Source: Armatimonadota bacterium
GTDB taxonomy: Bacteria > Sysuimicrobiota > Sysuimicrobiia > Sysuimicrobiales > Sysuimicrobiaceae
NCBI GenBank assembly: GCA_031432545.1
Contig: JAVKGX010000001.1
Location: 434,001 to 498,000 of the forward strand
Direction: 5' to 3'
DNA: 64,000 bases
Shown: piece by piece, positions 1 through 64,000 of the stretch
How positions within the stretch are numbered: position 1 is the first letter of the stretch
How the letters are laid out: each line of letters opens with the position of its first letter
Made by a program: the position numbers and the translations under genes
Notes under the pieces: generated by a model
Told to the model about the DNA's origin: nothing
Seen by the model: only the letters and a program-made list of their open reading frames with translations
The model's database searches: none

Positions 1-696
1 CAGCCGCACCCGCGGGTGCGGTCGCGGCTGGCGCGAGAGCTGGATGCGGGCCTGCTCGACGTGGTTGCTGTACAGATGCAAATCGCCGAAGGTGTACACG
101 AGTTCGGACGGTGTGAGGTCGCATACCTGCGCGACCATCTGCGTCAGCAGGGCGTACGACGCGATGTTGAACGGTACGCCCAAAAAGACGTCCGCGCTGC
201 GCTGGTAGACCTGCGTGCTGAGCTCGCCGTCGTGCACGTAGAACTGGAACAGCACGTGGCAGGGCGGCAGCGCCATCTGGTGCAGTTCTCCGACGTTCCA
301 CGCGCTGACGACCAAGCGGCGGCTGTGCGGGTTGGTGCGGATCTCGGAGATCACGCGGTCGATCTGGTCGATCGTCCGGCCGTCCGGCGCCCGCCAGCCC
401 CGCCATTGGGCGCCGTAGATCCTGCCGAGGTCCCCCTGCTCGTCCGCCCACTCGTCCCAGATGGTCACCCCGTGGTCGCGCAGATAACCGACGTTGGTGT
501 CTCCCCTCAGGAACCACAGGAGCTCGTAGACGACGGACTTGAAGTGGACCTTCTTGGTCGTGACCAGCGGAAAGCCGGCCTTCAGGGAGAACCGCACCTG
601 CGCGCCGAACACAGAGTAAGTGCCGGTGCCGGTCCTGTCCGGCCTGAAGCGCCCTCGTTCCAGCACCGTGCGCAGCAGGTTCAAGTACTCGATCAT
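1..696 (-). CDS. thyA: Thymidylate synthase ThyA (3' end outside window)
   Basis: Makes dTMP from dUMP using methylene-tetrahydrofolate. Reading leftward from ATG at 696 gives 232 residues of an expected ~264; the C-terminus lies beyond the left edge. Visible: the N-terminal RPDRTGTGT dUMP-binding stretch (about residues 18-26), the [11 protein letters not shown] segment, and the catalytic cysteine in ALPPCH at residue 146, the same number as in E. coli. The long open frame on the opposite strand is its shadow. A pair of DnaA-box-like sequences lies 55-81 bp upstream of the start codon. The enzyme is the folate-dependent ThyA type, not flavin-dependent ThyX. Confidence 0.97.
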
Positions 697-750
697 GGCG
701 GGCCGCCCTCCTCGCTGGGATCGCCTCGCTCCTGTGATTCGGTGCTGGGC

Positions 751-777
751 TGTGAACAACCTCCCCGGTTATCCACA
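751..777. promoter_or_regulatory. Inverted pair of DnaA-box-like sites upstream of thyA
   Basis: TTATCCACA (769-777) is a perfect consensus DnaA box. TGTGAACAA (751-759) is, on the other strand, TTGTTCACA, one mismatch from TTATNCACA. The two face each other across 9 bp in the gap between divergent thyA and the amidohydrolase gene. The match is seen directly; DnaA binding is inferred. Confidence 0.5.
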
Positions 778-832
778 TGTCGTATCGCTGGCTCAGTTTG
801 TGCGCTACATCTTGTGCCGCACACGGATTCGG

Positions 833-838
833 TATACA
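833..838 (+). promoter_or_regulatory. Possible -10 element of the amidohydrolase gene
   Basis: TATACA ends 10 nt before the ATG at 849, so a transcript from it would have a leader of only a few bases. The -35 region is poor (TTGTGC with a 15-bp spacer), so the assignment is tentative. Confidence 0.35.
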
Positions 839-848
839 AGGTATAGGC

Positions 849-1892
849 ATGGAACGGGGTCTGGCGCTGCTCGAATCCGCGCGGCGGGAGGGGTTCGCGA
901 ACCCTCCGCCCCGCAAGGTGGACTGCCCGATCGCGGACATGCACACCCACTTCGCGGTGAGGCCGAGCAGGAGCCCTCGGCGACGTGCCGGTCGGACTGC
1001 GCGTCGGATGCCGGCGTCCGACGCCAACGCCCAGCTGGTCGCAGCCGGCAGGCTGTACGGGATCGCGCGGTTCGTCGCGATTGCCGATCTCGCCACCGAG
1101 CTGCGGGCCAGGGATCGCTTCCCCGAAGTCCAGATCGCCGTGCCGATCCGTTGGACCCACTGGGGCCGCCCCGGCCGGTTCGTCTCCGACAACCTGCGTA
1201 CGCTGCACGCCGCGCACGCACAGGGAGTGCGCATCGTCAAGATGTGGATGGCCCCCAGGCTCGCGGACCGGGTGGAGGGAGAGGTCCCCCGCCCCGACGC
1301 ACCGGCGCTGGACCCCATCTTCGAGTTCATCGAGCGGCACGACATGGCGGTCCTGATCCACGTCTCCGACCCGGACCGGTGGTTCGCGACGAAGTACGCC
1401 GGCCGTGCGCGCTTGGGCAAGAAGGCGGATCAGTATCCCCCGCTGGAAGCCCGCATGGCCCGCCACCGCAGCGTGCTGTTCCAAGCGGCCCACATGGCCG
1501 GCGACCCCGAACATCTGGACCACGTGCATCGCCTGCTGTGCGACCATCCCAACCTGGTTGTGGACACGAGCGCGACGAAGTGGATGGTGCGCGAGCTCGG
1601 CAGGCAGCCCGAGCACACGAGGGCCTTCTTCGACAGGTGGGCCGACCGAATCGTGTTCGGGACCGACCAGGTCGTCCTGCACGATCCGGAGCCGCACCGT
1701 TACACCGTTCGGTACTGGATCCACCGAGTCTTCTGGGAAACCGACCTCGTCTGCCCCCTGCCGATCGAAGACGCCGACAGCCAGGGGCCGCCCGTCCTGC
1801 GCGGCGTCGACCTCTCGCCGCGGGCGCTGGAGCGCATCTACTGGCGGACGCCGCTGCGGTTGCTGCCCCCGGACCGGCCGCCGGCCGAGTGA
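849..1892 (+). CDS. Amidohydrolase family protein (amidohydrolase 2 type)
   Basis: A 347-residue TIM-barrel metal-dependent hydrolase. The N-terminal metal motif is ADMHTHF (about residues 29-35). Later come a VLIHVSDPDRW strand and a C-terminal VFGTDQVV strand carrying the expected aspartate near residue 275. Such proteins hydrolyse or decarboxylate cyclic or aromatic substrates, but nothing here identifies the substrate. An in-frame start exists at 777; ATG 849 is preferred because it sits just after a TATACA element and the protein aligns from there. It is transcribed divergently from thyA. Confidence 0.75.
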   Translation: MERGLALLESARREGFANPPPRKVDCPIADMHTHFAVRPSRSPRRRAGRTARRMPASDANAQLVAAGRLYGIARFVAIADLATELRARDRFPEVQIAVPIRWTHWGRPGRFVSDNLRTLHAAHAQGVRIVKMWMAPRLADRVEGEVPRPDAPALDPIFEFIERHDMAVLIHVSDPDRWFATKYAGRARLGKKADQYPPLEARMARHRSVLFQAAHMAGDPEHLDHVHRLLCDHPNLVVDTSATKWMVRELGRQPEHTRAFFDRWADRIVFGTDQVVLHDPEPHRYTVRYWIHRVFWETDLVCPLPIEDADSQGPPVLRGVDLSPRALERIYWRTPLRLLPPDRPPAE

Positions 1893-1922
1893 AGTGATCC
1901 GCTCACCTTCGATGGGCCCCAC

Positions 1923-1931
1923 CTGCTATGA
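1923..1931 (+). promoter_or_regulatory. Extended -10 promoter (TGCTATGAT)
   Basis: A TG-N-TATGAT extended -10 element. It lies 23 bp before the ATG at 1955 and leaves room for the GGGAGG ribosome-binding site at 1940-1945. It probably drives the small membrane protein and the Nudix operon behind it. Confidence 0.55.
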
Positions 1932-1954
1932 TGTCTGCCGGGAGGTCGCGGCGC

Positions 1955-2185
1955 ATGTTCCTGTTCTGGGTGGTCGTCTTTTTCCTCGTGCTGGCTATGT
2001 ACGGGATGCTGGTCGTTGCGGGGCTGCTCGACCTGAGCATGGGGCGCCCGCCGAACCATCCGCTCCGGCGGCTGGCCCGCCTGCTGGCCGCTCCCTTCCG
2101 GGGCGGTGCGCCGGACGAGGAGGCCGTGGAGGAGATGGCCCGGCGGCTGCGCGGCGGTCCCGGGTCGTGGCCTGCCTCGGGTTAG
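1955..2185 (+). CDS. Small single-pass membrane protein of unknown function
   Basis: A 76-residue protein. A hydrophobic segment (about residues 2-25) is followed by a basic and then acidic cytosolic tail ending in a region rich in Glu, Arg and Gly. ATG 1955 is preferred over the in-frame ATG at 1928 because GGGAGG lies directly upstream and the 1928 ATG overlaps the -10 element. No family is recognised. It sits immediately before a Nudix hydrolase gene and is probably co-transcribed with it. Confidence 0.6.
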   Translation: MFLFWVVVFFLVLAMYGMLVVAGLLDLSMGRPPNHPLRRLARLLAAPFRGGAPDEEAVEEMARRLRGGPGSWPASG

Positions 2186-2187
2186 AC

Positions 2188-2766
2188 ATGGAGGCGCGGA
2201 GCAGCGCGGTTCGGATCGAGCAGATTCGCCAGCGACTCGCCGCCCGCCGACCCCGCCAAATCGAAGACCCTGCCCATCGACTCGCCGGCGTCCTCGTCCC
2301 GCTGTACGAGAGCAACGGCCAAATCTTCGTCCTGCTCACGAAGAGGACGGACCGGGTCGCCACCCACAAGGGCCAGATCTCGTTCCCGGGAGGCGCGGTC
2401 GAACCGATCGATCGCGACGCCCTCGACGCGGCGCTGCGGGAGACGTGGGAGGAGGTGGGGATCGCGTCGGACGACGTGGAACTGCTGGGTCAGCTGGACG
2501 ACGTACCGACCGTGGTGTCCGGCTTTGTGATCCGGCCTTTCGTCGGCCGCGTCCCCCATCCTTACGAACTGCGGATCGCGCCCGAGGAGATCGGTGAAGT
2601 GGTGCGTGTGCCGCTGGCGTTCTTCATCAAGGACCGCAACCTGCGCTTGGAGTGGCGGGAGCGCGGCGTCGAGCGCCACCCCGTGTACTTCTACGACTTC
2701 GGACCACATGTGATCTGGGGAGCCACCGCGCGGATCGTGCGCGACCTGGTGGAGCTGGTGCGGTGA
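2188..2766 (+). CDS. CoA pyrophosphatase (NudL-type Nudix hydrolase)
   Basis: A 192-residue Nudix hydrolase. The LLTKR...H.GQISFPGG signature (about residues 51-69) defines the CoA-pyrophosphatase group. The Nudix box continues through LRETWEEVGI, supplying the metal-binding glutamates. The spacing between GG and RE matches the NudL subgroup and departs slightly from the general Nudix box. Expected reaction: CoA or acyl-CoA to 3',5'-ADP and phosphopantetheine. Its stop codon overlaps the GTG start of the next gene, so the two are translationally coupled. Confidence 0.85.
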   Translation: MEARSSAVRIEQIRQRLAARRPRQIEDPAHRLAGVLVPLYESNGQIFVLLTKRTDRVATHKGQISFPGGAVEPIDRDALDAALRETWEEVGIASDDVELLGQLDDVPTVVSGFVIRPFVGRVPHPYELRIAPEEIGEVVRVPLAFFIKDRNLRLEWRERGVERHPVYFYDFGPHVIWGATARIVRDLVELVR

Positions 2767-3464
2767 AGCTGGCCATCATCTGCGACGTCCACGGCAACTT
2801 GGCCGCCCTCGAGGCGGTGGCGCGGGATCTGGACCGAGTGGTGGGGCTGCAGCACGTGCTGGTGGGCGGCGACATCTGCCTGGGAGGTCTGGAGCCGGCG
2901 GAGTGCATCGACTTTTTGCGCCAGCGAGAGTGGTCGGCCATCCTCGGCAACACCGACCGCTACATCACAGAAGAAGTAGTACCCGCCGGGCCTGCTGCTT
3001 CGCTGCTGGACTGGACGCGAAGGTCCCTGGACAGCGACCACATGCTCTACCTCGCCGAGCTCCCCTTCCAGCTGCGCATGGTGCCCGAAGAAGGGCACGA
3101 CCTGTACCTTGTGCACGCGACGCCGTGGGACATCGAGGAGGCGGTACAGCCGGACGCCCCCGAAGACCTGGTCGAGCGCATCTTCGAAGAAGCACGCGCC
3201 AACCTGGTCGTCTACGGGCACGTCCACAAGCAGCATCGCCGGGAACTGCGCGGCCGCGTGCTCGTGAACCCGGGGTCCGTGGGCTTTCCGTTCGACTGGG
3301 ATCCGCGGCCGGCGTACGCGCTGTTCACGTGGGACGGGCGGTGGCACGTCCAGCTGCGGCGCGTCGAGCGCGGCTACGACCCCGAGCGGATCGCCCGGCG
3401 CTACGCGGCACACCACCCCTACGGCGCGATCTGGGCCCAGCGGATTCGGACCGCGAGGGCATGA
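2763..3464 (+). CDS. Calcineurin-like metallophosphoesterase (YfcE/MJ0936 type)
   Basis: A 233-residue protein with the metallophosphoesterase motifs in order: DVHGN (residues 8-12), GGDI, GNTDR (about residue 61), an HATPW histidine, and YGHVHKQ followed by NPGSVG. This is the compact YfcE-type fold that hydrolyses phosphodiesters or nucleotides with two metal ions. The start is the GTG overlapping the Nudix stop codon. The next gene starts with ATG overlapping this stop (ATGA), placing Nudix, phosphoesterase and PHP hydrolase in one operon. The natural substrate cannot be deduced. Confidence 0.85.
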   Translation: MKLAIICDVHGNLAALEAVARDLDRVVGLQHVLVGGDICLGGLEPAECIDFLRQREWSAILGNTDRYITEEVVPAGPAASLLDWTRRSLDSDHMLYLAELPFQLRMVPEEGHDLYLVHATPWDIEEAVQPDAPEDLVERIFEEARANLVVYGHVHKQHRRELRGRVLVNPGSVGFPFDWDPRPAYALFTWDGRWHVQLRRVERGYDPERIARRYAAHHPYGAIWAQRIRTARA

Positions 3465-4438
3465 CCGAGACCGCGGACCGCCAGGACCGCGACCCCCCGC
3501 TGCGGTCGCCTGCGCCGCACACCGTCCCCCGCCCCGACTACCACGTCCACCTGGAGAACTACGCCCTCGATCGGGCGTCGCTGCTGCGGTTGATCGAAGC
3601 GGCGGCGGCTGCGGGCGTGACCGAGATCGGGATCACCGAGCACGCCCACAACTTCGTGCAGTGCCGTACCATCTATCCTCCCGACAACGCGTGGATCCAC
3701 GGGCGTAACGTACCCGGCCGGCGCAACTGGGACGTCGACGCGTACTTCCGGCTGCTGGACGGCGCGCGCCGCGAAGGGCTACCGATCAGGGCGGCGATGG
3801 AGTGGGACTACTGCCCCGGATGCGAGCGTGAGCTGGAGCGGTGGATCGGTGCCTACGACTGGGACTTCGCGCTGGTGGGCGTGCACTGGATCCGCGGCCG
3901 CAGCGGAGGGTGGTGGGGGTTCGACATCCCGGCGCAGCGCGGGGAGTGGGAACGGCACGCTCCGCAACAGGTGTACGCGGAGTACTTCCGGCTGCTGTGC
4001 GAGGCCGTGCAGACGGGTCTGTTCGACGTCCTCGCGCACCCCGACGTCGTCAAGGTGTTCGGGCACCGACCGTCTGGCGACATGCGGGATTGGCACGAGC
4101 GGGTCGCCGCTGCGGCGTCGTGCAAGGGGCTGTGCGCTGAGGTGAACACCGCGGGGTGGCGCAAGCCGGTCGGTGAGCTCTACCCGTCTGCCGACCTGCT
4201 GGCTGCGCTGCGTTCGGCAGGGGTTCCGATCGTGATCAGTTCCGATGCCCACCGCATCGAGCACGTCGGCTATGCGTTCGAACGGGCGGAGGCGATCGTC
4301 CTCCAAGCCGGCTACACGACGCGCTGCCGCTTCGAGCGGCGTCGGCGGCAGGAAGTCCCCCTGTTGCGGCCGACTCCCGGACTGCCGCCGACAAAGACAC
4401 CGGGTCCATCCAAGCGGGACGAACCCCCGTCGGACTGA
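3461..4438 (+). CDS. PHP-domain hydrolase, histidinol-phosphatase-like
   Basis: A 325-residue polymerase-and-histidinol-phosphatase (PHP) domain protein. Metal ligands appear as DYHVHLENY (about residue 26), EHAHNF (about residue 63), an AMEWDY glutamate, LAHPDVVK and SSDAHR near the C-terminus. This layout matches the HisK/HisJ group that removes phosphate from L-histidinol phosphate. The neighbours are not histidine genes, so another phosphate substrate is possible. The proline-rich tail after about residue 285 looks disordered. It overlaps the preceding gene by 4 nt. Confidence 0.75.
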   Translation: MTETADRQDRDPPLRSPAPHTVPRPDYHVHLENYALDRASLLRLIEAAAAAGVTEIGITEHAHNFVQCRTIYPPDNAWIHGRNVPGRRNWDVDAYFRLLDGARREGLPIRAAMEWDYCPGCERELERWIGAYDWDFALVGVHWIRGRSGGWWGFDIPAQRGEWERHAPQQVYAEYFRLLCEAVQTGLFDVLAHPDVVKVFGHRPSGDMRDWHERVAAAASCKGLCAEVNTAGWRKPVGELYPSADLLAALRSAGVPIVISSDAHRIEHVGYAFERAEAIVLQAGYTTRCRFERRRRQEVPLLRPTPGLPPTKTPGPSKRDEPPSD

Positions 4439-4455
4439 AGCCGGGCCCGGTCGCC

Positions 4456-5304
4456 CTAGCGGTGGCGGATGGCGATCTGCTGGGCGGCGCGCGCCACCAC
4501 GCGCCGGAGCCCGGGCGGGTGGAGTACCTGGAACCAGCCACCGTAGCCCATCAGCCGGGGCCACAGTTCGTGGACGGTGCGGACGTGATAGACGAGCACG
4601 AAACCGCCCTGGTGCTCATAGTCTGCCACCAGTTGTCCAGCGGCGCGATGCCGTTCGATCGCGGCGTGCAAGGGGTCGGTCCACACACGGACCATCTGAT
4701 GGCCGGAGCGGGGCCGGGGCACCCACGCGTCGACTTTGAAGTCCGCGGGGCGTTCAAAGACTTCCGGCCCGATCCGGGCGGCGCGGATGGTGTCCAATGG
4801 CAGTGCGAGATCTTCCCCCAAGGCCGGTTCACGCGCCACGAGGAACCACACGCCGCGCACCCGCAACAGTGCCAACGGCCAGATGGTGCGTTCCTCGGCG
4901 TCGGTGGCGACGGCCGTCACGCGGCGGGCAGCCACGGCGTGGCGCAGCCGCGTGTACATGGGCGCGGCAGCCGGCGGGCGGGGCACGACTTCGGCGAACA
5001 GTGCCGTCTGGTGGGCCTTGTCAAATGGCGGATCGGACTCAGTGGCCGCCATGAACGCGCTGAGCCGGACCGCGTCGGATTCGTCCAACGCCAGGACCTC
5101 TGGGGGCGTCACGAATGCCTCGCGCAGCGCGTAGCCCACACCCGGTATTCCGGTTACCGGGACGCCCCCTGCGGCCAGTGCTCTGACGTCCCTGTAGATC
5201 GTCCTCTTGGACACCTGGAAGTGTCGTGCCAGGTCCGCCGCCCGCATCCTTCCGCGGGTCTGCAGCAGCAGTGGAATCGCCTTCCGGCGCTCGGTCCTGC
5301 GCAC
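4456..5304 (-). CDS. HTH-WYL domain transcriptional regulator
   Basis: A 282-residue regulator. An N-terminal DeoR-like winged helix (RAADLARHFQVSKRTIYRDV, about residues 21-40) is followed by a linker, a WYL domain and a C-terminal WCX-like extension. WYL proteins sense ligands, often nucleic acids or nucleotides, and regulate nearby or stress genes. GTG 5304 is chosen because the conserved sequence begins there; upstream in-frame sequence is unlike the family. Transcribed leftward, divergent from merR and convergent with the PHP gene, with a 17-bp gap. Confidence 0.8.
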   Translation of the reverse strand: MRRTERRKAIPLLLQTRGRMRAADLARHFQVSKRTIYRDVRALAAGGVPVTGIPGVGYALREAFVTPPEVLALDESDAVRLSAFMAATESDPPFDKAHQTALFAEVVPRPPAAAPMYTRLRHAVAARRVTAVATDAEERTIWPLALLRVRGVWFLVAREPALGEDLALPLDTIRAARIGPEVFERPADFKVDAWVPRPRSGHQMVRVWTDPLHAAIERHRAAGQLVADYEHQGGFVLVYHVRTVHELWPRLMGYGGWFQVLHPPGLRRVVARAAQQIAIRHR

Positions 5305-5389
5305 GGTTCCAACGTTCGAGGGCGGCGCTGCGCGAGCCTTGCGTACACGTGTTCGCGATACGCGCTGCGGGCGAACACACGTCCAGTGT

Positions 5390-5416
5390 TGACCCGCAGG
5401 ACCCGCTGATATACTG
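5390..5416 (+). promoter_or_regulatory. Probable promoter of the MerR-like gene
   Basis: TTGACC at 5390-5395 and TATACT at 5411-5416, separated by 15 bp, slightly short of optimal. Transcription would start near 5423, ahead of the GTG at 5446, which is preceded by GGAG. The region is shared with the divergent WYL regulator. Confidence 0.55.
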
Positions 5417-5445
5417 GAGCCGTACCACCTCCTCTGGAGCCCGAC

Positions 5446-5808
5446 GTGTCGAACCCCTCGACCGAACTGTTTCCGATCGGCCTGGTGTCCCTTCTGACCG
5501 GTCTGCGGCCGGCCGTACTGCGCAGCTGGGAACGGCAGGGGTTGATCGCACCGGTGCGGGCCGGGCGCCGCAGACGACGGTTGTACTCCTGGCGGGACGT
5601 CGAGCAGATCCAGCACCTCCGCCACCTGATCGAGACGGAGAAGCTCTCTCCGCTGCAGGCGAGGGCCGCGGTTCAGGAGGGCTGGCCGCGCTTTACCGGG
5701 TGGGAGGACCGGTTGTGGATACGGCGCCGTCGGCCGCCCCGAAGGGGAGGGGCGCGGGTGATCAGTTTGCCTGAATCTGCCTTCCGGCGGGAGGATTTCG
5801 AGGAGTAG
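5446..5808 (+). CDS. MerR-family transcriptional regulator
   Basis: A 120-residue protein. A MerR winged helix occupies residues 8-65 (LVSLLTGLRPAVLRSWERQGLI, then RRRLYSWRDVEQI), followed by a short basic tail and an acidic end. It lacks the long dimerisation coiled coil and the C-terminal effector domain of large MerR proteins, like the GlnR/TnrA and HspR-sized members. The GTG start has a GGAG site 8 nt upstream. Encoded divergently from the WYL regulator. The regulated genes are unknown. Confidence 0.8.
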   Translation: MSNPSTELFPIGLVSLLTGLRPAVLRSWERQGLIAPVRAGRRRRRLYSWRDVEQIQHLRHLIETEKLSPLQARAAVQEGWPRFTGWEDRLWIRRRRPPRRGGARVISLPESAFRREDFEE

Positions 5809-5910
5809 CCGGCCAAGACCTAGGGGCACCCTGACCGGGCTCCCCAACGCCGCCACCAGGTTTCACAGCGGGCCGACCTGGGCAGGAGGACCCCAACGGA
5901 TGTGCGGTCG

Positions 5911-5940
5911 CCGGGAGCGGCTCGGCTCGGACGCTCCCGG
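5911..5940. terminator. Inverted repeat between convergent genes, probable terminator
   Basis: A perfect 9-bp stem, CCGGGAGCG (5911-5919) with CGCTCCCGG (5932-5940), and a 12-nt loop. It lies in the 154-bp gap between the convergent merR and HD-GYP genes. There is no U-tract on either strand, so intrinsic termination would be weak. Confidence 0.45.
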
Positions 5941-5962
5941 AGCCGCCGGAGCGGGCGTTGCT

Positions 5963-8170
5963 TCATGCAGGCAGCGCCCGTTTCATTTCGCGGTGGCCCT
6001 CGCGCATGCGGAGGAACGCCTCGACGACCGCCGGATCGAAGTGCTTTCCGGCCTGCTCGCGGATGTAGGCGACGGCCTTGTCCTCCGGCCAGGCAGCGCG
6101 GTACGGCCGGTCCGAGGTCAGCGCGTCGTACACGTCGATCACCGCGAACACCCGTGCTGCCAGCGGGATCTGCTCCCCGCGCAGCCCCCTGGGATAACCG
6201 GTGCCGTCCCACTTCTCGTGGTGGCAGTAGGGGATGTCCAGCGCCGGCCGCAGGAACTCGATCGGCGACAGCAGCTCGTAAGCGTAGACGGGGTGTCGGC
6301 GCATGACCTCCCATTCCGCTTCGGTCAACGGGCCCGGTTTGCGGAGGATGCTGTCCGGGATGCCGATCTTCCCGATGTCATGCAGCAGCGCCCCCCTCCG
6401 CACGTGCACCAGCTCGGCCTGCGGGATGCCGACGGCGCGTGCCAGTTCCAGAACCTGATTGGTGACGCGCAGGGTGTGCCCTTCGGTCTGCTCGTCCCGC
6501 AGATCCAGAGCGCGCGACCACCCCTCGAGGGTGGAATCGTAGGCCAGCGCGAGTTCCTGGTGGGAGCGCTGGAGGTCGGAGAACAGCACCGCGTTGTCGA
6601 TCGCGATCGCAGTCTGGCCGGCCAGCGTCTCCAGGAACGCCATCCAGTCCGCATCCGGCTGCAGCGGGCGGCGGTGGAAGACCTCGAGCACGCCCCGCAC
6701 CTGGCCTCGGGCAATCAGCGGAACCCCGATGTAGGTCACGAACCGCTCGGCGCCGATCGGGTGTGGCCGCATCGGATCCGGCAGGCTCGCCAGGTCAGGG
6801 ACCAACACCGTGTGCGACTCCATGACCGGCCGGCCGGATACCCCCTCACTCAGGCGCACCGCCGGACGCTGCCCCTCGTCGGGGCGAAACCCCTTGCCGG
6901 CCGCGTACCGGAGCGTCTGCGTCGCTTGGTGCAGCAGCAGGATGTCGGTGGCATCGACGGACAGCAGCGAGGTCACCTGATCTGCGACTGTGTCCAGCGT
7001 GGTGGCCAGGTCGTGGGTCTCGATGATGGCCAGGTCGATCTGCCGCAGCGCGGCCAGCTGCTCAACCTGGCGCGCCACCCGCTGCCGCTCGCGCCGCAGC
7101 GCGGCCTCGCGCTGCTCGACCGCCTCGGCCATCCGGTCCAGCGCCGCGGCCACCCTCCCGATTTCGCCAGCATCGTGCCGGAGGTCGGTTCGCGCGGCGG
7201 ACTCCCCCGACGCCAGCCGGTCCGCGGCGGCGATCAGCCTGTTTACGCCCCGCAGGATGAACCGGTCGGCCAGCGTCCACGCAGCGAGCAGCGCGGCCAG
7301 GACGACGGCCACGGCGACGCCGAGCCGGCCGGCCAGGTCGCGCCGCAGTTGTGCTAGCAGCGGGTCGCGGGGTATGCCGACGGCGACGAACGCCGCCTCC
7401 TGCGGTCCTCCCGGCAGCCGCTCGAACCCGTACACGCGTACCACGCCGTCCGGTCCGGCGAGTTCCGCGGAATTAGCCCCGGCGGCGGCGAGGAGGTGGC
7501 CGTCGCGGAGGGTCCGACCGGTGAGGCCTTCCGGATCGGGGTGCCGCACCAAGATGGTGCCGTTGGCATCGATCACCAAGATGACAGAACCGGCAGGCAG
7601 GGCGGCACGGGCGGCGACCTCCTGCAAACGGGCGAGGTCCAGGGCGGCGAACAGGACGGCTTGCACGCCTCCGGCTGCGTCCCGGAGCGGCAGGGCGACG
7701 TTGAGGGTGGGCTTGCCGGTTATACGGCCGATCTGGTACTCGCCGATCGCGAACCTTCCCGTGCGCACGGCCTCGCGGAAGTAGCGGCGGTCGGCGACGT
7801 TGACCGGTCTGCGCAAAGGCAGCGCGCTGCACGACACCCGCCCGTCGCGCTCGGCCACACCGAGGTTGGCGTAGCGCGGGTCGGCGGTGATCGCGGCTGC
7901 CAGCCAACGGTTGCACGCCGCATCCGACCGGTTCCGGACGACCCCGACTTGTGCGAGTGCGGCCAGGCTGTGGGCGGCGGAGACCACGACCCGTTCAAGA
8001 TCCAGTGCGGCGAACCGCGCCACCTGCAGCGTCTGCCGACGGGCCTGCTCGGTGTTGTGCCGGTACCGCCCGCCCGCCTCGAACAGGAGCAGGGCGGCCA
8101 GCGGCACGACCGCGATCAGGATGACCGCGGTGAGCCAGCCCCGGAGGCCGCCGGGAAGGGAGCGCCCCAT
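5963..8170 (-). CDS. Membrane Cache-HAMP-GAF-HD-GYP signalling protein (c-di-GMP phosphodiesterase)
   Basis: A 735-residue sensor. TM helix 1 (about residues 11-32) and TM helix 2 (about 283-305) bracket an extracytoplasmic Cache-type ligand domain. Next come a HAMP linker, a coiled coil (about 355-385), a GAF domain (about 390-525) and a C-terminal HD-GYP domain. The catalytic signatures are intact: LLHDIGKIGIPD and HHEKWDGTGYP. HD-GYP domains hydrolyse c-di-GMP, so this should couple an external small-molecule signal to c-di-GMP turnover. No GGDEF domain is present in the window. The gene stands alone and is divergent from the cysteine desulfurase gene. Confidence 0.9.
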   Translation of the reverse strand: MGRSLPGGLRGWLTAVILIAVVPLAALLLFEAGGRYRHNTEQARRQTLQVARFAALDLERVVVSAAHSLAALAQVGVVRNRSDAACNRWLAAAITADPRYANLGVAERDGRVSCSALPLRRPVNVADRRYFREAVRTGRFAIGEYQIGRITGKPTLNVALPLRDAAGGVQAVLFAALDLARLQEVAARAALPAGSVILVIDANGTILVRHPDPEGLTGRTLRDGHLLAAAGANSAELAGPDGVVRVYGFERLPGGPQEAAFVAVGIPRDPLLAQLRRDLAGRLGVAVAVVLAALLAAWTLADRFILRGVNRLIAAADRLASGESAARTDLRHDAGEIGRVAAALDRMAEAVEQREAALRRERQRVARQVEQLAALRQIDLAIIETHDLATTLDTVADQVTSLLSVDATDILLLHQATQTLRYAAGKGFRPDEGQRPAVRLSEGVSGRPVMESHTVLVPDLASLPDPMRPHPIGAERFVTYIGVPLIARGQVRGVLEVFHRRPLQPDADWMAFLETLAGQTAIAIDNAVLFSDLQRSHQELALAYDSTLEGWSRALDLRDEQTEGHTLRVTNQVLELARAVGIPQAELVHVRRGALLHDIGKIGIPDSILRKPGPLTEAEWEVMRRHPVYAYELLSPIEFLRPALDIPYCHHEKWDGTGYPRGLRGEQIPLAARVFAVIDVYDALTSDRPYRAAWPEDKAVAYIREQAGKHFDPAVVEAFLRMREGHREMKRALPA

Positions 8171-8232
8171 GGCGTCGCTATGTCCTGAAGGCAGTGCGCA
8201 GCAACTCCGGTGCCACGCCGCAGCCGATTTCC

Positions 8233-8238
8233 TATAAT
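8233..8238 (+). promoter_or_regulatory. Consensus -10 (TATAAT) placing nifS on a leaderless mRNA
   Basis: A perfect TATAAT ends 8 nt before the ATG at 8247. Transcription starting 6-8 nt downstream would begin at or next to the start codon, so the mRNA would be leaderless. The -35 region (near 8210) is weak. Confidence 0.6.
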
Positions 8239-8246
8239 GGCCGGGG

Positions 8247-9422
8247 ATGGCGATCTACCTCGACCACGGTGCCACCACGCCGACCGACCCCCGCGTCGTC
8301 GAGGCGATGCGTCCGTACTTCGGGGAGGCTTTCGGCAATGCCAGCAGCCTGCACGCGTTCGGGCAGGAAGCCCGCGCGGCGGTGGACCGCGCGCGGGCGC
8401 TGCTGGCGCGGGCACTGGGCGCTCGCCCGGCCGATGTCGTCTTCACGAGCGGGGCCACCGAGGCCGACAACTGGGCGGTGATCGGCTGCGCCCTGGCGAA
8501 CGAGGACCGCGGCCGGCACATCGTCGTCTCCGCGATCGAGCACCACGCGGTCCTGGAGCCGGCGCGCTGGCTGGGCGAGCGCGGCTGGGAGATCACGGTC
8601 CTGCCGGTGGACCGCCATGGGCGCGTCGATCCCGACGAGGTGCGGCGGGCGGTGCGGGACGACACCGTCTTGGTGTCGGTGATGCACAGCAACAACGAGA
8701 TCGGCACCTTGCAGCCGGTGGCGGAGATCGCGCGGGTCGCCAAGGAGCGCGGGGCGCTGGTCCACACCGATGCCACCCAGTCGTTCGGCGCGATCCCGAT
8801 CGACGTCGACGACTTGGGGGTGGACCTGCTGTCGGCGTCCGCGCACAAGCGGTACGGCCCCAAGGGCGTGGGGCTGCTGTACGTCCGCAAGGGCACCCGC
8901 ATCGCGCCCCTGCTGCGCGGGGGGTCGCAAGAGCGCGGGCGGCGGGCCGGGACGCAGAACGTGCCCGACATCGTCGGGTTCGCGCGCGCGATCGAGATCG
9001 CGCTGGACGAGCGCGGGGTCGAGCAGGCGCGGATCGCGGCGCTGCGCGATCGCCTGGTGGCCGGGCTAAGCGAGATCGAGGCGATGACGTACAATGGGCA
9101 TCCGACCGAGCGCCTGCCCAACAACGCCAACGTCTCGTTTTTGGGCACCGAAAGCGAGTCGGTGCTGATGGCGTTGGACATGCGCGGCATCGCCGCCAGC
9201 AGCGGGTCTGCCTGCACGTCCGGCAGCCTGGAACCCTCCCACGTGCTGACGGCGATCGGGCTGGCGCCGGAGGTCGCCGTGGGGACCGTGCGGTTCACGC
9301 TGGGCCGCTGGACGACCGCAGAGGAGGTCGACGAGACGGTCCGGGCGATGCGGGAGATCGTGCCCCAGCTGCGCGCCGCCTCCCCGCTGTGGCGTGCCCG
9401 CCGGCCGACGCTGACATCATGA
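8247..9422 (+). CDS. Cysteine desulfurase (NifS/IscS family)
   Basis: A 391-residue class V aminotransferase-fold enzyme that takes sulfur from cysteine as a persulfide for Fe-S cluster or thio-cofactor assembly. The PLP lysine is in SASAHKRYGPKG (Lys201) and the active cysteine is in GSACTSG (Cys323). The AIEHHAV histidine that stacks on PLP and the HSNNEIG segment are present. No iscU or other scaffold gene is adjacent, but the gene lies directly before the Fe-S-rich complex I operon. A TATAAT box sits 8 nt upstream of the ATG. Confidence 0.92.
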   Translation: MAIYLDHGATTPTDPRVVEAMRPYFGEAFGNASSLHAFGQEARAAVDRARALLARALGARPADVVFTSGATEADNWAVIGCALANEDRGRHIVVSAIEHHAVLEPARWLGERGWEITVLPVDRHGRVDPDEVRRAVRDDTVLVSVMHSNNEIGTLQPVAEIARVAKERGALVHTDATQSFGAIPIDVDDLGVDLLSASAHKRYGPKGVGLLYVRKGTRIAPLLRGGSQERGRRAGTQNVPDIVGFARAIEIALDERGVEQARIAALRDRLVAGLSEIEAMTYNGHPTERLPNNANVSFLGTESESVLMALDMRGIAASSGSACTSGSLEPSHVLTAIGLAPEVAVGTVRFTLGRWTTAEEVDETVRAMREIVPQLRAASPLWRARRPTLTS

Positions 9423-9622
9423 TGCGCATCCCGTGGCAACCGGCGGGCCGTCACCGGTCGGTGTTCAGGGACCTGCTGGTGCGGACCGGCGTGCTCGGCG
9501 AGGACGTGATGGACGCACACCTCGCTGCGTTGGCCATCGAGCACGGGGCAGTGCTGCACACCACCGACGGCGACTTCGCCCGGTTCCCCGGACTGCGCTG
9601 GGCCAACTCCCTCGCCCGTTGA
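9419..9622 (+). pseudogene. Remnant of a VapC-type PIN-domain toxin (C-terminal part only)
   Basis: A 67-codon open frame whose last ~50 residues match the C-terminal third of VapC PIN ribonucleases ([13 protein letters not shown], then [14 protein letters not shown]). The N-terminal half with the first acidic catalytic residues is missing, and no VapB antitoxin is present. Its ATG overlaps the cysteine desulfurase stop (ATGA), so it may still be translated, but it cannot be a complete PIN nuclease. Most likely a decayed toxin-antitoxin fragment left between nifS and nuoA. Confidence 0.7.
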
Positions 9623-9765
9623 TTTCCGTCCCATCGGTTGCGATGATGCAAGTAGCCGGGCTCAGGGCGGGTGCGGCACGAGCGGCCCGCGTGCGCCCGG
9701 CGTTCGTGTGGTCGGCGCGCACCGGACAATTGCCGGTCGCGCCGAGACCGGGCCCGGGGAGGGCG

Positions 9766-10119
9766 ATGACCGACTACGTTCCTGTTCTGGTCCACCTGGC
9801 CGTGTCGATCGCGGTGGCGGTGGCGCTGCTCGGACTGCACGTGCTCGTCGGCGGCCGCCGGCCCACGCCGGAGAAGATGATGCCCTACGAATCCGGCGTG
9901 TGGCCGATCGGATCGGCCCGCGAGCGCGTCCCGATCCGCTACTACCTGATCGCGATGCTGTTCATCCTGTTCGACGTCGAGGCGGTCTTCCTATACCCGT
10001 GGGCGGTCGTCCTGCGGGAAGTGGGACCGACCGCGCTGTGGGCCGGACTGGTCTTCATCGCCCTGCTGGGCCTCGGCTATGTCTACGAGTGGGCGCGCGG
10101 AGGGCTGGAATGGCGGTGA
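9766..10119 (+). CDS. nuoA: NADH-quinone oxidoreductase subunit A
   Basis: A 117-residue, three-helix membrane subunit of complex I near the quinone site. The conserved loop with [12 protein letters not shown] carries the family's Y-E-x-G pattern, and [13 protein letters not shown] is the signature of helix 2. The start follows a GGGGAGGG site. First gene of a 14-gene operon in canonical order. The 143 bp upstream show no clear promoter, so transcription may begin at nifS or from an unusual promoter. Confidence 0.95.
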
Positions 10120-10592
10120 TCGCTCCCGAAGACGAGGGCCTCAAGCGCAACGTCCTGACCACGACGGTCGACCGGATGCTGGCGTGGGCGCGCAGTTCGT
10201 CGGTGTGGCCGGTGCAGTTCGGGCTGGCCTGTTGCGCGATCGAGATGATCGCGACCACGACGTCGAAGTTCGACATCGCGCGGTTCGGGATGGAAGCGTT
10301 CCGTGCCTCGCCGCGCCAGTCCGATTTGATGATCGTCGCCGGCCGTGTCAGCCAGAAGATGGCGCCGGTGCTGCGGCACATCTACGAGCAGATGCTGGAA
10401 CCGAAGTGGGTGCTGTCGATGGGGGACTGCGCGTCCTGCGGGGGCGTGTACAACAACTACGCCCTCGTGCAGGGCGTGGACAAGATCGTCCCCGTGGACG
10501 TCTACGTCGCCGGCTGCCCCCCGCGGCCGGAGGCGCTGCTGTACGGGCTGATGAAGCTGCAGGAGAAGATCCGACAGCGGGCGCGGCGATGA
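10110..10592 (+). CDS. nuoB: NADH-quinone oxidoreductase subunit B
   Basis: A 160-residue peripheral-arm subunit that binds cluster N2, the last Fe-S centre before quinone. The four ligand cysteines are visible: the adjacent pair in ACCAIEM, one in GDCASCGG, and one in AGCPPRPE. The start overlaps the end of nuoA by 10 nt. Confidence 0.97.
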
Positions 10593-11110
10593 CCCCGGTG
10601 CAGGAGTTCCTGGCCGAGCGCTTCGGGGAGGCCGCCATGGTGGTGCACGCGTTCCGCGGGGATGCCACGGTGACGGTCGCGCGGGAGCGGATCCTGGACG
10701 CGCTGCGGGCCGTGAAGGCGCGCCCGTGGGCGTTCGAGATGCTGCTCGACCTCACGGCGTGGGACCGCCACCCGGTTGAGCCTCGGTTCGAGATCGTCTA
10801 CCACCTGCTCAGCCTGGAGCGCACGCAGCGTCTGCGGATCAAGACACCGGTGGCCGGCGACGACCCGGTCCTGCCCAGCGCGGTCGAGGTGTTCGCGGGC
10901 GCCGAGTGGTTCGAACGGGAGGTGTGGGACCTGTTCGGGATCCGGTTCGAGGGCCACCCCGACCTGCGGCGCATCTTGATGCCCGACGACTGGGAGGGCC
11001 ACCCGCTGCGGCGGGATTACCCCCTGACGGAGGAGCCCGTAGAGTTCAGGGGGCACGTCCCCAAGGTGCCGAGCGAGATCGTCCCGCACGTCCCGCCCAG
11101 GCGCCGGTAG
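10589..11110 (+). CDS. nuoC: NADH-quinone oxidoreductase subunit C
   Basis: A 173-residue subunit of the 30-kDa type. The signature [20 protein letters not shown] is present and is followed by [17 protein letters not shown]. It is a separate protein, not fused to NuoD as in E. coli. Its ATG overlaps the nuoB stop by 4 nt. The 116-bp gap to nuoD is GC-rich, can form a CGCCGG/CCGGCG stem and contains no gene. Confidence 0.95.
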
Positions 11111-11226
11111 GGCGAACGATCCCGCTGGCCGCAAGCGGACGACCGGAGGCAGCGGACGCCCGAGGTGGACATCCGATACGCGAAAGGCGGTCGCCGGCGG
11201 CCCGGAGACCGGCGGCGCACAGGTCG

Positions 11227-12399
11227 ATGCTCACGCGTCAGACGTTGACGATCAACATGGGCCCCCAGCACCCCAGCACACACGGCGTGCTGCGTCTGGT
11301 GCTGGAGCTGGAGGGCGAGACCATCGTCTCCTGCCGTCCGGTGATCGGATACCTACACACCGGCATCGAGAAGGAGATGGAATTCCGGTCCTACCACCAG
11401 AACATCACACTCGTCGACCGGATCGAGTACCTTTCCAGCTACCACGAGGAGATGGCGTACTGTCTGGCGGTCGAGAAGCTGCTGGGGATCGAGGTCCCCA
11501 AGCGGGCCCAGGTCATCCGCCTCATCATGTGCGAGCTCAACCGCATCGCCAGCCACCTCGTCTGGCTCGGGACGACGGGCATCGACCTCAACGTGAGCAG
11601 CCTTTTGATGTACTGCTTCCGGGACCGCGAGCAGTTCATGGAGATCTCGGAGATGGTGTCCGGCCAGCGGATGATGCCTGGGTACTTCCGGATCGGTGGC
11701 GTGCAGTGGGACCTGCCGGAGGGGTTCTTCCCGAAGGTCCGGAGCTTTTTGGAGGAGCTGCCCCGCCACCTGGACGAGTACGAGGCGATGCTGACCGACA
11801 ACCTGATCTGGCGGGAACGCCACGAGGGCGTGGCGGTGCTGCGCCCCGCGGACGCGCTCGCCTACGGCGTCACCGGTCCGGTCCTGCGGGGGTCGGGGAT
11901 CGCCTACGACGTGCGCAAGGCCTTCCCGTACTCCTCCTACGACGACTACGAGTTCGATGTCCCGGTCGGCCGCAACGGCGACGCCTACGACCGCTATCTC
12001 GTCCGCATGGAAGAGATGCGGCAGTCGCGGCGGATCGTGCTCCAGGCGCTGGACCGGCTGCCCGACGGCCCGGTGATCGCCGACGACCGCAAGGTCGCCC
12101 TCCCGCCGCGCGCCGAGCTGGTGCGGTCGATGGAGGCGGTGATCCACCAGTTCAAGCTCGTCAGCGAGGGGATCCACCCGCCGCCCGGCGAGGCGTACGC
12201 CGCCGTCGAGTCCCCACGCGGGGAGAAAGGCTACTACATCGTCTCCGACGGTTCCAACCGCCCCGTGCGCGTGCGGGTGCGGGCGCCTTCGTTCTCCAAC
12301 CTGCAGGCACTGCCCACGATGGTCCGAGGGGGGATGCTCGCCGACGTCGTCGTCGCGATCGCGTCCATCGACATCGTGCTGGGCGACGTCGACCGGTGA
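11227..12399 (+). CDS. nuoD: NADH-quinone oxidoreductase subunit D
   Basis: A 390-residue 49-kDa-type subunit forming the quinone pocket with NuoB. Typical blocks are NMGPQHPSTHG (residues 10-20), GYLHTGIEK, an HLVWLGT stretch, and the C-terminal GDVDR ending that replaces the hydrogenase Ni ligand site. ATG 11227 gives the usual family N-terminus; the open frame upstream is out of character. Confidence 0.96.
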   Translation: MLTRQTLTINMGPQHPSTHGVLRLVLELEGETIVSCRPVIGYLHTGIEKEMEFRSYHQNITLVDRIEYLSSYHEEMAYCLAVEKLLGIEVPKRAQVIRLIMCELNRIASHLVWLGTTGIDLNVSSLLMYCFRDREQFMEISEMVSGQRMMPGYFRIGGVQWDLPEGFFPKVRSFLEELPRHLDEYEAMLTDNLIWRERHEGVAVLRPADALAYGVTGPVLRGSGIAYDVRKAFPYSSYDDYEFDVPVGRNGDAYDRYLVRMEEMRQSRRIVLQALDRLPDGPVIADDRKVALPPRAELVRSMEAVIHQFKLVSEGIHPPPGEAYAAVESPRGEKGYYIVSDGSNRPVRVRVRAPSFSNLQALPTMVRGGMLADVVVAIASIDIVLGDVDR

Positions 12400-12896
12400 T
12401 GGCGATGCTGTCCGCGCAGGCGCGCGCCGACATCGAAGCGCTGAAAACCCGCTACCCGATTGCGCGCTCGGCGCTGGTGCCCGCACTGCTGCGGGCGCAG
12501 GACGAACTCGGCTGGCTGCCGCCGGAGGCGATGGCCGAGGTCGCGGCCCTGCTGGGGCTGAGCGTCGAGACGGTGGCCGAGGTGGCGTCCTTCTACTCGC
12601 TGATCTTCACCGAGCCGGTGGGCCGGCACGTCATCCAGCTGTGCACCAACGTCTCATGCATGCTGGCGGGGTCGGACGCCATCCGCGCACACCTCGAGGG
12701 CCGTCTGGGGATCCGCTCCGGGCAGACCACCGCGGACGGACGGTTCACCCTGCGGATCGCAGAGTGCCTGGCCGCCTGCGAGGAGGCGCCCTGCATGATC
12801 GTCGACCGCGAGCGCTATGCGCGGCTGACGCCGCAGCGGGTCGACGAGATCCTGAACGCAATCGACGGACAGCCGGCGCACGCCGCCGACCGCTGA
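12399..12896 (+). CDS. nuoE: NADH-quinone oxidoreductase subunit E
   Basis: A 165-residue thioredoxin-like 24-kDa subunit with a [2Fe-2S] cluster (N1a). Ligands are visible in CTNVSCML and CLAACEEAP. It belongs to the NADH-oxidising module with NuoF and NuoG. Its ATG overlaps the nuoD TGA (TGATG). Confidence 0.95.
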   Translation: MAMLSAQARADIEALKTRYPIARSALVPALLRAQDELGWLPPEAMAEVAALLGLSVETVAEVASFYSLIFTEPVGRHVIQLCTNVSCMLAGSDAIRAHLEGRLGIRSGQTTADGRFTLRIAECLAACEEAPCMIVDRERYARLTPQRVDEILNAIDGQPAHAADR

Positions 12897-12903
12897 CCAC
12901 GCC

Positions 12904-14193
12904 ATGTCCGAGCGCGTCCTCCTCCGCCACGTCGATGTCGCCGATCAGGACGACATCGCGACCTACATGCGCAACGGCGGCTACGAGGCGCTGCGGCGCG
13001 CGCTGCGGGAGCACACGCCCGAACAGATCGTCCAGATGGTGGAGCGGTCGCAGCTGCGCGGCCGCGGCGGCGCGGGCTTCCCGACCGGTCGCAAGTGGCG
13101 GTTCGTACCGGCGGAGGCCCCCGTGAAGTACCTGGTCGTCAACGCCGACGAGGGAGAGCCCGGGACCTTCAAAGACCGGACCCTCATCGAAGGCGACCCG
13201 CACCTTCTCATAGAGGGCATGATCCTCACCTGCTACGCGGTGGGCATCCGGCAGGCGTTCATCTACCTGCGGCGCGAGTTCTACCTGGGCGCCCGCAAGC
13301 TGGAGCGGGCGATCGCGCAGGCGTACGAGAGGGGTTTTTTGGGCCAGGACATCCTGGGGTCGGGCTTCGCCTGCGACATCGTGCTGCACCGCGGGGCCGG
13401 CGCCTACATCGCTGGGGAGGAGACCGCCCTGCTCGAGTCGCTTGAAGGGCAGCGGGCGATGCCGCGCCTGAAGCCTCCCTACTTTCCCGCGGTGATGGGC
13501 CTGTACAACAAGCCGACCGTCCTCAACAACGTCGAGACGCTGTGTTGCGTGCCGTGGATCGTCCGGGAGGGTCCGGACTGGTGGCTGCAGCAGGGGCCCC
13601 CACAGCTGTACTCCGTCAGCGGCCACGTGAACCGGCCGGGTGTCGTCGAGGCGCCCTTGGGGATCACGCTGCGGGAGCTGATCGAACGCGCCGGTGGGAT
13701 GCGGGACGGCCGCCGCTTCAAGGCTTGCTATCCGGGTGGCTCGTCCAGCAAGCCGCTCGTGGCCGAGCACCTGGACGTGCGCCTCGACCACGAGTCGCTG
13801 GCCAAGGTCGGCTCGATGCTGGGGTCGGCGGCGGTGATCGTGATGGACGAGACGACCGACATGGTGCGCGTGATCGCGCGCGTCTGCGAGTTCTACCGGG
13901 AGGAGTCGTGCGGAAAGTGCACGCCCTGCCGCGAGGGAACGGTGTGGGTGACACAAATCCTCGACCGGATCCTGCACGGGCGGGGCCGCATGGAAGACCT
14001 GGACCTGCTGCGCAGTCTGTCGAAGCACATGACCGGTACGTGTCTGTGCCCACTGGGCGAGAGCGTGCCGCCCAGCCTCAACGCCGGTCTGGAGTACTTT
14101 CGCGAGGAGTTCGAGGCGTACATCCGCAGGGCGCGGGAGCCCGTCGAGATGCCCGTGCGGATCGTGGAGAGCGTCCCCGCGCCGGGTGGATGA
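12904..14193 (+). CDS. nuoF: NADH-quinone oxidoreductase subunit F (NADH/FMN-binding)
   Basis: A 429-residue 51-kDa subunit that oxidises NADH. The NADH-binding glycine-rich loop GRGGAGFPTG, the FMN-contact segment NADEGEPGTFKDR, and the N3 [4Fe-4S] ligands ESCGKCTPCREG plus the later CLCPLG cysteine are all present. It supports an NADH-fed complex I, as opposed to the F420H2 or ferredoxin versions that lack NuoEFG. Confidence 0.97.
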   Translation: MSERVLLRHVDVADQDDIATYMRNGGYEALRRALREHTPEQIVQMVERSQLRGRGGAGFPTGRKWRFVPAEAPVKYLVVNADEGEPGTFKDRTLIEGDPHLLIEGMILTCYAVGIRQAFIYLRREFYLGARKLERAIAQAYERGFLGQDILGSGFACDIVLHRGAGAYIAGEETALLESLEGQRAMPRLKPPYFPAVMGLYNKPTVLNNVETLCCVPWIVREGPDWWLQQGPPQLYSVSGHVNRPGVVEAPLGITLRELIERAGGMRDGRRFKACYPGGSSSKPLVAEHLDVRLDHESLAKVGSMLGSAAVIVMDETTDMVRVIARVCEFYREESCGKCTPCREGTVWVTQILDRILHGRGRMEDLDLLRSLSKHMTGTCLCPLGESVPPSLNAGLEYFREEFEAYIRRAREPVEMPVRIVESVPAPGG

Positions 14194-14277
14194 ACGACGT
14201 GCTGCGCGGTCGGCGGTCGCAGAGCGCTGAGGCGTTGCGCGCGTCGGCGGGCTCGATCCCGCGGGAGCCATCCTGAT

Positions 14278-16788
14278 ATGAGCGAGAGACCATCCACGGT
14301 CACACTGACGATCGACGGGCAGAAGGTGACGGTGCCCAAGGGGACCACCGTCTACCACGCCGCCGAGCGGCTGGGGATCGAGATCCCGATCTTCTGCTAC
14401 CACGACCGGATGCCGCCATTGGGCGCGTGCCGGATGTGCTTCGTCCGGGTGGACGGCATGGCGCGCCTGCAGACCGCATGTACGCTGGAGGCCCAGGACG
14501 GCATGGTCGTGCACACCGAGTCGCCCGACGTCGTCGAAGCGCGGCAGGCGATCCTGGAGTTTTTGCTCATCAATCACCCCCTCGACTGCCCGATCTGCGA
14601 CAAGGGCGGAGAGTGCCCCCTGCAGGACAACACCTTCAAGTACGGTCCCGGCATCTCGCGCTTCGTCGAACCCAAACGGCACTTTCCCAAGTCCGTCCCC
14701 CTCAGCCCGGTGCTGACGCTGGACCGCGAGCGCTGCATCATGTGCTGGCGCTGCACGCGGTTCGGGGAGATCATCGCCGGAGACCATGCCCTCAAGGGAC
14801 ATGAGCGGGGATACCTGACGCACATCGACGTGCCACCCATCACGATGGAACGTCCCAGCAAGTTCATCGGCAACACGATTGCGATCTGCCCGGTCGGCGC
14901 GCTGACCAGCGGCGTGTACCGCTTCCGCTCCCGGCCCTGGAACAACCGCGCGGTGCCCAGCGTCTGCAACCACTGCGGGGTGGGCTGCGCGATGACGCTG
15001 GACGTCCGCGGTGGCGAGGTCGTCCGCACGCGCGCCCGCGAGAATACGGCGATCAACGACGTCTGGATGTGCGACGTCGGTTTCTTCGGCTACGACTACA
15101 TCAACCGCCCCGACCGCCTGCGCAGCCCCTACGTCCGGGACGGCGCCGGGTTGCGCGAGGCGACGTGGGCCGAAGCGCTCGACGTGGTGGCCTCGCACCT
15201 GCGCGGCGCCGCGCCCCAGACGATCGGGGCGGTCGGCGGAGAGCGGCTGACACTGGAGGAGTCGTATCTGCTGAGCCGCCTGTTCCGCAGCCTGGGCAGC
15301 AACAACCTCGACTCCCGCTGCGATACCCTGTACGCACCGCCGACCCGGGACTGGGCCTGGGGCATGGAGGGCGCGATCGACCGGATCGACCGCGCCTCAG
15401 TGATCGTGCTGGTGGGATGCGACCTCAGCGAGGAGTACCCGGTGGTGTGGCTGCGTGCCAAACGCGCCGCAGACCGGGGCGGGCGCATCGTCGCGCTCGC
15501 CCCGAAGCGGCTGGAGATCTCCCCCTACTGTTCTCCGGCGATCCTTCACAACTACGGATGGGAGGACCGGCTGGTGTGGGCACTGGTCAGGCTGTGCGCC
15601 GAACGCAAGGGCGAGGCTGCCACGCATGCGCTGGACGCAGTCGACGTCGACGCGACGGCCGCGGGCTCGGGCGTGCCCCGCCCGGTCCTGGAGTCGGTCG
15701 CAGCCGCCCTGGCGGCGGGCGGGGAGGCCGTGTTCCTGGTCGGTCGGATGGCGCTGGAAGGCCCGGTCGCAACCGGAGTGCTGGAGGCGGTCAACACGCT
15801 GCGCGCCGTCAGCGGCGGGACCCTGTCGTTGATGCGCGGACGGGGCAGCGCGGCGGCGGCCGCCGTCGCCGGGATGGTCCCCGACTGTCTGCCCGGGTTG
15901 AGCGCCCTCGACGACCCCGACGCCCGCCGACGGGTGCAGGGGACGTGGGGGATCGCTGTGCCGGAGCGGCCCGGGTTGGGCACCCCGCAGATGCTGGATG
16001 CGGCTGCGCAAGGCGGGATCTCGGTTCTGTACCTCGCCGGGGCGGATTTGGCGCGCGACTTCCCCGACCGCGACCTGTGGCGGCGCGCCCGCCACCGCTT
16101 GGGCCTGCTCGTGGTGACCGACCTGTTCTGGACCGACACCGCGCAGCAGGCGGACGTCGTGCTGCCGGCGCTGACCTTCGCGGAGAAGGGCGGGACTGCG
16201 GGAAACATCGAGGCGCGGCCGCAGCGGATCCAGCAGGCGACGGTGGGGCCCTCGGGCGCGTGGGCCGACCTGACGATCATTCAGGCGCTGGCCGATCGCC
16301 TGGGGTTTCCCCTCGCCTACGCGACGGTCGGTGAGATCTGGGAGGAGATGCAGCAGGTGATCCCCGGGCTCGCCGAGGGCGAGCCGTATCCGCTGCCCCG
16401 CCGCCCGGCGCGGGTGGAGGCCCCCTCCGCCGCTCCCGGCGATCCCCTGCCTCCGGGAGAGGGGCTCGTTGTCGTGCCGTGGACGCCCCTGTTCCGCCGG
16501 GGGACGATGGCCTCGCGCTGCCGCGGCCTGCCGGACCTGGCCGGTGCGCCGCGAGCGACGCTACATCCGGACGACGCCGGGCGTGTGGGCGTCTTGAGCG
16601 GGGACGAGGTCGAGCTGGCGGTGGACGGGCAGGCCGCTCGCCTGACGGCGCACATCGCGCCCGACGTGCTCCCCGGCCACGTCCTGGTGCCGCTGGGGTT
16701 CGAGGAGGTGCCCGCAGCCGAGTGGCGTCTGGCCGGACGGGTCGTGCGCGCGTCGGTGCGGGTCCTGCAGCGAACGAGGCAGGCATGA
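14278..16788 (+). CDS. nuoG: NADH-quinone oxidoreductase subunit G
   Basis: An 836-residue 75-kDa subunit. N-terminal [2Fe-2S] ferredoxin domain (cysteines near residues 39-61), His-Cys cluster motif HPLDCPICDKGGECPLQ, then CIMCWRCTRFG and a later cysteine for [4Fe-4S] centres. CNHCGVGC (about residue 230) indicates the extra N7 cluster found in only some bacterial NuoG. The rest is a molybdopterin-oxidoreductase-like fold without obvious catalytic role. An 84-bp gap separates it from nuoF and its stop overlaps the nuoH start. Confidence 0.95.
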   Translation: MSERPSTVTLTIDGQKVTVPKGTTVYHAAERLGIEIPIFCYHDRMPPLGACRMCFVRVDGMARLQTACTLEAQDGMVVHTESPDVVEARQAILEFLLINHPLDCPICDKGGECPLQDNTFKYGPGISRFVEPKRHFPKSVPLSPVLTLDRERCIMCWRCTRFGEIIAGDHALKGHERGYLTHIDVPPITMERPSKFIGNTIAICPVGALTSGVYRFRSRPWNNRAVPSVCNHCGVGCAMTLDVRGGEVVRTRARENTAINDVWMCDVGFFGYDYINRPDRLRSPYVRDGAGLREATWAEALDVVASHLRGAAPQTIGAVGGERLTLEESYLLSRLFRSLGSNNLDSRCDTLYAPPTRDWAWGMEGAIDRIDRASVIVLVGCDLSEEYPVVWLRAKRAADRGGRIVALAPKRLEISPYCSPAILHNYGWEDRLVWALVRLCAERKGEAATHALDAVDVDATAAGSGVPRPVLESVAAALAAGGEAVFLVGRMALEGPVATGVLEAVNTLRAVSGGTLSLMRGRGSAAAAAVAGMVPDCLPGLSALDDPDARRRVQGTWGIAVPERPGLGTPQMLDAAAQGGISVLYLAGADLARDFPDRDLWRRARHRLGLLVVTDLFWTDTAQQADVVLPALTFAEKGGTAGNIEARPQRIQQATVGPSGAWADLTIIQALADRLGFPLAYATVGEIWEEMQQVIPGLAEGEPYPLPRRPARVEAPSAAPGDPLPPGEGLVVVPWTPLFRRGTMASRCRGLPDLAGAPRATLHPDDAGRVGVLSGDEVELAVDGQAARLTAHIAPDVLPGHVLVPLGFEEVPAAEWRLAGRVVRASVRVLQRTRQA

Positions 16789-17759
16789 TCGCCGTCGTCG
16801 TGGAGGCGGCGGTCAAGAGCGCCCTGCTGGCCTTCGTGTTGCTCACGGCCACCGCGTATACGGTGCTGCTGGAGCGCAAACTGCTGGGACGCTTCCAGGT
16901 GCGGTACGGTCCCAACCGCGTCGGCCCGGCTGGACTCCTCCAACCCCTGGCCGATGGCATCAAGCTGCTCACCAAGGAGAGCTTCGTCCCGCAGGGCGCA
17001 GACCGTTTGGTCTACCTGCTGTCGCCGGTCCTGATCACCGTCACCGCGCTGTTCGTGTACGCGGTGATTCCCTTCGGGCCGCCGTTTGAGGTGTTCGGCT
17101 ACCGGGTCACCCCCTACGTCGCCGACCCCAACGTCGGCATCCTGCTGGTGCTGGGGGCGTCTTCGGTCGGCGTCTACGGGCTGATCTTGGGCGGATGGTC
17201 GTCCAACAGCAAGTACTCCCTGCTGGGCGGTCTGCGCAGCAGCGCGCAGGTGATCTCCTACGAGCTGAGCCTGGCCCTGGCGGTGGTCGGCGTCGTGCTG
17301 GCGGCAGGCAGCCTGAGTCTGGTGCGGATCGTGGAAGCCCAGCAGGAGGGGTGGTTCGTCGTCCGCCAGCCGGTGGCGTTCGTGATCTTCTTCCTGTCGG
17401 CGCTGGCCGAGACGAACCGGGCACCGTTCGACCTCCCCGAGGCCGAGCAGGAGCTGATCGCCGGATACCAGACGGAGTACGGCGGCTTCAAATTCGGCAT
17501 GTTTTACATCGCCGAGTACCTGGCGATCATCACCCAGAGTGCTTTGGCCGCCACGCTGTTCTTCGGGGGCTGGATGGGCCCATGGTTGCCCGGCATCGTC
17601 TGGTTCGCGATCAAGGTCACGGTCTTCGTGATGGTCTTCATCTGGATCCGGGCCACCGTCCCGCGCGTACGTTATGATCAGTTGATGGGGCTGGGTTGGA
17701 AGATCCTCATCCCGGTCGCGCTGGGAAACGTGGTCGTGACGGCGTTGTTCGTGGTCTAG
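16785..17759 (+). CDS. nuoH: NADH-quinone oxidoreductase subunit H
   Basis: A 324-residue, multi-helix membrane subunit linking quinone chemistry to the proton pumps. Family signatures: [20 protein letters not shown] (residues 23-42), the [20 protein letters not shown] loop with its acidic residues, and [15 protein letters not shown] at the C-terminus. The ATG overlaps the nuoG stop by 4 nt. Confidence 0.97.
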
Positions 17760-17773
17760 CGGCGGAGCGGAGC

Positions 17774-18265
17774 ATGGCGAATCGGAACGGCTGGCAGCGC
17801 GCGCTCGTCGAGACGACCGCCATCCTCAAGGGGATGGCGGTCACCTTCCGCTACCTGTTCCGCCGCCCCGTGACGATCCAGTATCCGGAAGAGCGTCCCA
17901 CGGTCCCCCAGCGGTTCAAGGGCCGACACTGGCTGACGCTGTACCCCGACGGGGACGAGCGCTGTGTGGGCTGCGAGCTGTGCGTGATCGTCTGCCCGTC
18001 GCAAGCGATCTACGTCAAGGCGGCGGAGAACACGCCGCAGCGGCGCGTCAGCAAGGGCGAGCGGTACGCCGAGGAGTTCCAGATCAACATGCTGCGCTGC
18101 ATCTTCTGCGGGTTCTGTGAGGAGGCGTGCCCGACCGGCGCCATCGTGCTGGGGCACGAATTCGAACTCGCCGACTACAGCCGCGAGGCGCTCATCTACA
18201 CCAAGGAGATGCTGCAGGAGCCGTATCCCGGCGCCTCGGGCCGGGATCCCGCGCGAGAGGTGTAG
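17774..18265 (+). CDS. nuoI: NADH-quinone oxidoreductase subunit I (2x[4Fe-4S])
   Basis: A 163-residue TYKY-type subunit. Two CxxCxxCxxxCP ferredoxin motifs, [12 protein letters not shown] and [12 protein letters not shown], bind clusters N6a and N6b. An N-terminal amphipathic stretch ([13 protein letters not shown]) docks it on the membrane arm. ATG 17774 follows GGAG and fits the usual family length. Confidence 0.96.
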
Positions 18266-18267
18266 CG

Positions 18268-18286
18268 GGGAGGCGCGTCGCCTCCC
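18268..18286 (+). repeat. Hairpin between nuoI and nuoJ
   Basis: A perfect 8-bp stem, GGGAGGCG (18268-18275) with CGCCTCCC (18279-18286), and a 3-nt loop, 3 bp after the nuoI stop. With no U-tract it is more likely an mRNA-processing or stability element, or weak attenuator, than a full terminator. Confidence 0.45.
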
Positions 18287-18359
18287 GTGGCCGTGGCGCC
18301 AGCGCCCGGTCGGGCCGAAACCCCGCTCGCGACTTCTGCGTGCGGGCAAGAGGGGGAGA

Positions 18360-18890
18360 ATGGAAGTCCTGTTGTTCACGATCGCATCGGCGCTGTCAAT
18401 CGCCGGCGGCGTGGGCGTCATCGCCGCGCGTCAGCCCGTCCACAGCGCGCTGGCGCTGCTGCTCGTGCTCGGCTCCCTGGCGGCGCTGTACCTGACGCTG
18501 GCCGCGGAGTTCGTCGCCGTGCTGCAGGTCATCCTCTACGCGGGCGCGATCGTCGTGTTGTTCCTGTTCGTCATCATGCTGCTGCACGCTCGTTCCCCGG
18601 AGCAGCAGCGACCTGCGCGGGCCGGGCCGCTGGCGATCCCGGCGGCGGTCTTCGGGGTGCTGCTGGTGGCGGCCATCTCCATCGCCGTGCTGCGCGACCT
18701 CGGTGGTGCGGTCGCGGCGAGCCCCCCGGAGGGATTCGGCACCACCGAGGCGGTGGGCCGGGAGTTGTTCACGCGCTTCGTCCTGCCGTTCGAGGCGGCG
18801 GGGATCCTCCTGCTCATCGGCATCGTCGCCGGCGTCGTGCTCGGCAAGGCTCCGGCGCGCCGATCCGACGGAGAGCGAGGGGAGCCGTGA
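18360..18890 (+). CDS. nuoJ: NADH-quinone oxidoreductase subunit J
   Basis: A 176-residue membrane subunit with about five helices. The helix-3 region ([25 protein letters not shown]) is the family hallmark and contains the pi-bulge region. The 94-bp gap after nuoI holds a hairpin. Its stop codon overlaps the GTG start of nuoK. Confidence 0.95.
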
Positions 18891-19192
18891 CGGTCCCGGT
18901 CGCCGCCTACGTGCTGGTGAGCGCTGTGCTGTTCGCGCTAGGGACGGTCGGGGTGCTCATCCGGCGCACCGCCCTGGTGCTGTTCATGTCGATCGAGCTG
19001 ATGCTCAACGCCGTCAACCTGGCGCTGGTGGCGTTCGCCCGTCTGCACGCGCACATGGGCGGGCAGCTCATCGTGTTCTTCGTGCTGGTGGTCGCGGCGG
19101 TCGAGGTCGTCGTCGGATTGGCGATCATCGTCGACATCTTCCGCAGCCGCGACACCGTGGACGTGGACGAGATCGATCTGCTGAGAGGGTAG
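18887..19192 (+). CDS. nuoK: NADH-quinone oxidoreductase subunit K
   Basis: A 101-residue, three-helix, MrpC-like subunit. The conserved acidic residue is in [12 protein letters not shown] (helix 2) and a second glutamate is in [12 protein letters not shown] (helix 3), both required for proton transfer in this family. It starts with GTG overlapping the nuoJ stop. Confidence 0.95.
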
Positions 19193-19212
19193 GCGGCGCG
19201 GCCGACCGGACC

Positions 19213-21096
19213 ATGACCTACATTCCCTGGATCGTGGGGCTTCCGCTGGCGGGCTGCGTGGTCAACGGGCTCGTCGGTGGCCGTCTGGGACACCGTGCGG
19301 TCTCCGCCGTCGCGTGCCTGTCCGTGCTGGGTGCGTTCGCGCTCGGCGTCATCGGGCTGCGCCAGCTGGCGGGGATGCCCGAGCAGGCCGTCGTCAAGGT
19401 CTGGCTGTTCGAGTGGATCCCCGCCGGCGACCTGCGAGTCGCGGCGGCGCTGCAGCTGGATCGCCTCTCAGCGCTGATGGTGGTGGTCGTCGCGGGCGTG
19501 GGGTTTTTGATCCACGTCTACTCGGTCGGCTACATGGCCGGGGACCCCGCTTACAGCCGGTACTTCACCTACCTGAATCTGTTCACCGCTTCGATGTTGC
19601 TGTTGGTGCTGGCGGCGAACGTGCTCGTGCTGTTCGTGGGCTGGGAGCTGGTCGGCCTGTGCTCGTATCTGTTGATCGGTTTCTGGTTCGAACGCGAGGC
19701 GGCCGCCGCGGCAGGTCGGAAGGCGTTCGTCGTAAACCGGATCGGCGATGCGGCCTTTTTGCTGGGCATCTGCCTGCTGTTCGCCACGCTCGGCACGCTG
19801 GACTTCGAGGAGGTCGGGCGGGCCGCGCAGACGGCGCAGGCGGATCTGCCGCCCGAACGACACGCCCTGCTCACACCGATCGCGCTGCTGCTGTTCGCGG
19901 GCGCGACCGGGAAGTCCGCGCAGCTGCCGCTGTATGTCTGGCTGCCGGACGCGATGGAAGGGCCGACCCCCGTCTCCGCGCTGATCCACGCGGCCACGAT
20001 GGTCACCGCGGGCGTGTACATGATCGCGCGGCTGTGGCCGCTGTTCGCCGCGGCGGACTGGGTGCTGGCGAACGTCGTCGCCGTCATCGGAGCCGCCACC
20101 GCCCTGTTCGCCGCCACCGTGGCTGTGGCGCAAAACGACCTCAAGCGCGTGCTCGCCTACTCGACGATCAGCCAGCTCGGATACATGTTCCTCGCGCTCG
20201 GCGTGGGGGCGGCGACCGCCGGGATGTTCCACCTGACCACCCACGCGTTCTTCAAGGCGCTGCTGTTTTTGGCTGCCGGCAGCGTGATGCACGCGATGCA
20301 CGGCCTCGTCGACGTCCGGCGCCTGGGAGGTTTGGCCCGCGCCATGCCGCTGACGTTCGCGGGCTTTTCGATCGGCGCGCTGGCGCTGGCCGGCATCCCC
20401 CCGCTGGCGGGCTTCTGGAGCAAGGACCACATCCTCGCCGCCGCCTACGAGCACGGGTTCGTCGGGCTGTGGCTGGTGGGCGTGGTCACCGCGCTGGTCA
20501 CCGCCTTCTACATCACCCGCGCGACGGTGCTGGCGTTCGGCGGCCACCCCTTTGACCCACGCGCCCATCCCCACGAGGCGCCGCCGTCCATGGCGTGGCC
20601 GATGGTCGTCCTCGCCGGCTTGTCGGCGGTCGGTGGCCTTTTGGGTGCGAAGTTCGTCGGCGCGCCGTTCGACCGTTACCTCGAGCCGCTGTTCGTGACC
20701 GGCATCCCCCACGCGACCCCACGCGGCGGACTGAGCGAGGCGGCGCTGATCGCGCTCTCCGTGGCCGCTGCGCTGGCCGGGGTCGCCGCGGGCTGGGCGG
20801 TCTTCCGGGGAAGGCGGATCGCTGAGTTCGGGGCGGTGGGTGTCCTGCTCGCGCGGCAGTGGATGGTTGAGGAGGCCTACGAGGCCGTCCTCGTCCGTCC
20901 GGCCCGGCGGCTCGCGCGGTTTTTGGCGGAGGTGGCCGATCCCGTGTGGATCGACGGCATCGCGAACGGGATCGGTGCGGCGGCTTCGCGGGCCGGTGCG
21001 GCGATCCGGACCTGGCAGACCGGATACGTTCGCCAGTACGCCGCCGGCATCCTGATCGGTGCACTCGTCGTCGCCGGGTATTGGTTGCTGCGATGA
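19213..21096 (+). CDS. nuoL: NADH-quinone oxidoreductase subunit L
   Basis: A 627-residue antiporter-like proton-pumping subunit with the long C-terminal lateral helix. Typical motifs: GWELVGLCSYLLIGFW carries the key helix-5 glutamate, then KSAQLPLYVWLPDAMEGPTP and SALIHAATMVTAGVY. The gene spacing (20 nt after nuoK) and a 4-nt overlap into nuoM indicate one transcript. Confidence 0.96.
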   Translation: MTYIPWIVGLPLAGCVVNGLVGGRLGHRAVSAVACLSVLGAFALGVIGLRQLAGMPEQAVVKVWLFEWIPAGDLRVAAALQLDRLSALMVVVVAGVGFLIHVYSVGYMAGDPAYSRYFTYLNLFTASMLLLVLAANVLVLFVGWELVGLCSYLLIGFWFEREAAAAAGRKAFVVNRIGDAAFLLGICLLFATLGTLDFEEVGRAAQTAQADLPPERHALLTPIALLLFAGATGKSAQLPLYVWLPDAMEGPTPVSALIHAATMVTAGVYMIARLWPLFAAADWVLANVVAVIGAATALFAATVAVAQNDLKRVLAYSTISQLGYMFLALGVGAATAGMFHLTTHAFFKALLFLAAGSVMHAMHGLVDVRRLGGLARAMPLTFAGFSIGALALAGIPPLAGFWSKDHILAAAYEHGFVGLWLVGVVTALVTAFYITRATVLAFGGHPFDPRAHPHEAPPSMAWPMVVLAGLSAVGGLLGAKFVGAPFDRYLEPLFVTGIPHATPRGGLSEAALIALSVAAALAGVAAGWAVFRGRRIAEFGAVGVLLARQWMVEEAYEAVLVRPARRLARFLAEVADPVWIDGIANGIGAAASRAGAAIRTWQTGYVRQYAAGILIGALVVAGYWLLR

Positions 21097-22583
21097 ACGT
21101 GCCGGTGCTCAGCCTTCTCGTCTTCCTGCCCGTCGCCGGGGCGTGCGTCGTGGCGCTGATGCCGCGCCGGGAAGGGGTGCTGCGCGGGACGGCGTTGGTG
21201 TTCGTGTTCGCGACGCTGCTGGTCGCTGGCGCGGTGTTCTCGCGGTTTCCGACCGGCGCAGCCGGTTTCGCCTTCGTCGAGCGCGCCCCATGGATCCCGG
21301 CCCTGGGGATCGGGTACCACCTGGGCATCGACGGCATCTCGTTGTTGTTGGTCCTGCTGACGGCACTGCTGTTTTTCGCCGCGCTGGTGGGGACGTGGGA
21401 CGCCGTGCGCCACAGGCTCAAGGAGTATTTGGCCCTGCTTCTGTTGCTGGAGGGCGCGATCCTCGGGACGTTTCTGGCGCTGGACCTCGTCTTGTTTTAC
21501 GTCTTCTGGGAAGCGGTCCTCATCCCGATGTACTTTCTGATCGGGATCTGGGGCGCCGAGCGCCGCTCGTACGCGGCGATCAAGTTCTTCCTGTTCACGA
21601 TGGCCGGCAGCGTCTTCATGCTGCTGGCGATCATCGGTCTGTATCGGGAAACGGGTACCTTCGACCTGGTGCGGCTGTACGAGCTGGGCGTGCCGAGTGC
21701 GCGCCAGCCGCTGCTGTTCGCCGCGTTCGCGCTCGCCTTCGCGATCAAGGTGCCGGTGTTCCCACTGCACACCTGGCTGCCAGACGCGCACACCGAAGCG
21801 CCGACGGCGGGGTCGGTGATCCTCGCCGGCGTGCTGCTGAAGATGGGTACCTATGGTCTGGTGCGGTTCTGCCTGCCGCTGTTCCCCGAGGCTGCGGAGG
21901 CGGCGGCGCCGTGGATGGTGGCGCTGGGACTCGTGGGCATCGTCTACGGGGCCGCCGTCGCCTTCGCGCAGGCGGACGTCAAGCGGCTGGTTGCCTACTC
22001 GTCGGTGAGCCACCTGGGGTTCGTGGTCCTGGGCACGTTTGTGTTCACGCTGCAGGGCCTGCAGGGCGCTTTGCTCCAGATGGTCAACCACGGCCTGTCC
22101 ACCGGCGCGCTGTTTTTGATCGTCGGCATCCTCTACGAACGCGCTCACACCCGGAGCATGGAGGGCTATGGCGGGGTGGCCAAGGTCATGCCGACGTTTG
22201 CCGCGCTGTCGTTGATCGTGGTCTTCTCGTCGGCGGCCCTGCCGGGCACCGCCGGGTTCGTCGGCGAGTTTTTGATCCTGCTGGGGGCGCTGCGGGCTGA
22301 CTGGCGGTTCGCGGCGGTGGCGGCAGTGGGTGTGGTGTTGTCGGCCGTCTACCTGCTGTGGATGGTGCAGAAGATCTACTTCGGTCCGGTGCGCGTGGAG
22401 GCCGCTCGGTTCGTGACCCTGCGATGGGGGGAAACCCTCGCCCTGGTGGTCCTCGTCGCCGCGATCCTTTGGATCGGGCTGTACCCGGCACCGTTGCTCA
22501 ACGTCAGCGAGCCGGCGGCGGCGGGCGTGTTGGAACGGGTCGAGGCGACGACGCGTTCCATGTCGTCGGACGGGTCCCCATGA
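21093..22583 (+). CDS. nuoM: NADH-quinone oxidoreductase subunit M
   Basis: A 496-residue antiporter-like subunit. Visible: FYVFWEAVLIPMYFLIGIWG with the helix-5 glutamate, FPLHTWLPDAHTEAPTAGSV, and VSHLGFVVLG. It forms one of the three proton channels of the membrane arm. The ATG overlaps the nuoL stop. Confidence 0.96.
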   Translation: MNVPVLSLLVFLPVAGACVVALMPRREGVLRGTALVFVFATLLVAGAVFSRFPTGAAGFAFVERAPWIPALGIGYHLGIDGISLLLVLLTALLFFAALVGTWDAVRHRLKEYLALLLLLEGAILGTFLALDLVLFYVFWEAVLIPMYFLIGIWGAERRSYAAIKFFLFTMAGSVFMLLAIIGLYRETGTFDLVRLYELGVPSARQPLLFAAFALAFAIKVPVFPLHTWLPDAHTEAPTAGSVILAGVLLKMGTYGLVRFCLPLFPEAAEAAAPWMVALGLVGIVYGAAVAFAQADVKRLVAYSSVSHLGFVVLGTFVFTLQGLQGALLQMVNHGLSTGALFLIVGILYERAHTRSMEGYGGVAKVMPTFAALSLIVVFSSAALPGTAGFVGEFLILLGALRADWRFAAVAAVGVVLSAVYLLWMVQKIYFGPVRVEAARFVTLRWGETLALVVLVAAILWIGLYPAPLLNVSEPAAAGVLERVEATTRSMSSDGSP

Positions 22584-24004
22584 TCGAGTTGCGGCCGCTG
22601 CTCCCGGAGTTGATCGTCGCCGGCACGGCGATCGTCGTGCTGTTCGCCGACCTGCCGCTGCGCGGCGCGCGCAGCCGGGTGGCGTTGGTGTGGCTCTGCC
22701 TGGTCGGGCTGGGCGCGGCCGGGGTGGCGATCGGCGCGGTGCGGCAGGAAGCCGTCGTGGTGTTCGGTGGCATGTACCTCCGCGACGGCCTGGCCGACCT
22801 CGCACAGACCGTGATCCTGGTCGCCGCGGCCCTGGCGGTCCTGCTGGCTCGCGACTACCTGGTCCGGACAGGACTGGAACGCGGGGAGTACTACGCGCTG
22901 GCGCTGTTTGCGGCGCTGGGCGCGATGCTGATGGCGGCGACGCGGGATCTGTTGATGCTGTTCGTCGCCGTGGAGATCCTGTCCGTCCCGCTGTACATCC
23001 TGGCGGCCTTCGCGCGCCCCCAGCGTCGGTCGCAGGAGGCGGGACTGAAGTATTTCCTGCTCGGATCGTTCGCCGCGGCGCTGTTCCTCTACGGGCTGGC
23101 CATGATCTACGGCGCGGCGGGTACGACGGATCTGATCGCCCTGGCGGATGTCGCCCCGGGGTGGATGCTGTCGCTGGGGCTGGGGCTCGTGCTGGTCGGG
23201 CTCGCCTTCAAGGTGGCGGCGGTGCCGTTTCACGTCTGGGCGCCGGACGTCTACGAGGGATCCCCCATGCCGGCAGCCGCCTACATGTCCGTCGTCGCCA
23301 AGGTGGGGGCGGTGGCCGCGATGCTGCGAGTGCTCCCGCTTTCGCTGCCGGCGCTGGCCGACCTGTGGCAGCCGCTGACAGCGGCGATCGCGGCGGCGAC
23401 GATGGCCGTCGCTAACCTGGCCGCGCTGCGCCAGACCAGCGTCAAGCGCATGCTGGCCTACTCCAGTGTCGCGCACGCCGGCTACGTGCTGATCGGCGTC
23501 GCCTCCGGCACGCCCGACGGCGGGTGGGCCGCTGTCTACTACCTTCTCGTCTACACCTTCATGCAGCTGGGCGCGTTTGGCGTGCTGCTGCTGCTCGAGC
23601 GGGCCGGCGCCGAAGCCGACGAGATCGCAGACCTGCACGGCCTGGGCGACCGCGCCCCGGCACTGGCCGCCGCCTTCGCACTGTTCATGGCGTCGCTCAC
23701 CGGGCTGCCGCCCACGGCCGGGTTCCTTGCGAAGTTCTACCTGTTCGCGGCCGCGATCGACGCGGGATACATGTGGCTGGCGATCGTCGGCGTGGTGACG
23801 AGCGTCGTCTCCGTCGGCTACTACCTGCGCGCAGCCTACGCCGCCTACACCGGCGAGGCGCGTGCGACGGTCCGCACCCTCCGCGGCAGTTGGACGGCGG
23901 CGGGTGTGGCGTTGGCGGCGGGGGCAGTCGTGCTGCTCGGCGTGCTGCCGGGGCCGATGACCGCCTGGGCGGTGCAGCTCACGACCGTCTTCGGCGGCCG
24001 GTGA
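22580..24004 (+). CDS. nuoN: NADH-quinone oxidoreductase subunit N
   Basis: A 474-residue third antiporter-like subunit, closing the canonical nuoA-N order. Family features include LFVAVEILSVPLYILAAF, FKVAAVPFHVWAPDVYEGSP and SSVAHAGYVLIGV. It overlaps nuoM by 4 nt and is followed 32 bp later by fixC. Confidence 0.95.
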   Translation: MIELRPLLPELIVAGTAIVVLFADLPLRGARSRVALVWLCLVGLGAAGVAIGAVRQEAVVVFGGMYLRDGLADLAQTVILVAAALAVLLARDYLVRTGLERGEYYALALFAALGAMLMAATRDLLMLFVAVEILSVPLYILAAFARPQRRSQEAGLKYFLLGSFAAALFLYGLAMIYGAAGTTDLIALADVAPGWMLSLGLGLVLVGLAFKVAAVPFHVWAPDVYEGSPMPAAAYMSVVAKVGAVAAMLRVLPLSLPALADLWQPLTAAIAAATMAVANLAALRQTSVKRMLAYSSVAHAGYVLIGVASGTPDGGWAAVYYLLVYTFMQLGAFGVLLLLERAGAEADEIADLHGLGDRAPALAAAFALFMASLTGLPPTAGFLAKFYLFAAAIDAGYMWLAIVGVVTSVVSVGYYLRAAYAAYTGEARATVRTLRGSWTAAGVALAAGAVVLLGVLPGPMTAWAVQLTTVFGGR

Positions 24005-24035
24005 GGCACCGACGGCCGGCTTGGCGAGGTGACCG

Positions 24036-25352
24036 ATGGCCGAAGCAGAGAAGTTCGATGCGATCGTGGTGGGCGCCGGACCCGCGGGGGCGGCCGCGGC
24101 GGCGACGATGGCACGGGCGGGGCTCAGCGTCGTGCTGATTGAGCGGGGCGAATACCCGGGCGCCAAGAATGTGATGGGCGGCGTGATGTACGGGCGCATG
24201 GTCGCCGACGTCGTGCCGGAGTTCTGGGCGCAGGATCCTCCGGTCGAGCGCGTGATCGTCGAGGAGCGGGTGTGGCTGGCGACCGACGACGGTGCGGTGA
24301 GCATCGGCCACAAGAGCCCCCAGATGGCCCACCACGCCGACGGTTGCCCGAACGCGTTCACGGTCCTGCGGGCCCGGTGGGATCGCTGGTTCGCTGCGAG
24401 GGCCGAGGAGGCCGGCGCCTTCCTCGTGCCGGCGACGACCGTCGAGGACGTCATCTGGCGCGACGGACGCGTGGTCGGGGTGCGCACCGGACGCGAAGAA
24501 GGCGAACTGTACGCCGACGCGGTGGTGATCTGCGACGGCGTCAACTCCTTCTTGGCTCAGCGCGCCCGCCTGCAGGACCGCCCCATCGAGCCGCACCACC
24601 TGGCGCTGGGTGTCAAGGAGGTCATCGGCCTACCCCCCGAGGTCATCGAGGCCCGCTTCAACCTCGAGAGCGGCCAGGGGGCGACGATCGAGATCTACGG
24701 CGCGCCGACCCAGGGCATGTCCGGGTACGGGTTCGTCTACACCAACCGGGAATCCCTGTCCGTGGGCGTAGGCGTGCTGGTCTCCCATTTGATGAAGACA
24801 CGCCGCACACCCTACGACCTGCTCGAACAGATGAAGCGCCACCCGCTCGTCCGACCCCTGATCGCCGGGGGGGAGACCCTGGAGTATTCGGCGCACGCGA
24901 TCCCCGAGGGCGGCTACGACGCCATGCCCCGGTTGTACGGGGACGGCGTCCTGATCGCGGGGGATGCCGCGATGATGATCAACGGACTGCACCGCGAGGG
25001 CAGCAACCTGGCGATCGCCGCCGGGCGCATGGCGGGGGAGACCGTGATCGAGGCGAAGGCGCGGGGCGACTTCAGCGCGCGCACCCTCGGCCTGTACGAG
25101 ACCCGGCTGGCGGAGTCGTTCGTGCTGCAAGACCTCAAGAAGTACCGCCACCTCCCGGACCTCGCCGACCGCCGGCCGGATCTGTTCCAGATCTACCCGG
25201 AGCTGGCGAACCTCGCCGCCCACGAGATGCTGACGGTCGACGGGATCCCCAAGCGGGAGAAGCAGCGCCGGATCTGGAAGACGATCACGCGGCACCGGCG
25301 TCCCTGGCAGATGTTGCAGGACATCTACCAGACCTGGAAGGCCATCCGGTAG
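24036..25352 (+). CDS. fixC: Electron-transfer flavoprotein-quinone oxidoreductase FixC
   Basis: A 438-residue FAD protein of the geranylgeranyl-reductase/ETF-QO fold. An N-terminal Rossmann GAGPAGAAAA motif (residues 13-22) and a C-terminal GDGVLIAGDAAMMING FAD-binding motif are present. It passes electrons from reduced ETF to the quinone pool. It lacks the C-terminal ferredoxin domain of mitochondrial ETF-QO because that function is on the adjacent FixX. Position directly behind complex I suggests co-expression as a second quinone-reducing entry point. FixA and FixB are not in the window. Confidence 0.9.
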   Translation: MAEAEKFDAIVVGAGPAGAAAAATMARAGLSVVLIERGEYPGAKNVMGGVMYGRMVADVVPEFWAQDPPVERVIVEERVWLATDDGAVSIGHKSPQMAHHADGCPNAFTVLRARWDRWFAARAEEAGAFLVPATTVEDVIWRDGRVVGVRTGREEGELYADAVVICDGVNSFLAQRARLQDRPIEPHHLALGVKEVIGLPPEVIEARFNLESGQGATIEIYGAPTQGMSGYGFVYTNRESLSVGVGVLVSHLMKTRRTPYDLLEQMKRHPLVRPLIAGGETLEYSAHAIPEGGYDAMPRLYGDGVLIAGDAAMMINGLHREGSNLAIAAGRMAGETVIEAKARGDFSARTLGLYETRLAESFVLQDLKKYRHLPDLADRRPDLFQIYPELANLAAHEMLTVDGIPKREKQRRIWKTITRHRRPWQMLQDIYQTWKAIR

Positions 25353-25371
25353 ATACGGAGGTCTCCGCGCG

Positions 25372-25689
25372 ATGACGGAGCACTTTGCCGAACAGCCGAC
25401 AAAGGTCGAGGACAAGCTCTTCACGCTGCGGTGGAAGCACGACCGGCACAGCCACATCGACATCACCGACCGCACCATCTGCCGGGACCGATGCGGAGAC
25501 GAGTGGAAGCGGCCCTGCACGACCTTCTGTCCGGCCAAGGTCTACGAGTGGAACGCCCAGCAGGGCCGGATCGTGATCTACCACGAAAACTGCGTCGAGT
25601 GCACCACGTGCTTGACCGGCTGTCCGTATCGCGTGATCGACTGGCGGTTGCCGCGGGGCGGGTTCGGGATCCAGTACAGGTTCGGTTAG
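25372..25689 (+). CDS. fixX: Ferredoxin-like protein FixX
   Basis: A 105-residue ferredoxin partner of FixC. Cysteines occur in CRDRCGDEWKRPCTTFCPAK and in the [4Fe-4S] motif CVECTTCLTGCPYRVIDW. It starts 19 nt after fixC with a strong GGAGGT site. With FixC it rebuilds the two-domain architecture of mitochondrial ETF-QO. Confidence 0.92.
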   Translation: MTEHFAEQPTKVEDKLFTLRWKHDRHSHIDITDRTICRDRCGDEWKRPCTTFCPAKVYEWNAQQGRIVIYHENCVECTTCLTGCPYRVIDWRLPRGGFGIQYRFG

Positions 25690-25769
25690 CGCCGAGCAGA
25701 CCGCTGCCCTCGGCCCAGGACGTCCCGGTCCGAAGAGGATTTCCCACGCGGTGCGAAAAGTGAATATCG

Positions 25770-26672
25770 GTGCCCGAGACCAGAGCGACCGCCATCATCA
25801 ACCCCGTGGCTGGCCGCGGCAGAACGCTGCGGTGGTGGCCTGCGGTCCGCGAACGGCTCCATCAGGCAGGCTGGGCCGTCGCGGAGCACGTCTCCGAGAG
25901 GCCGGGGCACGCCACCGACCTGGCGGCGGCGGCGCGCAACCGCTGCGACGTCGTCGTGGCCGTCGGCGGCGACGGCACGGCCAACGAAGTCGTCAACGGG
26001 CTGCTCGAAGACGGCGCCGCACCCGTCCCCGTGGGCGTCGTCCCGATGGGGACCGCAAACGACTTCGCCACCTGCCTGGGGATCCCCGCGAAGGTCGAGG
26101 AGGCGACGCGGACGCTGCTCGCCGGGCAACGCCGGCGGATCGACCTGGGGCGCGTGGGAGACCGCTACTTCATCAACGTCGCGGGCGTGGGCTTCGACGC
26201 CACCGTCGCCGAGTGGGTCAACAGCCGCTGGAAGCTGTTCGGCGGCACCGTCATGTACGTGGTCGGCATTTTCCGGACGCTGGCCGTCTTCAACCCGGTG
26301 TGGATGCGGCTCGAACTGGACGGCGCACCCCTCGAGGGCAGGGTGTTCATGGCGGCCGTGGGCAACAACGCCGCCTACGGAGGCGGGCTGCGCATCTGCC
26401 CGCACGCCCGGCCGGACGACGGCTGGCTGGACGTCGTGACGATCGGCGACATCCACAAGACCGAGGTCTTCGCCCTGCTGCCGCGTATCTACTCCGGCGG
26501 ACACCTCACTCATCCCAAGGTCGCGACCGCGCGGGCTCGCAGCGTCACCGTGACGACCGACCCCCCTCAGCCGGTCCACGCCGACGGCGAACCGATCGGC
26601 CGCACACCGGCCACGTTCTCCCTGCAGGCCGCGGCCATCGAAGTGCTGACGCCGGCGGTCAGTCGGGCCTGA
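25770..26672 (+). CDS. Diacylglycerol/lipid kinase family protein (DgkB/YegS type)
   Basis: A 300-residue lipid kinase of the DAGK catalytic fold. The ATP-binding signature GGDGTANEVVNGL (about residues 68-80) and the PMGTANDFA segment (about 93-101) are present, along with the C-terminal beta-sandwich containing HADGEP. Probably phosphorylates diacylglycerol or a related lipid in membrane turnover. It starts at GTG because an in-frame stop lies just upstream. Its 3' end overlaps the convergent dehydrogenase gene by 14 bp. Confidence 0.85.
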   Translation: MPETRATAIINPVAGRGRTLRWWPAVRERLHQAGWAVAEHVSERPGHATDLAAAARNRCDVVVAVGGDGTANEVVNGLLEDGAAPVPVGVVPMGTANDFATCLGIPAKVEEATRTLLAGQRRRIDLGRVGDRYFINVAGVGFDATVAEWVNSRWKLFGGTVMYVVGIFRTLAVFNPVWMRLELDGAPLEGRVFMAAVGNNAAYGGGLRICPHARPDDGWLDVVTIGDIHKTEVFALLPRIYSGGHLTHPKVATARARSVTVTTDPPQPVHADGEPIGRTPATFSLQAAAIEVLTPAVSRA

Positions 26673-27885
26673 ACGCGACCTTGAAGGCGGAGGTGTCGGA
26701 TTTGCCGGTGGCGGTGCGGAAGGCCCGTGCGAAGTCCCGTAGGGCAAACGTGTGCGTCACCAGCGACGAAACGTCGAGGGTGCCGCGGCCCATCCAGTCC
26801 AGCACGATCTCCATCGTCCGCCTGCGCGTGCCGTCCACCGACTCCCAGCCGTAGACGTAGCTGCCGGTCAGGTGCAACTCGTTCAGCCAGACCGGCGTCC
26901 AGTCGACGCCGCGCGGGAGGGCGGCCAGGCCGAGCAGAACGACGCGGCCACCCGAGCGCGTCAGCCTTAGCGCGTCGTCGAGGGCCCGACCCGACCCGAC
27001 GCATTCCACGGTCAGGTCCGCCCCTCCGATGACGACGCGCTTGCCCATCAACGGTCGGCGCAGCCGCGCGCCGGTGAGTTCGGCGATCGCGTCGTAGTGC
27101 TCGTCCCGGCGTCCGAGTGCCACGACGGCGTCGGCACCGAAGCGCCGGGCCGCCTCGCCCTGGAACGGGTACTTCACGAGGGCGATCACACGCGCGCGCG
27201 AACCCAGCGCCCGCAGCGAAGCGATCACGCACTGCCCGATCGTACCGCCGCCCACGACGAGCACCGTGTCGCCGTCGTGGGGTCGGTGCCGCAGCAGCGG
27301 ATGCAAGGCCACCGCGCAGGGCTCCACCATCAGGGCGTTGGCGTCGCAGATCGCGTCGGGCACCGGCAGCACCTGGGAACGGTGCGCGACGAACGTCTCG
27401 GCCCAGCTGCCGCCGGTGTCGCGACAGGCGCCGATGATCAGCCCGGGGCTGAGGTGGCCGTCGGTCGTGCGTTCGCATAGGTTGTACTCGCCGGCCGCAC
27501 AGAACCTGCACGGCGGCGAGATCCCGCGGACGGCGCACGGCAGGATGGGGTCGACGACGACACGTTCGCCAGGGCGCAAACCCGAGACCGCGGGTCCTGT
27601 CTCTGCGATCTCGCCCACGTTCTCGTGGCCCGGGACGAACGGGAACGACGTCAGAGCCGACGCGGCGGGACTCGCGTCCAGGTGGAGCATGTGGAGGTCG
27701 CTGCCGCAGATGCCGCCCAGGCGCACGCGCACGCGCACCCAGTCCGGACGTGGCAGCGGCGGCTCCGGCGTCTGACGGTATGCGAGGGGCGACAGGCGGC
27801 TCCAGTAGCCGTCCCGGTAGACCGCTCCCAGCGCCTTCGCGGCCAGGTAGCGCGGGATCGTGGGGTGGAAGACGAGCGCGCGCAC
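26659..27885 (-). CDS. Zinc-dependent alcohol dehydrogenase family protein
   Basis: A 408-residue medium-chain dehydrogenase. The N-terminal catalytic domain has the zinc-site GGICGSDLHML, then PGHENVGE and a structural-zinc-like CRFCAAGEYNLCE. The NAD(P) Rossmann motif is VVGGGTIGQCVIASLRALG (about residues 213-231). The loop between the zinc site and PGHEN is longer than in standard ADHs. It lies 19 bp downstream of the aldolase gene on the same strand, suggesting a two-step pathway on a polyol- or sugar-like substrate. The substrate cannot be read from sequence. Confidence 0.82.
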   Translation of the reverse strand: MRALVFHPTIPRYLAAKALGAVYRDGYWSRLSPLAYRQTPEPPLPRPDWVRVRVRLGGICGSDLHMLHLDASPAASALTSFPFVPGHENVGEIAETGPAVSGLRPGERVVVDPILPCAVRGISPPCRFCAAGEYNLCERTTDGHLSPGLIIGACRDTGGSWAETFVAHRSQVLPVPDAICDANALMVEPCAVALHPLLRHRPHDGDTVLVVGGGTIGQCVIASLRALGSRARVIALVKYPFQGEAARRFGADAVVALGRRDEHYDAIAELTGARLRRPLMGKRVVIGGADLTVECVGSGRALDDALRLTRSGGRVVLLGLAALPRGVDWTPVWLNELHLTGSYVYGWESVDGTRRRTMEIVLDWMGRGTLDVSSLVTHTFALRDFARAFRTATGKSDTSAFKVAFRPD

Positions 27886-27904
27886 GAGACGACCCGACGG
27901 GGCT

Positions 27905-29044
27905 TCAGGTCATCGGTACCTGCCGGATGAACCCCGCCTCCAGGCGATCGAGGATGTCCGAGAGCGTGGGGCCGGTGATCGTCAGGCCGTGGTTCTTGAG
28001 CCCGACGACCGCCCGGCCGGGGTCGGGCGCCCGGCGGACGAGTTCGGCGACGGCCTGTGCGAGCTGCAACGTCCCGCACGGGTAGTTGACCGTCGTCGAC
28101 CGTACGCCCTCCATCCACGCGTGCACGTGCACGATCGCATGCACGGAGGGGTGCTCGGCGTAGATCATCCAGTGCTCGATGGCGTCGACGGACACGCGCC
28201 GGGGCTTGACGTGGGGCGGGACGCTGAGGAGGATCACCTGGCGTTGCGGGTCGTAGCCCTTCACGAGCAGGATGTCACGCCCGATGACCCGCATGTTGGC
28301 CTTGTCGACACCGCTGGCGCTCATCCAGAACCGGCCGGTGTCCTTGCGCGTGCTGAGGTTCCCGTAGCTCAGACCGCCGATGCCGTACAGCAGCTCGATG
28401 TGCCTGAGGTCGCGCTCTTCCAGCAGCTCGTGGATGGGGAACGGCGCCGGCAACAGCCCGAGTGCATCCAGCCGTCGTCCGGCGGCGGCGAGTTCGCGCG
28501 TCCGATCGTCCCCCTCCCACAGGTCCTCGGGCAGGTCGGGGTGAAACTCGTTGTCGATCACGAGCTGGCTGGAGGCCAGCGGCTGGAGCTTCTCGTAGAT
28601 CCGCTCGAACCGCTCGTCGCCGCGTCCGCCGTCTATGGGGAAATGCCCCTGCTCAAGCGTGACGAAGTACACGCGCAGCCCTTCGTCGCCGCGCACGAGG
28701 TAGATGCACAGGTTGGCGAGCGAACGCACCAGCAGCGGGTAGGCGGCCCGCAACACGTCTGTCGGTGGTTGGGGGGCCAGGGCGACCGCGACGACGAACG
28801 TCGCCTTGGCCTTGCGGCGGAACGCGCGCGGCCGCTGCGGGTCCACGAAGTGGAACACCAGCCGCCAATCGGCCTCGGGCCCTTCTTCGTAGCGGTGTCC
28901 GTGGCGTTCGAAGACCCTGCGCAATCCGCCGGCGAACTCCGCGAGGATCGGCTCGTCGTACGCGCCGACGAGGCCGAACGTCATCGGCTCCGGCTCCTGC
29001 GCGGGCGGCGCCGGTGTCTGCGGCACGGGCTGGCTTGCGCTCAT
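27905..29044 (-). CDS. Class II aldolase/adducin-domain protein with a long N-terminal extension
   Basis: A 379-residue protein. About 150 N-terminal residues match no domain I recognise and are followed by a class II aldolase/adducin domain. Zinc ligands are seen in IVHVHAW and LKNHGLT, and SYGNLSTR matches the substrate-binding region of fuculose-phosphate-type aldolases. ATG 29044 is chosen because the upstream in-frame sequence is low-complexity and unlike the protein, although no strong ribosome-binding site is present. Probable reaction: retro-aldol cleavage or decarboxylation of a sugar-like compound, acting with the downstream dehydrogenase. Confidence 0.7.
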   Translation of the reverse strand: MSASQPVPQTPAPPAQEPEPMTFGLVGAYDEPILAEFAGGLRRVFERHGHRYEEGPEADWRLVFHFVDPQRPRAFRRKAKATFVVAVALAPQPPTDVLRAAYPLLVRSLANLCIYLVRGDEGLRVYFVTLEQGHFPIDGGRGDERFERIYEKLQPLASSQLVIDNEFHPDLPEDLWEGDDRTRELAAAGRRLDALGLLPAPFPIHELLEERDLRHIELLYGIGGLSYGNLSTRKDTGRFWMSASGVDKANMRVIGRDILLVKGYDPQRQVILLSVPPHVKPRRVSVDAIEHWMIYAEHPSVHAIVHVHAWMEGVRSTTVNYPCGTLQLAQAVAELVRRAPDPGRAVVGLKNHGLTITGPTLSDILDRLEAGFIRQVPMT

Positions 29045-29315
29045 GGGAGCATTTCTTCGCGGGCACCGGGCGGATTCCCTACAGGTCCTCCCCCGGCCGA
29101 CGGTCGGCCCACCGGGTGTTGCGCGCTGGCCCGCGGAGGGATCGGCGCGCTGGTCACCGAAACAGTCCGTAGCGAACGGCGCGGTCGTGCACATCCGCGT
29201 CTTGGGGTCCGACGACGGCGAGGGGTGATGCACCGCCACCGGGATCACCGCTAGAATTGCTGCGTACGGATCGCTTCGCTGGGCCTGGTCCCATCACCAA
29301 CGGAGGTGGAGCAAG
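29045..29315. promoter_or_regulatory. Divergent intergenic region with a -10-like box for the NEW3 gene
   Basis: A 271-bp gap between the leftward aldolase gene and the rightward NEW3 gene. TAGAAT at 29252-29257 is a plausible -10 for the rightward gene and would give a leader of about 50 nt with a GGAGGTGGAG ribosome-binding site. No convincing -35 or leftward promoter was found. Confidence 0.4.
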
Positions 29316-30467
29316 ATGCGACTTCTGGCCACGGCCCTGGCCGTGGGGATGGTGCTCGTGGGTACCGCGGGGGTGGCGGGGGCGCCTGCGTTCCGCGGGC
29401 TGGCGATTTCGACCCCCTATCCGTCGCAGACCGTGCGGGGAGGCGAGCCGGTCGTGATCAACCTGACGGTGCGCAACTTCGGCCTGCCCCCGCAGGTGGT
29501 CAGCCTGCGGATGGCCGCGCTCGCGCCCGGCTGGCGCGCGACGTTTTTGGCTGGAGGTCGGGTGGTCAGCGCGGTGTACGTGCTCCCGGACCAGGAAGCC
29601 TCGGTGACGCTGCGGCTGGATCCCCCCTCGGGGCTGCGCACGGGGACACACACGTTCCGGGTGGTGGCCACCGGCCAGCAGGCGAGCGCGGAGTTGCCGC
29701 TGCGGCTCACGCTGGGTCAGGTGTTGCCGGTGAGGCTCGCGCTGGAGGCCGAACAGCCCGCGGTGCGCGGGCCGGCGACGGCGACGTTCCGCTATCGCGT
29801 CCAGATGCGCAACGAGTCCGACCAGGACCTTCTCGTCCAGTTGAGCGCGCAGGCCCCGCAGCGGTTTCAGGTGACGTTCACGGCGCTGGGCCAGCAGGTC
29901 ACGAGTGTGCCGGTCCGGGCCGGTGAGTCGCGGGACATCGACGTCGAGGTGAGCATGCCACAGGAGACGCCGGCCAACACCTACCACATCGAGGTGCGGG
30001 CATCGGCCGGCGATACGCTGGCCTCGGTACGGCTGGCGGCTGAGGTGACCGGGCGGCCGGACCTGCAGATCACCGCACCGGAGGGCCGGCTGTCCGGGCG
30101 GGCGTACGCCGGCCAGGAGACGCCGCTGAAGATCATCGTGAGGAACAACGGCAGCGCGCCGGTCCGCAACCTGACCCTGACGTCGTCGGCACCGTCGGGA
30201 TGGGACGTGAGGTTCGATCCGGAGAGGATCGACGAGGTCGCGCCGCGCCAGGAGGTGGAGGTCACCGCGCGGATGCGGCCGTCGCCCCGCGCGATCTCCG
30301 GCGACTACATGGTGACGATCACGGCCAGCGGGGGCGAGGCTTCGGCGTCCGCCGACTTCCGCATCACGGTCCTCACCCGGACGGTCTGGGGGATCGTCGG
30401 CGTCGTGCTCATCGCCGCCGCGTTGCTGGTCGTCGGGCAGGCGGTCGCGCGCTATGGGCGGCGGTAA
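29316..30467 (+). CDS. Secreted, membrane-anchored NEW3-type beta-sandwich protein
   Basis: A 383-residue protein. A signal peptide (residues 1-22, ending GVAGA) precedes three tandem beta-sandwich repeats of about 110 residues, each beginning with a P-x-x-x-x-x-x-G-E/Q pattern. This resembles NEW3 / NPCBM-associated domains. A single C-terminal TM helix (about residues 356-377) ends in a basic tail. The topology is an extracytoplasmic domain anchored by its C-terminus. It directly precedes an ABC ATPase and an ABC-2 permease, suggesting an accessory subunit of that exporter. Confidence 0.7.
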   Translation: MRLLATALAVGMVLVGTAGVAGAPAFRGLAISTPYPSQTVRGGEPVVINLTVRNFGLPPQVVSLRMAALAPGWRATFLAGGRVVSAVYVLPDQEASVTLRLDPPSGLRTGTHTFRVVATGQQASAELPLRLTLGQVLPVRLALEAEQPAVRGPATATFRYRVQMRNESDQDLLVQLSAQAPQRFQVTFTALGQQVTSVPVRAGESRDIDVEVSMPQETPANTYHIEVRASAGDTLASVRLAAEVTGRPDLQITAPEGRLSGRAYAGQETPLKIIVRNNGSAPVRNLTLTSSAPSGWDVRFDPERIDEVAPRQEVEVTARMRPSPRAISGDYMVTITASGGEASASADFRITVLTRTVWGIVGVVLIAAALLVVGQAVARYGRR

Positions 30468-30495
30468 CCTTTAGGATCACGGCCCACAGGGACCC

Positions 30496-31452
30496 ATGGA
30501 CATCGCCATCCAGACCGAAGGCCTGACCAAACGCTACGGGGACATCACCGCCGTCGAAGATCTCAACCTGTCGCTGCGGCCCGGCGAGGTCTTCGGGCTG
30601 CTCGGTCCCAACGGATCGGGCAAGACCACGACGATCCTGATGCTGTTGGGTCTCACCGAGCCGACGGCGGGTTCGGCCCGCGTCTTCGGCCACGATCCCC
30701 GCCGCGAGCCTTTGCGCGTGAAGCGGATCGTCGGGTACCTACCGGACTCCGTCGGCTTCTACGACGAGATGACCGCTTGGGAGAACCTGCGCTACACCGC
30801 CACCCTCAACGGACTGTCGTCGGCCGAAGCGGCCGGCCGGATCGACGAGGTGCTCGACCGCATGGGGCTGGCCGACGTCGCCCACCGCAAGGTCGGCACG
30901 TTCTCGCGCGGGATGAAGCAGCGGCTCGGGCTCGCGGACGTGCTGCTGAAACGGCCGCGCGGCGCGATCCTCGACGAACCGACGCTGGGGCTGGATCCCG
31001 AGGCGGCACTGGAGTTTTTGCACATGATCCGCGCGTTGCGCAGCGACGGGATGGTTGTCCTGCTGGCGTCGCACCTGCTGCACCAGGTGCAGGCAGTTTG
31101 CGACCGGGTCGGGCTGTTTCACCAGGGGCGCATGGTCCTCGAGGGCCGCGTGGACGAGCTGGCCGAGCGTGTGCTGGGCGGTTCGTACCGAATCCGAGTC
31201 GAAGCGCGCGGCGACGACCTCGTCCCGGCGCTGTCCTCGATCCCCGACGTGGTGCGCGTCTACCCCGACGGCGACGGTGTGCTGCACGTCGAGGCGCGCT
31301 CGGACTGCCGTCCCGAGATCGCCCGGCGCGTGGTGCACCGCGGCAGCCTGCTCGGGCTCGCGCTGGAGCGGCCGGGGCTGGACGAGGTCTACGCGCGGTA
31401 CTTCGCCCAGCGTCACGAGGCCGCCGGGCACGCGCAGGAGGTCCAGGCGTGA
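30496..31452 (+). CDS. ABC transporter ATP-binding protein (ABC-2 type)
   Basis: A 318-residue ATPase. Walker A is GPNGSGKTT (about residues 37-45), the signature is [10 protein letters not shown], and Walker B is [14 protein letters not shown]. The C-terminal ~90 residues form the regulatory extension common in DrrA/NatA/CcmA-like exporters. It lies between the NEW3 protein and the permease and overlaps the permease start by 4 nt. TAGGAT at 30472-30477 could act as an internal -10. The exported substrate is unknown. Confidence 0.92.
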
Positions 31453-32441
31453 CGGTCGACGCCCAACCCGTCTCGCAGGCTGCCCCGGCCAGACGGGAGG
31501 GATCTCCGTGGACCGGCCTGTGGGCGGTCGTCTACAAGGAGATGGCCGACCACCTGTCCAGCGCCCGGATGCAGATCCTCGAGACGTTGATGCTGCTGAC
31601 CGCTGTCGGGACGGTGTACGCCGCCAGCCAGAGCATCCGACAGACGGTGGGCGAAGACCCGTTTTTGTTCTTGCGCCTGTTCACGACCGCGCGCGAACCC
31701 CTGCCGTCGTTCCTCGGGTTCTTGAGCTTTTTGGTTCCCCTGGCCGCCATCGCGATGGGCTTTGACGCGATCAACGGTGAGTACAACCGCCGAACGCTCA
31801 GCCGCGTGCTGTCGCAGCCGATCTACCGCGACGCGCTGCTGCTGGGCAAGTTCTTGGGCGCGCTGTTCACGCTGGGGATCACGCTGGCGGGGCTGTGGTT
31901 GGTCGTGACGGGGATGGGGTTGTTCATCCTGGGTGTCCCGCCGGGCGGGGAGGAGGTGGCCCGCGGGCTGCTGTTCCTGCTGGCCACGCTCGCCTACGCG
32001 GGGGTGTGGCTCGCGCTGGCGATGCTGCTGTCCACCGTGTTCCGGCAGACCGCGACGTCGGCGCTCACCGCGATCGCGGTGTGGATGCTGTTCGCGGTGT
32101 TCTGGGACATGCTCGCCCAGCTGGTGGCCCAGATCGTGCGGCCCGTGGAGTTCGCGGGCACGGCCGACGAACTGGCGCAGGTACAGATCCGCCTGTGGCT
32201 GTCCCGCCTGTCGCCCAACACACTGTACGCCGAGTCGGTGCTGGCGCTGTTGAACCCCGCGGTGCGCGCCCTGGGGCCTGTGCTGATCACGCAACTGGAG
32301 GGCGCGATCCTCGGCACGCCGCTGCCGCTTGTCCAGAGTCTGTTGATCGCCTGGCCGCAGCTGGTGGCGCTGGTCTCCGCGGTGATCCTGCTGTTCGCGG
32401 CCAGCTACGTCGTCTTCCAGCGGCAGGAAGTCCGGGCGTAG
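31449..32441 (+). CDS. ABC-2 family transporter permease
   Basis: A 330-residue integral membrane protein with about six TM helices. After a cytosolic start ([21 protein letters not shown]) it has an extracytoplasmic loop and then the ABC-2 core, including [19 protein letters not shown] (about residue 110), which is typical of NosY-like permeases. It starts at GTG overlapping the ATPase stop. It should form an exporter with the preceding ATPase, with the NEW3 protein as extracytoplasmic partner. Confidence 0.87.
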
Positions 32442-32810
32442 CTACTCCAGCCACTCCGTCGGGTAGCTGGGCGTGCGCGGCACCACGCAGAGGAACTCGA
32501 CTGGCTCGGTGCCGTGGTTCTCGTACCAGTGCGGGGTCCCGGCAGGGATGAACACCGCGTCACCCGCGGACACCTCGCGCACCTCGCCGCCGATCCCCAG
32601 GCGCATCCGACCGGAGAGGACGTACTGCTCGTGCTCGATCGTCGGATGGCGGTGCTTGGGGATGCGGCCGCCTGGCTGGATCGTGAACTTCCGCGTGACG
32701 AAGTGGGGTGCGTGGTCGTCGGGTCCGATGAGGACCCGCATCACCGCACCGTCGGCCCGCTCCACCGGGCGCGGGGGGACGTCTTTGGCCGGCCGGATCA
32801 CGCCGCTCAC
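32442..32810 (-). CDS. Cupin-domain protein
   Basis: A 122-residue single cupin. Motif 1 (HRHPTIEHEQYVLSG) supplies metal-binding histidines and a glutamate; motif 2 is AGDAVFIPAGTPHWYEN. Cupins of this size are metal-dependent oxygenases, isomerases or small-molecule sensors, and the role here is open. GTG 32810 is preceded at 6 nt by a perfect TATAAT, so the mRNA is probably leaderless. It ends next to the convergent ABC permease gene without overlap. Confidence 0.85.
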   Translation of the reverse strand: MSGVIRPAKDVPPRPVERADGAVMRVLIGPDDHAPHFVTRKFTIQPGGRIPKHRHPTIEHEQYVLSGRMRLGIGGEVREVSAGDAVFIPAGTPHWYENHGTEPVEFLCVVPRTPSYPTEWLE

Positions 32811-32816
32811 ACTTCG

Positions 32817-32822
32817 ATTATA
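32817..32822 (-). promoter_or_regulatory. Consensus -10 (TATAAT) for a leaderless cupin mRNA
   Basis: On the leftward strand TATAAT lies 6 nt before the GTG start of the cupin gene and overlaps the lgt stop codon (TAA). Initiation would fall at the start codon. Confidence 0.6.
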
Positions 32823-33552
32823 GTTGGTGGCGCCCCCTCCACAGGAACCACGCGCCGACGGCGATCAGCGCAAGCGCCGCGATCTGCCCCAGCGCCAGAA
32901 AGCCGACGGTGCGCTCTTCGGAACGCAGCAGGTCCAGCAGGAAGCGGACGACGGACATCCACACGATCGTCTGCCAGAAGATTTGACCGGAAAAGCGGCG
33001 CACGCCCACCCAGTGCTGTACCACGAAGAACAAAACCGCCGACGTCACCATCTCGTACAGCTGCAGCGGGTGGCGCGGTCCGCCGGGCACGCCCGGGAAG
33101 AGCAGACCCCAGGGCAGAGAGGTGGGATCCCCGTACAGTTCGCCGTTCATCAGGTTGCCGAAGCGCACGAAGACATTGGCCGCGGGGATCCACGTCGCGC
33201 ACATGTCCGCCAGCGTCCACGGCGACATCCCACTTTGCCGACCCACCCGCCACAGGTACAGCAGTCCCGCCGCGATCGCTCCGTGCGAGGAGAGGCCGCC
33301 CCGGTCCACGCGGAGGATCTCGAGGGGGTCGGCGACGTATGGCCCGGGATGCGACAGGACGTACCCCAGCCGCGCCCCGACGAACAGCCAGACGATGAGG
33401 GGGACGGCGATGCGGTCGACGAGATCGGATGGGACGCCGAGGCGCGGGCCCATCCGTTGTGACAGCCAGATGCCTGTGAGGATCGACAGCGCCATCATCA
33501 ATCCGTACCAGCGGATGGCGAGCGGCCCGATCTCGACGATCACCGGCTGCAC
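32818..33552 (-). CDS. lgt: Prolipoprotein diacylglyceryl transferase
   Basis: A 244-residue, seven-helix membrane enzyme that attaches diacylglycerol to the lipobox cysteine of prelipoproteins. Signatures: IGPLAIRWYGLM at the N-terminus, a GLSSHGAI histidine/glycine segment, and the RFGNLMNGELYGDPT motif with the catalytic arginine. A longer in-frame start at 33594 is rejected because it would lie on the -35 box of the divergent thrB promoter. The start is either GTG 33552 or GTG 33543. Confidence 0.92.
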   Translation of the reverse strand: MQPVIVEIGPLAIRWYGLMMALSILTGIWLSQRMGPRLGVPSDLVDRIAVPLIVWLFVGARLGYVLSHPGPYVADPLEILRVDRGGLSSHGAIAAGLLYLWRVGRQSGMSPWTLADMCATWIPAANVFVRFGNLMNGELYGDPTSLPWGLLFPGVPGGPRHPLQLYEMVTSAVLFFVVQHWVGVRRFSGQIFWQTIVWMSVVRFLLDLLRSEERTVGFLALGQIAALALIAVGAWFLWRGRHQL

Positions 33553-33587
33553 GGCTCCTATCGTACCGCGCCGCGGCCGTCGTGCGC

Positions 33588-33616
33588 TTGACACGCGGTG
33601 GGGCAGATGCTACGTT
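33588..33616 (+). promoter_or_regulatory. Strong sigma70-type promoter of the thrBC operon
   Basis: Perfect -35 TTGACA (33588-33593), an exact 17-bp spacer, and -10 TACGTT (33611-33616). Predicted transcription start near 33623, shortly before the SAM-I aptamer begins. Confidence 0.85.
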
Positions 33617-33639
33617 CGGTGTCAACAATCGAATAGCGA

Positions 33640-33749
33640 CCTTATCCAGAGTGGGCGAGGGACGGGCCCGACGACCCCCGGCAACCTGCGGCGCCGCGCT
33701 GGCGCGGCAAGGTGCCAACTCCCGCGGAACGCAATTCCGAGAGATAAGG
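33640..33749 (+). ncRNA. SAM-I (S-box) riboswitch aptamer
   Basis: Closing stem P1 is CCTTATC (33640-33646) with GATAAGG (33743-33749). Between them, in order, are the conserved S-box elements: AGAG, GAGGGA, GGCCC, the CCCCCGGCAACC segment of P2, a long GC-rich P3, then AAGGTGCCAACTCC and a GGAA/TTCC P4 hairpin before GAGAGAT. S-box aptamers bind S-adenosylmethionine and turn off downstream genes. Here it precedes homoserine kinase and threonine synthase. Confidence 0.93.
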
Positions 33750-33758
33750 GCGAGGTGG

Positions 33759-33791
33759 AGCCCTCCGAGGAATTGGGGGGCTTTTGTTTTG
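33759..33791 (+). terminator. Intrinsic terminator of the SAM-I riboswitch
   Basis: Stem AGCCCTCC (33759-33766) with GGGGGGCT (33775-33782), containing one G-U pair, an 8-nt loop and the U-rich tail TTTTGTTTT. It lies between the aptamer and the thrB start at 33823, as expected for a transcriptional off-switch. Confidence 0.85.
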
Positions 33792-33822
33792 GGTATGCGC
33801 GACGCGGGTTGGAGGACGGCGG

Positions 33823-34761
33823 GTGAACGACTTCGTGCGCGTGCGGGTTCCTGCGACGGTGGCCAACCTCGGGCCTGGGTTCGACGCCGTAGGTCTAGCG
33901 CTTCGCCTGTACAACACCGTCGAGGTGTCGGCCGCCGACCGTGCGGAGGTCATCGTCATGGGCGAGGGTTCCGAGCAGCTGCCCACCGACGCCACGAACC
34001 TGGTCTACGCGGCCGCGCAGGAGGTCGCGCGCCGGGCCGGACGCCCGGACGTTCGATTCGCCCTGCGGTGCCGCAACGGCATCCCGCTGAGGCGCGGCCT
34101 GGGCAGCAGCGCCGCCGCCCGGATCGCGGGGATCGTGGGCGCCAACCGCCTGCTGGGCGGGCCGCTGGACGTACGCGGGATCGCACAGCTCGCGTGCGAC
34201 CTGGAGGGGCACCCGGACAACGTCATGGCGGCGATCACGGGCGGGCTGGCGGTCGTCGCGCGACGGGCCGAGGGGCTGCGGTGGATCCGGCTGATCCCGG
34301 CCGCGCTCCCCGGGGTGGTCGTCGCGGTCCCCGATCTGCCGGTCGACACGGCACACGCGCGCGCTTGCCTGCCGTCCGCGGTGGCCCTGCCGGACGCGGT
34401 GTTCAACGTGTCCCGCGCCGCGCTGCTCGTCGCCGCGCTGTCGGCTGGGAGGTGGGATCTGCTGGACGTCGCGATGGAGGACCGCATCCACCAGCCGTAT
34501 CGCGCGCATCTCATCCCCGGTCTGGACGAGGTGCTGGAGGCGGCGCGCCAGGCCGGCGCGTTCGGTGCTGCGCTCAGCGGCGCCGGGTCCGCGGTCATCG
34601 GGTTGGCACCGCAGAGCGCAATACGTGCGGTCGGTGACGCGATGGTCGACGTCTTCGTCCGCCACGGGGTGGCGGCCCGCGCCGTCTTCACCGAGATCGA
34701 CCTGGGCGGCACGGCGGTGGAAGCCGACGGCGTCTACCGACCGCTGATCTCCGAAGCTTGA
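33823..34761 (+). CDS. thrB: Homoserine kinase
   Basis: A 312-residue GHMP kinase converting homoserine to O-phosphohomoserine. N-terminal VRVPATVANLGPGFDAVGLAL is the homoserine-kinase signature. The ATP loop is RGLGSSAA (about residues 89-96) and the C-terminal motif is GAALSGAGSAVIGL. GTG 33823 follows GGAGG; earlier in-frame starts lie inside the terminator tail. The gene is controlled by the SAM-I riboswitch just upstream and is followed by thrC after 21 bp. Confidence 0.93.
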   Translation: MNDFVRVRVPATVANLGPGFDAVGLALRLYNTVEVSAADRAEVIVMGEGSEQLPTDATNLVYAAAQEVARRAGRPDVRFALRCRNGIPLRRGLGSSAAARIAGIVGANRLLGGPLDVRGIAQLACDLEGHPDNVMAAITGGLAVVARRAEGLRWIRLIPAALPGVVVAVPDLPVDTAHARACLPSAVALPDAVFNVSRAALLVAALSAGRWDLLDVAMEDRIHQPYRAHLIPGLDEVLEAARQAGAFGAALSGAGSAVIGLAPQSAIRAVGDAMVDVFVRHGVAARAVFTEIDLGGTAVEADGVYRPLISEA

Positions 34762-34782
34762 TCTTTCACCTGGAGGTAGCCG

Positions 34783-36009
34783 ATGGGGAGCGTCACGCAC
34801 CTGCGATGTCGAGCGTGCGGCGCGGGGTACGAAGTGGGTCCGGACTACGTCTGCTCGGAGTGTTTCGGGCCACTGGAGGTCGCCTACGACCCCAGCCGGG
34901 TGGCGCGCGAGGCCACGCGAGAGCGGATTGTGTCGGGCCCTCCGACCCTGTGGCGCTACCGTGCGCTGCTGCCCGCCGAGCCGCCCGACGACGACATCCG
35001 TGTGGGCTTCACGCCGCTGCTGCCGGCGCGCCGGCTCGGGGAACGTCTGGGGTTGCGGGGCCTGTTCATCAAGAACGACACCATCAACCCGACCTGGTCG
35101 TTCAAAGACCGCGTCGTCGCGCTCGCGGTGGCCGCCGCACGCCGTTTCGGTTTCGGCGTCCTGGCCTGCGCGTCCACGGGCAACCTGGCCAACGCCGTGG
35201 CCGCGCACGCGGCGCGGGCCGGTCTGCGTGCCGTGGTCTTCGTTCCGCAGGGATTGGAGGCGGGCAAGGTGGCGGCCAGCGCGGCGTACGGCGCGACGAT
35301 CGTCGAGGTGGAGGGGACCTACGACGACGTCAACCGCCTGTGCACCGAGATCGCGGGAGAGCATCCGTGGGCGTTCGCCAACGTCAACGTCCGCCCGTTC
35401 TACTCCGAGGGGTGCAAGACGCTGGCGTTCGAGGTGGTCGAGCAACTGGGTTGGCGCCTGCCGGATCACGTCGTCGTCCCCGTGGCCTCCGGCAACCTGC
35501 TGGTGAAGACGGAGAAGGCATTCGGCGAGTGGATCCGCCTTGGCCTCGTCGAGGGGGCGATGCCGCACCTGCATGGTGCCCAGGCGGCCGGGTGCGCGCC
35601 GGTGGCGACGGCGTTTCGCCAGGGCGCAGAACACGTCCGGCCCGTGCGGCCCAACACGATCGCGAAGTCGCTGGCGATCGGCAATCCCGCCGACGGGGCA
35701 TACGCCCTGCAGGCCGTTCGCCGCACCGGGGGCGTCGTCGAGTCGGTCACCGACGAGGAGATCGTAGGAGGCATCCGGCTGCTCGCCGAGACGGAGGGGA
35801 TCTTCGCCGAGACGGCGGGCGGGGTGACCGTGGCCGTTGTGAAGAGGCTCGCGGAGTCCGGGGTGTTCGCGCCGGACGACACAGTGGTCGCATTCGTCAC
35901 CGGAGGCGGGCTGAAGACGGTGGACGCGGTCGCCTCGGGGTTGCCGCCGACAATCCGCGTCCGCGCGTCGCTACGCGAGTTCGAACGGCAGGTGCTGGCG
36001 GCCGTCTGA
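34783..36009 (+). CDS. thrC: Threonine synthase
   Basis: A 408-residue PLP enzyme of fold type II acting on O-phosphohomoserine. An N-terminal zinc ribbon (Cys9, Cys12, Cys24, Cys27) precedes the catalytic domain. The PLP lysine is in TWSFKDR (Lys108), the phosphate-binding loop is STGNLANA, and a VTGGGLKT turn occurs near the end. The start follows GGAGGT. Residue patterns fit threonine synthase, but related enzymes can use phosphohomoserine for homocysteine formation, which matters given the SAM control. Confidence 0.88.
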   Translation: MGSVTHLRCRACGAGYEVGPDYVCSECFGPLEVAYDPSRVAREATRERIVSGPPTLWRYRALLPAEPPDDDIRVGFTPLLPARRLGERLGLRGLFIKNDTINPTWSFKDRVVALAVAAARRFGFGVLACASTGNLANAVAAHAARAGLRAVVFVPQGLEAGKVAASAAYGATIVEVEGTYDDVNRLCTEIAGEHPWAFANVNVRPFYSEGCKTLAFEVVEQLGWRLPDHVVVPVASGNLLVKTEKAFGEWIRLGLVEGAMPHLHGAQAAGCAPVATAFRQGAEHVRPVRPNTIAKSLAIGNPADGAYALQAVRRTGGVVESVTDEEIVGGIRLLAETEGIFAETAGGVTVAVVKRLAESGVFAPDDTVVAFVTGGGLKTVDAVASGLPPTIRVRASLREFERQVLAAV

Positions 36010-36092
36010 GACGACAGGGAAAGGAAAGCGAACCGAGAAGACACAGCCGGAGGGCGTGCGGGCCGTCCCACGCTGCGGGCAGGGGGTGTCGC

Positions 36093-36551
36093 GTGAGCCT
36101 GGTGATCGAACCGGCCAAACCCCACGACGAACCGGAGATCCAGCGCCTGATCAGGTCGGTGCTGGCGGAGTTCGGGCTGCCGTACGACACGGCCACCGCG
36201 GCCGAGCTCACCGGCATCGAGGAGCAGTACCGGCCGCCGCGGTCGGTCTTCTTCGTCGCCCGCATGGACGGTCGGATCATCGGAACCACCGGCGTGAAGG
36301 AGGCCGGCGAGGGCAAGGCGATCCTCAAGCACCAGTACGTGCACGCGGACTACCGGCGCAAGGGCATCGGCGCCAAGCTGCTGGACGCTGCGCTCGTCTA
36401 CTGCCGCGTTCTCGGTTACCGGGAAGTCGAACTCGACACCGCGGCGTGGATGCAGCAGGCCCAGCGCCTGTATCGGTCGCGCGGGTTCCGGGAGACCGGC
36501 CGCGACGAGTCGGGCGTCCACTTCCGCCTCGCTCTGGCCCGGTCGCCGTGA
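36093..36551 (+). CDS. GNAT-family N-acetyltransferase
   Basis: A 152-residue acetyltransferase. It has the GNAT core with the acetyl-CoA loop in VHADYRRKGIGAKLL (about residues 84-98), followed by YREVELDTAAWMQQAQRLYRSRGF, typical of the small Rv/YjaB-like group. The substrate is unknown. GTG 36093 is chosen for its AGGGGG site. An 83-bp purine-rich gap separates it from thrC, so it may lie on the same transcript. Its stop overlaps the glycosylase GTG. Confidence 0.85.
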   Translation: MSLVIEPAKPHDEPEIQRLIRSVLAEFGLPYDTATAAELTGIEEQYRPPRSVFFVARMDGRIIGTTGVKEAGEGKAILKHQYVHADYRRKGIGAKLLDAALVYCRVLGYREVELDTAAWMQQAQRLYRSRGFRETGRDESGVHFRLALARSP

Positions 36552-37441
36552 GCGCTGCGCCGTCTCCCGCCGAGGTTCTGGAACGCATCGCCGAACAGAT
36601 CCGATCCTGTACGATCTGTCCTTTGTCTCACAGCCGCTCGCAGGCGGTGCCCGGTGAGGGCCCTCCCGACGCGCCGGTGTTGTTCGTCGGCGAGGGGCCC
36701 GGATCGGAAGAAGACGCCCAGGGGCGGCCGTTCGTGGGTGCTGCGGGTCGCCTGCTCGACAAGCTCCTGTCAGGCATCCGAATGCCGCGCACCAAGGTCT
36801 TCATCACGAACACCGTGCGCTGCCGGCCGCCGGGCAACCGGACGCCCACGCCCGACGAGGTTGCGGCCTGCCTGCCCTACCTGATCCGCCAGATGGCCGT
36901 GCTGCGGCCGAGGGTCGTCTGCCTGCTGGGGGGCACCGCGACCGCCGCGCTGCTGGGCGCAGACCGGAAGATCGGTCGCATCCGCGGCAGGGCGATCCGC
37001 GAGGCCGGCCGCTGGTTCTTCGCCACCTATCACCCCGCGGCGGCGCTGCGCAGCAGTGGACTGGGGGAGATCCTACAGGACGACTTCCGCCGGTTGCGGC
37101 GGCTGGTGGACGTAGAGTGGGGGACGGCGGATCCGGCGCGCTGGAACCCGGGCGCGCTGCATAAGATCTTCGCCTCTTTGGAGCCCAGGGAGCCGGTCGA
37201 GATCTCCGGCGACGGAGCCGTGCGGCTGACGTGGGAAGTCGGCGGGGTGCACCCGGTGTTTCGCACCGAATCCGCTCTGGCGGAGCTGGGGCGCAGATTC
37301 GTCTTGCGCCGGCGGAGGCTGCCCGCGCAGACCGAAGTCGAGTGGATCTCCTTCGAGATCGTCGACGCCTCGGGACGCCGTACAAACGCCGACTCCGACG
37401 CGGCTGCCCACCTGCAGGGGGAGTTGCGGATCCGCGCCTGA
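36548..37441 (+). CDS. Family 4 uracil-DNA glycosylase with an extra C-terminal domain
   Basis: A 297-residue protein. Residues 1-190 are a family 4 (Fe-S) uracil-DNA glycosylase that removes uracil from DNA. The four cluster cysteines are Cys21, Cys24, Cys92 and Cys108. The active-site loop is GEGPGSEEDAQGRPFVG (47-63) and the TYHPAAALR histidine is at 162. Residues 191-297 form an additional region (SGDGAVRLTWEVGG, then VEWISFEIVDASGRR) that I do not recognise; usual family members have about 190-230 residues. GTG start overlaps the preceding GNAT gene. Confidence 0.88.
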   Translation: MSAAPSPAEVLERIAEQIRSCTICPLSHSRSQAVPGEGPPDAPVLFVGEGPGSEEDAQGRPFVGAAGRLLDKLLSGIRMPRTKVFITNTVRCRPPGNRTPTPDEVAACLPYLIRQMAVLRPRVVCLLGGTATAALLGADRKIGRIRGRAIREAGRWFFATYHPAAALRSSGLGEILQDDFRRLRRLVDVEWGTADPARWNPGALHKIFASLEPREPVEISGDGAVRLTWEVGGVHPVFRTESALAELGRRFVLRRRRLPAQTEVEWISFEIVDASGRRTNADSDAAAHLQGELRIRA

Positions 37442-37483
37442 TGCGGGCAGGGGACGGCCGAACAAGGATCGAACGTGCAACCC

Positions 37484-37541
37484 GACGGCGACGGAGTCCG
37501 CCGCAAGGGCGCCGCACGTAGACCGACGACTTCTCCTGACT
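37484..37541 (+). ncRNA. Probable fluoride (crcB-type) riboswitch aptamer
   Basis: Stem 1 is CGGCG/CGCCG (37486-37490 with 37499-37503) closing an 8-nt loop ACGGAGTC, the same geometry as known fluoride aptamers. It is followed by a CAA linker, a second short stem, and GACGACTTCTCCTGACTG, resembling the conserved 3' strand that pairs with the loop. The pseudoknot is imperfect: GGAG can pair with CTCC, but extra nucleotides interrupt the usual GACTCC. The position, directly before a terminator and crcB, supports the call. Confidence 0.62.
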
Positions 37542-37572
37542 GCTCTCGTTGTCGGTGGGAGCTTGCTTTTTT
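37542..37572 (+). terminator. Intrinsic terminator before crcB
   Basis: Stem GCTCTC (37542-37547) with GGGAGC (37557-37562), followed by a run of six T (37567-37572). The CTCC used by the pseudoknot lies immediately upstream and could compete with the terminator stem for GGGAG, consistent with an on-switch. Confidence 0.75.
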
Positions 37573-37599
37573 GGGGGGACCTATCGCCCGGAGGTCTGC

Positions 37600-37971
37600 A
37601 TGCGCATCGTGCTGGTAGTCGTGGGGGGAGCGATCGGTGCGCTGCTCCGCTACGCGGTCGAGGGCTGGTTTGCCGGGCGGACGGGGATCTCCTTCCCCTA
37701 CGGCACCCTCGTCGTGAACGTGACGGGGAGCTTCGCTTTGGGTCTGCTGTCCGTCTTCACCATCGAGCGGCTGCTTTTGAGTCCCGAAGCGCGCCTGTTC
37801 GTGGGGGTGGGTCTGCTTGGGGCCTACACAACCTTCTCCACCTGGCAGTACGAGAGTTGGCGTCTGATCGAATCGGGGAGTTGGCCGCTGGCGGTCGTGA
37901 ACCTGGGAGGAAGCTTGGTGTTGGGCTTTGCGGCCCTGGTTGTGGGGGTCCTGATCGGCCGTGCCCTCTAG
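37600..37971 (+). CDS. crcB: Fluoride exporter CrcB/Fluc
   Basis: A 123-residue, four-helix membrane protein forming dual-topology fluoride channels. Typical blocks: GGAIGALLRYAVEGW (residues 8-22), FPYGTLVVNVTGSFALGLL, and GLLGAYTTFSTWQYE with the pore phenylalanine/threonine track. ATG 37600 follows CGGAGGT; an in-frame start 51 nt upstream lies in the terminator and is rejected. Its TAG stop shares the palindrome CTAG with the stop of the convergent DUF190 gene. Confidence 0.93.
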   Translation: MRIVLVVVGGAIGALLRYAVEGWFAGRTGISFPYGTLVVNVTGSFALGLLSVFTIERLLLSPEARLFVGVGLLGAYTTFSTWQYESWRLIESGSWPLAVVNLGGSLVLGFAALVVGVLIGRAL

Positions 37972-38327
37972 CGGTCTTCGGCGGCGATCGGGACCGGACG
38001 GTGCCGGTACAGGATCACGCGCACCTTCTCAAGCGTGACCAGTCCCTCGCTCACCATCTCGTCGAGCACGGGGAGAAACGACTCGATCCGCTCGGCGCTG
38101 TCGGCGATCTCGATCACGATGGGGAGGTCTTCGGACAGCCGCAGGATCTTCGCGGTGTGGATGCGGCTGTGGGCCCCGAAACCCGCCAGCCCGCGGACGA
38201 CGGTTGCCCCGGCCAGCCCCCTCTCGCGGGCCTTGAGGAGGATCGCTTCGTACAGAGGCTGCCCCTGCCAGCGATCGGATTCGCCGATGAAGACGCGCAG
38301 CAGCAGTCCGTCTTCGGCAAGCCTCAC
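37968..38327 (-). CDS. DUF190 family protein (PII-like fold)
   Basis: A 119-residue protein. LLLRVFIGESDRWQGQPLYEAILLKARERGLAGATVVRG matches the start of DUF190, a small ferredoxin-like/PII-like family often encoded beside crcB and thought to be linked to fluoride export. The C-terminal strand VTLEKVRVILY is typical. GTG 38327 is the best start although its ribosome-binding site is weak. Encoded opposite to crcB with a shared 4-bp stop palindrome, so it is not under the riboswitch in cis. Confidence 0.8.
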   Translation of the reverse strand: MRLAEDGLLLRVFIGESDRWQGQPLYEAILLKARERGLAGATVVRGLAGFGAHSRIHTAKILRLSEDLPIVIEIADSAERIESFLPVLDEMVSEGLVTLEKVRVILYRHRPVPIAAEDR

Positions 38328-38402
38328 AGCAGGAGCCTTCGGGCTGGGGACCTGCTGATCCTGCCGATGACGGCTTCCGCGGGGGGAGGGCGCGCGGAGG
38401 GG

Positions 38403-39602
38403 ATGGCACACGACGGTACGATCTCCGACAGCGCCCGTCGGCTGGGCCCGGGCGTCATCGCCATTGGCCTGGCCAGCCTGTTGAGCGACCTCGGCCACGA
38501 GACCGCGACCGCGGTGCTGCCGTTGTTTCTCATGGCCATCGGCGGCTCGCCGCTGACTCTGGGTCTGGTCGAAGGGGTCGCCGATTTCGCGTCCAGCGCG
38601 GCCAAGCTGTGGGCGGGTCACTTGGGGGGCCGTCTGGCGCGGCGCAAGGTCCCGGCGGCGGGTGCATACTTCCTCACGGCCGTGGCGACCGCATCGATCG
38701 GCTTGGCCGCGCACTGGCTGCACGTCCTGCTGGGGCGGACCGCCGCCTGGCTGGGGCGAGGCTTCCGCGGTCCCCTGCGCGATACCCTCCTCGCCGAACA
38801 GACGCACCCGTCGGGCTACGGACGGGCGTTTGGTTTCGAGCGCGCGATGGACACCGTGGGGGCCATTCTGGGGCCGCTGTTCGCGCTGGCGTTGCTGTCT
38901 GTAGCCGCGCCGCTGCGGACGATCCTGTTGGTGACCCTCGTCCCCGGCGCGCTGGCCGCCGTGCTCTTCTTGACGGTGCGGGAAAGGGGCGGCGTGCGCC
39001 CCGGACGGTCGTTTCGGTCCATGGCCGCCTCCTTGCCCCCCAACTTCCGCCGATTCCTCCTCGCCGTCGGCGTCTTCGGCGCGGGGGACTTCTCCCGGAC
39101 GTTGCTCATCCTCTGGGCGTTGGGAGTCGGGGTGCACATAGAGGGCGGGGGAGAACTCACCGTCCCGGTTCTCCTGTACGCGGGCTACAACGCGGTGAGC
39201 GCGGCCAGCTCCTACGTCAGCGGCGACTGGAGCGACCGACTGGGCAGACGGCCCCTGCTGCTGTTCGGGTACGCCGTCGCGGCCGCGGTGGGCCTGCTCA
39301 TGGCATTCGACGTGCGCTCCCTGCCAATCCTCGTCGCGGTCTTCGTCGGATCGGGCATCTATGTCGGCATCGAGGAAGCCCTTGAGCGCTCGACCGCGGC
39401 CGACCTGCTTCCCGACAGCCACCGCGCCTTCGGCTTCGGTGCGCTGGCTGCCGTCAACGGCCTGGGCGACCTGGTGTCCAGCGTCCTGATCGGGCTGCTC
39501 TGGCAGACGGCCGGTGCCTCGGTCGCATTCGGGGCCGCCGCCGCACTCTGCCTGCTGGGCGTGCTGCTCCTCACCCGGGTGGAGTTCGTCGGGCGCCGAT
39601 GA
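38403..39602 (+). CDS. Major facilitator superfamily transporter
   Basis: A 399-residue membrane protein with about 12 helices. The loop 2-3 region (FASSAAKLWAGHLGGRLARRK) and the second-half counterpart (SGDWSDRLGRRPLLLFGY) match the MFS GxxxDRxGRR motif. The early LSDLGHETATAVLP segment is typical of MFS proteins resembling the TsgA/YfcJ-like exporters. The substrate is unknown. ATG 38403 follows GGAGGGG; ATG 38367 is an alternative. It is divergent from DUF190. Confidence 0.85.
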   Translation: MAHDGTISDSARRLGPGVIAIGLASLLSDLGHETATAVLPLFLMAIGGSPLTLGLVEGVADFASSAAKLWAGHLGGRLARRKVPAAGAYFLTAVATASIGLAAHWLHVLLGRTAAWLGRGFRGPLRDTLLAEQTHPSGYGRAFGFERAMDTVGAILGPLFALALLSVAAPLRTILLVTLVPGALAAVLFLTVRERGGVRPGRSFRSMAASLPPNFRRFLLAVGVFGAGDFSRTLLILWALGVGVHIEGGGELTVPVLLYAGYNAVSAASSYVSGDWSDRLGRRPLLLFGYAVAAAVGLLMAFDVRSLPILVAVFVGSGIYVGIEEALERSTAADLLPDSHRAFGFGALAAVNGLGDLVSSVLIGLLWQTAGASVAFGAAAALCLLGVLLLTRVEFVGRR

Positions 39603-39657
39603 AGGAGGGAGCGTCCGGTGAGCCCGCGGCCCCCAAGGGTACGGTCACGCACGCAAA

Positions 39658-39690
39658 CAGAGGGCACCGGCTGGAGCCCGGTGCCCTCTG
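39658..39690. terminator. 13-bp perfect hairpin between convergent genes
   Basis: CAGAGGGCACCGG (39658-39670) pairs perfectly with CCGGTGCCCTCTG (39678-39690) around a 7-nt loop, between the MFS gene and the leftward cox operon. On the leftward strand it is followed by TTTG, a short U-tract, so it most likely ends the cox transcript and may also work bidirectionally. Confidence 0.75.
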
Positions 39691-39708
39691 CGGTCCTGCG
39701 GCCGACGG

Positions 39709-40575
39709 CTACCCGCCGGCGCGCCGTGCGGCCTTGAGGATCGCGCGCTGGACGTACACGGTCGCGAGGTGACGCTTGTACTCGGCCGAGGCGTGCAGGT
39801 CGTCCGTCGCTTCCAGCCCGTCGGCGGCAAGCCTTGCCGCGCCGGCCACCGTGCCGTCGTCCAACGGCTTGCCCGCCAGTGCCTGCTCGACCTTGGCGAG
39901 GCGCTGGGCCTTCGGGCCGACACCGGTGATCGCCAGGCGCGCCTGCCTGCACGTGCTCCCGTCTATCGTCACCAGACACGCCACACCCACCAGGGAGTAG
40001 CCAGAGGCCGGGTGGGGCAGCTTGACGTAGCACGAACCCTGGCCCGGGGTCTGGACCGGAAAGCGCACCCAGCAAAGGATCTCGTCCGGCCGCAGCGCCG
40101 TAGTCAGCATGTCCACGAACCAGTCGGCGGCCCGGATGGTGCGGGTGCCCGCAGAACCCTCGCATTCCATCTGTGCGTCCAGGGCCAGGACCACCGCGGG
40201 GTAGTCGGCCGCGGGATCGGCGTGCGCGAGCGCGCCGCCGATCGTGCCGCGGTTGCGGACCTGCAGATCCCCGATCTGCTCGGCGGCTTCGGCCAGCAGC
40301 GGCACCTTCGCCCGGACGACCGGACTGGTGGCGATCTCGTCGTGGGTGGTAAGCGCCCCGACCAGCACGGACTGGCCCTCCTCGCGTACGCCGCGCAGCT
40401 CGTCGACCCGGCCGATGTCGACGAGGACTTCGGGCTGACTCAACCGCAGCTTCATCAGCGGCAGCAGGCTGTGGCCGCCAGCCAGCAACTTCGCGCGGTC
40501 TCCGTGCCGCTGCAGCAGCGCGATCGCTTCCCGGACGCTGGCGGCGCGCGCGTACTCGAACGGTGCCGGGATCAC
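39709..40575 (-). CDS. CO-dehydrogenase-family FAD-binding medium subunit
   Basis: A 288-residue FAD subunit of a xanthine-oxidase-family molybdenum hydroxylase. FAD-binding signatures are AGGHSLLPLMKLRL (about residues 31-44) and RNRGTIGGALAHADPAADYP (about 106-125), followed by the CoxM-type C-terminal domain. GTG 40575 follows GGAGGT and overlaps the large-subunit stop by 4 nt. It passes electrons from the small Fe-S subunit to the final acceptor. Confidence 0.9.
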   Translation of the reverse strand: MIPAPFEYARAASVREAIALLQRHGDRAKLLAGGHSLLPLMKLRLSQPEVLVDIGRVDELRGVREEGQSVLVGALTTHDEIATSPVVRAKVPLLAEAAEQIGDLQVRNRGTIGGALAHADPAADYPAVVLALDAQMECEGSAGTRTIRAADWFVDMLTTALRPDEILCWVRFPVQTPGQGSCYVKLPHPASGYSLVGVACLVTIDGSTCRQARLAITGVGPKAQRLAKVEQALAGKPLDDGTVAGAARLAADGLEATDDLHASAEYKRHLATVYVQRAILKAARRAGG

Positions 40576-42935
40576 GGCCTGCCACCTCCTTTCGCCGAGC
40601 GCATCGCTCGCCACACCGTCTCGGGCAGCAGCGGCATGTCGATGTGCCGCACGCCCATCGGCGCGAGCGCGTCCATCACCGCGTTGACCACCGCCGGCGT
40701 GCTCGCGATCGTCCCGGTCTCGCCCACCCCCTTGACGCCCATCGGGTTGACCGGAGTCGGCGTCTCGGTGCGGTCGGTTTCGATCGTAGGGAGCCATCCG
40801 GCCCTGGGCACCGCGTATTCGGCCATCGAGCCGGTGAGCAGGTTGCCCGCCCCGTCGTAGGCGGCGAACTCCCACAGCGCCTGCGCGATACCCTGGGCGA
40901 TACCGCCGTGCACCTGGCCGTCGACGATCAGAGGGTTGATCACCCTGCCGCAGTCGTCCACCGCGACGTAGCGCAGGATCCGGGTGTGGCCGGTGTCCGA
41001 GTCGACTTCGACGACGCAGATGTGCGTGCCGAACGGGTAGACGAAGTTGGACGGGTCGTAGAACGCGTTCGCCTCCAGCGACGGCTCGAACCCCTCGGGC
41101 AGGTTCCAAGCCAGGTAAGCCTGCAGGGCCACCTCCTGGATGGTCATCCCGCGGTCCGGTGCGCCCTTCACGTGAAAGCGCCCGCCCTCGAACACCAAGT
41201 CGTCTACGCTCACCTCCAGCTGGTGCGCCGCAAGCCTGGCGGCCTTCTCCTTCACGCGCTGCGCCGCCAGGTGCACCGAGGTGCCGCCCACCGCGGTGGT
41301 GCGGCTCCCGTACGTCCCCCAGCCCATCGGGATCGCATCCGTGTCGCCGTGCACGACATCGATGTCGTCCAGCGGGATCCCGAGTTCGTGAGCGACGATC
41401 TGCGCGAAGGTCGTCTCCTCACCCTGACCGTGCGGGGACGCACCCGTGAACACCGTCACCTTGCCCGTGGGGTGCACGCGCACCACCGCGCTCTCCCACA
41501 GCCCCCCCTGGAACCCAACGGCGCCGGCGACCTTGGACGGTCCCAGCCCGCAGATCTCTACGTAGGAGGAAAACCCGATGCCCAGGTGGCGTCCCTGCCT
41601 CCGGGCCTGTTCCTGTTCGGCGCGCGCCTTCGGGTAGTCCAGGATCTCCAGCGCGCGGTCCAGCGCCCGCTCGTAGTCGCCGCTGTCGTAAGTGATCCCG
41701 GTGGCGACGGTGTAGGGGAACTCGTCTCGGCGGATGAAGTTGCGGCGGCGGATGTCGACGGGATCCACGCCCAACTCCCGGGCGACGAGGTCCATCATGC
41801 GTTCGAGGATGTAGGTGGCCTCCGGACGGCCCGCTCCCCGGTACGCGTCCACCGGCGTGGTGTTGGTGAACAGCCCCACCACCTCGCACGAGATGTTGGG
41901 GATCCTGTAGGGCCCCGACAGCATCAGCCCGTACAGGATCGTCGGGACGCCCGGCGCCGCGGTCGACAGGTAGGCGCCGAGGTTCGCCAGCGTCCTGACC
42001 TTGATGCCGACGATCGTGCCGTCTGGCCGGAACGCGATCTCGACGTCCTCGATGTGGTCGCGACCATGGGTCGTCGCCTGGTAGTTCTCACGCCGGTCCT
42101 CCGTCCACTTCACGGGTCGGCCCAGCCGCATCGCGAGGTGCCCGACGACGGCCTCCTCCGGGTAGTGCGGGATCTTGCTCCCGAAGCCGCCGCCGACTTC
42201 GGGTGCGACGACGCGCAGCTTGTGCTCCGGCACGCCCACGGTCCCCGACAGCAGCACGCGGGCGATGTGCGGGTTCTGCGTGGTGCTCCAGATCGTCAGC
42301 TCGCCCGAACCGGAGTTGTACTGCGCCATCGTCGCCCGCGTCTCCATCGCGTTGGGGATCAGGCGCTGGTTGACCAGCCGCTGGCGCAGCGTGCGCACCT
42401 CTGGCTGGCCAACCGCGGCGTCGTAGTCTCCGCCGTTCACCGCCCACCGAAGGGCGGTGTTGTTGGGCACGTCGTCGTGCACCAGCACCTTGCCGGCGAG
42501 GGCCTCCTCGAGGTCGACGACCGGGGGCAGCGGCTCATAGTCCACCTCGACCAGGGCCGCCGCGTCGTACGCCGCCGCGCGCGTCTGCGCGACCACCACG
42601 GCGACGGGGTCGCCGACGTAACGCACCCGATCTTTGGCGATCGCGGGGTGGGCAGGCGTCTTGAGGTCGGCGTTGGGGACCAGCCAGGCGCAGGGGATCG
42701 GGTTGACCTTGCCTTCGATGTCCGCGCCCGTCAGGATCGAGACGACACCCGGGACCGAAGCCGCCCGGGCGGTGTCCACGCGGCGGATCCGCGCGTGGGC
42801 ATGTGGGCTGCGGACGAAGACCGCGTAGCACAGATCCGGCAGCGTCAGGTCGTCGGTGTAACTCGCCGTCCCGGTCACGAGCCGTGGGTCTTCGCGCCGC
42901 CGGACCCTCGCGCCGAACACCTGGGTGACGGCCAT
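40572..42935 (-). CDS. Form II CoxL-like molybdenum hydroxylase large subunit
   Basis: A 787-residue molybdopterin-binding catalytic subunit. The active-site loop reads AYRGAGR (encoded at about 41826-41846), which defines form II. True aerobic CO dehydrogenases (form I) carry AYxCSFR with the Cu-binding cysteine. Other conserved parts include GGGFGSKIPHYPEE, TGASPHGQGEETTF and a C-terminal GVKGVGETG. Substrate specificity is therefore uncertain; CO oxidation is unlikely. Transcribed after the small subunit with a 6-bp gap, and before the FAD subunit. Confidence 0.9.
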   Translation of the reverse strand: MAVTQVFGARVRRREDPRLVTGTASYTDDLTLPDLCYAVFVRSPHAHARIRRVDTARAASVPGVVSILTGADIEGKVNPIPCAWLVPNADLKTPAHPAIAKDRVRYVGDPVAVVVAQTRAAAYDAAALVEVDYEPLPPVVDLEEALAGKVLVHDDVPNNTALRWAVNGGDYDAAVGQPEVRTLRQRLVNQRLIPNAMETRATMAQYNSGSGELTIWSTTQNPHIARVLLSGTVGVPEHKLRVVAPEVGGGFGSKIPHYPEEAVVGHLAMRLGRPVKWTEDRRENYQATTHGRDHIEDVEIAFRPDGTIVGIKVRTLANLGAYLSTAAPGVPTILYGLMLSGPYRIPNISCEVVGLFTNTTPVDAYRGAGRPEATYILERMMDLVARELGVDPVDIRRRNFIRRDEFPYTVATGITYDSGDYERALDRALEILDYPKARAEQEQARRQGRHLGIGFSSYVEICGLGPSKVAGAVGFQGGLWESAVVRVHPTGKVTVFTGASPHGQGEETTFAQIVAHELGIPLDDIDVVHGDTDAIPMGWGTYGSRTTAVGGTSVHLAAQRVKEKAARLAAHQLEVSVDDLVFEGGRFHVKGAPDRGMTIQEVALQAYLAWNLPEGFEPSLEANAFYDPSNFVYPFGTHICVVEVDSDTGHTRILRYVAVDDCGRVINPLIVDGQVHGGIAQGIAQALWEFAAYDGAGNLLTGSMAEYAVPRAGWLPTIETDRTETPTPVNPMGVKGVGETGTIASTPAVVNAVMDALAPMGVRHIDMPLLPETVWRAMRSAKGGGRP

Positions 42936-42941
42936 CGCTAC

Positions 42942-46287
<3,346 letters not shown>

Positions 46288-46383
46288 CCGGCCGGGTGCG
46301 CACGGGGTGAGAATGCGACGGCGCAGCAGGGGGGCGGGCGCGTGAGACCAAGCCGGAGGCAGGGAGAGGAGTCCGGTAGCGCG

Positions 46384-47925
46384 ATGGATCCCATCGACGA
46401 TCTGCGGGAACGACGGGCGCGGCTGCGCCGCATGGGCGGCGAGGCGCGCATTCGCCGCCAGCACGAGGCGGGCAAGCTGACCGCCCGCGAGCGGCTCGAC
46501 CTACTGCTCGACCCCGGGTCGTTCGTCGAGTACGAGCTCCACGTGACGCACCGAGGCCGCGACTTCGGGTTGGACCGCCTGGAAGCACCCGCAGACGGCG
46601 TCGTCACCGGCTACGGGACGATCGACGGGCGCCCGGTGTACGTCTTCTCCCAGGACTTCACGGTGCTGGGCGGATCGTTGGGCGAGGCGCACGCCCAGAA
46701 GATCTGCAAGGTCATGGACCAGGCGATGAAGGTGGGTGCTCCGGTGATCGGCCTCAACGACAGCGGCGGCGCGCGCATCCAGGAAGGCGTGGCGGCGCTG
46801 GGAGGGTACGCGGAGATCTTCCTGCGCAACACGCTGGCCAGCGGCGTGATCCCGCAGATCAGCGCCGTGATGGGGCCGTGCGCGGGAGGCGCGGTGTATT
46901 CACCGGCGATCACGGACTTCGTGTTGATGGTGCGGGGGACGTCGTACATGTTCGTGACAGGGCCCCAGGTCGTGCGCGCCGTCACGCGCGAGGATGTGTC
47001 CTTCGAGGAGCTGGGTGGGGCTGACGTCCACGCCTCACGCAGCGGCGTCGCACACTTCGTCGCCGAAGACGACGCGCACTGTCTGGACCTCGTCCGCCGG
47101 CTGCTGTCCTACCTGCCGCAGAACAACATGGAAGACCCCCCGCGGATCGCGCCCCGCGACGACCCTGACCGGATGGACCCCGAGCTGGACCGGATCGTGC
47201 CGGAGGATCCCGTGCGGCCGTACGACATGCACGAGGTGATCCGGCGGGTCGTCGACGAAGGCGAGTTCCTCGAGGTGCACCAGCACTACGCCCCCAACCT
47301 GCTCGTCGGGTTTGCACGCCTCAACGGCCGGTCGGTCGGCGTCGTCGCGCAGCAGCCCTCGGTCCTGGCGGGCGTGCTGGACATCGACGCGTCGGTGAAG
47401 GGCGCGCGCTTCGTGCGGTTCTGCGACTGTTTCAACATCCCCCTGGTGACGTTCGTGGACGTCCCGGGGTTTCTGCCGGGCGTGGCGCAGGAACATGGCG
47501 GCATCATCAAGCACGGCGCGATGCTCCTGTACGCGTACTGTGAGGCGACGGTGCCTAAGCTGACGGTCATCACGCGTAAGGCGTACGGCGGCGCCTACGA
47601 CGTGATGGCCAGCAAGCACATCCGCGGGGATCTGAACCTGGCGTGGCCGACGGCGGAGATCGCGGTCATGGGACCGGAAGGCGCGATCGAGGTGATCTTC
47701 CGCCGGGAGATCGAGCGGGCCGCCGATCCGGAGGCGACCAAGCAGCGGCTGGTTGCCGACTACAGGCAGACGTTCGCAAACCCCTACGTGGCGGCCTCGC
47801 GCGGGTATTTGGACGACGTGATCGAGCCGCGGGAGACGCGGCCACGGCTGATCTCCGCGCTGGAGGTCCTGCGCACCAAGCGCGACGTCAACCCGCGCCG
47901 CAAGCACGGGAACATTCCACTGTAG
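46384..47925 (+). CDS. Acyl-CoA (propionyl-CoA) carboxylase beta subunit
   Basis: A 513-residue carboxyltransferase. The two crotonase-like halves are visible: [13 protein letters not shown] with [12 protein letters not shown] in the N-half, and [28 protein letters not shown] with the [11 protein letters not shown] segment in the C-half. It transfers carboxyl from biotin to propionyl-CoA, giving (S)-methylmalonyl-CoA. Downstream mutase, MeaB and epimerase genes support propionyl-CoA over acetyl-CoA. ATG 46384 is used; GTG 46342 is an alternative. Confidence 0.92.
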
Positions 47926-47987
47926 CCGGCGGCGCGTCGGCCCGTCGGCACGACGACGCGACAGCATCGGCAGACGGGAGGGATGCG

Positions 47988-49490
47988 GTGCCAACCCGTA
48001 GGATCGGCAGGGTTCTGGTCGCCAACCGCGGCGAGATCGCCGTGCGCGTGATCCGCACGTGCCGGGAACTCGGGATCGGGACGGTGGCGATCTACTCCGA
48101 CGCGGACGCACGCGCCCCGCACGTCCACATGGCCGACGCCGCCTGCCGCATCGGACCGCCGCCGGCTGCCGACAGCTACCTGCGGATCGACGCGATCGTC
48201 GAGGCCGCCCGTCGCAGCGGTGCGGACGCGGTGCACCCGGGGTACGGGTTTCTGGCCGAGAACCCGCTGCTGGCGGAGGCCTGCGCCGCGGCCGGGCTGG
48301 TCTTCATCGGTCCCGGCGCGCCGACGTTGCGGTTGTGCGGCGACAAGGCGGCCGCACGCGAGCGCGCACGGGCGGCGGGCGTGCCCCTGCTGGAGGGGAC
48401 CGACCCCGTCGGGGACGCCGAGGCGGCCGCGGCCGCCGAACGGCTCGGTTACCCCGTGCTGATCAAGGCGGCCGCCGGCGGGGGCGGCAAGGGGATCCAC
48501 GTCGTGCGCGCCCCGGAGGAACTGGCCAGCGCCTTGCGGCTGGCGCGCGGCGAGGCGCTGTCCGCCTTCGGCGACGACCGCGTGTACTTGGAGCGCTGCC
48601 TCGAGCGCGCCCGCCACGTCGAGGTGCAGATCCTCGCCGATGCGCACGGCAATGTGGTGGCGCTGGGCGAGCGCGACTGCTCCATCCAGCGGCGACACCA
48701 GAAGGTCATCGAGGAAACACCCTGTCCGGTGCTCGCACAGCAGACCCGCAGGCGCCTGTTCGATGCGGCGGTGCGCGCGGTGCGCGCGGTCGGCTACACG
48801 AACGCCGGTACCGTGGAGTTCCTGTACGATCCCTCGCGCGAGGCGTTCTTCTTCCTGGAGATCAACGCCCGCCTCCAGGTCGAACACCCGGTCACCGAGA
48901 TGGTCACGGGGCTGGACCTGGTGGCCGAGCAGATCCGCATCGCCGCCGGTGCCCCCATGGGGGTCCAGGCGTCCGAGGAAGGAAGCGTTGCGACGCGCGG
49001 TGCGGCGATCGAGTGCCGCATCGCGGCCGAAGACGTCGAGGCGCACTTCCTGCCCTCCCTCGGCCGGATCACGGCCCTGCGGGAGCCGGCGGGTCCGTGG
49101 GTGCGGACCGATGCCGGCTGGTACGTCGGGATGGAGGTCACCCGACACTACGACCCGATGCTCGCGAAGGTGGTCGTGTGGGCCCCAGACCGGCCCACGG
49201 CGATCGCCCGCATGACGCGGGCGCTGGCGGAGACGGTCGTATCCGGGGTGCAGACGACGATCCCGTTTCACCTGTGGACCCTGCAGGACGCGTCGTTTCG
49301 AAGCGGTCGGTACGACGTCCGGTTCGTCGAGGAGCGCTGGACCCACCGCCGCCGGCCCGCAGACCACCTCGAAGAGGCGATGCTGGCCGCCGCGGCGTAC
49401 GCGTTCGCCCAGCGGCGGCGGACGGGTGTGGCGCGCCACGAACCCAGCACCCTCGATGCCTGGCGTGCCGTCGTGCGGGATCGGTCGTGA
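47988..49490 (+). CDS. Acyl-CoA carboxylase biotin carboxylase subunit
   Basis: A 500-residue biotin carboxylase. N-terminal VLVANRGEIAVRVIRTC, the ATP-grasp glycine loop KAAAGGGGKGIHVV (about residues 162-175), EINARLQVEHPVTEMVTG (about 298-315) and the C-terminal lid are all present. It carboxylates biotin on the carrier protein with ATP and bicarbonate. The GTG start follows GGGAGGG. Its end overlaps the biotin-carrier gene by 4 nt; the two together equal a conventional fused PccA (about 660 aa). Confidence 0.92.
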   Translation: MPTRRIGRVLVANRGEIAVRVIRTCRELGIGTVAIYSDADARAPHVHMADAACRIGPPPAADSYLRIDAIVEAARRSGADAVHPGYGFLAENPLLAEACAAAGLVFIGPGAPTLRLCGDKAAARERARAAGVPLLEGTDPVGDAEAAAAAERLGYPVLIKAAAGGGGKGIHVVRAPEELASALRLARGEALSAFGDDRVYLERCLERARHVEVQILADAHGNVVALGERDCSIQRRHQKVIEETPCPVLAQQTRRRLFDAAVRAVRAVGYTNAGTVEFLYDPSREAFFFLEINARLQVEHPVTEMVTGLDLVAEQIRIAAGAPMGVQASEEGSVATRGAAIECRIAAEDVEAHFLPSLGRITALREPAGPWVRTDAGWYVGMEVTRHYDPMLAKVVVWAPDRPTAIARMTRALAETVVSGVQTTIPFHLWTLQDASFRSGRYDVRFVEERWTHRRRPADHLEEAMLAAAAYAFAQRRRTGVARHEPSTLDAWRAVVRDRS

Positions 49491-49978
49491 AGTTCGAGGT
49501 CCGATCGGGCGACCACCGGCGGATCATCGAGATCCGTGAGCCGCCCAACGGGTGGGAGGCGACGTGCGACGGGCGATCGGTGCACGTGGACCTCGTCCGG
49601 GTGGTGGGCGACCGCTACGTGCTCCAACTGGACGACCGCCGCCTGGAGGTCGAACTGTCCGGCGAGACCGAGAGTGTGCGGGTCGTGGTGGGGTCGGAGA
49701 TCCACGCGGTGGAGGTCCGACAGCACCTGCCATTCCGGCGCCGCGCGACCGCCGCGCGTGCGGCGGAGACGGTCGCTTCCCCCATGCCGGGCCTGGTGGT
49801 AGCCGTCCACGTGGCGGCCGGAGATACGATAGAGTCAGACCAGCCCCTGGTCACGCTGGAGGCGATGAAGATGCAGATGGAGATCCGCGCGCCCCACGCC
49901 GGAGTCGTCCGCCGGGTGCACGCCCGTCCGGGCCAGGACGTCGCCGGCGGCCAGGCGCTCGTGGAGATCGCGCGGTGA
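49487..49978 (+). CDS. Biotin carboxyl carrier protein
   Basis: A 163-residue protein. Residues 1-80 are a beta-rich segment resembling the BT (carboxyltransferase-interaction) domain of PccA. Residues 95-162 are a biotinyl domain with the biotin lysine in EAMKM (Lys128). It carries biotin between the carboxylase and the beta subunit. Starts at GTG within a GTGA overlap, so coupled translation, or an ancestral split of a fused alpha subunit, is likely. Confidence 0.9.
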   Translation: MKFEVRSGDHRRIIEIREPPNGWEATCDGRSVHVDLVRVVGDRYVLQLDDRRLEVELSGETESVRVVVGSEIHAVEVRQHLPFRRRATAARAAETVASPMPGLVVAVHVAAGDTIESDQPLVTLEAMKMQMEIRAPHAGVVRRVHARPGQDVAGGQALVEIAR

Positions 49979-50005
49979 ACACCGGGGCGATGAGGACCGG
50001 GATCG

Positions 50006-51670
50006 GTGTTTGACCCCAAGGCGATCGAAAGGATTCGGGAACTGCACCGCCGCTGGCTGGCCGAGCGTGTGACCGGTGAGCGCAAGAGCGCGTTCACGAC
50101 GGCGGGGGGCATCCCGCTGGAGCCGGTGTACACGCCCGAGCACGTCGCGGGAGCGGACTACGAGCGCGACCTGGCGCTTCCCGGCGAGTTCCCGTTCACG
50201 CGAGGGATCTACCCAACGATGTACCGCGGCCGCCTATGGACGATGCGCCAGTACGCCGGCTACGCGACCGCGGAGGAGTCGAACCGCCGCTACCGCTACC
50301 TGCTCTCGCAGGGCCAGACCGGGCTCAGCGTCGCGTTCGACCTGCCCACGCAGATGGGGTACGACTCCGACCACCCCGTGGCCGCGCCGGAGGTGGGCAA
50401 GGTCGGGGTCGCGATCGACTCGCTTGCCGACATGGAGGTGCTGCTCGAAGGCATCCCGCTGGACCGGGTCTCGATCTCGATGACGATCAACGCCACCGCC
50501 AGCATCCTGCTGGCCATGGTCATGGCGGTGGCCGAACGCCAGGGGGTGCCCTGGGAACGGTTGGACGGCACGACGCAGAACGACATCCTCAAGGAGTACA
50601 TCGCCCGGGGGACCTACATCTATCCGCCCGAACCCTCACTGCGGATCGTCACCGACATGTTCGCGTTCTGCGCCGCCCACCTGCCGAAGTGGAACCCGAT
50701 CTCGATCAGCGGCTACCACATCCGGGAGGCCGGCAGCACGGCCGCGCAGGAGGTCGCCTTCACGCTGGCGGACGCGATCGCCTACGTGGAGGCCGCGGTC
50801 CGCTCCGGGCTGGACGTCGACCGATTCGCCCCCAACCTGTCGTTCTTCTTCAACGCCCACATCTGCTTCTTCGAGGAAGTCGCCAAGTTCCGGGCGGCGC
50901 GGCGACTGTGGGCGCGCATCATGCGGGATCGTTTCGGTGCGCGCGATCCCCGCTCCCAAATGCTCCGCTTCCACACACAGACCGCCGGGGTGGCTCTGAC
51001 CGCGCAGCAGGTGGACAACAACGTCGTGCGCGTCGCCCTGCAGGCCCTTTCGGCGGTGCTGGGGGGGACGCAGTCCCTGCACACCAACGCCAAGGACGAG
51101 GCGCTCGCCCTGCCCACCGAGGAGGCGGCGTTGCTGGCGCTGCGGACCCAGCAGGTGATCGCCTACGAGACCGGTGCGGGCGACGTGGTGGACCCGCTGG
51201 GAGGGGCGTACTACGTCGAGTGGCTGACCGACCGCATCGAGCAGGAGGCCATGGCCTATCTGGAACGGATCGACGCGATGGGTGGCATGCTGAAGGCGAT
51301 CGAGAGCGGGTACGTGCAGCGCGAAATCGCCGACGCCGCCTACCGCGAGCAGATCAAGGTGGAGACCGGCGAGCGGGTGATCGTCGGCGTGAACCGGTTC
51401 GTCTCGGACGCCGACCACGCACCGTCGGAGATCCTCAGGGTCGACCCGGCCGTCCTCGACCACCAGCGAGCCCGGCTCGCGAGGGTCCGGGCTTCCCGCG
51501 ACGGCGCGGAGGTATCCGCTGCCCTCGACGCTCTGCGGCGCGCCGCGCAGGGCGGGGACAACCTGATGCCGCACGTGTACCGGTGCGTGCGCGCCTACGC
51601 GACGGTGGGCGAGATCTGCGATGTGCTCCGGGAAGTCTTCGGCGTGTACCGTACGCCGCTGGTGGTGTGA
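50006..51670 (+). CDS. Methylmalonyl-CoA mutase large (catalytic) subunit
   Basis: A 554-residue substrate-binding TIM-barrel subunit of the cobalamin-dependent mutase converting (R)-methylmalonyl-CoA to succinyl-CoA. Signatures: [66 protein letters not shown] and [13 protein letters not shown]. It stops before the C-terminal cobalamin-binding (DxHxxG) domain, so this is the split form needing a separate small subunit that is not in the window. The start is GTG 50006. Confidence 0.92.
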
Positions 51671-51680
51671 GGGAGCCCGC

Positions 51681-52640
51681 ATGCCGGCCGACAACCTCGA
51701 CGCCCTCGTCGAAGCCGTCCTTCGCGGAGACCACCAGGCCGCGGCGCGCCTGATCACGATGGTCGAGAACGGATCGGATGGCGCGCGCGAGGCGCTGCGC
51801 CGCCTGCACCCTCACACCGGCCGGGCGTACGTGGTCGGGGTCACCGGGCCGCCGGGGTCGGGCAAGTCGACTTTGGTGGACGCTCTCACGCGACACCTGC
51901 GCCGGCAGGGCCGCACCGTGGGCATCGTGGCCGTGGACCCCACCAGCCCGTTCACCGGAGGGGCGATCCTCGGCGACCGGATCCGGATGACCGACCACAG
52001 CCAGGACCCCGGGGTCTTCGTACGCTCCATGGCGACCCGCGGGAGCTTGGGGGGGTTGAGCCGCGCGACCGCCGACGCCGTCCGCGTGCTGGATGCGATG
52101 GGCTTCGACATTGTGTTCGTGGAGACCGTCGGTGCCGGTCAGGCCGAGGTGGACGTGGTCGAGGCCGCCGACAGCGTCGTCGTCGTGACGGTCCCCGGGC
52201 TGGGGGACGCGGTGCAGGCCCTCAAGGCCGGAATCATGGAGATCGCCGACGTCTTCGTGGTCAACAAGGCCGACCGAGCCGACGCCGACCGCGCGGTCAC
52301 CGAGATCCGTTCGATGGTGCGCCTATTGCCTTCACGCGGTTGGGAACCACCCGTGGTGAAGACCGTCGCCACCGCCGGCGAGGGGATCTCCGACCTCGCG
52401 CAGGCGCTCGCGCGCCACCGCGCGCACCTGGAGGCCGAAGGCGGGCTGCGGCAGCGCCGCCTGCGCCGCGGCAGAGCCGAGGTCCTCAGACTTCTGGAAG
52501 CCCGACTGCGCGAGGAGGTGCTCGCCAGGCTCGCCGGACGTCTGGACGAACTGGCGGGCAGGGTCGCCGCGGGCGAGATGAGCCCCGACGAAGCCGTCGA
52601 CGAGATCCTGTCGGCGGATACATCGGCGGTGGTGCGGTGA
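51681..52640 (+). CDS. meaB: Methylmalonyl-CoA mutase-associated GTPase MeaB
   Basis: A 319-residue G3E-family GTPase that loads and protects the cobalamin cofactor of the mutase. Walker A is GPPGSGKST (residues 56-64), switch/Walker B elements are VAVDPTSPFTGGAILGDRIRM and FVETVGAGQAEVDV, and base recognition is NKAD. A C-terminal helical dimerisation arm follows. Lies 10 bp after the mutase gene and overlaps the epimerase start by 4 nt. Confidence 0.95.
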   Translation: MPADNLDALVEAVLRGDHQAAARLITMVENGSDGAREALRRLHPHTGRAYVVGVTGPPGSGKSTLVDALTRHLRRQGRTVGIVAVDPTSPFTGGAILGDRIRMTDHSQDPGVFVRSMATRGSLGGLSRATADAVRVLDAMGFDIVFVETVGAGQAEVDVVEAADSVVVVTVPGLGDAVQALKAGIMEIADVFVVNKADRADADRAVTEIRSMVRLLPSRGWEPPVVKTVATAGEGISDLAQALARHRAHLEAEGGLRQRRLRRGRAEVLRLLEARLREEVLARLAGRLDELAGRVAAGEMSPDEAVDEILSADTSAVVR

Positions 52641-53056
52641 CTCTGTCTTTCCACCACATCGGGATCGCGGTCCGCAGCCTGGACGACGCTCTGCGGCGCT
52701 ACGGCGGACTCGGCCTGGCCGCCGCGTGGATCGAGGAAGTGCCCTCCGAAGGGGTGCGCGTCGCGTTCCTCCCGCTGGCCGCCGGCGCGATCGAACTCCT
52801 GGAACCCACCTCGCCCGACGGGCCGGTCGCGCGGTTCCTCCAGACGCGCGGGGAAGGGGTTCACCACATCGCGTTGCAGGTCCCCGACATCCACCGAGCG
52901 TTGGAGCGCGCCGCCCGAAGCGGGCTGCGTACCGTCGGAAAAGCCCCCCGCCCCGGATCGCACTCGACGCTGGTGGCCTTCCTGCACCCCAAGGACACCG
53001 CCGGCGCACTGATCGAACTCGTCCAGCCGCTGCCCCCAGACGTCTCTGGGCGCTGA
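52637..53056 (+). CDS. mce: Methylmalonyl-CoA epimerase
   Basis: A 139-residue vicinal-oxygen-chelate protein of two glyoxalase-like modules. Metal ligands are the HHIGIAV histidine near the start, a mid HHIALQV histidine, and ALIELVQP glutamate near the end. It interconverts (S)- and (R)-methylmalonyl-CoA, joining the carboxylase to the mutase. Starts with GTG overlapping the meaB stop. Last gene of the propionyl-CoA module. Confidence 0.93.
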   Translation: MTLSFHHIGIAVRSLDDALRRYGGLGLAAAWIEEVPSEGVRVAFLPLAAGAIELLEPTSPDGPVARFLQTRGEGVHHIALQVPDIHRALERAARSGLRTVGKAPRPGSHSTLVAFLHPKDTAGALIELVQPLPPDVSGR

Positions 53057-53094
53057 CCGTCTCCAGCACACCGCTTCGGGAAACCGAGCCGGCC

Positions 53095-53124
53095 TTGCAT
53101 TGATGTCGCTTTATCTGTTAGCAT
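53095..53124 (+). promoter_or_regulatory. Promoter of the yabE-like gene
   Basis: TTGCAT (53095-53100), then TGTTAGCAT giving an extended -10 TAGCAT (53119-53124), with an 18-bp spacer in a locally AT-rich patch. It yields a leader of about 75 nt before the ATG at 53206, which follows GGGAGGAG. Confidence 0.7.
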
Positions 53125-53205
53125 TTCCGCCGTTGGACACGTAAATAGGACGGATCGCAGCCTACCTCCGCGCCCCCGTCCACACCACCACGAGGGAGGA
53201 GCCGC

Positions 53206-54192
53206 ATGGTGATGGTGCGCGCGTGCGGCGCCCGCTGGATCGTCTTGGCGGTCGTCGCACTGCTCGTGGGTGTGCTGGGCGCCCCGCGCGTACAGGCCGA
53301 AGAGGGACATCAGGTCGAGCTGGTGGACGATGGGCGGGCGGAGTCGCTGATCACCAAGAGTCTCACCGTGCGGGCGCTGCTCGTGGAGCGGGGCATCCTG
53401 CTGGCTCCGTTCGACGAGATCAGTCCTCCTCTGGACACCGAGATCACCCAGGGACTGCGCATCGAGATCCGCCGCGCCATCCCCGTGAGGCTGATCGCCG
53501 ACGGCCGGGAGACCGAGATCCACACACCGGCCCGCACGCCGCGCGAGATTCTCGGCCGCCTGGGCATCGAGGTGGGGCCCCGGGACAAGGTCTTCCCGGG
53601 CCTGGACGACGAGGTGGAGCCCGGTGATCGGGTGCGGGTGATCCGCATCCGCGAACGGATCGTGACCGAACGGCAGACCGTCCCGCCTCCGACGGTCCAG
53701 CGACTGAACCCCTCGGTGTTCCCGGCACGGTACCGGGTCGGGTCCGCGGGCAGCCCGGGTCTGGTCGAACTCGTCTACCGCGTGCGGTTCGCGGACGGTC
53801 AGCCCGTGGACCGCGTCCGCATCGACCGGAGGGTGCTGCGGCCGTCCAGGCCGCGGATCGTCCACCTTGGCCGCGGCTACGTCCCGTCCCGCGGCGAACT
53901 CGCCCGGCGCCCGACGATGGTCGTCGAGGCCACGGGCTACGCACCCTTCCACGGCCGCGGCGTCGACGGCACGACTGCTACCGGCATGCGGGCCCAGCGG
54001 GGCGTCATCGCCGTCGACCCCCGCGTCATCCCCCTCGGCACGATCGTCTACGTGGAGGGCTATGGGACCGCCATCGCCGCCGACACCGGCGGCGCCATCC
54101 GCGGACGGCGCGTCGACCTGTGTTTCGACACCCCGCGGGAAGCCTACCAGTGGGGTCGGCGGCGGGTGCGCATCTACATCCTCGGTCCCTGA
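53206..54192 (+). CDS. YabE-like secreted protein (DUF348 repeats, 3D domain)
   Basis: A 328-residue exported protein. Signal peptide about residues 1-31 (ending VQAEE), then two DUF348-type repeats (about 36-80 and 86-135; SLTVRALLVERGILLAPFDEI, TPREILGRLGIEVGPRDKV), a G5-like strand region, and a C-terminal 3D domain (about 240-328) with AVDPRVIPLGTIVYVEGYG, ADTGGAIRG and DLCFDTPREAYQWG. This is the YabE/Rpf-related architecture implicated in cell-wall remodelling; the 3D domain is a probable lytic transglycosylase barrel. As in Bacillus, it lies upstream of ksgA. Confidence 0.87.
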   Translation: MVMVRACGARWIVLAVVALLVGVLGAPRVQAEEGHQVELVDDGRAESLITKSLTVRALLVERGILLAPFDEISPPLDTEITQGLRIEIRRAIPVRLIADGRETEIHTPARTPREILGRLGIEVGPRDKVFPGLDDEVEPGDRVRVIRIRERIVTERQTVPPPTVQRLNPSVFPARYRVGSAGSPGLVELVYRVRFADGQPVDRVRIDRRVLRPSRPRIVHLGRGYVPSRGELARRPTMVVEATGYAPFHGRGVDGTTATGMRAQRGVIAVDPRVIPLGTIVYVEGYGTAIAADTGGAIRGRRVDLCFDTPREAYQWGRRRVRIYILGP

Positions 54193-54254
54193 GGACCGAC
54201 CCCTGACTCCGATTTCCGGAGGGTCTGACCGAAGGTCGGTGGAAACAGACCCCG

Positions 54255-55004
54255 ATGCAAAGTGCGGTCTACCGCGATCTGCGGGACCGGCGCGTCCTGG
54301 TGACCGGGGCCAGCAGCGGCATCGGGGCCGCCTGCGCACGGGCGTTCCTGCTGCAGGGCAGCCGAGTCGCGCTGCACCACCACACCGGCTCGGTGGCCGA
54401 ACTCGCGGCGTCCTTTCCGGACCGCGGCCTCCCCGTGCGGGGCGACCTTTCCGGTGAGGAAGGATGCATCATCGTCGCCGACGCCGCCGCTGCGGCCCTA
54501 GGTGGACTCGACGTCCTGGTGTGCAGCGCCGGCATCTGGGAGGCGGCGCCGGTGGCGACCATCGGCGCGGACCAGCTCGAGCGGATGTTCCGGATCAACC
54601 TGTTCAGCGCGATTTTTTTGATCCGTGAATCGCTGCCGCACCTGGGCGAGCGCAGCAGCATCGTGCTGGTGGGTTCGACCGCCGGGCAGAGGGGAGAAGC
54701 CGGGCATGCGCACTACGCCGCGAGCAAGGGCGGACTGCACGCGCTGGCGCTGTCGCTGGCCGAAGAGCTCGCCCCGCGCACGCGCGTAAACGTCGTCGCG
54801 CCCGGGTGGGTCCGGACGCCGATGACCCGGACGGCGCTCGCCGAGCGCGGCGCCCGGATCGTCGCCGGGATCCCGCTGCGGCGGATTGCCGAACCGGAGG
54901 ACGTCGCGCAGGCAGTCCTGTTCTTGGCCTCTGACGCGTCGCGTCACATCACCGGCGAGATCCTGGGCGTCTCGGGCGGCGCCCTGGTGCCGATGCCGCG
55001 ATAG
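54255..55004 (+). CDS. Short-chain dehydrogenase/reductase, FabG-like
   Basis: A 249-residue classical SDR. NAD(P) motif TGASSGIGAACA (residues 17-28), NAG motif variant CSAG, the catalytic serine in VGSTAG, the YAASK tyrosine/lysine, and APGWVRTPM. The end (ITGEILGVSGGALVPMP) resembles 3-oxoacyl-ACP reductases. The preceding 62-bp gap carries a small CTCCG/CGGAG stem. It is an unusual insertion between the yabE-like gene and ksgA. Substrate not identified. Confidence 0.87.
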   Translation: MQSAVYRDLRDRRVLVTGASSGIGAACARAFLLQGSRVALHHHTGSVAELAASFPDRGLPVRGDLSGEEGCIIVADAAAAALGGLDVLVCSAGIWEAAPVATIGADQLERMFRINLFSAIFLIRESLPHLGERSSIVLVGSTAGQRGEAGHAHYAASKGGLHALALSLAEELAPRTRVNVVAPGWVRTPMTRTALAERGARIVAGIPLRRIAEPEDVAQAVLFLASDASRHITGEILGVSGGALVPMPR

Positions 55005-55026
55005 GCGCCGGCCGCGCGCAGGTCGG

Positions 55027-55947
55027 ATGGCGCCGCGCAGACGCCGCGTGTCCCGCCCAGACGTGGACCCCACGACGCCGCCCAGCCGCGCGACCGAGCC
55101 CGGGGAGCGCTCCAGGATCCTCCAGGTCCTCCGCCGTCACGGCCTGCGCCCGAAGAAGGGGCTGGGCCAGCACTTTTTGGCCGACCCGACGCATCTGGAC
55201 CGCATCGTGGGTCTGGCAGACCTGTCCGAGCGCGACGCGGTGTTGGAGGTGGGCGCCGGGATCGGCACGCTCACGGTGCGCCTGGCCGAGCGCGCCGGTG
55301 CGGTGACCGCCGTCGAGGTGGATCCGGCGTTGCTGCCGGCGCTGCGCGAGGCCGTCGCAGGCCACCCCAACGTGCGCGTGGTCGCCACAGATGCGATGAC
55401 CCTCGATCTGGCCGCTCAGTTCCCCCAGGGCTTCGCACGCAAGGTCGTCAGCAACCTCCCCTACCAGATCGCCTCGACGCTGATCGTGCGCATGCTGGAC
55501 GAGGTCTCGGAACTGGAGCGCCTGGTCCTGACGGTTCAGCGGGAGGTCGCCGAGCGCATCGTCGCCGAACCGGGTACCCGGGCCTACGGGCTGCTGACGC
55601 TGCTGGTGGCCTACCGCGCGCACGCACGGATCGCAGGGCGCATCCCGCCCGGCGCGTTCGTCCCCCCTCCTCGAGTCGAGTCGGCCGTCGTCGTGCTGCG
55701 CCCGCGCACCCCGCCCGCAGTCGCAGACCCTGTGCTTCTGCGCACCCTGATGCGCGCCGCCTTCGCCCAGCGCCGCAAGCAGCTGCGCAACGCCTGGAGG
55801 CAGCTCGCGCCGGCAGAACAGCTCGAGCGGGCCGCCCGGCAGGCCGGCATCGACCTGCGCCGACGCGGCGAGGCCGTTGGGCTGGCGGAGTTCGTGGCTG
55901 TCGCGGATGCGATCGCGCGCATACGGGACACCTGCACGGGAGAGTAG
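55027..55947 (+). CDS. rsmA: 16S rRNA dimethyladenosine transferase RsmA/KsgA
   Basis: A 306-residue SAM-dependent methyltransferase that dimethylates the two adenines of helix 45 in 16S rRNA. Motifs: KKGLGQHFL (about residues 40-48), LEVGAGIGTLTVRL for SAM binding, and the catalytic NLPYQIAST. The C-terminal domain PPGAFVPPPRVESAVVVL is typical. The first ~30 residues are a basic, low-complexity extension, so the true start may be the downstream GTG at 55048 or 55063. Confidence 0.93.
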   Translation: MAPRRRRVSRPDVDPTTPPSRATEPGERSRILQVLRRHGLRPKKGLGQHFLADPTHLDRIVGLADLSERDAVLEVGAGIGTLTVRLAERAGAVTAVEVDPALLPALREAVAGHPNVRVVATDAMTLDLAAQFPQGFARKVVSNLPYQIASTLIVRMLDEVSELERLVLTVQREVAERIVAEPGTRAYGLLTLLVAYRAHARIAGRIPPGAFVPPPRVESAVVVLRPRTPPAVADPVLLRTLMRAAFAQRRKQLRNAWRQLAPAEQLERAARQAGIDLRRRGEAVGLAEFVAVADAIARIRDTCTGE

Positions 55948-56035
55948 GTGTGTTGCGCTCGCCGACACGGGGTCCGATGTCCGGTTTGGGGTGCCGGCAA
56001 GGATTCGATTGCGGGATTGCAGAAACCATCCAGGG

Positions 56036-56055
56036 CGCGGCGGAAACCCGCCGCG
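56036..56055 (+). repeat. Hairpin in the leader of the 561-aa gene
   Basis: CGCGGCGG (56036-56043) pairs with CCGCCGCG (56048-56055) around AAAC. It lies in the 151-bp gap after ksgA, 43 bp before the next start. TTGTGT follows, so weak termination of ksgA or a leader structure are both possible. Confidence 0.4.
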
Positions 56056-56098
56056 ATGTTGTGTCTGACGACCGACGTCACAGCCGCGGACGGATCCC

Positions 56099-57784
56099 GT
56101 GGAGATCACCGGAAGGCGCGTGCTGGTTCTGGGCGGGGCCGGGTTGGTGGGCCGCGCCGTGTGCCGCGCGCTCCTTGAGCAGGCGCCCTCGGCACTCGTC
56201 GTCGCCTCGGTCGACGAGGCTTCCGCCCGTGAGGCGGTCGCGCAGCTGCGCGAGGAGTTCCCATCCGCGCCGACGGCGCTCGAGCCGGACTGGGGGAACG
56301 TCTTCGTGCGCTGGGAGTTCAAGGACTGGTCGTGGGACCGCATCCTCGACGACGACCGTGCGCGCGAGCTGCTCCTGCACGACCTCTTTGAGGAGATGAC
56401 CGGTCCCCGCAAGCAACAGATCCTCCAGGCATCCACGCTCGTTCGCATGCTCGCCCGCCACCGCCCCGACATCGTCGTCGACTGCATCAACACCGCGACC
56501 GCCTTCGCCTACCGCGACATCTACCAGAGCGCGCGCGAACTGCGCCAGCTCGAACACAGCGGCTCGGCGGAGGCGCTGCGGCGCGGGCTCGAGCAGCACC
56601 TGTGCAAGCTGGACATCCCCCATCTGGTCCGCCACATCCAGATCCTGCACGAGGCGAGCAAACCCGATCCGGCAGGCGGCTACGGCGGCGTGCGCGCCTA
56701 CGTGAAGGTGGGCACCAGCGGCACCGGCGGCATGGGGTTGAACATCCCCTATACCCACGGCGAGGAACGGCCCTCGCGCAAGCTGCTGTCGAAATCGGCG
56801 GTTGCCGGCGCGCACACGCTGCTGCTGTTCTTGATGGCGCGGACGCCCGGGGCACCGATGGTCAAGGAGATCAAGCCGACAGCGGCGATCGCTTGGAAGG
56901 CCATCGGCTACGGCCCCATCCGCCGCGCCGGGCAACCGATCCCGCTGGTCGACTGCCCGCCCGACAGGGCCGTGCCGGTCGCCGACGCCGTGGCGGATCG
57001 GGGCGAGTTCGGCGTCGCCGTCGGGGGCGTTCTGGAGTCGGTGTTCATCGACACCGGCGAGAACGGGCTGTTCTCCGCCGGTGAGTTCGAGACGCTCACG
57101 GCGCTGCGGCAGATGGAGTACGTGACGCCGGAGGAGATCGCGGCGGCGGTCGTGGAGGAGATCCGGGGCGGCAACACAGGCCTGGACGTGATCGCCGCGC
57201 TCGACGCGTCTACGATGGGGCCGACGTACCGTGCCGGCGTGTTGCGGCAGAGGGCCATCGATCGGCTGCGCGCGCTGGAGCGCGAGCACGGCACGGACAG
57301 CGTCGCGTTCGAGCTGCTCGGACCGCCGCGGGTCTCCAAGCTGCTGTACGAGGCGTACCTGCTGCGCCGTTGCTGCGAGACGATCGACTCGATCCTGGCC
57401 GCGGGGCCGGAGGCGCTGTCGGCGCGGCTGTGGCAACACGTCCGCGAAGATGCCGACATGCGCCGCCGGATCCTGTCGATCGGGTTGGCCGTGCTGCTGC
57501 CCGACGGAGACCGGATGTTGCGCGGCCCGCAACTGAAGGCTCAGACCGCCGACGACGGATGGATCGATCTCACCCCGCGTCACATGGCGCGGTGGCAGAG
57601 GTGGCTGGGCACGATCCGCGACGAGGCGGCGCGCGAGAGCGCGGCCGACGCCTCGGGGTCCTCCTGGTTCGACCGCCGCTTCGTCGATCCGCGGACCTGG
57701 CAGCCCCGCGATACGTTCGAGATCGGTGAAGTCGTGGCGTGGATCCTCATCCACGAGGACCAGGGCCCGCGCCTGAAGCGATAA
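56099..57784 (+). CDS. Uncharacterised large Rossmann-fold (SDR-like) protein
   Basis: A 561-residue protein. An N-terminal nucleotide-binding motif VLVLGGAGLVGRAV (residues 8-21) indicates an atypical extended SDR or saccharopine-dehydrogenase-like Rossmann fold. A highly regular central block near residues 200-240 contains KVGTSGTGGMGLNIPYTHG and KLLSKSAVAGAH, followed by PMVKEIKPTAAIAWK. The C-terminal half is helical and not recognised. The GTG start has only a weak ribosome-binding site. It may be a dehydrogenase of unknown substrate; the family is unknown to me. It is convergent with the LytR-type gene (7-bp gap). Confidence 0.65.
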   Translation: MEITGRRVLVLGGAGLVGRAVCRALLEQAPSALVVASVDEASAREAVAQLREEFPSAPTALEPDWGNVFVRWEFKDWSWDRILDDDRARELLLHDLFEEMTGPRKQQILQASTLVRMLARHRPDIVVDCINTATAFAYRDIYQSARELRQLEHSGSAEALRRGLEQHLCKLDIPHLVRHIQILHEASKPDPAGGYGGVRAYVKVGTSGTGGMGLNIPYTHGEERPSRKLLSKSAVAGAHTLLLFLMARTPGAPMVKEIKPTAAIAWKAIGYGPIRRAGQPIPLVDCPPDRAVPVADAVADRGEFGVAVGGVLESVFIDTGENGLFSAGEFETLTALRQMEYVTPEEIAAAVVEEIRGGNTGLDVIAALDASTMGPTYRAGVLRQRAIDRLRALEREHGTDSVAFELLGPPRVSKLLYEAYLLRRCCETIDSILAAGPEALSARLWQHVREDADMRRRILSIGLAVLLPDGDRMLRGPQLKAQTADDGWIDLTPRHMARWQRWLGTIRDEAARESAADASGSSWFDRRFVDPRTWQPRDTFEIGEVVAWILIHEDQGPRLKR

Positions 57785-57791
57785 AAGGACG

Positions 57792-59069
57792 CTACGGGCC
57801 GCCCAGGCGCGCGGTCCGCCGGTTGGCGTAGTCGCGTGCCACGACGACGGTGAGGCTGGCTTGCGCATGGGGGCGCGGGCGCGTGGCGATGGCGCCCACG
57901 CCGATCATCTCGCGCACCGCCCGGGCGAGTTGCGCGCGACCGTCGTTGGCGATCACGGCGGTCTGGTCCTGGAGTTCGGGTGCGGTGTCCACGCGCACGA
58001 CGCGGAATCCGACCTCGCTGAGCCGGGCTGCCACTTCGCGGGCCAACCCGGGGACGCCGCTCCCGTTGAGGACCTCGACCGTCGCCCCGCCCACGGTTTC
58101 GGCGTCCAGCCCGTAGAACATGTCAAGCACGAGCGGGCGGGCCCTGGCCCAGTCGGGCTCCCAGAACAGCGGGGCGAAGCGGCCCGGCAGCGTCGCCATC
58201 GCGATGCGGTCGCCGCCCAAACGCTTGAGGAACCACCCCAGTGTCGCCATGTCGTGGGGCCGGAGGTTCGTCTCGGTGTTCTCGGCCGCCGCCCGCAGGA
58301 TCTGCGGAGCCCGCAGCAGCACCTCGGGCTCCTTCAGCCGCGCGAACAGCGCCTGGATGACCTTCTGCTGGCGTTCGGTGCGCCCGATGTCGCCCAGCGC
58401 GTCGTGCCGGAAGCGCACGTAACCCATCGCCTGCTGACCCGCCAGCAGCTGGCGGCCGCGCTTGAGGTCGATGTAGAGGTCGCCCCACCAGTCCTGGTAC
58501 TTCATGTCCTGCTCGACGTCGACCCACACGCCGCCGACGGCGTCGATCAGCTTGGCGAACGACTGCGGCCCGAGCTTCACGTAGTAGTGGATCGGTACGT
58601 CCAGCAGGTTCTCCACGGTTCGGATCGTCAGCGCCGGCCCGCCGAAGGCGTACGCGGCGTTGATCTTCCACCAGCCGCCCCGCCCGGGGATGTGGGCGCG
58701 CGTGTCGCGTGGGATCGACAGGAACGCGACCCGTTGGGTGTGGGGGTCGAACGTCGCCAGGATCAGCGTGTCGGCGCGGGCCAGCCCCGTGGGCTGACGG
58801 CGGTTGTCCAGCGTGACGTCGACGCCCATGATCAGCACGTTCACGCGGTCAGCCAGCCTCAGCGGGAAGGCGATGCGCCCGGCAGCCTGCCGGCCGAGCA
58901 CTGCGTCTTCGGGATTGTGGGCCATCCCCACCAGCGCGGCGCCGAGGGCTCCGACGAGGAAGCCGGCGAAGACGGCGAACGCCGCGCGCACCGCCCAAGA
59001 TGCCGCGCGTGTCCAGCGCGGCGTGGGTGGCGGGGTGGGTCTGGGTGCGTCTTCTGGGGGTACGGTCAC
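57792..59069 (-). CDS. LytR-CpsA-Psr family protein with LytR C-terminal domain
   Basis: A 425-residue membrane-anchored phosphotransferase-type enzyme attaching polymers to peptidoglycan. A proline-rich cytosolic start and one TM helix (about residues 27-50) precede the LCP domain, which contains NVLIMGVD, RADTLILATFDP, the SIPRDTRAHIPG arginine loop and YVRFRHDALGDIGRTERQQ. A LytR_C domain follows (VEVLNGSGVPGLAREVAARL). GTG 59069 follows CGGAGG. TATGCT at 59108-59113 is a possible leftward -10. Confidence 0.88.
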   Translation of the reverse strand: MTVPPEDAPRPTPPPTPRWTRAASWAVRAAFAVFAGFLVGALGAALVGMAHNPEDAVLGRQAAGRIAFPLRLADRVNVLIMGVDVTLDNRRQPTGLARADTLILATFDPHTQRVAFLSIPRDTRAHIPGRGGWWKINAAYAFGGPALTIRTVENLLDVPIHYYVKLGPQSFAKLIDAVGGVWVDVEQDMKYQDWWGDLYIDLKRGRQLLAGQQAMGYVRFRHDALGDIGRTERQQKVIQALFARLKEPEVLLRAPQILRAAAENTETNLRPHDMATLGWFLKRLGGDRIAMATLPGRFAPLFWEPDWARARPLVLDMFYGLDAETVGGATVEVLNGSGVPGLAREVAARLSEVGFRVVRVDTAPELQDQTAVIANDGRAQLARAVREMIGVGAIATRPRPHAQASLTVVVARDYANRRTARLGGP

Positions 59070-59265
59070 CTGTGGTGCCTCCGTGCGGCGCAGGGCCGCA
59101 ACTTGTAAGCATAGCGAAAGCACCCCCGGGGCGCCAGGTCCGGCCGCGACCAACCGTTCGGTAGGAATCGGCGGCGTACCCGTCCAAGTCCTGCTCGGGG
59201 GGATCGCGAGGAGGACAGCGGCTTTGGACGCCGAACCGCCGCGCACCGCGCGGCAGGTCTACGAT

Positions 59266-59305
59266 CGACGGCTTCCCGACGCTCCAACTGCGCGGGAAGC
59301 CGTCG
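59266..59305 (+). terminator. 13-bp hairpin in the lytR-ispE divergent gap
   Basis: CGACGGCTTCCCG (59266-59278) pairs perfectly with CGGGAAGCCGTCG (59293-59305) around a 14-nt loop, followed by TCTTTGG. It sits in a 336-bp gene-free gap with no rightward gene upstream. It is therefore a candidate leader terminator or attenuator of ispE, or the end of an unannotated small RNA. Confidence 0.5.
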
Positions 59306-59405
59306 TCTTTGGTACCCTCGCCCCCACCCGCTCCCGGAAGGGGGGCGGCGGTCGGCTGGGGTGGGAGTCGGGGTCGTGCTGTCTTGACCGAAGGGGGTGG
59401 TCGCC

Positions 59406-60275
59406 TTGAAGGAGCTGCGGCTCAACGCCTACGCGAAGGTCAATCTCACGCTGGACGTGCTGGGCAGGCGCGACGACGGATACCACGACATCGAGACGGT
59501 GCTGCACACGCTGGAACTGCACGACACCGTCATCCTGCGAGAAGCCGACCGCGGGATCACCGTGCTGTGCGACCACCGCGCCGTGCCGACGGACGTGCAG
59601 AACCTCGTCTTCCGCACTGCCCAACTCCTCCGCGAGACCTACGGCGTTGACCGCGACATCCAGATCGAGATCCAAAAGCGGATCCCGCCGGCTTCCGGCC
59701 TGGGCGGCGGGTCTTCGGACGCGGCCGTCACGCTGCTCGGCCTGGCGCACATGTGGAAGCTGCGACTGGACAACCGGGAGCTGCTGTCGCTGGCCGGCCA
59801 GATCGGATCCGACGTGCCGTTCTTTTTGGTCGGCGGCGCCGCGCTGGCTACCGGGCGCGGGGAGAGGCTTCAGTTCCTGCACACCCTGCCGACCACATGG
59901 GTCGTACTGGCCTGTCCGAGTTTCGAGATCTCGACGGCGTGGGCATACCGGGAACTCGACCTGGCCGGCATCCAGCGGCGGCCCGACACGCAGGCGCTGA
60001 TCGCCGCGCTGCGCAGGGAGGACGTCGCGCAGGTCGCCGCGCACCTCGGCAACGTCTTCGAGCCGCTGGTCAGCTCCCGGTATCCGCAGGTCGCGGAGGC
60101 GAAGTCGCGCCTGCTGGCCTCAGGCGCCCTGGGTGCCTCGCTCACGGGCACCGGACCGGTCGTCTTCGGTCTGTTCGCCCGCGAGGGCGACGCCCGCAGG
60201 GCGGCCGCAGAGATCGGGCAAGACTTCGACGGCGACGTCGTCGTGACGCGGACGTTCGCCGAGCTGGAGCGATGA
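59406..60275 (+). CDS. ispE: 4-diphosphocytidyl-2-C-methyl-D-erythritol kinase
   Basis: A 289-residue GHMP kinase of the non-mevalonate isoprenoid pathway. N-terminal AYAKVNLTLDVLGRRDDGYHDIETV is diagnostic, the ATP loop is PPASGLGGGSSDAAV (about residues 94-108), and the C-terminal motif is GASLTGTGPVVFGLF. TTG 59406 has AGGGGGTGG just upstream; GTG 59397 is the alternative. Its stop overlaps the nucleotidyltransferase ATG. In Bacillus the gene also lies downstream of ksgA and next to purR. Confidence 0.94.
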   Translation: MKELRLNAYAKVNLTLDVLGRRDDGYHDIETVLHTLELHDTVILREADRGITVLCDHRAVPTDVQNLVFRTAQLLRETYGVDRDIQIEIQKRIPPASGLGGGSSDAAVTLLGLAHMWKLRLDNRELLSLAGQIGSDVPFFLVGGAALATGRGERLQFLHTLPTTWVVLACPSFEISTAWAYRELDLAGIQRRPDTQALIAALRREDVAQVAAHLGNVFEPLVSSRYPQVAEAKSRLLASGALGASLTGTGPVVFGLFAREGDARRAAAEIGQDFDGDVVVTRTFAELER

Positions 60276-61084
60276 GCTTCCAGATGCCGCAGCCCCAAGC
60301 ACAGGACGAACGGGCGCTTAGCGCCCTCGACGCCGTGGTGATGGCCGGCGGCGGTCGCGAAGATGCGCTGCCGGAGGGGGTAGCCAACAAGGCGTTCCTG
60401 CCGGTGGGCAGCCGTCCCATGGTGGAGTGGGTGCTGCGCGCGCTGCGCGCGGCACCTGAAGTCCGACGCATCGGGCTGGTGGCGCCGGCGCCGCTCCCGG
60501 ACGCGGTCGCCTCCCTGTGCGACCGGTGGATCCCCGAGCGCGGAGAGCTCATCCACAACGTGGTCGAGGGCCTGGCAGCGTTTCCGGAGGCGGAGTGGAT
60601 CCTGTTGTGCGGCGGCGACCTGCCGCTGCTGACCCCCGCGGCCGTCTCCGCGTTCGTCGCCGCCGCCCTCGACCGCGGCGGCGACTTCGGCTATGGGATC
60701 GTGCGGCGGGAGGAAGTGGAGTCGAAGTTCCCCGGCGCGCGGAAGACGTTCGTCCGCGTGCGGGAGGGCAGCTTCACCGGGGGCAGCCTCATTGTCGTGC
60801 GGCCCTCGGCGGTGACGCGGATCCGTCCGCTGATCGAGCAGGCGATCGAGGCCCGCAAGAACCCGGCCAAACTGGCGAGCCTGTTCGGCGCGAAGTACGT
60901 GATGAAGTATGCGATGGGCCAGCTGAGCGTCGCCGACGTCGAACGACGGCTGCACGAGCTGACCGGGTTGCGCGGCCACGCGGTGGTCTGCGCTTACCCC
61001 GAGATCGCACTCGACGTCGACGTCGGAAAGCCGGACAACCTGGCGGTGGCAGAGAGCGTCCTCGCAGCAGGTGGCAGGGGATAG
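60272..61084 (+). CDS. MobA-like nucleotidyltransferase domain protein
   Basis: A 270-residue protein. It has a glycosyltransferase-A type NTP-transferase fold: DAVVMAGGGRED at residues 20-31, PVGSRPMVEWVLRAL, the metal-binding CGGDLPLLTP (about residues 111-120), and DVDVGKPDNLAVAE at the end. The consensus GGxxxRxG...K start is degenerate. It resembles archaeal/Terrabacterial MobA-like or sugar-1-phosphate nucleotidyltransferases. In Bacillus the equivalent neighbourhood contains glmU, but residue patterns here do not support GlmU. Four-nt overlap with ispE. Confidence 0.75.
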   Translation: MSFQMPQPQAQDERALSALDAVVMAGGGREDALPEGVANKAFLPVGSRPMVEWVLRALRAAPEVRRIGLVAPAPLPDAVASLCDRWIPERGELIHNVVEGLAAFPEAEWILLCGGDLPLLTPAAVSAFVAAALDRGGDFGYGIVRREEVESKFPGARKTFVRVREGSFTGGSLIVVRPSAVTRIRPLIEQAIEARKNPAKLASLFGAKYVMKYAMGQLSVADVERRLHELTGLRGHAVVCAYPEIALDVDVGKPDNLAVAESVLAAGGRG

Positions 61085-61087
61085 GGG

Positions 61088-61942
61088 ATGGCTAGGATGA
61101 GGTCCTCTGTTGCTCGGACGGGGCGTCTGCGCAGGGGCGAGCGGATGATCGCCATCGCCGACGCGTTGCGTTCGGCGCCCTATCGTGTCCACCCTCTCAG
61201 CGCCTTCGCACAACTGCTGGGCACCGCGAAGTCGACGGTGAGCGAGGACGTCGCCAGTCTGCGCCGGGCGTTCGACCGCTTCGGCCTGGGGCACATCGAG
61301 ACGCTGCCGGGCGCGGCGGGTGGTGTCCGGTTCGTGCCGCGGCGGGACCCGCGGCGGATCCGCGCCGTCGCCGAGGACCTGGCTGCACGGCTGCGGGCCC
61401 CCAGCCGCCTGCTGCCCGGCGGATTCCTGTACACCACGGATCTGCTGTCCACCCCGTCGATCGTGGAGCGGATCGGTGAGGCCTTCGCGACGTACTTCGC
61501 CGACCGCCGGCCGGACGCGGTGCTGGCGATGGAGGTCAAGGGCATCCCGATCGCGTTGATGACCGCCCGCGCGTTCAACGTGCCGTTGGTGACGATCCGC
61601 CGCGCCGGTCGCGTGACCGAGGGGCCGGCGGTGACGGTGAACTACATCTCCGGGTCGTCGCGCCTGGTGCAGCAGATGACCCTGCCGCTTCGGGCCGTCC
61701 GGGAGGGACAGCGGGTACTGTTCGTCGACGACTTCGTGCGAGGCGGGGGCACGGTGCGCGGCATGTACGACCTGATGCGCGAGTTCCGGGCCGAAGTCGT
61801 CGGCGTGGGGACGTTCATCGTGTCCGGCGAGCCACGGCAGAAGCTCGTCGACGACCTCTTCGCCCTGTTGGTCTTCGACGGCGCCGACGAACGAGGCACG
61901 CCGGTCGTTCGGCTAAGCGACGCCGTGTCGCAAATCCCCTGA
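61088..61942 (+). CDS. purR: Purine operon repressor PurR (Bacillus type)
   Basis: A 284-residue regulator. The N-terminal winged helix (about residues 14-75; FAQLLGTAKSTVSEDVASLRR) is followed by a phosphoribosyltransferase-fold domain. The PRPP-binding loop is VLFVDDFVRGGGT (about 216-228). In Bacillus this protein represses purine genes and is released by PRPP. ATG 61088 follows GGATAGGGG; ATG 61097 and 61145 are alternatives. Located as in Bacillus between ispE and ridA, here with one gene on each side inserted. Confidence 0.9.
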   Translation: MARMRSSVARTGRLRRGERMIAIADALRSAPYRVHPLSAFAQLLGTAKSTVSEDVASLRRAFDRFGLGHIETLPGAAGGVRFVPRRDPRRIRAVAEDLAARLRAPSRLLPGGFLYTTDLLSTPSIVERIGEAFATYFADRRPDAVLAMEVKGIPIALMTARAFNVPLVTIRRAGRVTEGPAVTVNYISGSSRLVQQMTLPLRAVREGQRVLFVDDFVRGGGTVRGMYDLMREFRAEVVGVGTFIVSGEPRQKLVDDLFALLVFDGADERGTPVVRLSDAVSQIP

Positions 61943-61960
61943 GGGCCGGGGTTTTCTGTC
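61938..61960 (+). terminator. Possible short terminator after purR
   Basis: CCCC (61938-61941) and GGGG (61950-61953) can pair around TGAGGGCC, followed by TTTTCTG. The stem is only 4 bp, so it is marginal. Confidence 0.3.
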
Positions 61961-62001
61961 GCCTGCGCAGGATCGATCGTCGGGTCGCGACCGGCGTGCG
62001 G

Positions 62002-62007
62002 TACGAT
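62002..62007 (+). promoter_or_regulatory. Possible -10 of the TolC-family gene
   Basis: TACGAT 45 bp before the ATG at 62053. The -35 is weak. The GAGGAGGG ribosome-binding site follows. Confidence 0.4.
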
Positions 62008-62052
62008 CTTGTGGGTTCCGGCCCCCTGAACTTCCAGAGGAGGGTTGCCCAG

Positions 62053-63378
62053 ATGCGGCTGTGTGTCGCGTTTTTGGTCGGTGTGCTGATCGGAGGGTCG
62101 GTGGTTCCCGCCGTCGCTTCCCAGCCCGCGCCGCGAAGGCTGTCGTTCGCTGACGCGGCGGCGGCGGCGCTGCGCGCCAACCTGACGCTACGCGCCGCGG
62201 CGTTCGACGTCGCGGTCGCGGAAGTCCAGCTGGCCCAGGCGCGCGCGGCCAAGAACCCGCAGATCTCGCTGTCGGCTTCGTACACGCGGACGCAGGAGCA
62301 GCCGGGCCAGACGCTCACCTTCCCCAACCCCTTCGGCCCCACGCCTCCTGTGATCACCGTCACCCTGGCCCCTCCCGATCCCAACCTGCTGGCGCTCCGG
62401 CTGGCCGCCCAGTACCCGCTGTACAGCGGCGGGCGGGCGGAGGCGCAGATCGCCCTCGCCGAGGCGAACCTGCGGGGCGCGCGCGCGGTGCTGGAGCGGA
62501 CCAGACAGCAGGTGGTCTTCTCGGTGCAGCAGGCGTATCTGCAGGCGCTGCTGGCGCAGGAGAGCCTGACCGCGGCGCGGCATGCCGCAGAACAGGCCGA
62601 CGAGAACCTGCGGGTGGCGCAGGCGCGCCTGCGGGCCGGGGTGGCGCCGGCCTTCGACGTCCTTCAGGCGGAGGTGGCGGTGGCCAACGCGCAGCAGGCC
62701 GTCGCGCGTGCCACCTCGCAGGTTCGCAGCACGCACGTGAGCCTCAACGCGCTCGTGGGACTTCCCTTGGATGCCCCACTCCACCTGACGGACAGCCTCG
62801 AGCCGCGCCCGGTCGCGGGGACGATGGCGGATGCGATCGCGCGCGGGCTGCGCGAACGCCCCGAACTCGCGGAGGTGCGGGCGAGGATGGACGCCGCGCA
62901 GGCGAGCATCGAACTGGCGGCCAGCGGGGGGCGTCCCAGCGTCGTGCTGGGCGTGAACTACGACGTCACCGGCGGTGGCAGCCTCAGCGGGCTGTGGTCC
63001 GTGACGATCGCGGTGACGCTTTCGCTGTACGACGGCGGGATCACGCGCGAGCGCATCCGCGAGGCGGAACTCCGTCTGGAACAGCTGAAGGTCGTCGAGG
63101 CGCACATCCGCCAGCGCATCGAACTGGAGGTCCGCCAGGCGTGGTTCGCGCTGGAGCAGTCGGCCGCCGAGCTGGTCGCCGCACAGAAGGCCGCAGACCA
63201 GGCGCAGGAAGCCTCGCGCATCGCGCGCGTGCGCTTCGACGCGGGTGTAGGGACCTCGCTGGAACTCACGTCGGCGCAGGCGGCGGCCGCGCAGGCCGAG
63301 CTCGGCCTGGCCCAGGCACGCTTCGGTCAGAACCTCGCTCGCATCCAGCTCCTCCTTGCGGTCGGCGGGACGCTGTGA
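62053..63378 (+). CDS. TolC-family outer-membrane efflux protein
   Basis: A 441-residue exported protein. Signal peptide residues 1-22 (ending AVASQP), then two outer-membrane efflux repeats with long heptad coiled coils (about 25-215 and 240-440). Repeat landmarks are ARAAKNPQISLSASYTRT and AAQYPLYSGGRAEAQIALAEANL. It forms a periplasm-spanning trimeric channel, so the cell has an outer membrane. No periplasmic adaptor or inner-membrane pump gene is adjacent. ATG 62053 follows GAGGAGGG; a longer in-frame start at 61996 lies upstream of the -10-like box. Confidence 0.9.
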   Translation: MRLCVAFLVGVLIGGSVVPAVASQPAPRRLSFADAAAAALRANLTLRAAAFDVAVAEVQLAQARAAKNPQISLSASYTRTQEQPGQTLTFPNPFGPTPPVITVTLAPPDPNLLALRLAAQYPLYSGGRAEAQIALAEANLRGARAVLERTRQQVVFSVQQAYLQALLAQESLTAARHAAEQADENLRVAQARLRAGVAPAFDVLQAEVAVANAQQAVARATSQVRSTHVSLNALVGLPLDAPLHLTDSLEPRPVAGTMADAIARGLRERPELAEVRARMDAAQASIELAASGGRPSVVLGVNYDVTGGGSLSGLWSVTIAVTLSLYDGGITRERIREAELRLEQLKVVEAHIRQRIELEVRQAWFALEQSAAELVAAQKAADQAQEASRIARVRFDAGVGTSLELTSAQAAAAQAELGLAQARFGQNLARIQLLLAVGGTL

Positions 63379-63478
63379 CGGGCCCCGCATCCGGCCGCTG
63401 AGAGGCGCGAGGGTCTGCGGACTGCGCTCTGGTTGTACCCTAGCGGATGACGCCACACCACGACCGGAGGTGAGGAAC

Positions 63479-63868
63479 GTGGTCCCCGCAGACAAGGAGA
63501 TCGTCTACACCGACGATGCCCCGCAGGCGATCGGTCCCTACTCGCAGGCGATCCGGGCCGGCGGGTTCGTGTTCGTGTCCGGGCAGGTGGCGCTCGACCC
63601 GGGCACCGGCCAACTGATCGTCGGAGATGTCCGGCTGCAGACGCGCAGGGCGCTGCAGAACGTGCAGGCCATTCTCGAGGCGGCCGGCTCTTCGCTGGAC
63701 AAGGTCGTCAAGACGACCGTCTACCTCACCGACCTCAACGACTTCGGCGCGATGAACGAGGAGTACACGACGTTCTTCCGCGACGCGCGCCCGGCGCGGG
63801 CCACGGTGCAGGTCGGCCGGTTGCCCCGCGACGCCGCGGTCGAGATCGAGGCGATCGCACTGGCCTGA
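63479..63868 (+). CDS. ridA: RidA (YabJ) enamine/imine deaminase
   Basis: A 129-residue YjgF/YER057c/UK114 protein that hydrolyses reactive 2-aminoacrylate and related imines. Family landmarks: APQAIGPYSQAIRAGGFVFVSGQ (residues 14-36), the active-site arginine in RRALQNVQAIL and in PARATVQV, and EIEAIA at the end. GTG 63479 follows GGAGGTGAGG. In Bacillus the yabJ gene directly follows purR; here the TolC gene separates them. Confidence 0.93.
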   Translation: MVPADKEIVYTDDAPQAIGPYSQAIRAGGFVFVSGQVALDPGTGQLIVGDVRLQTRRALQNVQAILEAAGSSLDKVVKTTVYLTDLNDFGAMNEEYTTFFRDARPARATVQVGRLPRDAAVEIEAIALA

Positions 63869-63897
63869 GCGGCTCGGATCGCAGCGCCCAGCTCTAG

Positions 63898-63903
63898 TAC
63901 AAT
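63898..63903 (+). promoter_or_regulatory. -10 element of tRNA-Gln
   Basis: TACAAT 10 bp before the mature tRNA 5' end. No strong -35 element is recognisable. Confidence 0.5.
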
Positions 63904-63913
63904 CCCCTTGTGC

Positions 63914-63987
63914 TGGGGGGTCGTCCAGCGGTAGGACACCGGACTTTGGATCCGGGAACCCAGGTTCGAATCCTGGCCCCCCAGCCA
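63914..63987 (+). tRNA. tRNA-Gln (UUG anticodon)
   Basis: A complete cloverleaf: acceptor TGGGGGG/CCCCCCA, D stem GTCC/GGAC, anticodon stem CCGGA/TCCGG with loop CTTTGGA (anticodon TTG), T arm CCAGG-TTCGAAT-CCTGG, discriminator G and an encoded CCA. It is 74 nt long, preceded by TACAAT. Confidence 0.96.
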
Positions 63988-64000
63988 GCCGAACGCGCCG

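Follow-up and report, generated by a model that had tools for sequence, protein, structure and literature searches.

The window (the whole 64,000-nucleotide stretch of DNA analysed) contains a SAM-I (S-box) riboswitch followed, on the forward strand, by thrB and a gene annotated as threonine synthase. The aptamer matches Rfam family RF00162 at 33639–33750 (+) across model positions 1–108, scoring 76.0 bits (E 4.6e-16) where the gathering threshold is 44.4 bits, and this full-length match bears out the aptamer placed at 33640–33749 by an earlier note on this DNA. It is the single RF00162 copy found in a search of the whole genome (2.19 Mb, rated 100% complete). A sigma-70-type promoter, TTGACA-17-TACGTT, was read directly at 33588–33616 (+), where the earlier note had seen it; the window holds a single TTGACA-N16..18-TANNNT site in its 64 kb, versus a mean of 0.0 in ten simulated sequences, and a consensus promoter scanner working with a stricter rule did not list the site. 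The U-tailed terminator claimed ahead of thrB was likewise found, as a 12-pair stem at 33757–33784 (−19.1 kcal/mol) with a T-rich tail (33757–33790 in all, +). Next come thrB (33823–34761, +; GTG start, GGAGG ribosome site), whose product, the homoserine kinase that makes O-phosphohomoserine, scores 245.6 bits against TIGR00191 (cut-off 168.25), and the annotated threonine synthase gene (34783–36009, +), a metM-like gene for a predicted O-phosphohomoserine-dependent homocysteine synthase. Elsewhere in the window, a CrcB/Fluc-like fluoride channel gene was recognised by eye at 37549–37971, and a tRNA gene (RF00005, 66.8 bits) lies near the window end at 63914–63984.

Between aptamer and terminator we predict an antiterminator hairpin, AGGGC/GCCCU, at 33747–33764 (+; arms 33747–33751 and 33760–33764, −9.1 kcal/mol). 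It shares bases with P1 (3′ strand) on one side and with the terminator (5′ arm) on the other, making the predicted hairpins mutually exclusive; the comparison uses local hairpin energies, since folding the full leader under either constraint, antiterminator or P1, gave one and the same structure. Since the P1 3′ strand lies within the predicted antiterminator, closure of P1 by SAM should favour the terminator, and we infer from this layout the usual S-box logic of the OFF type, in which SAM binding shuts the genes. The opposite arrangement, an ON switch through which SAM induces threonine synthesis, would explain why SAM controls a threonine gene, and plant threonine synthase is indeed activated by SAM. 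None of the computed results favours it, and with an OFF-type layout and a MetM-like gene downstream we consider it extremely improbable. By folding energy alone the leader does not stand out from shuffled sequence (z −0.63), a score that is uninformative in a sequence so rich in G+C; the case for the riboswitch is carried instead by the covariance-model score and by conservation in relatives. Several of these have similar terminators 3′ of the aptamer, and in three genomes (G038–G040) the expression platform is less clean. In one near relative a weak match to the cobalamin riboswitch (RF00174, 34.2 bits; L029:4524–4624, −) lies a short distance upstream of the SAM riboswitch, in the opposite orientation.

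The earlier note read the two genes as thrB-thrC. The gene order and thrB hold, but the second name does not, as a canonical thrC is present at another place in the genome. A scan of the genome for PALP domains revealed this second ThrC at C5:67528–68775, with hom and lysC directly behind its gene (thrC-hom-lysC). A 74-protein tree places the window protein within a 58-row clade (support 100/100) that also holds all riboswitch-linked proteins, and puts canonical ThrC, three proteins of solved structure among them, on the other side together with archaeal ThrC. The two sides differ at 28 near-fixed alignment columns. For example, the residues M65, T88, S155, N157 and R160 (Thermus thermophilus numbering), fixed in canonical ThrC, are absent from the window protein, which has V112, L135, N202, R204 and Y207 at those columns; T88, S155 and R160 are, we presume, phosphate-binding residues. 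It is almost certain that the window ThrC-like gene does not encode the threonine synthase of this genome, and metM is the best name for it. As it belongs to the MetM family, the switch most likely controls methionine synthesis.

The competing view holds that the gene encodes a true or bifunctional threonine synthase, with SAM repression of thrBC serving aspartate-family cross-regulation. In its favour, the product scores 274 bits against TIGR00260 (cut-off 167) and slightly below the cut-off of PRK08197. In addition, a cyanobacterial ThrC 51.6% identical to MetM is reported to act mainly as a threonine synthase/deaminase and not fully as MetM in cells (PMC12172450), so that threonine synthase activity may persist within the clade. 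The canonical thrC-hom-lysC cluster and the 28 columns that set the clade apart argue against this view, as does the arrangement of the locus in relatives.

Across 43 genomes of the phylum, MetM and RF00162 are each present in 37 and occur together in 33; in 29 of those 33 they share one contig and direction. The window's family and several others have the order riboswitch-thrB-metM. In family f5 the order is riboswitch-metM-metO, with neither thrB nor thrC in between, and two genomes (G015 and G016) have riboswitch-hom-thrB-metM-metO; in G041 the riboswitch precedes hom-thrC, followed by lysC-metM-metO. MetA is limited to the four genomes of genus g10, none of which has MetM; in these genomes metY-metA follows the same riboswitch. 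The riboswitch therefore appears to follow the homocysteine step whatever the enzyme, and a threonine synthase as the regulated product is, on this comparison, improbable. A convincing MetX was found in one genome of the 43. Three genomes (G003, G005 and G006) have MetM and are without RF00162; a search with Rfam revealed no other riboswitch at their MetM loci or at G004. Two further SAM riboswitches have other neighbours: a second copy in G016 (L162, G016:C41:7165–7271) precedes a homocysteine S-methyltransferase-like gene and two MetE-like genes, and one in G012 (L175, G012:C567:3414–3527) precedes genes for a SufS-like cysteine desulfurase and a SufU-like protein.

We also searched the window genome for other routes to homocysteine. 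The earlier note had named a complete metX or metA route with its own S-box as evidence that would count against its reading. The genome has no match to PF04204 (MetA), only short, weak, hydrolase-like matches to TIGR01392 (MetX) of at most 29.5 bits, no PF01837 protein (HcyBio, DUF39) and, by the RF00162 search, no second S-box. It does encode two full-length PF01053 enzymes, of which the one on contig C6 exceeds the cut-off of PRK07811 (cystathionine gamma-synthase) and the one on C1 is sulfhydrylase-like. Together with the absence of MetA and of a convincing MetX, these enzymes would allow a plant-like scheme. In plants, the route from O-phosphohomoserine runs through cystathionine gamma-synthase; here, one of the two enzymes would use O-phosphohomoserine fed by ThrB, and the ThrC-like gene would be incidental. 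Neither enzyme is under a SAM riboswitch, however, the genome's single copy being elsewhere, and the C6 enzyme adjoins a cystathionine beta-synthase, which suggests reverse transsulfuration. Moreover, family f5 and Actinobacteria have the ThrC-like gene under riboswitch control without thrB. We therefore regard the plant-like scheme as quite improbable. The earlier proposal that O-phosphohomoserine is the methionine precursor, as in plants, thus keeps its precursor, in agreement with genome content and comparison, and exchanges the plant route for one that most likely runs through MetM; its further suggestion that the ThrC-like enzyme could accept a sulfur nucleophile is supported on the same grounds. 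In substance the phosphohomoserine hypothesis appears right, with its support coming from comparison rather than biochemistry.

The combination of riboswitch and metM extends well beyond the phylum. In public genomes the riboswitch, sought with a covariance model built from nine aptamers, lies upstream of a metM-like gene in 28 of 82 sources, ranging from Actinobacteria to Deltaproteobacteria and UBP10. The partner of MetM is MetO, a sulfur carrier protein. Outside the window's clade, 38 of 39 bacterial loci encode a MetO-like carrier downstream of metM, the remaining locus being interrupted by a contig end, and in five Nitrospirota loci a canonical-type ThrC gene lies 3′ of metM and the carrier. 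The Nonomuraea homologue, 54% identical to the window protein, stands at a locus ordered riboswitch, metM-like gene, carrier (GG end), csp and groEL, and served in our comparison as a proxy for MetM of Streptomyces albulus. According to PMC12172450, which cites Hasebe et al. (2024, Appl Environ Microbiol 90:e01247-24), Streptomyces MetM is a ThrC-family homocysteine synthase that uses O-phosphohomoserine, and S. albulus metM has a SAM riboswitch upstream. The window resembles metM-metO in placing a ThrC-family enzyme, here predicted to convert O-phosphohomoserine to homocysteine, under a SAM riboswitch; it differs in having thrB between riboswitch and metM, an arrangement also present in relatives, in having no adjacent metO, and in that its likely carrier is a tailed protein encoded in a cysteine cluster. 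A second parallel is found in S. lividans, where RF00162 lies ahead of SLIV_16930-SLIV_16925, two genes filed under threonine biosynthesis (PMC8079986). These are probably metM-metO; judging from the Nonomuraea locus, the second would encode the carrier, in contrast to the window, where thrB is the companion gene.

Comparison of neighbourhoods revealed no metO adjoining metM in the window or in its clade and family. The window locus would thus work like a metM-metO operon without being filed as one, and only a probable sulfur donor can be named for it. The sole close MetO/CysO-like carrier in the window genome is encoded at C6:23700–24023 and ends in IIPAMAGG plus ten further residues. Its neighbours encode the cystathionine gamma-synthase family enzyme and cystathionine beta-synthase mentioned above, an SbnI-like O-phosphoserine synthase, CysM and a desampylase-like JAMM protease. 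Three other carriers of the genome were rejected as MetO: that on C2 is a MoaD-MoaE fusion, that at 27.7 kb of C4 adjoins a TtuA-like tRNA thiolase, and that at 42.3 kb of C4 is a weak match. A second carrier of the family f1 relatives was also rejected, being fused to a sulfite-reductase-like protein and not near metM.

Mycobacteria make cysteine from O-phosphoserine with a sulfur carrier protein, CysM and a JAMM protease (CysO/CysM/Mec). The C6 cluster shares all four elements, but its carrier has residues after Gly-Gly and may also serve MetM. Indeed, Deltaproteobacteria have a single carrier gene between metM and cysM, at some loci also with the protease, which fits a carrier common to CysM and MetM, and we suggest that the C6 protein may serve both. 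Similar carriers were noted in other contexts. In four genomes (L187 in G018, L189 in G017, L203 in G003 and L186 in G015) a C6-type carrier apparently continues in frame beyond AGG into a cystathionine beta-synthase-like enzyme, as either a fusion or overlapping frames. In G036 and G040 (L213:4730–6658, −; L212:2596–5709, +) a Gly-Gly-ending carrier domain forms the C-terminus of a sulfite/nitrite-reductase-like protein adjoining sulfate-assimilation genes, as if sulfide were loaded directly onto the carrier.

A variant of the MetM reading, counted within it and not in addition to it, is that in the window's family the enzyme takes free sulfide instead of a carrier protein. On this view the lack of a metO next to metM, in the window as in its near relatives, would be accounted for, and the variant gains from G005, in which MetM is present and no carrier was detected. 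On the other hand, five of the six family f1 relatives keep, on another contig, a close MetO/CysO-like carrier that shares 72–75% identity with the C6 protein (the sixth genome is 72% complete), and in the genus without MetM the carrier is missing or barely detectable. We consider free sulfide rather unlikely, though well short of implausible.

Taken together, the riboswitch, the terminator, the gene order, the membership of the MetM clade, the presence of a second ThrC and the absence of MetA and HcyBio, all read from the genome sequence, very probably describe a SAM-repressed methionine operon, thrB-metM, that works with a separate ThrC and carrier-supplied sulfur. When SAM is low, the leader would fold the antiterminator and thrB-metM would be transcribed; when SAM is high, its binding would lock P1, the terminator would form and transcription would stop. 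ThrB would convert homoserine to O-phosphohomoserine, and MetM, a PLP enzyme of the threonine synthase fold, is predicted to replace the phosphate with sulfur to give homocysteine. Threonine would come from the canonical ThrC encoded on C5, drawing on the same ThrB-made O-phosphohomoserine. The sulfur probably comes from the thiocarboxylate of a ubiquitin-like carrier protein, for which the C6 protein is the candidate, and the ten residues after its Gly-Gly would need trimming. From these genomic arrangements we infer what MetM catalyses, which protein is the carrier and that this carrier takes part in both cysteine and homocysteine synthesis. More tentatively, and with slightly less than even confidence, we postulate a single logic for the lineage, in which O-phosphoserine and O-phosphohomoserine are paired with one tailed, protease-trimmed carrier, CysM and MetM act as acceptors, and the riboswitch gates the branch at ThrB. 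Gating at that point would mean that SAM also limits the supply of threonine.

Protein thiocarboxylates have a precedent in homocysteine synthesis. Krishnamoorthy and Begley, in a 2011 study cited in PMC5764234, reportedly described the HcyS/MetY system of Wolinella, in which homocysteine sulfur is said to come from a protein thiocarboxylate and MetY to act on acyl-homoserine. The window genome probably shares this sulfur source, but its enzyme has the ThrC fold and O-phosphohomoserine as the predicted substrate. The MetM pathway itself has been known since 2024; as far as could be checked, the novelty here lies in the lineage, in thrB being part of the operon and in the adjacent carrier having been lost.

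On the basis of regulation, neighbourhood and gene replacement, a widely misannotated threonine synthase family would supply the homocysteine-forming step of an entire phylum and of parts of several further phyla, and the gap that automated annotation leaves in the methionine pathway would be filled. The exchange of metM for metY-metA behind the same riboswitch provides a clean natural experiment. The finding may also bear on Acidimicrobium, which was listed in 2018 without a known homocysteine route (PMC5764234): two Acidimicrobiaceae loci (L036 and L039) have the order riboswitch-metM-carrier.
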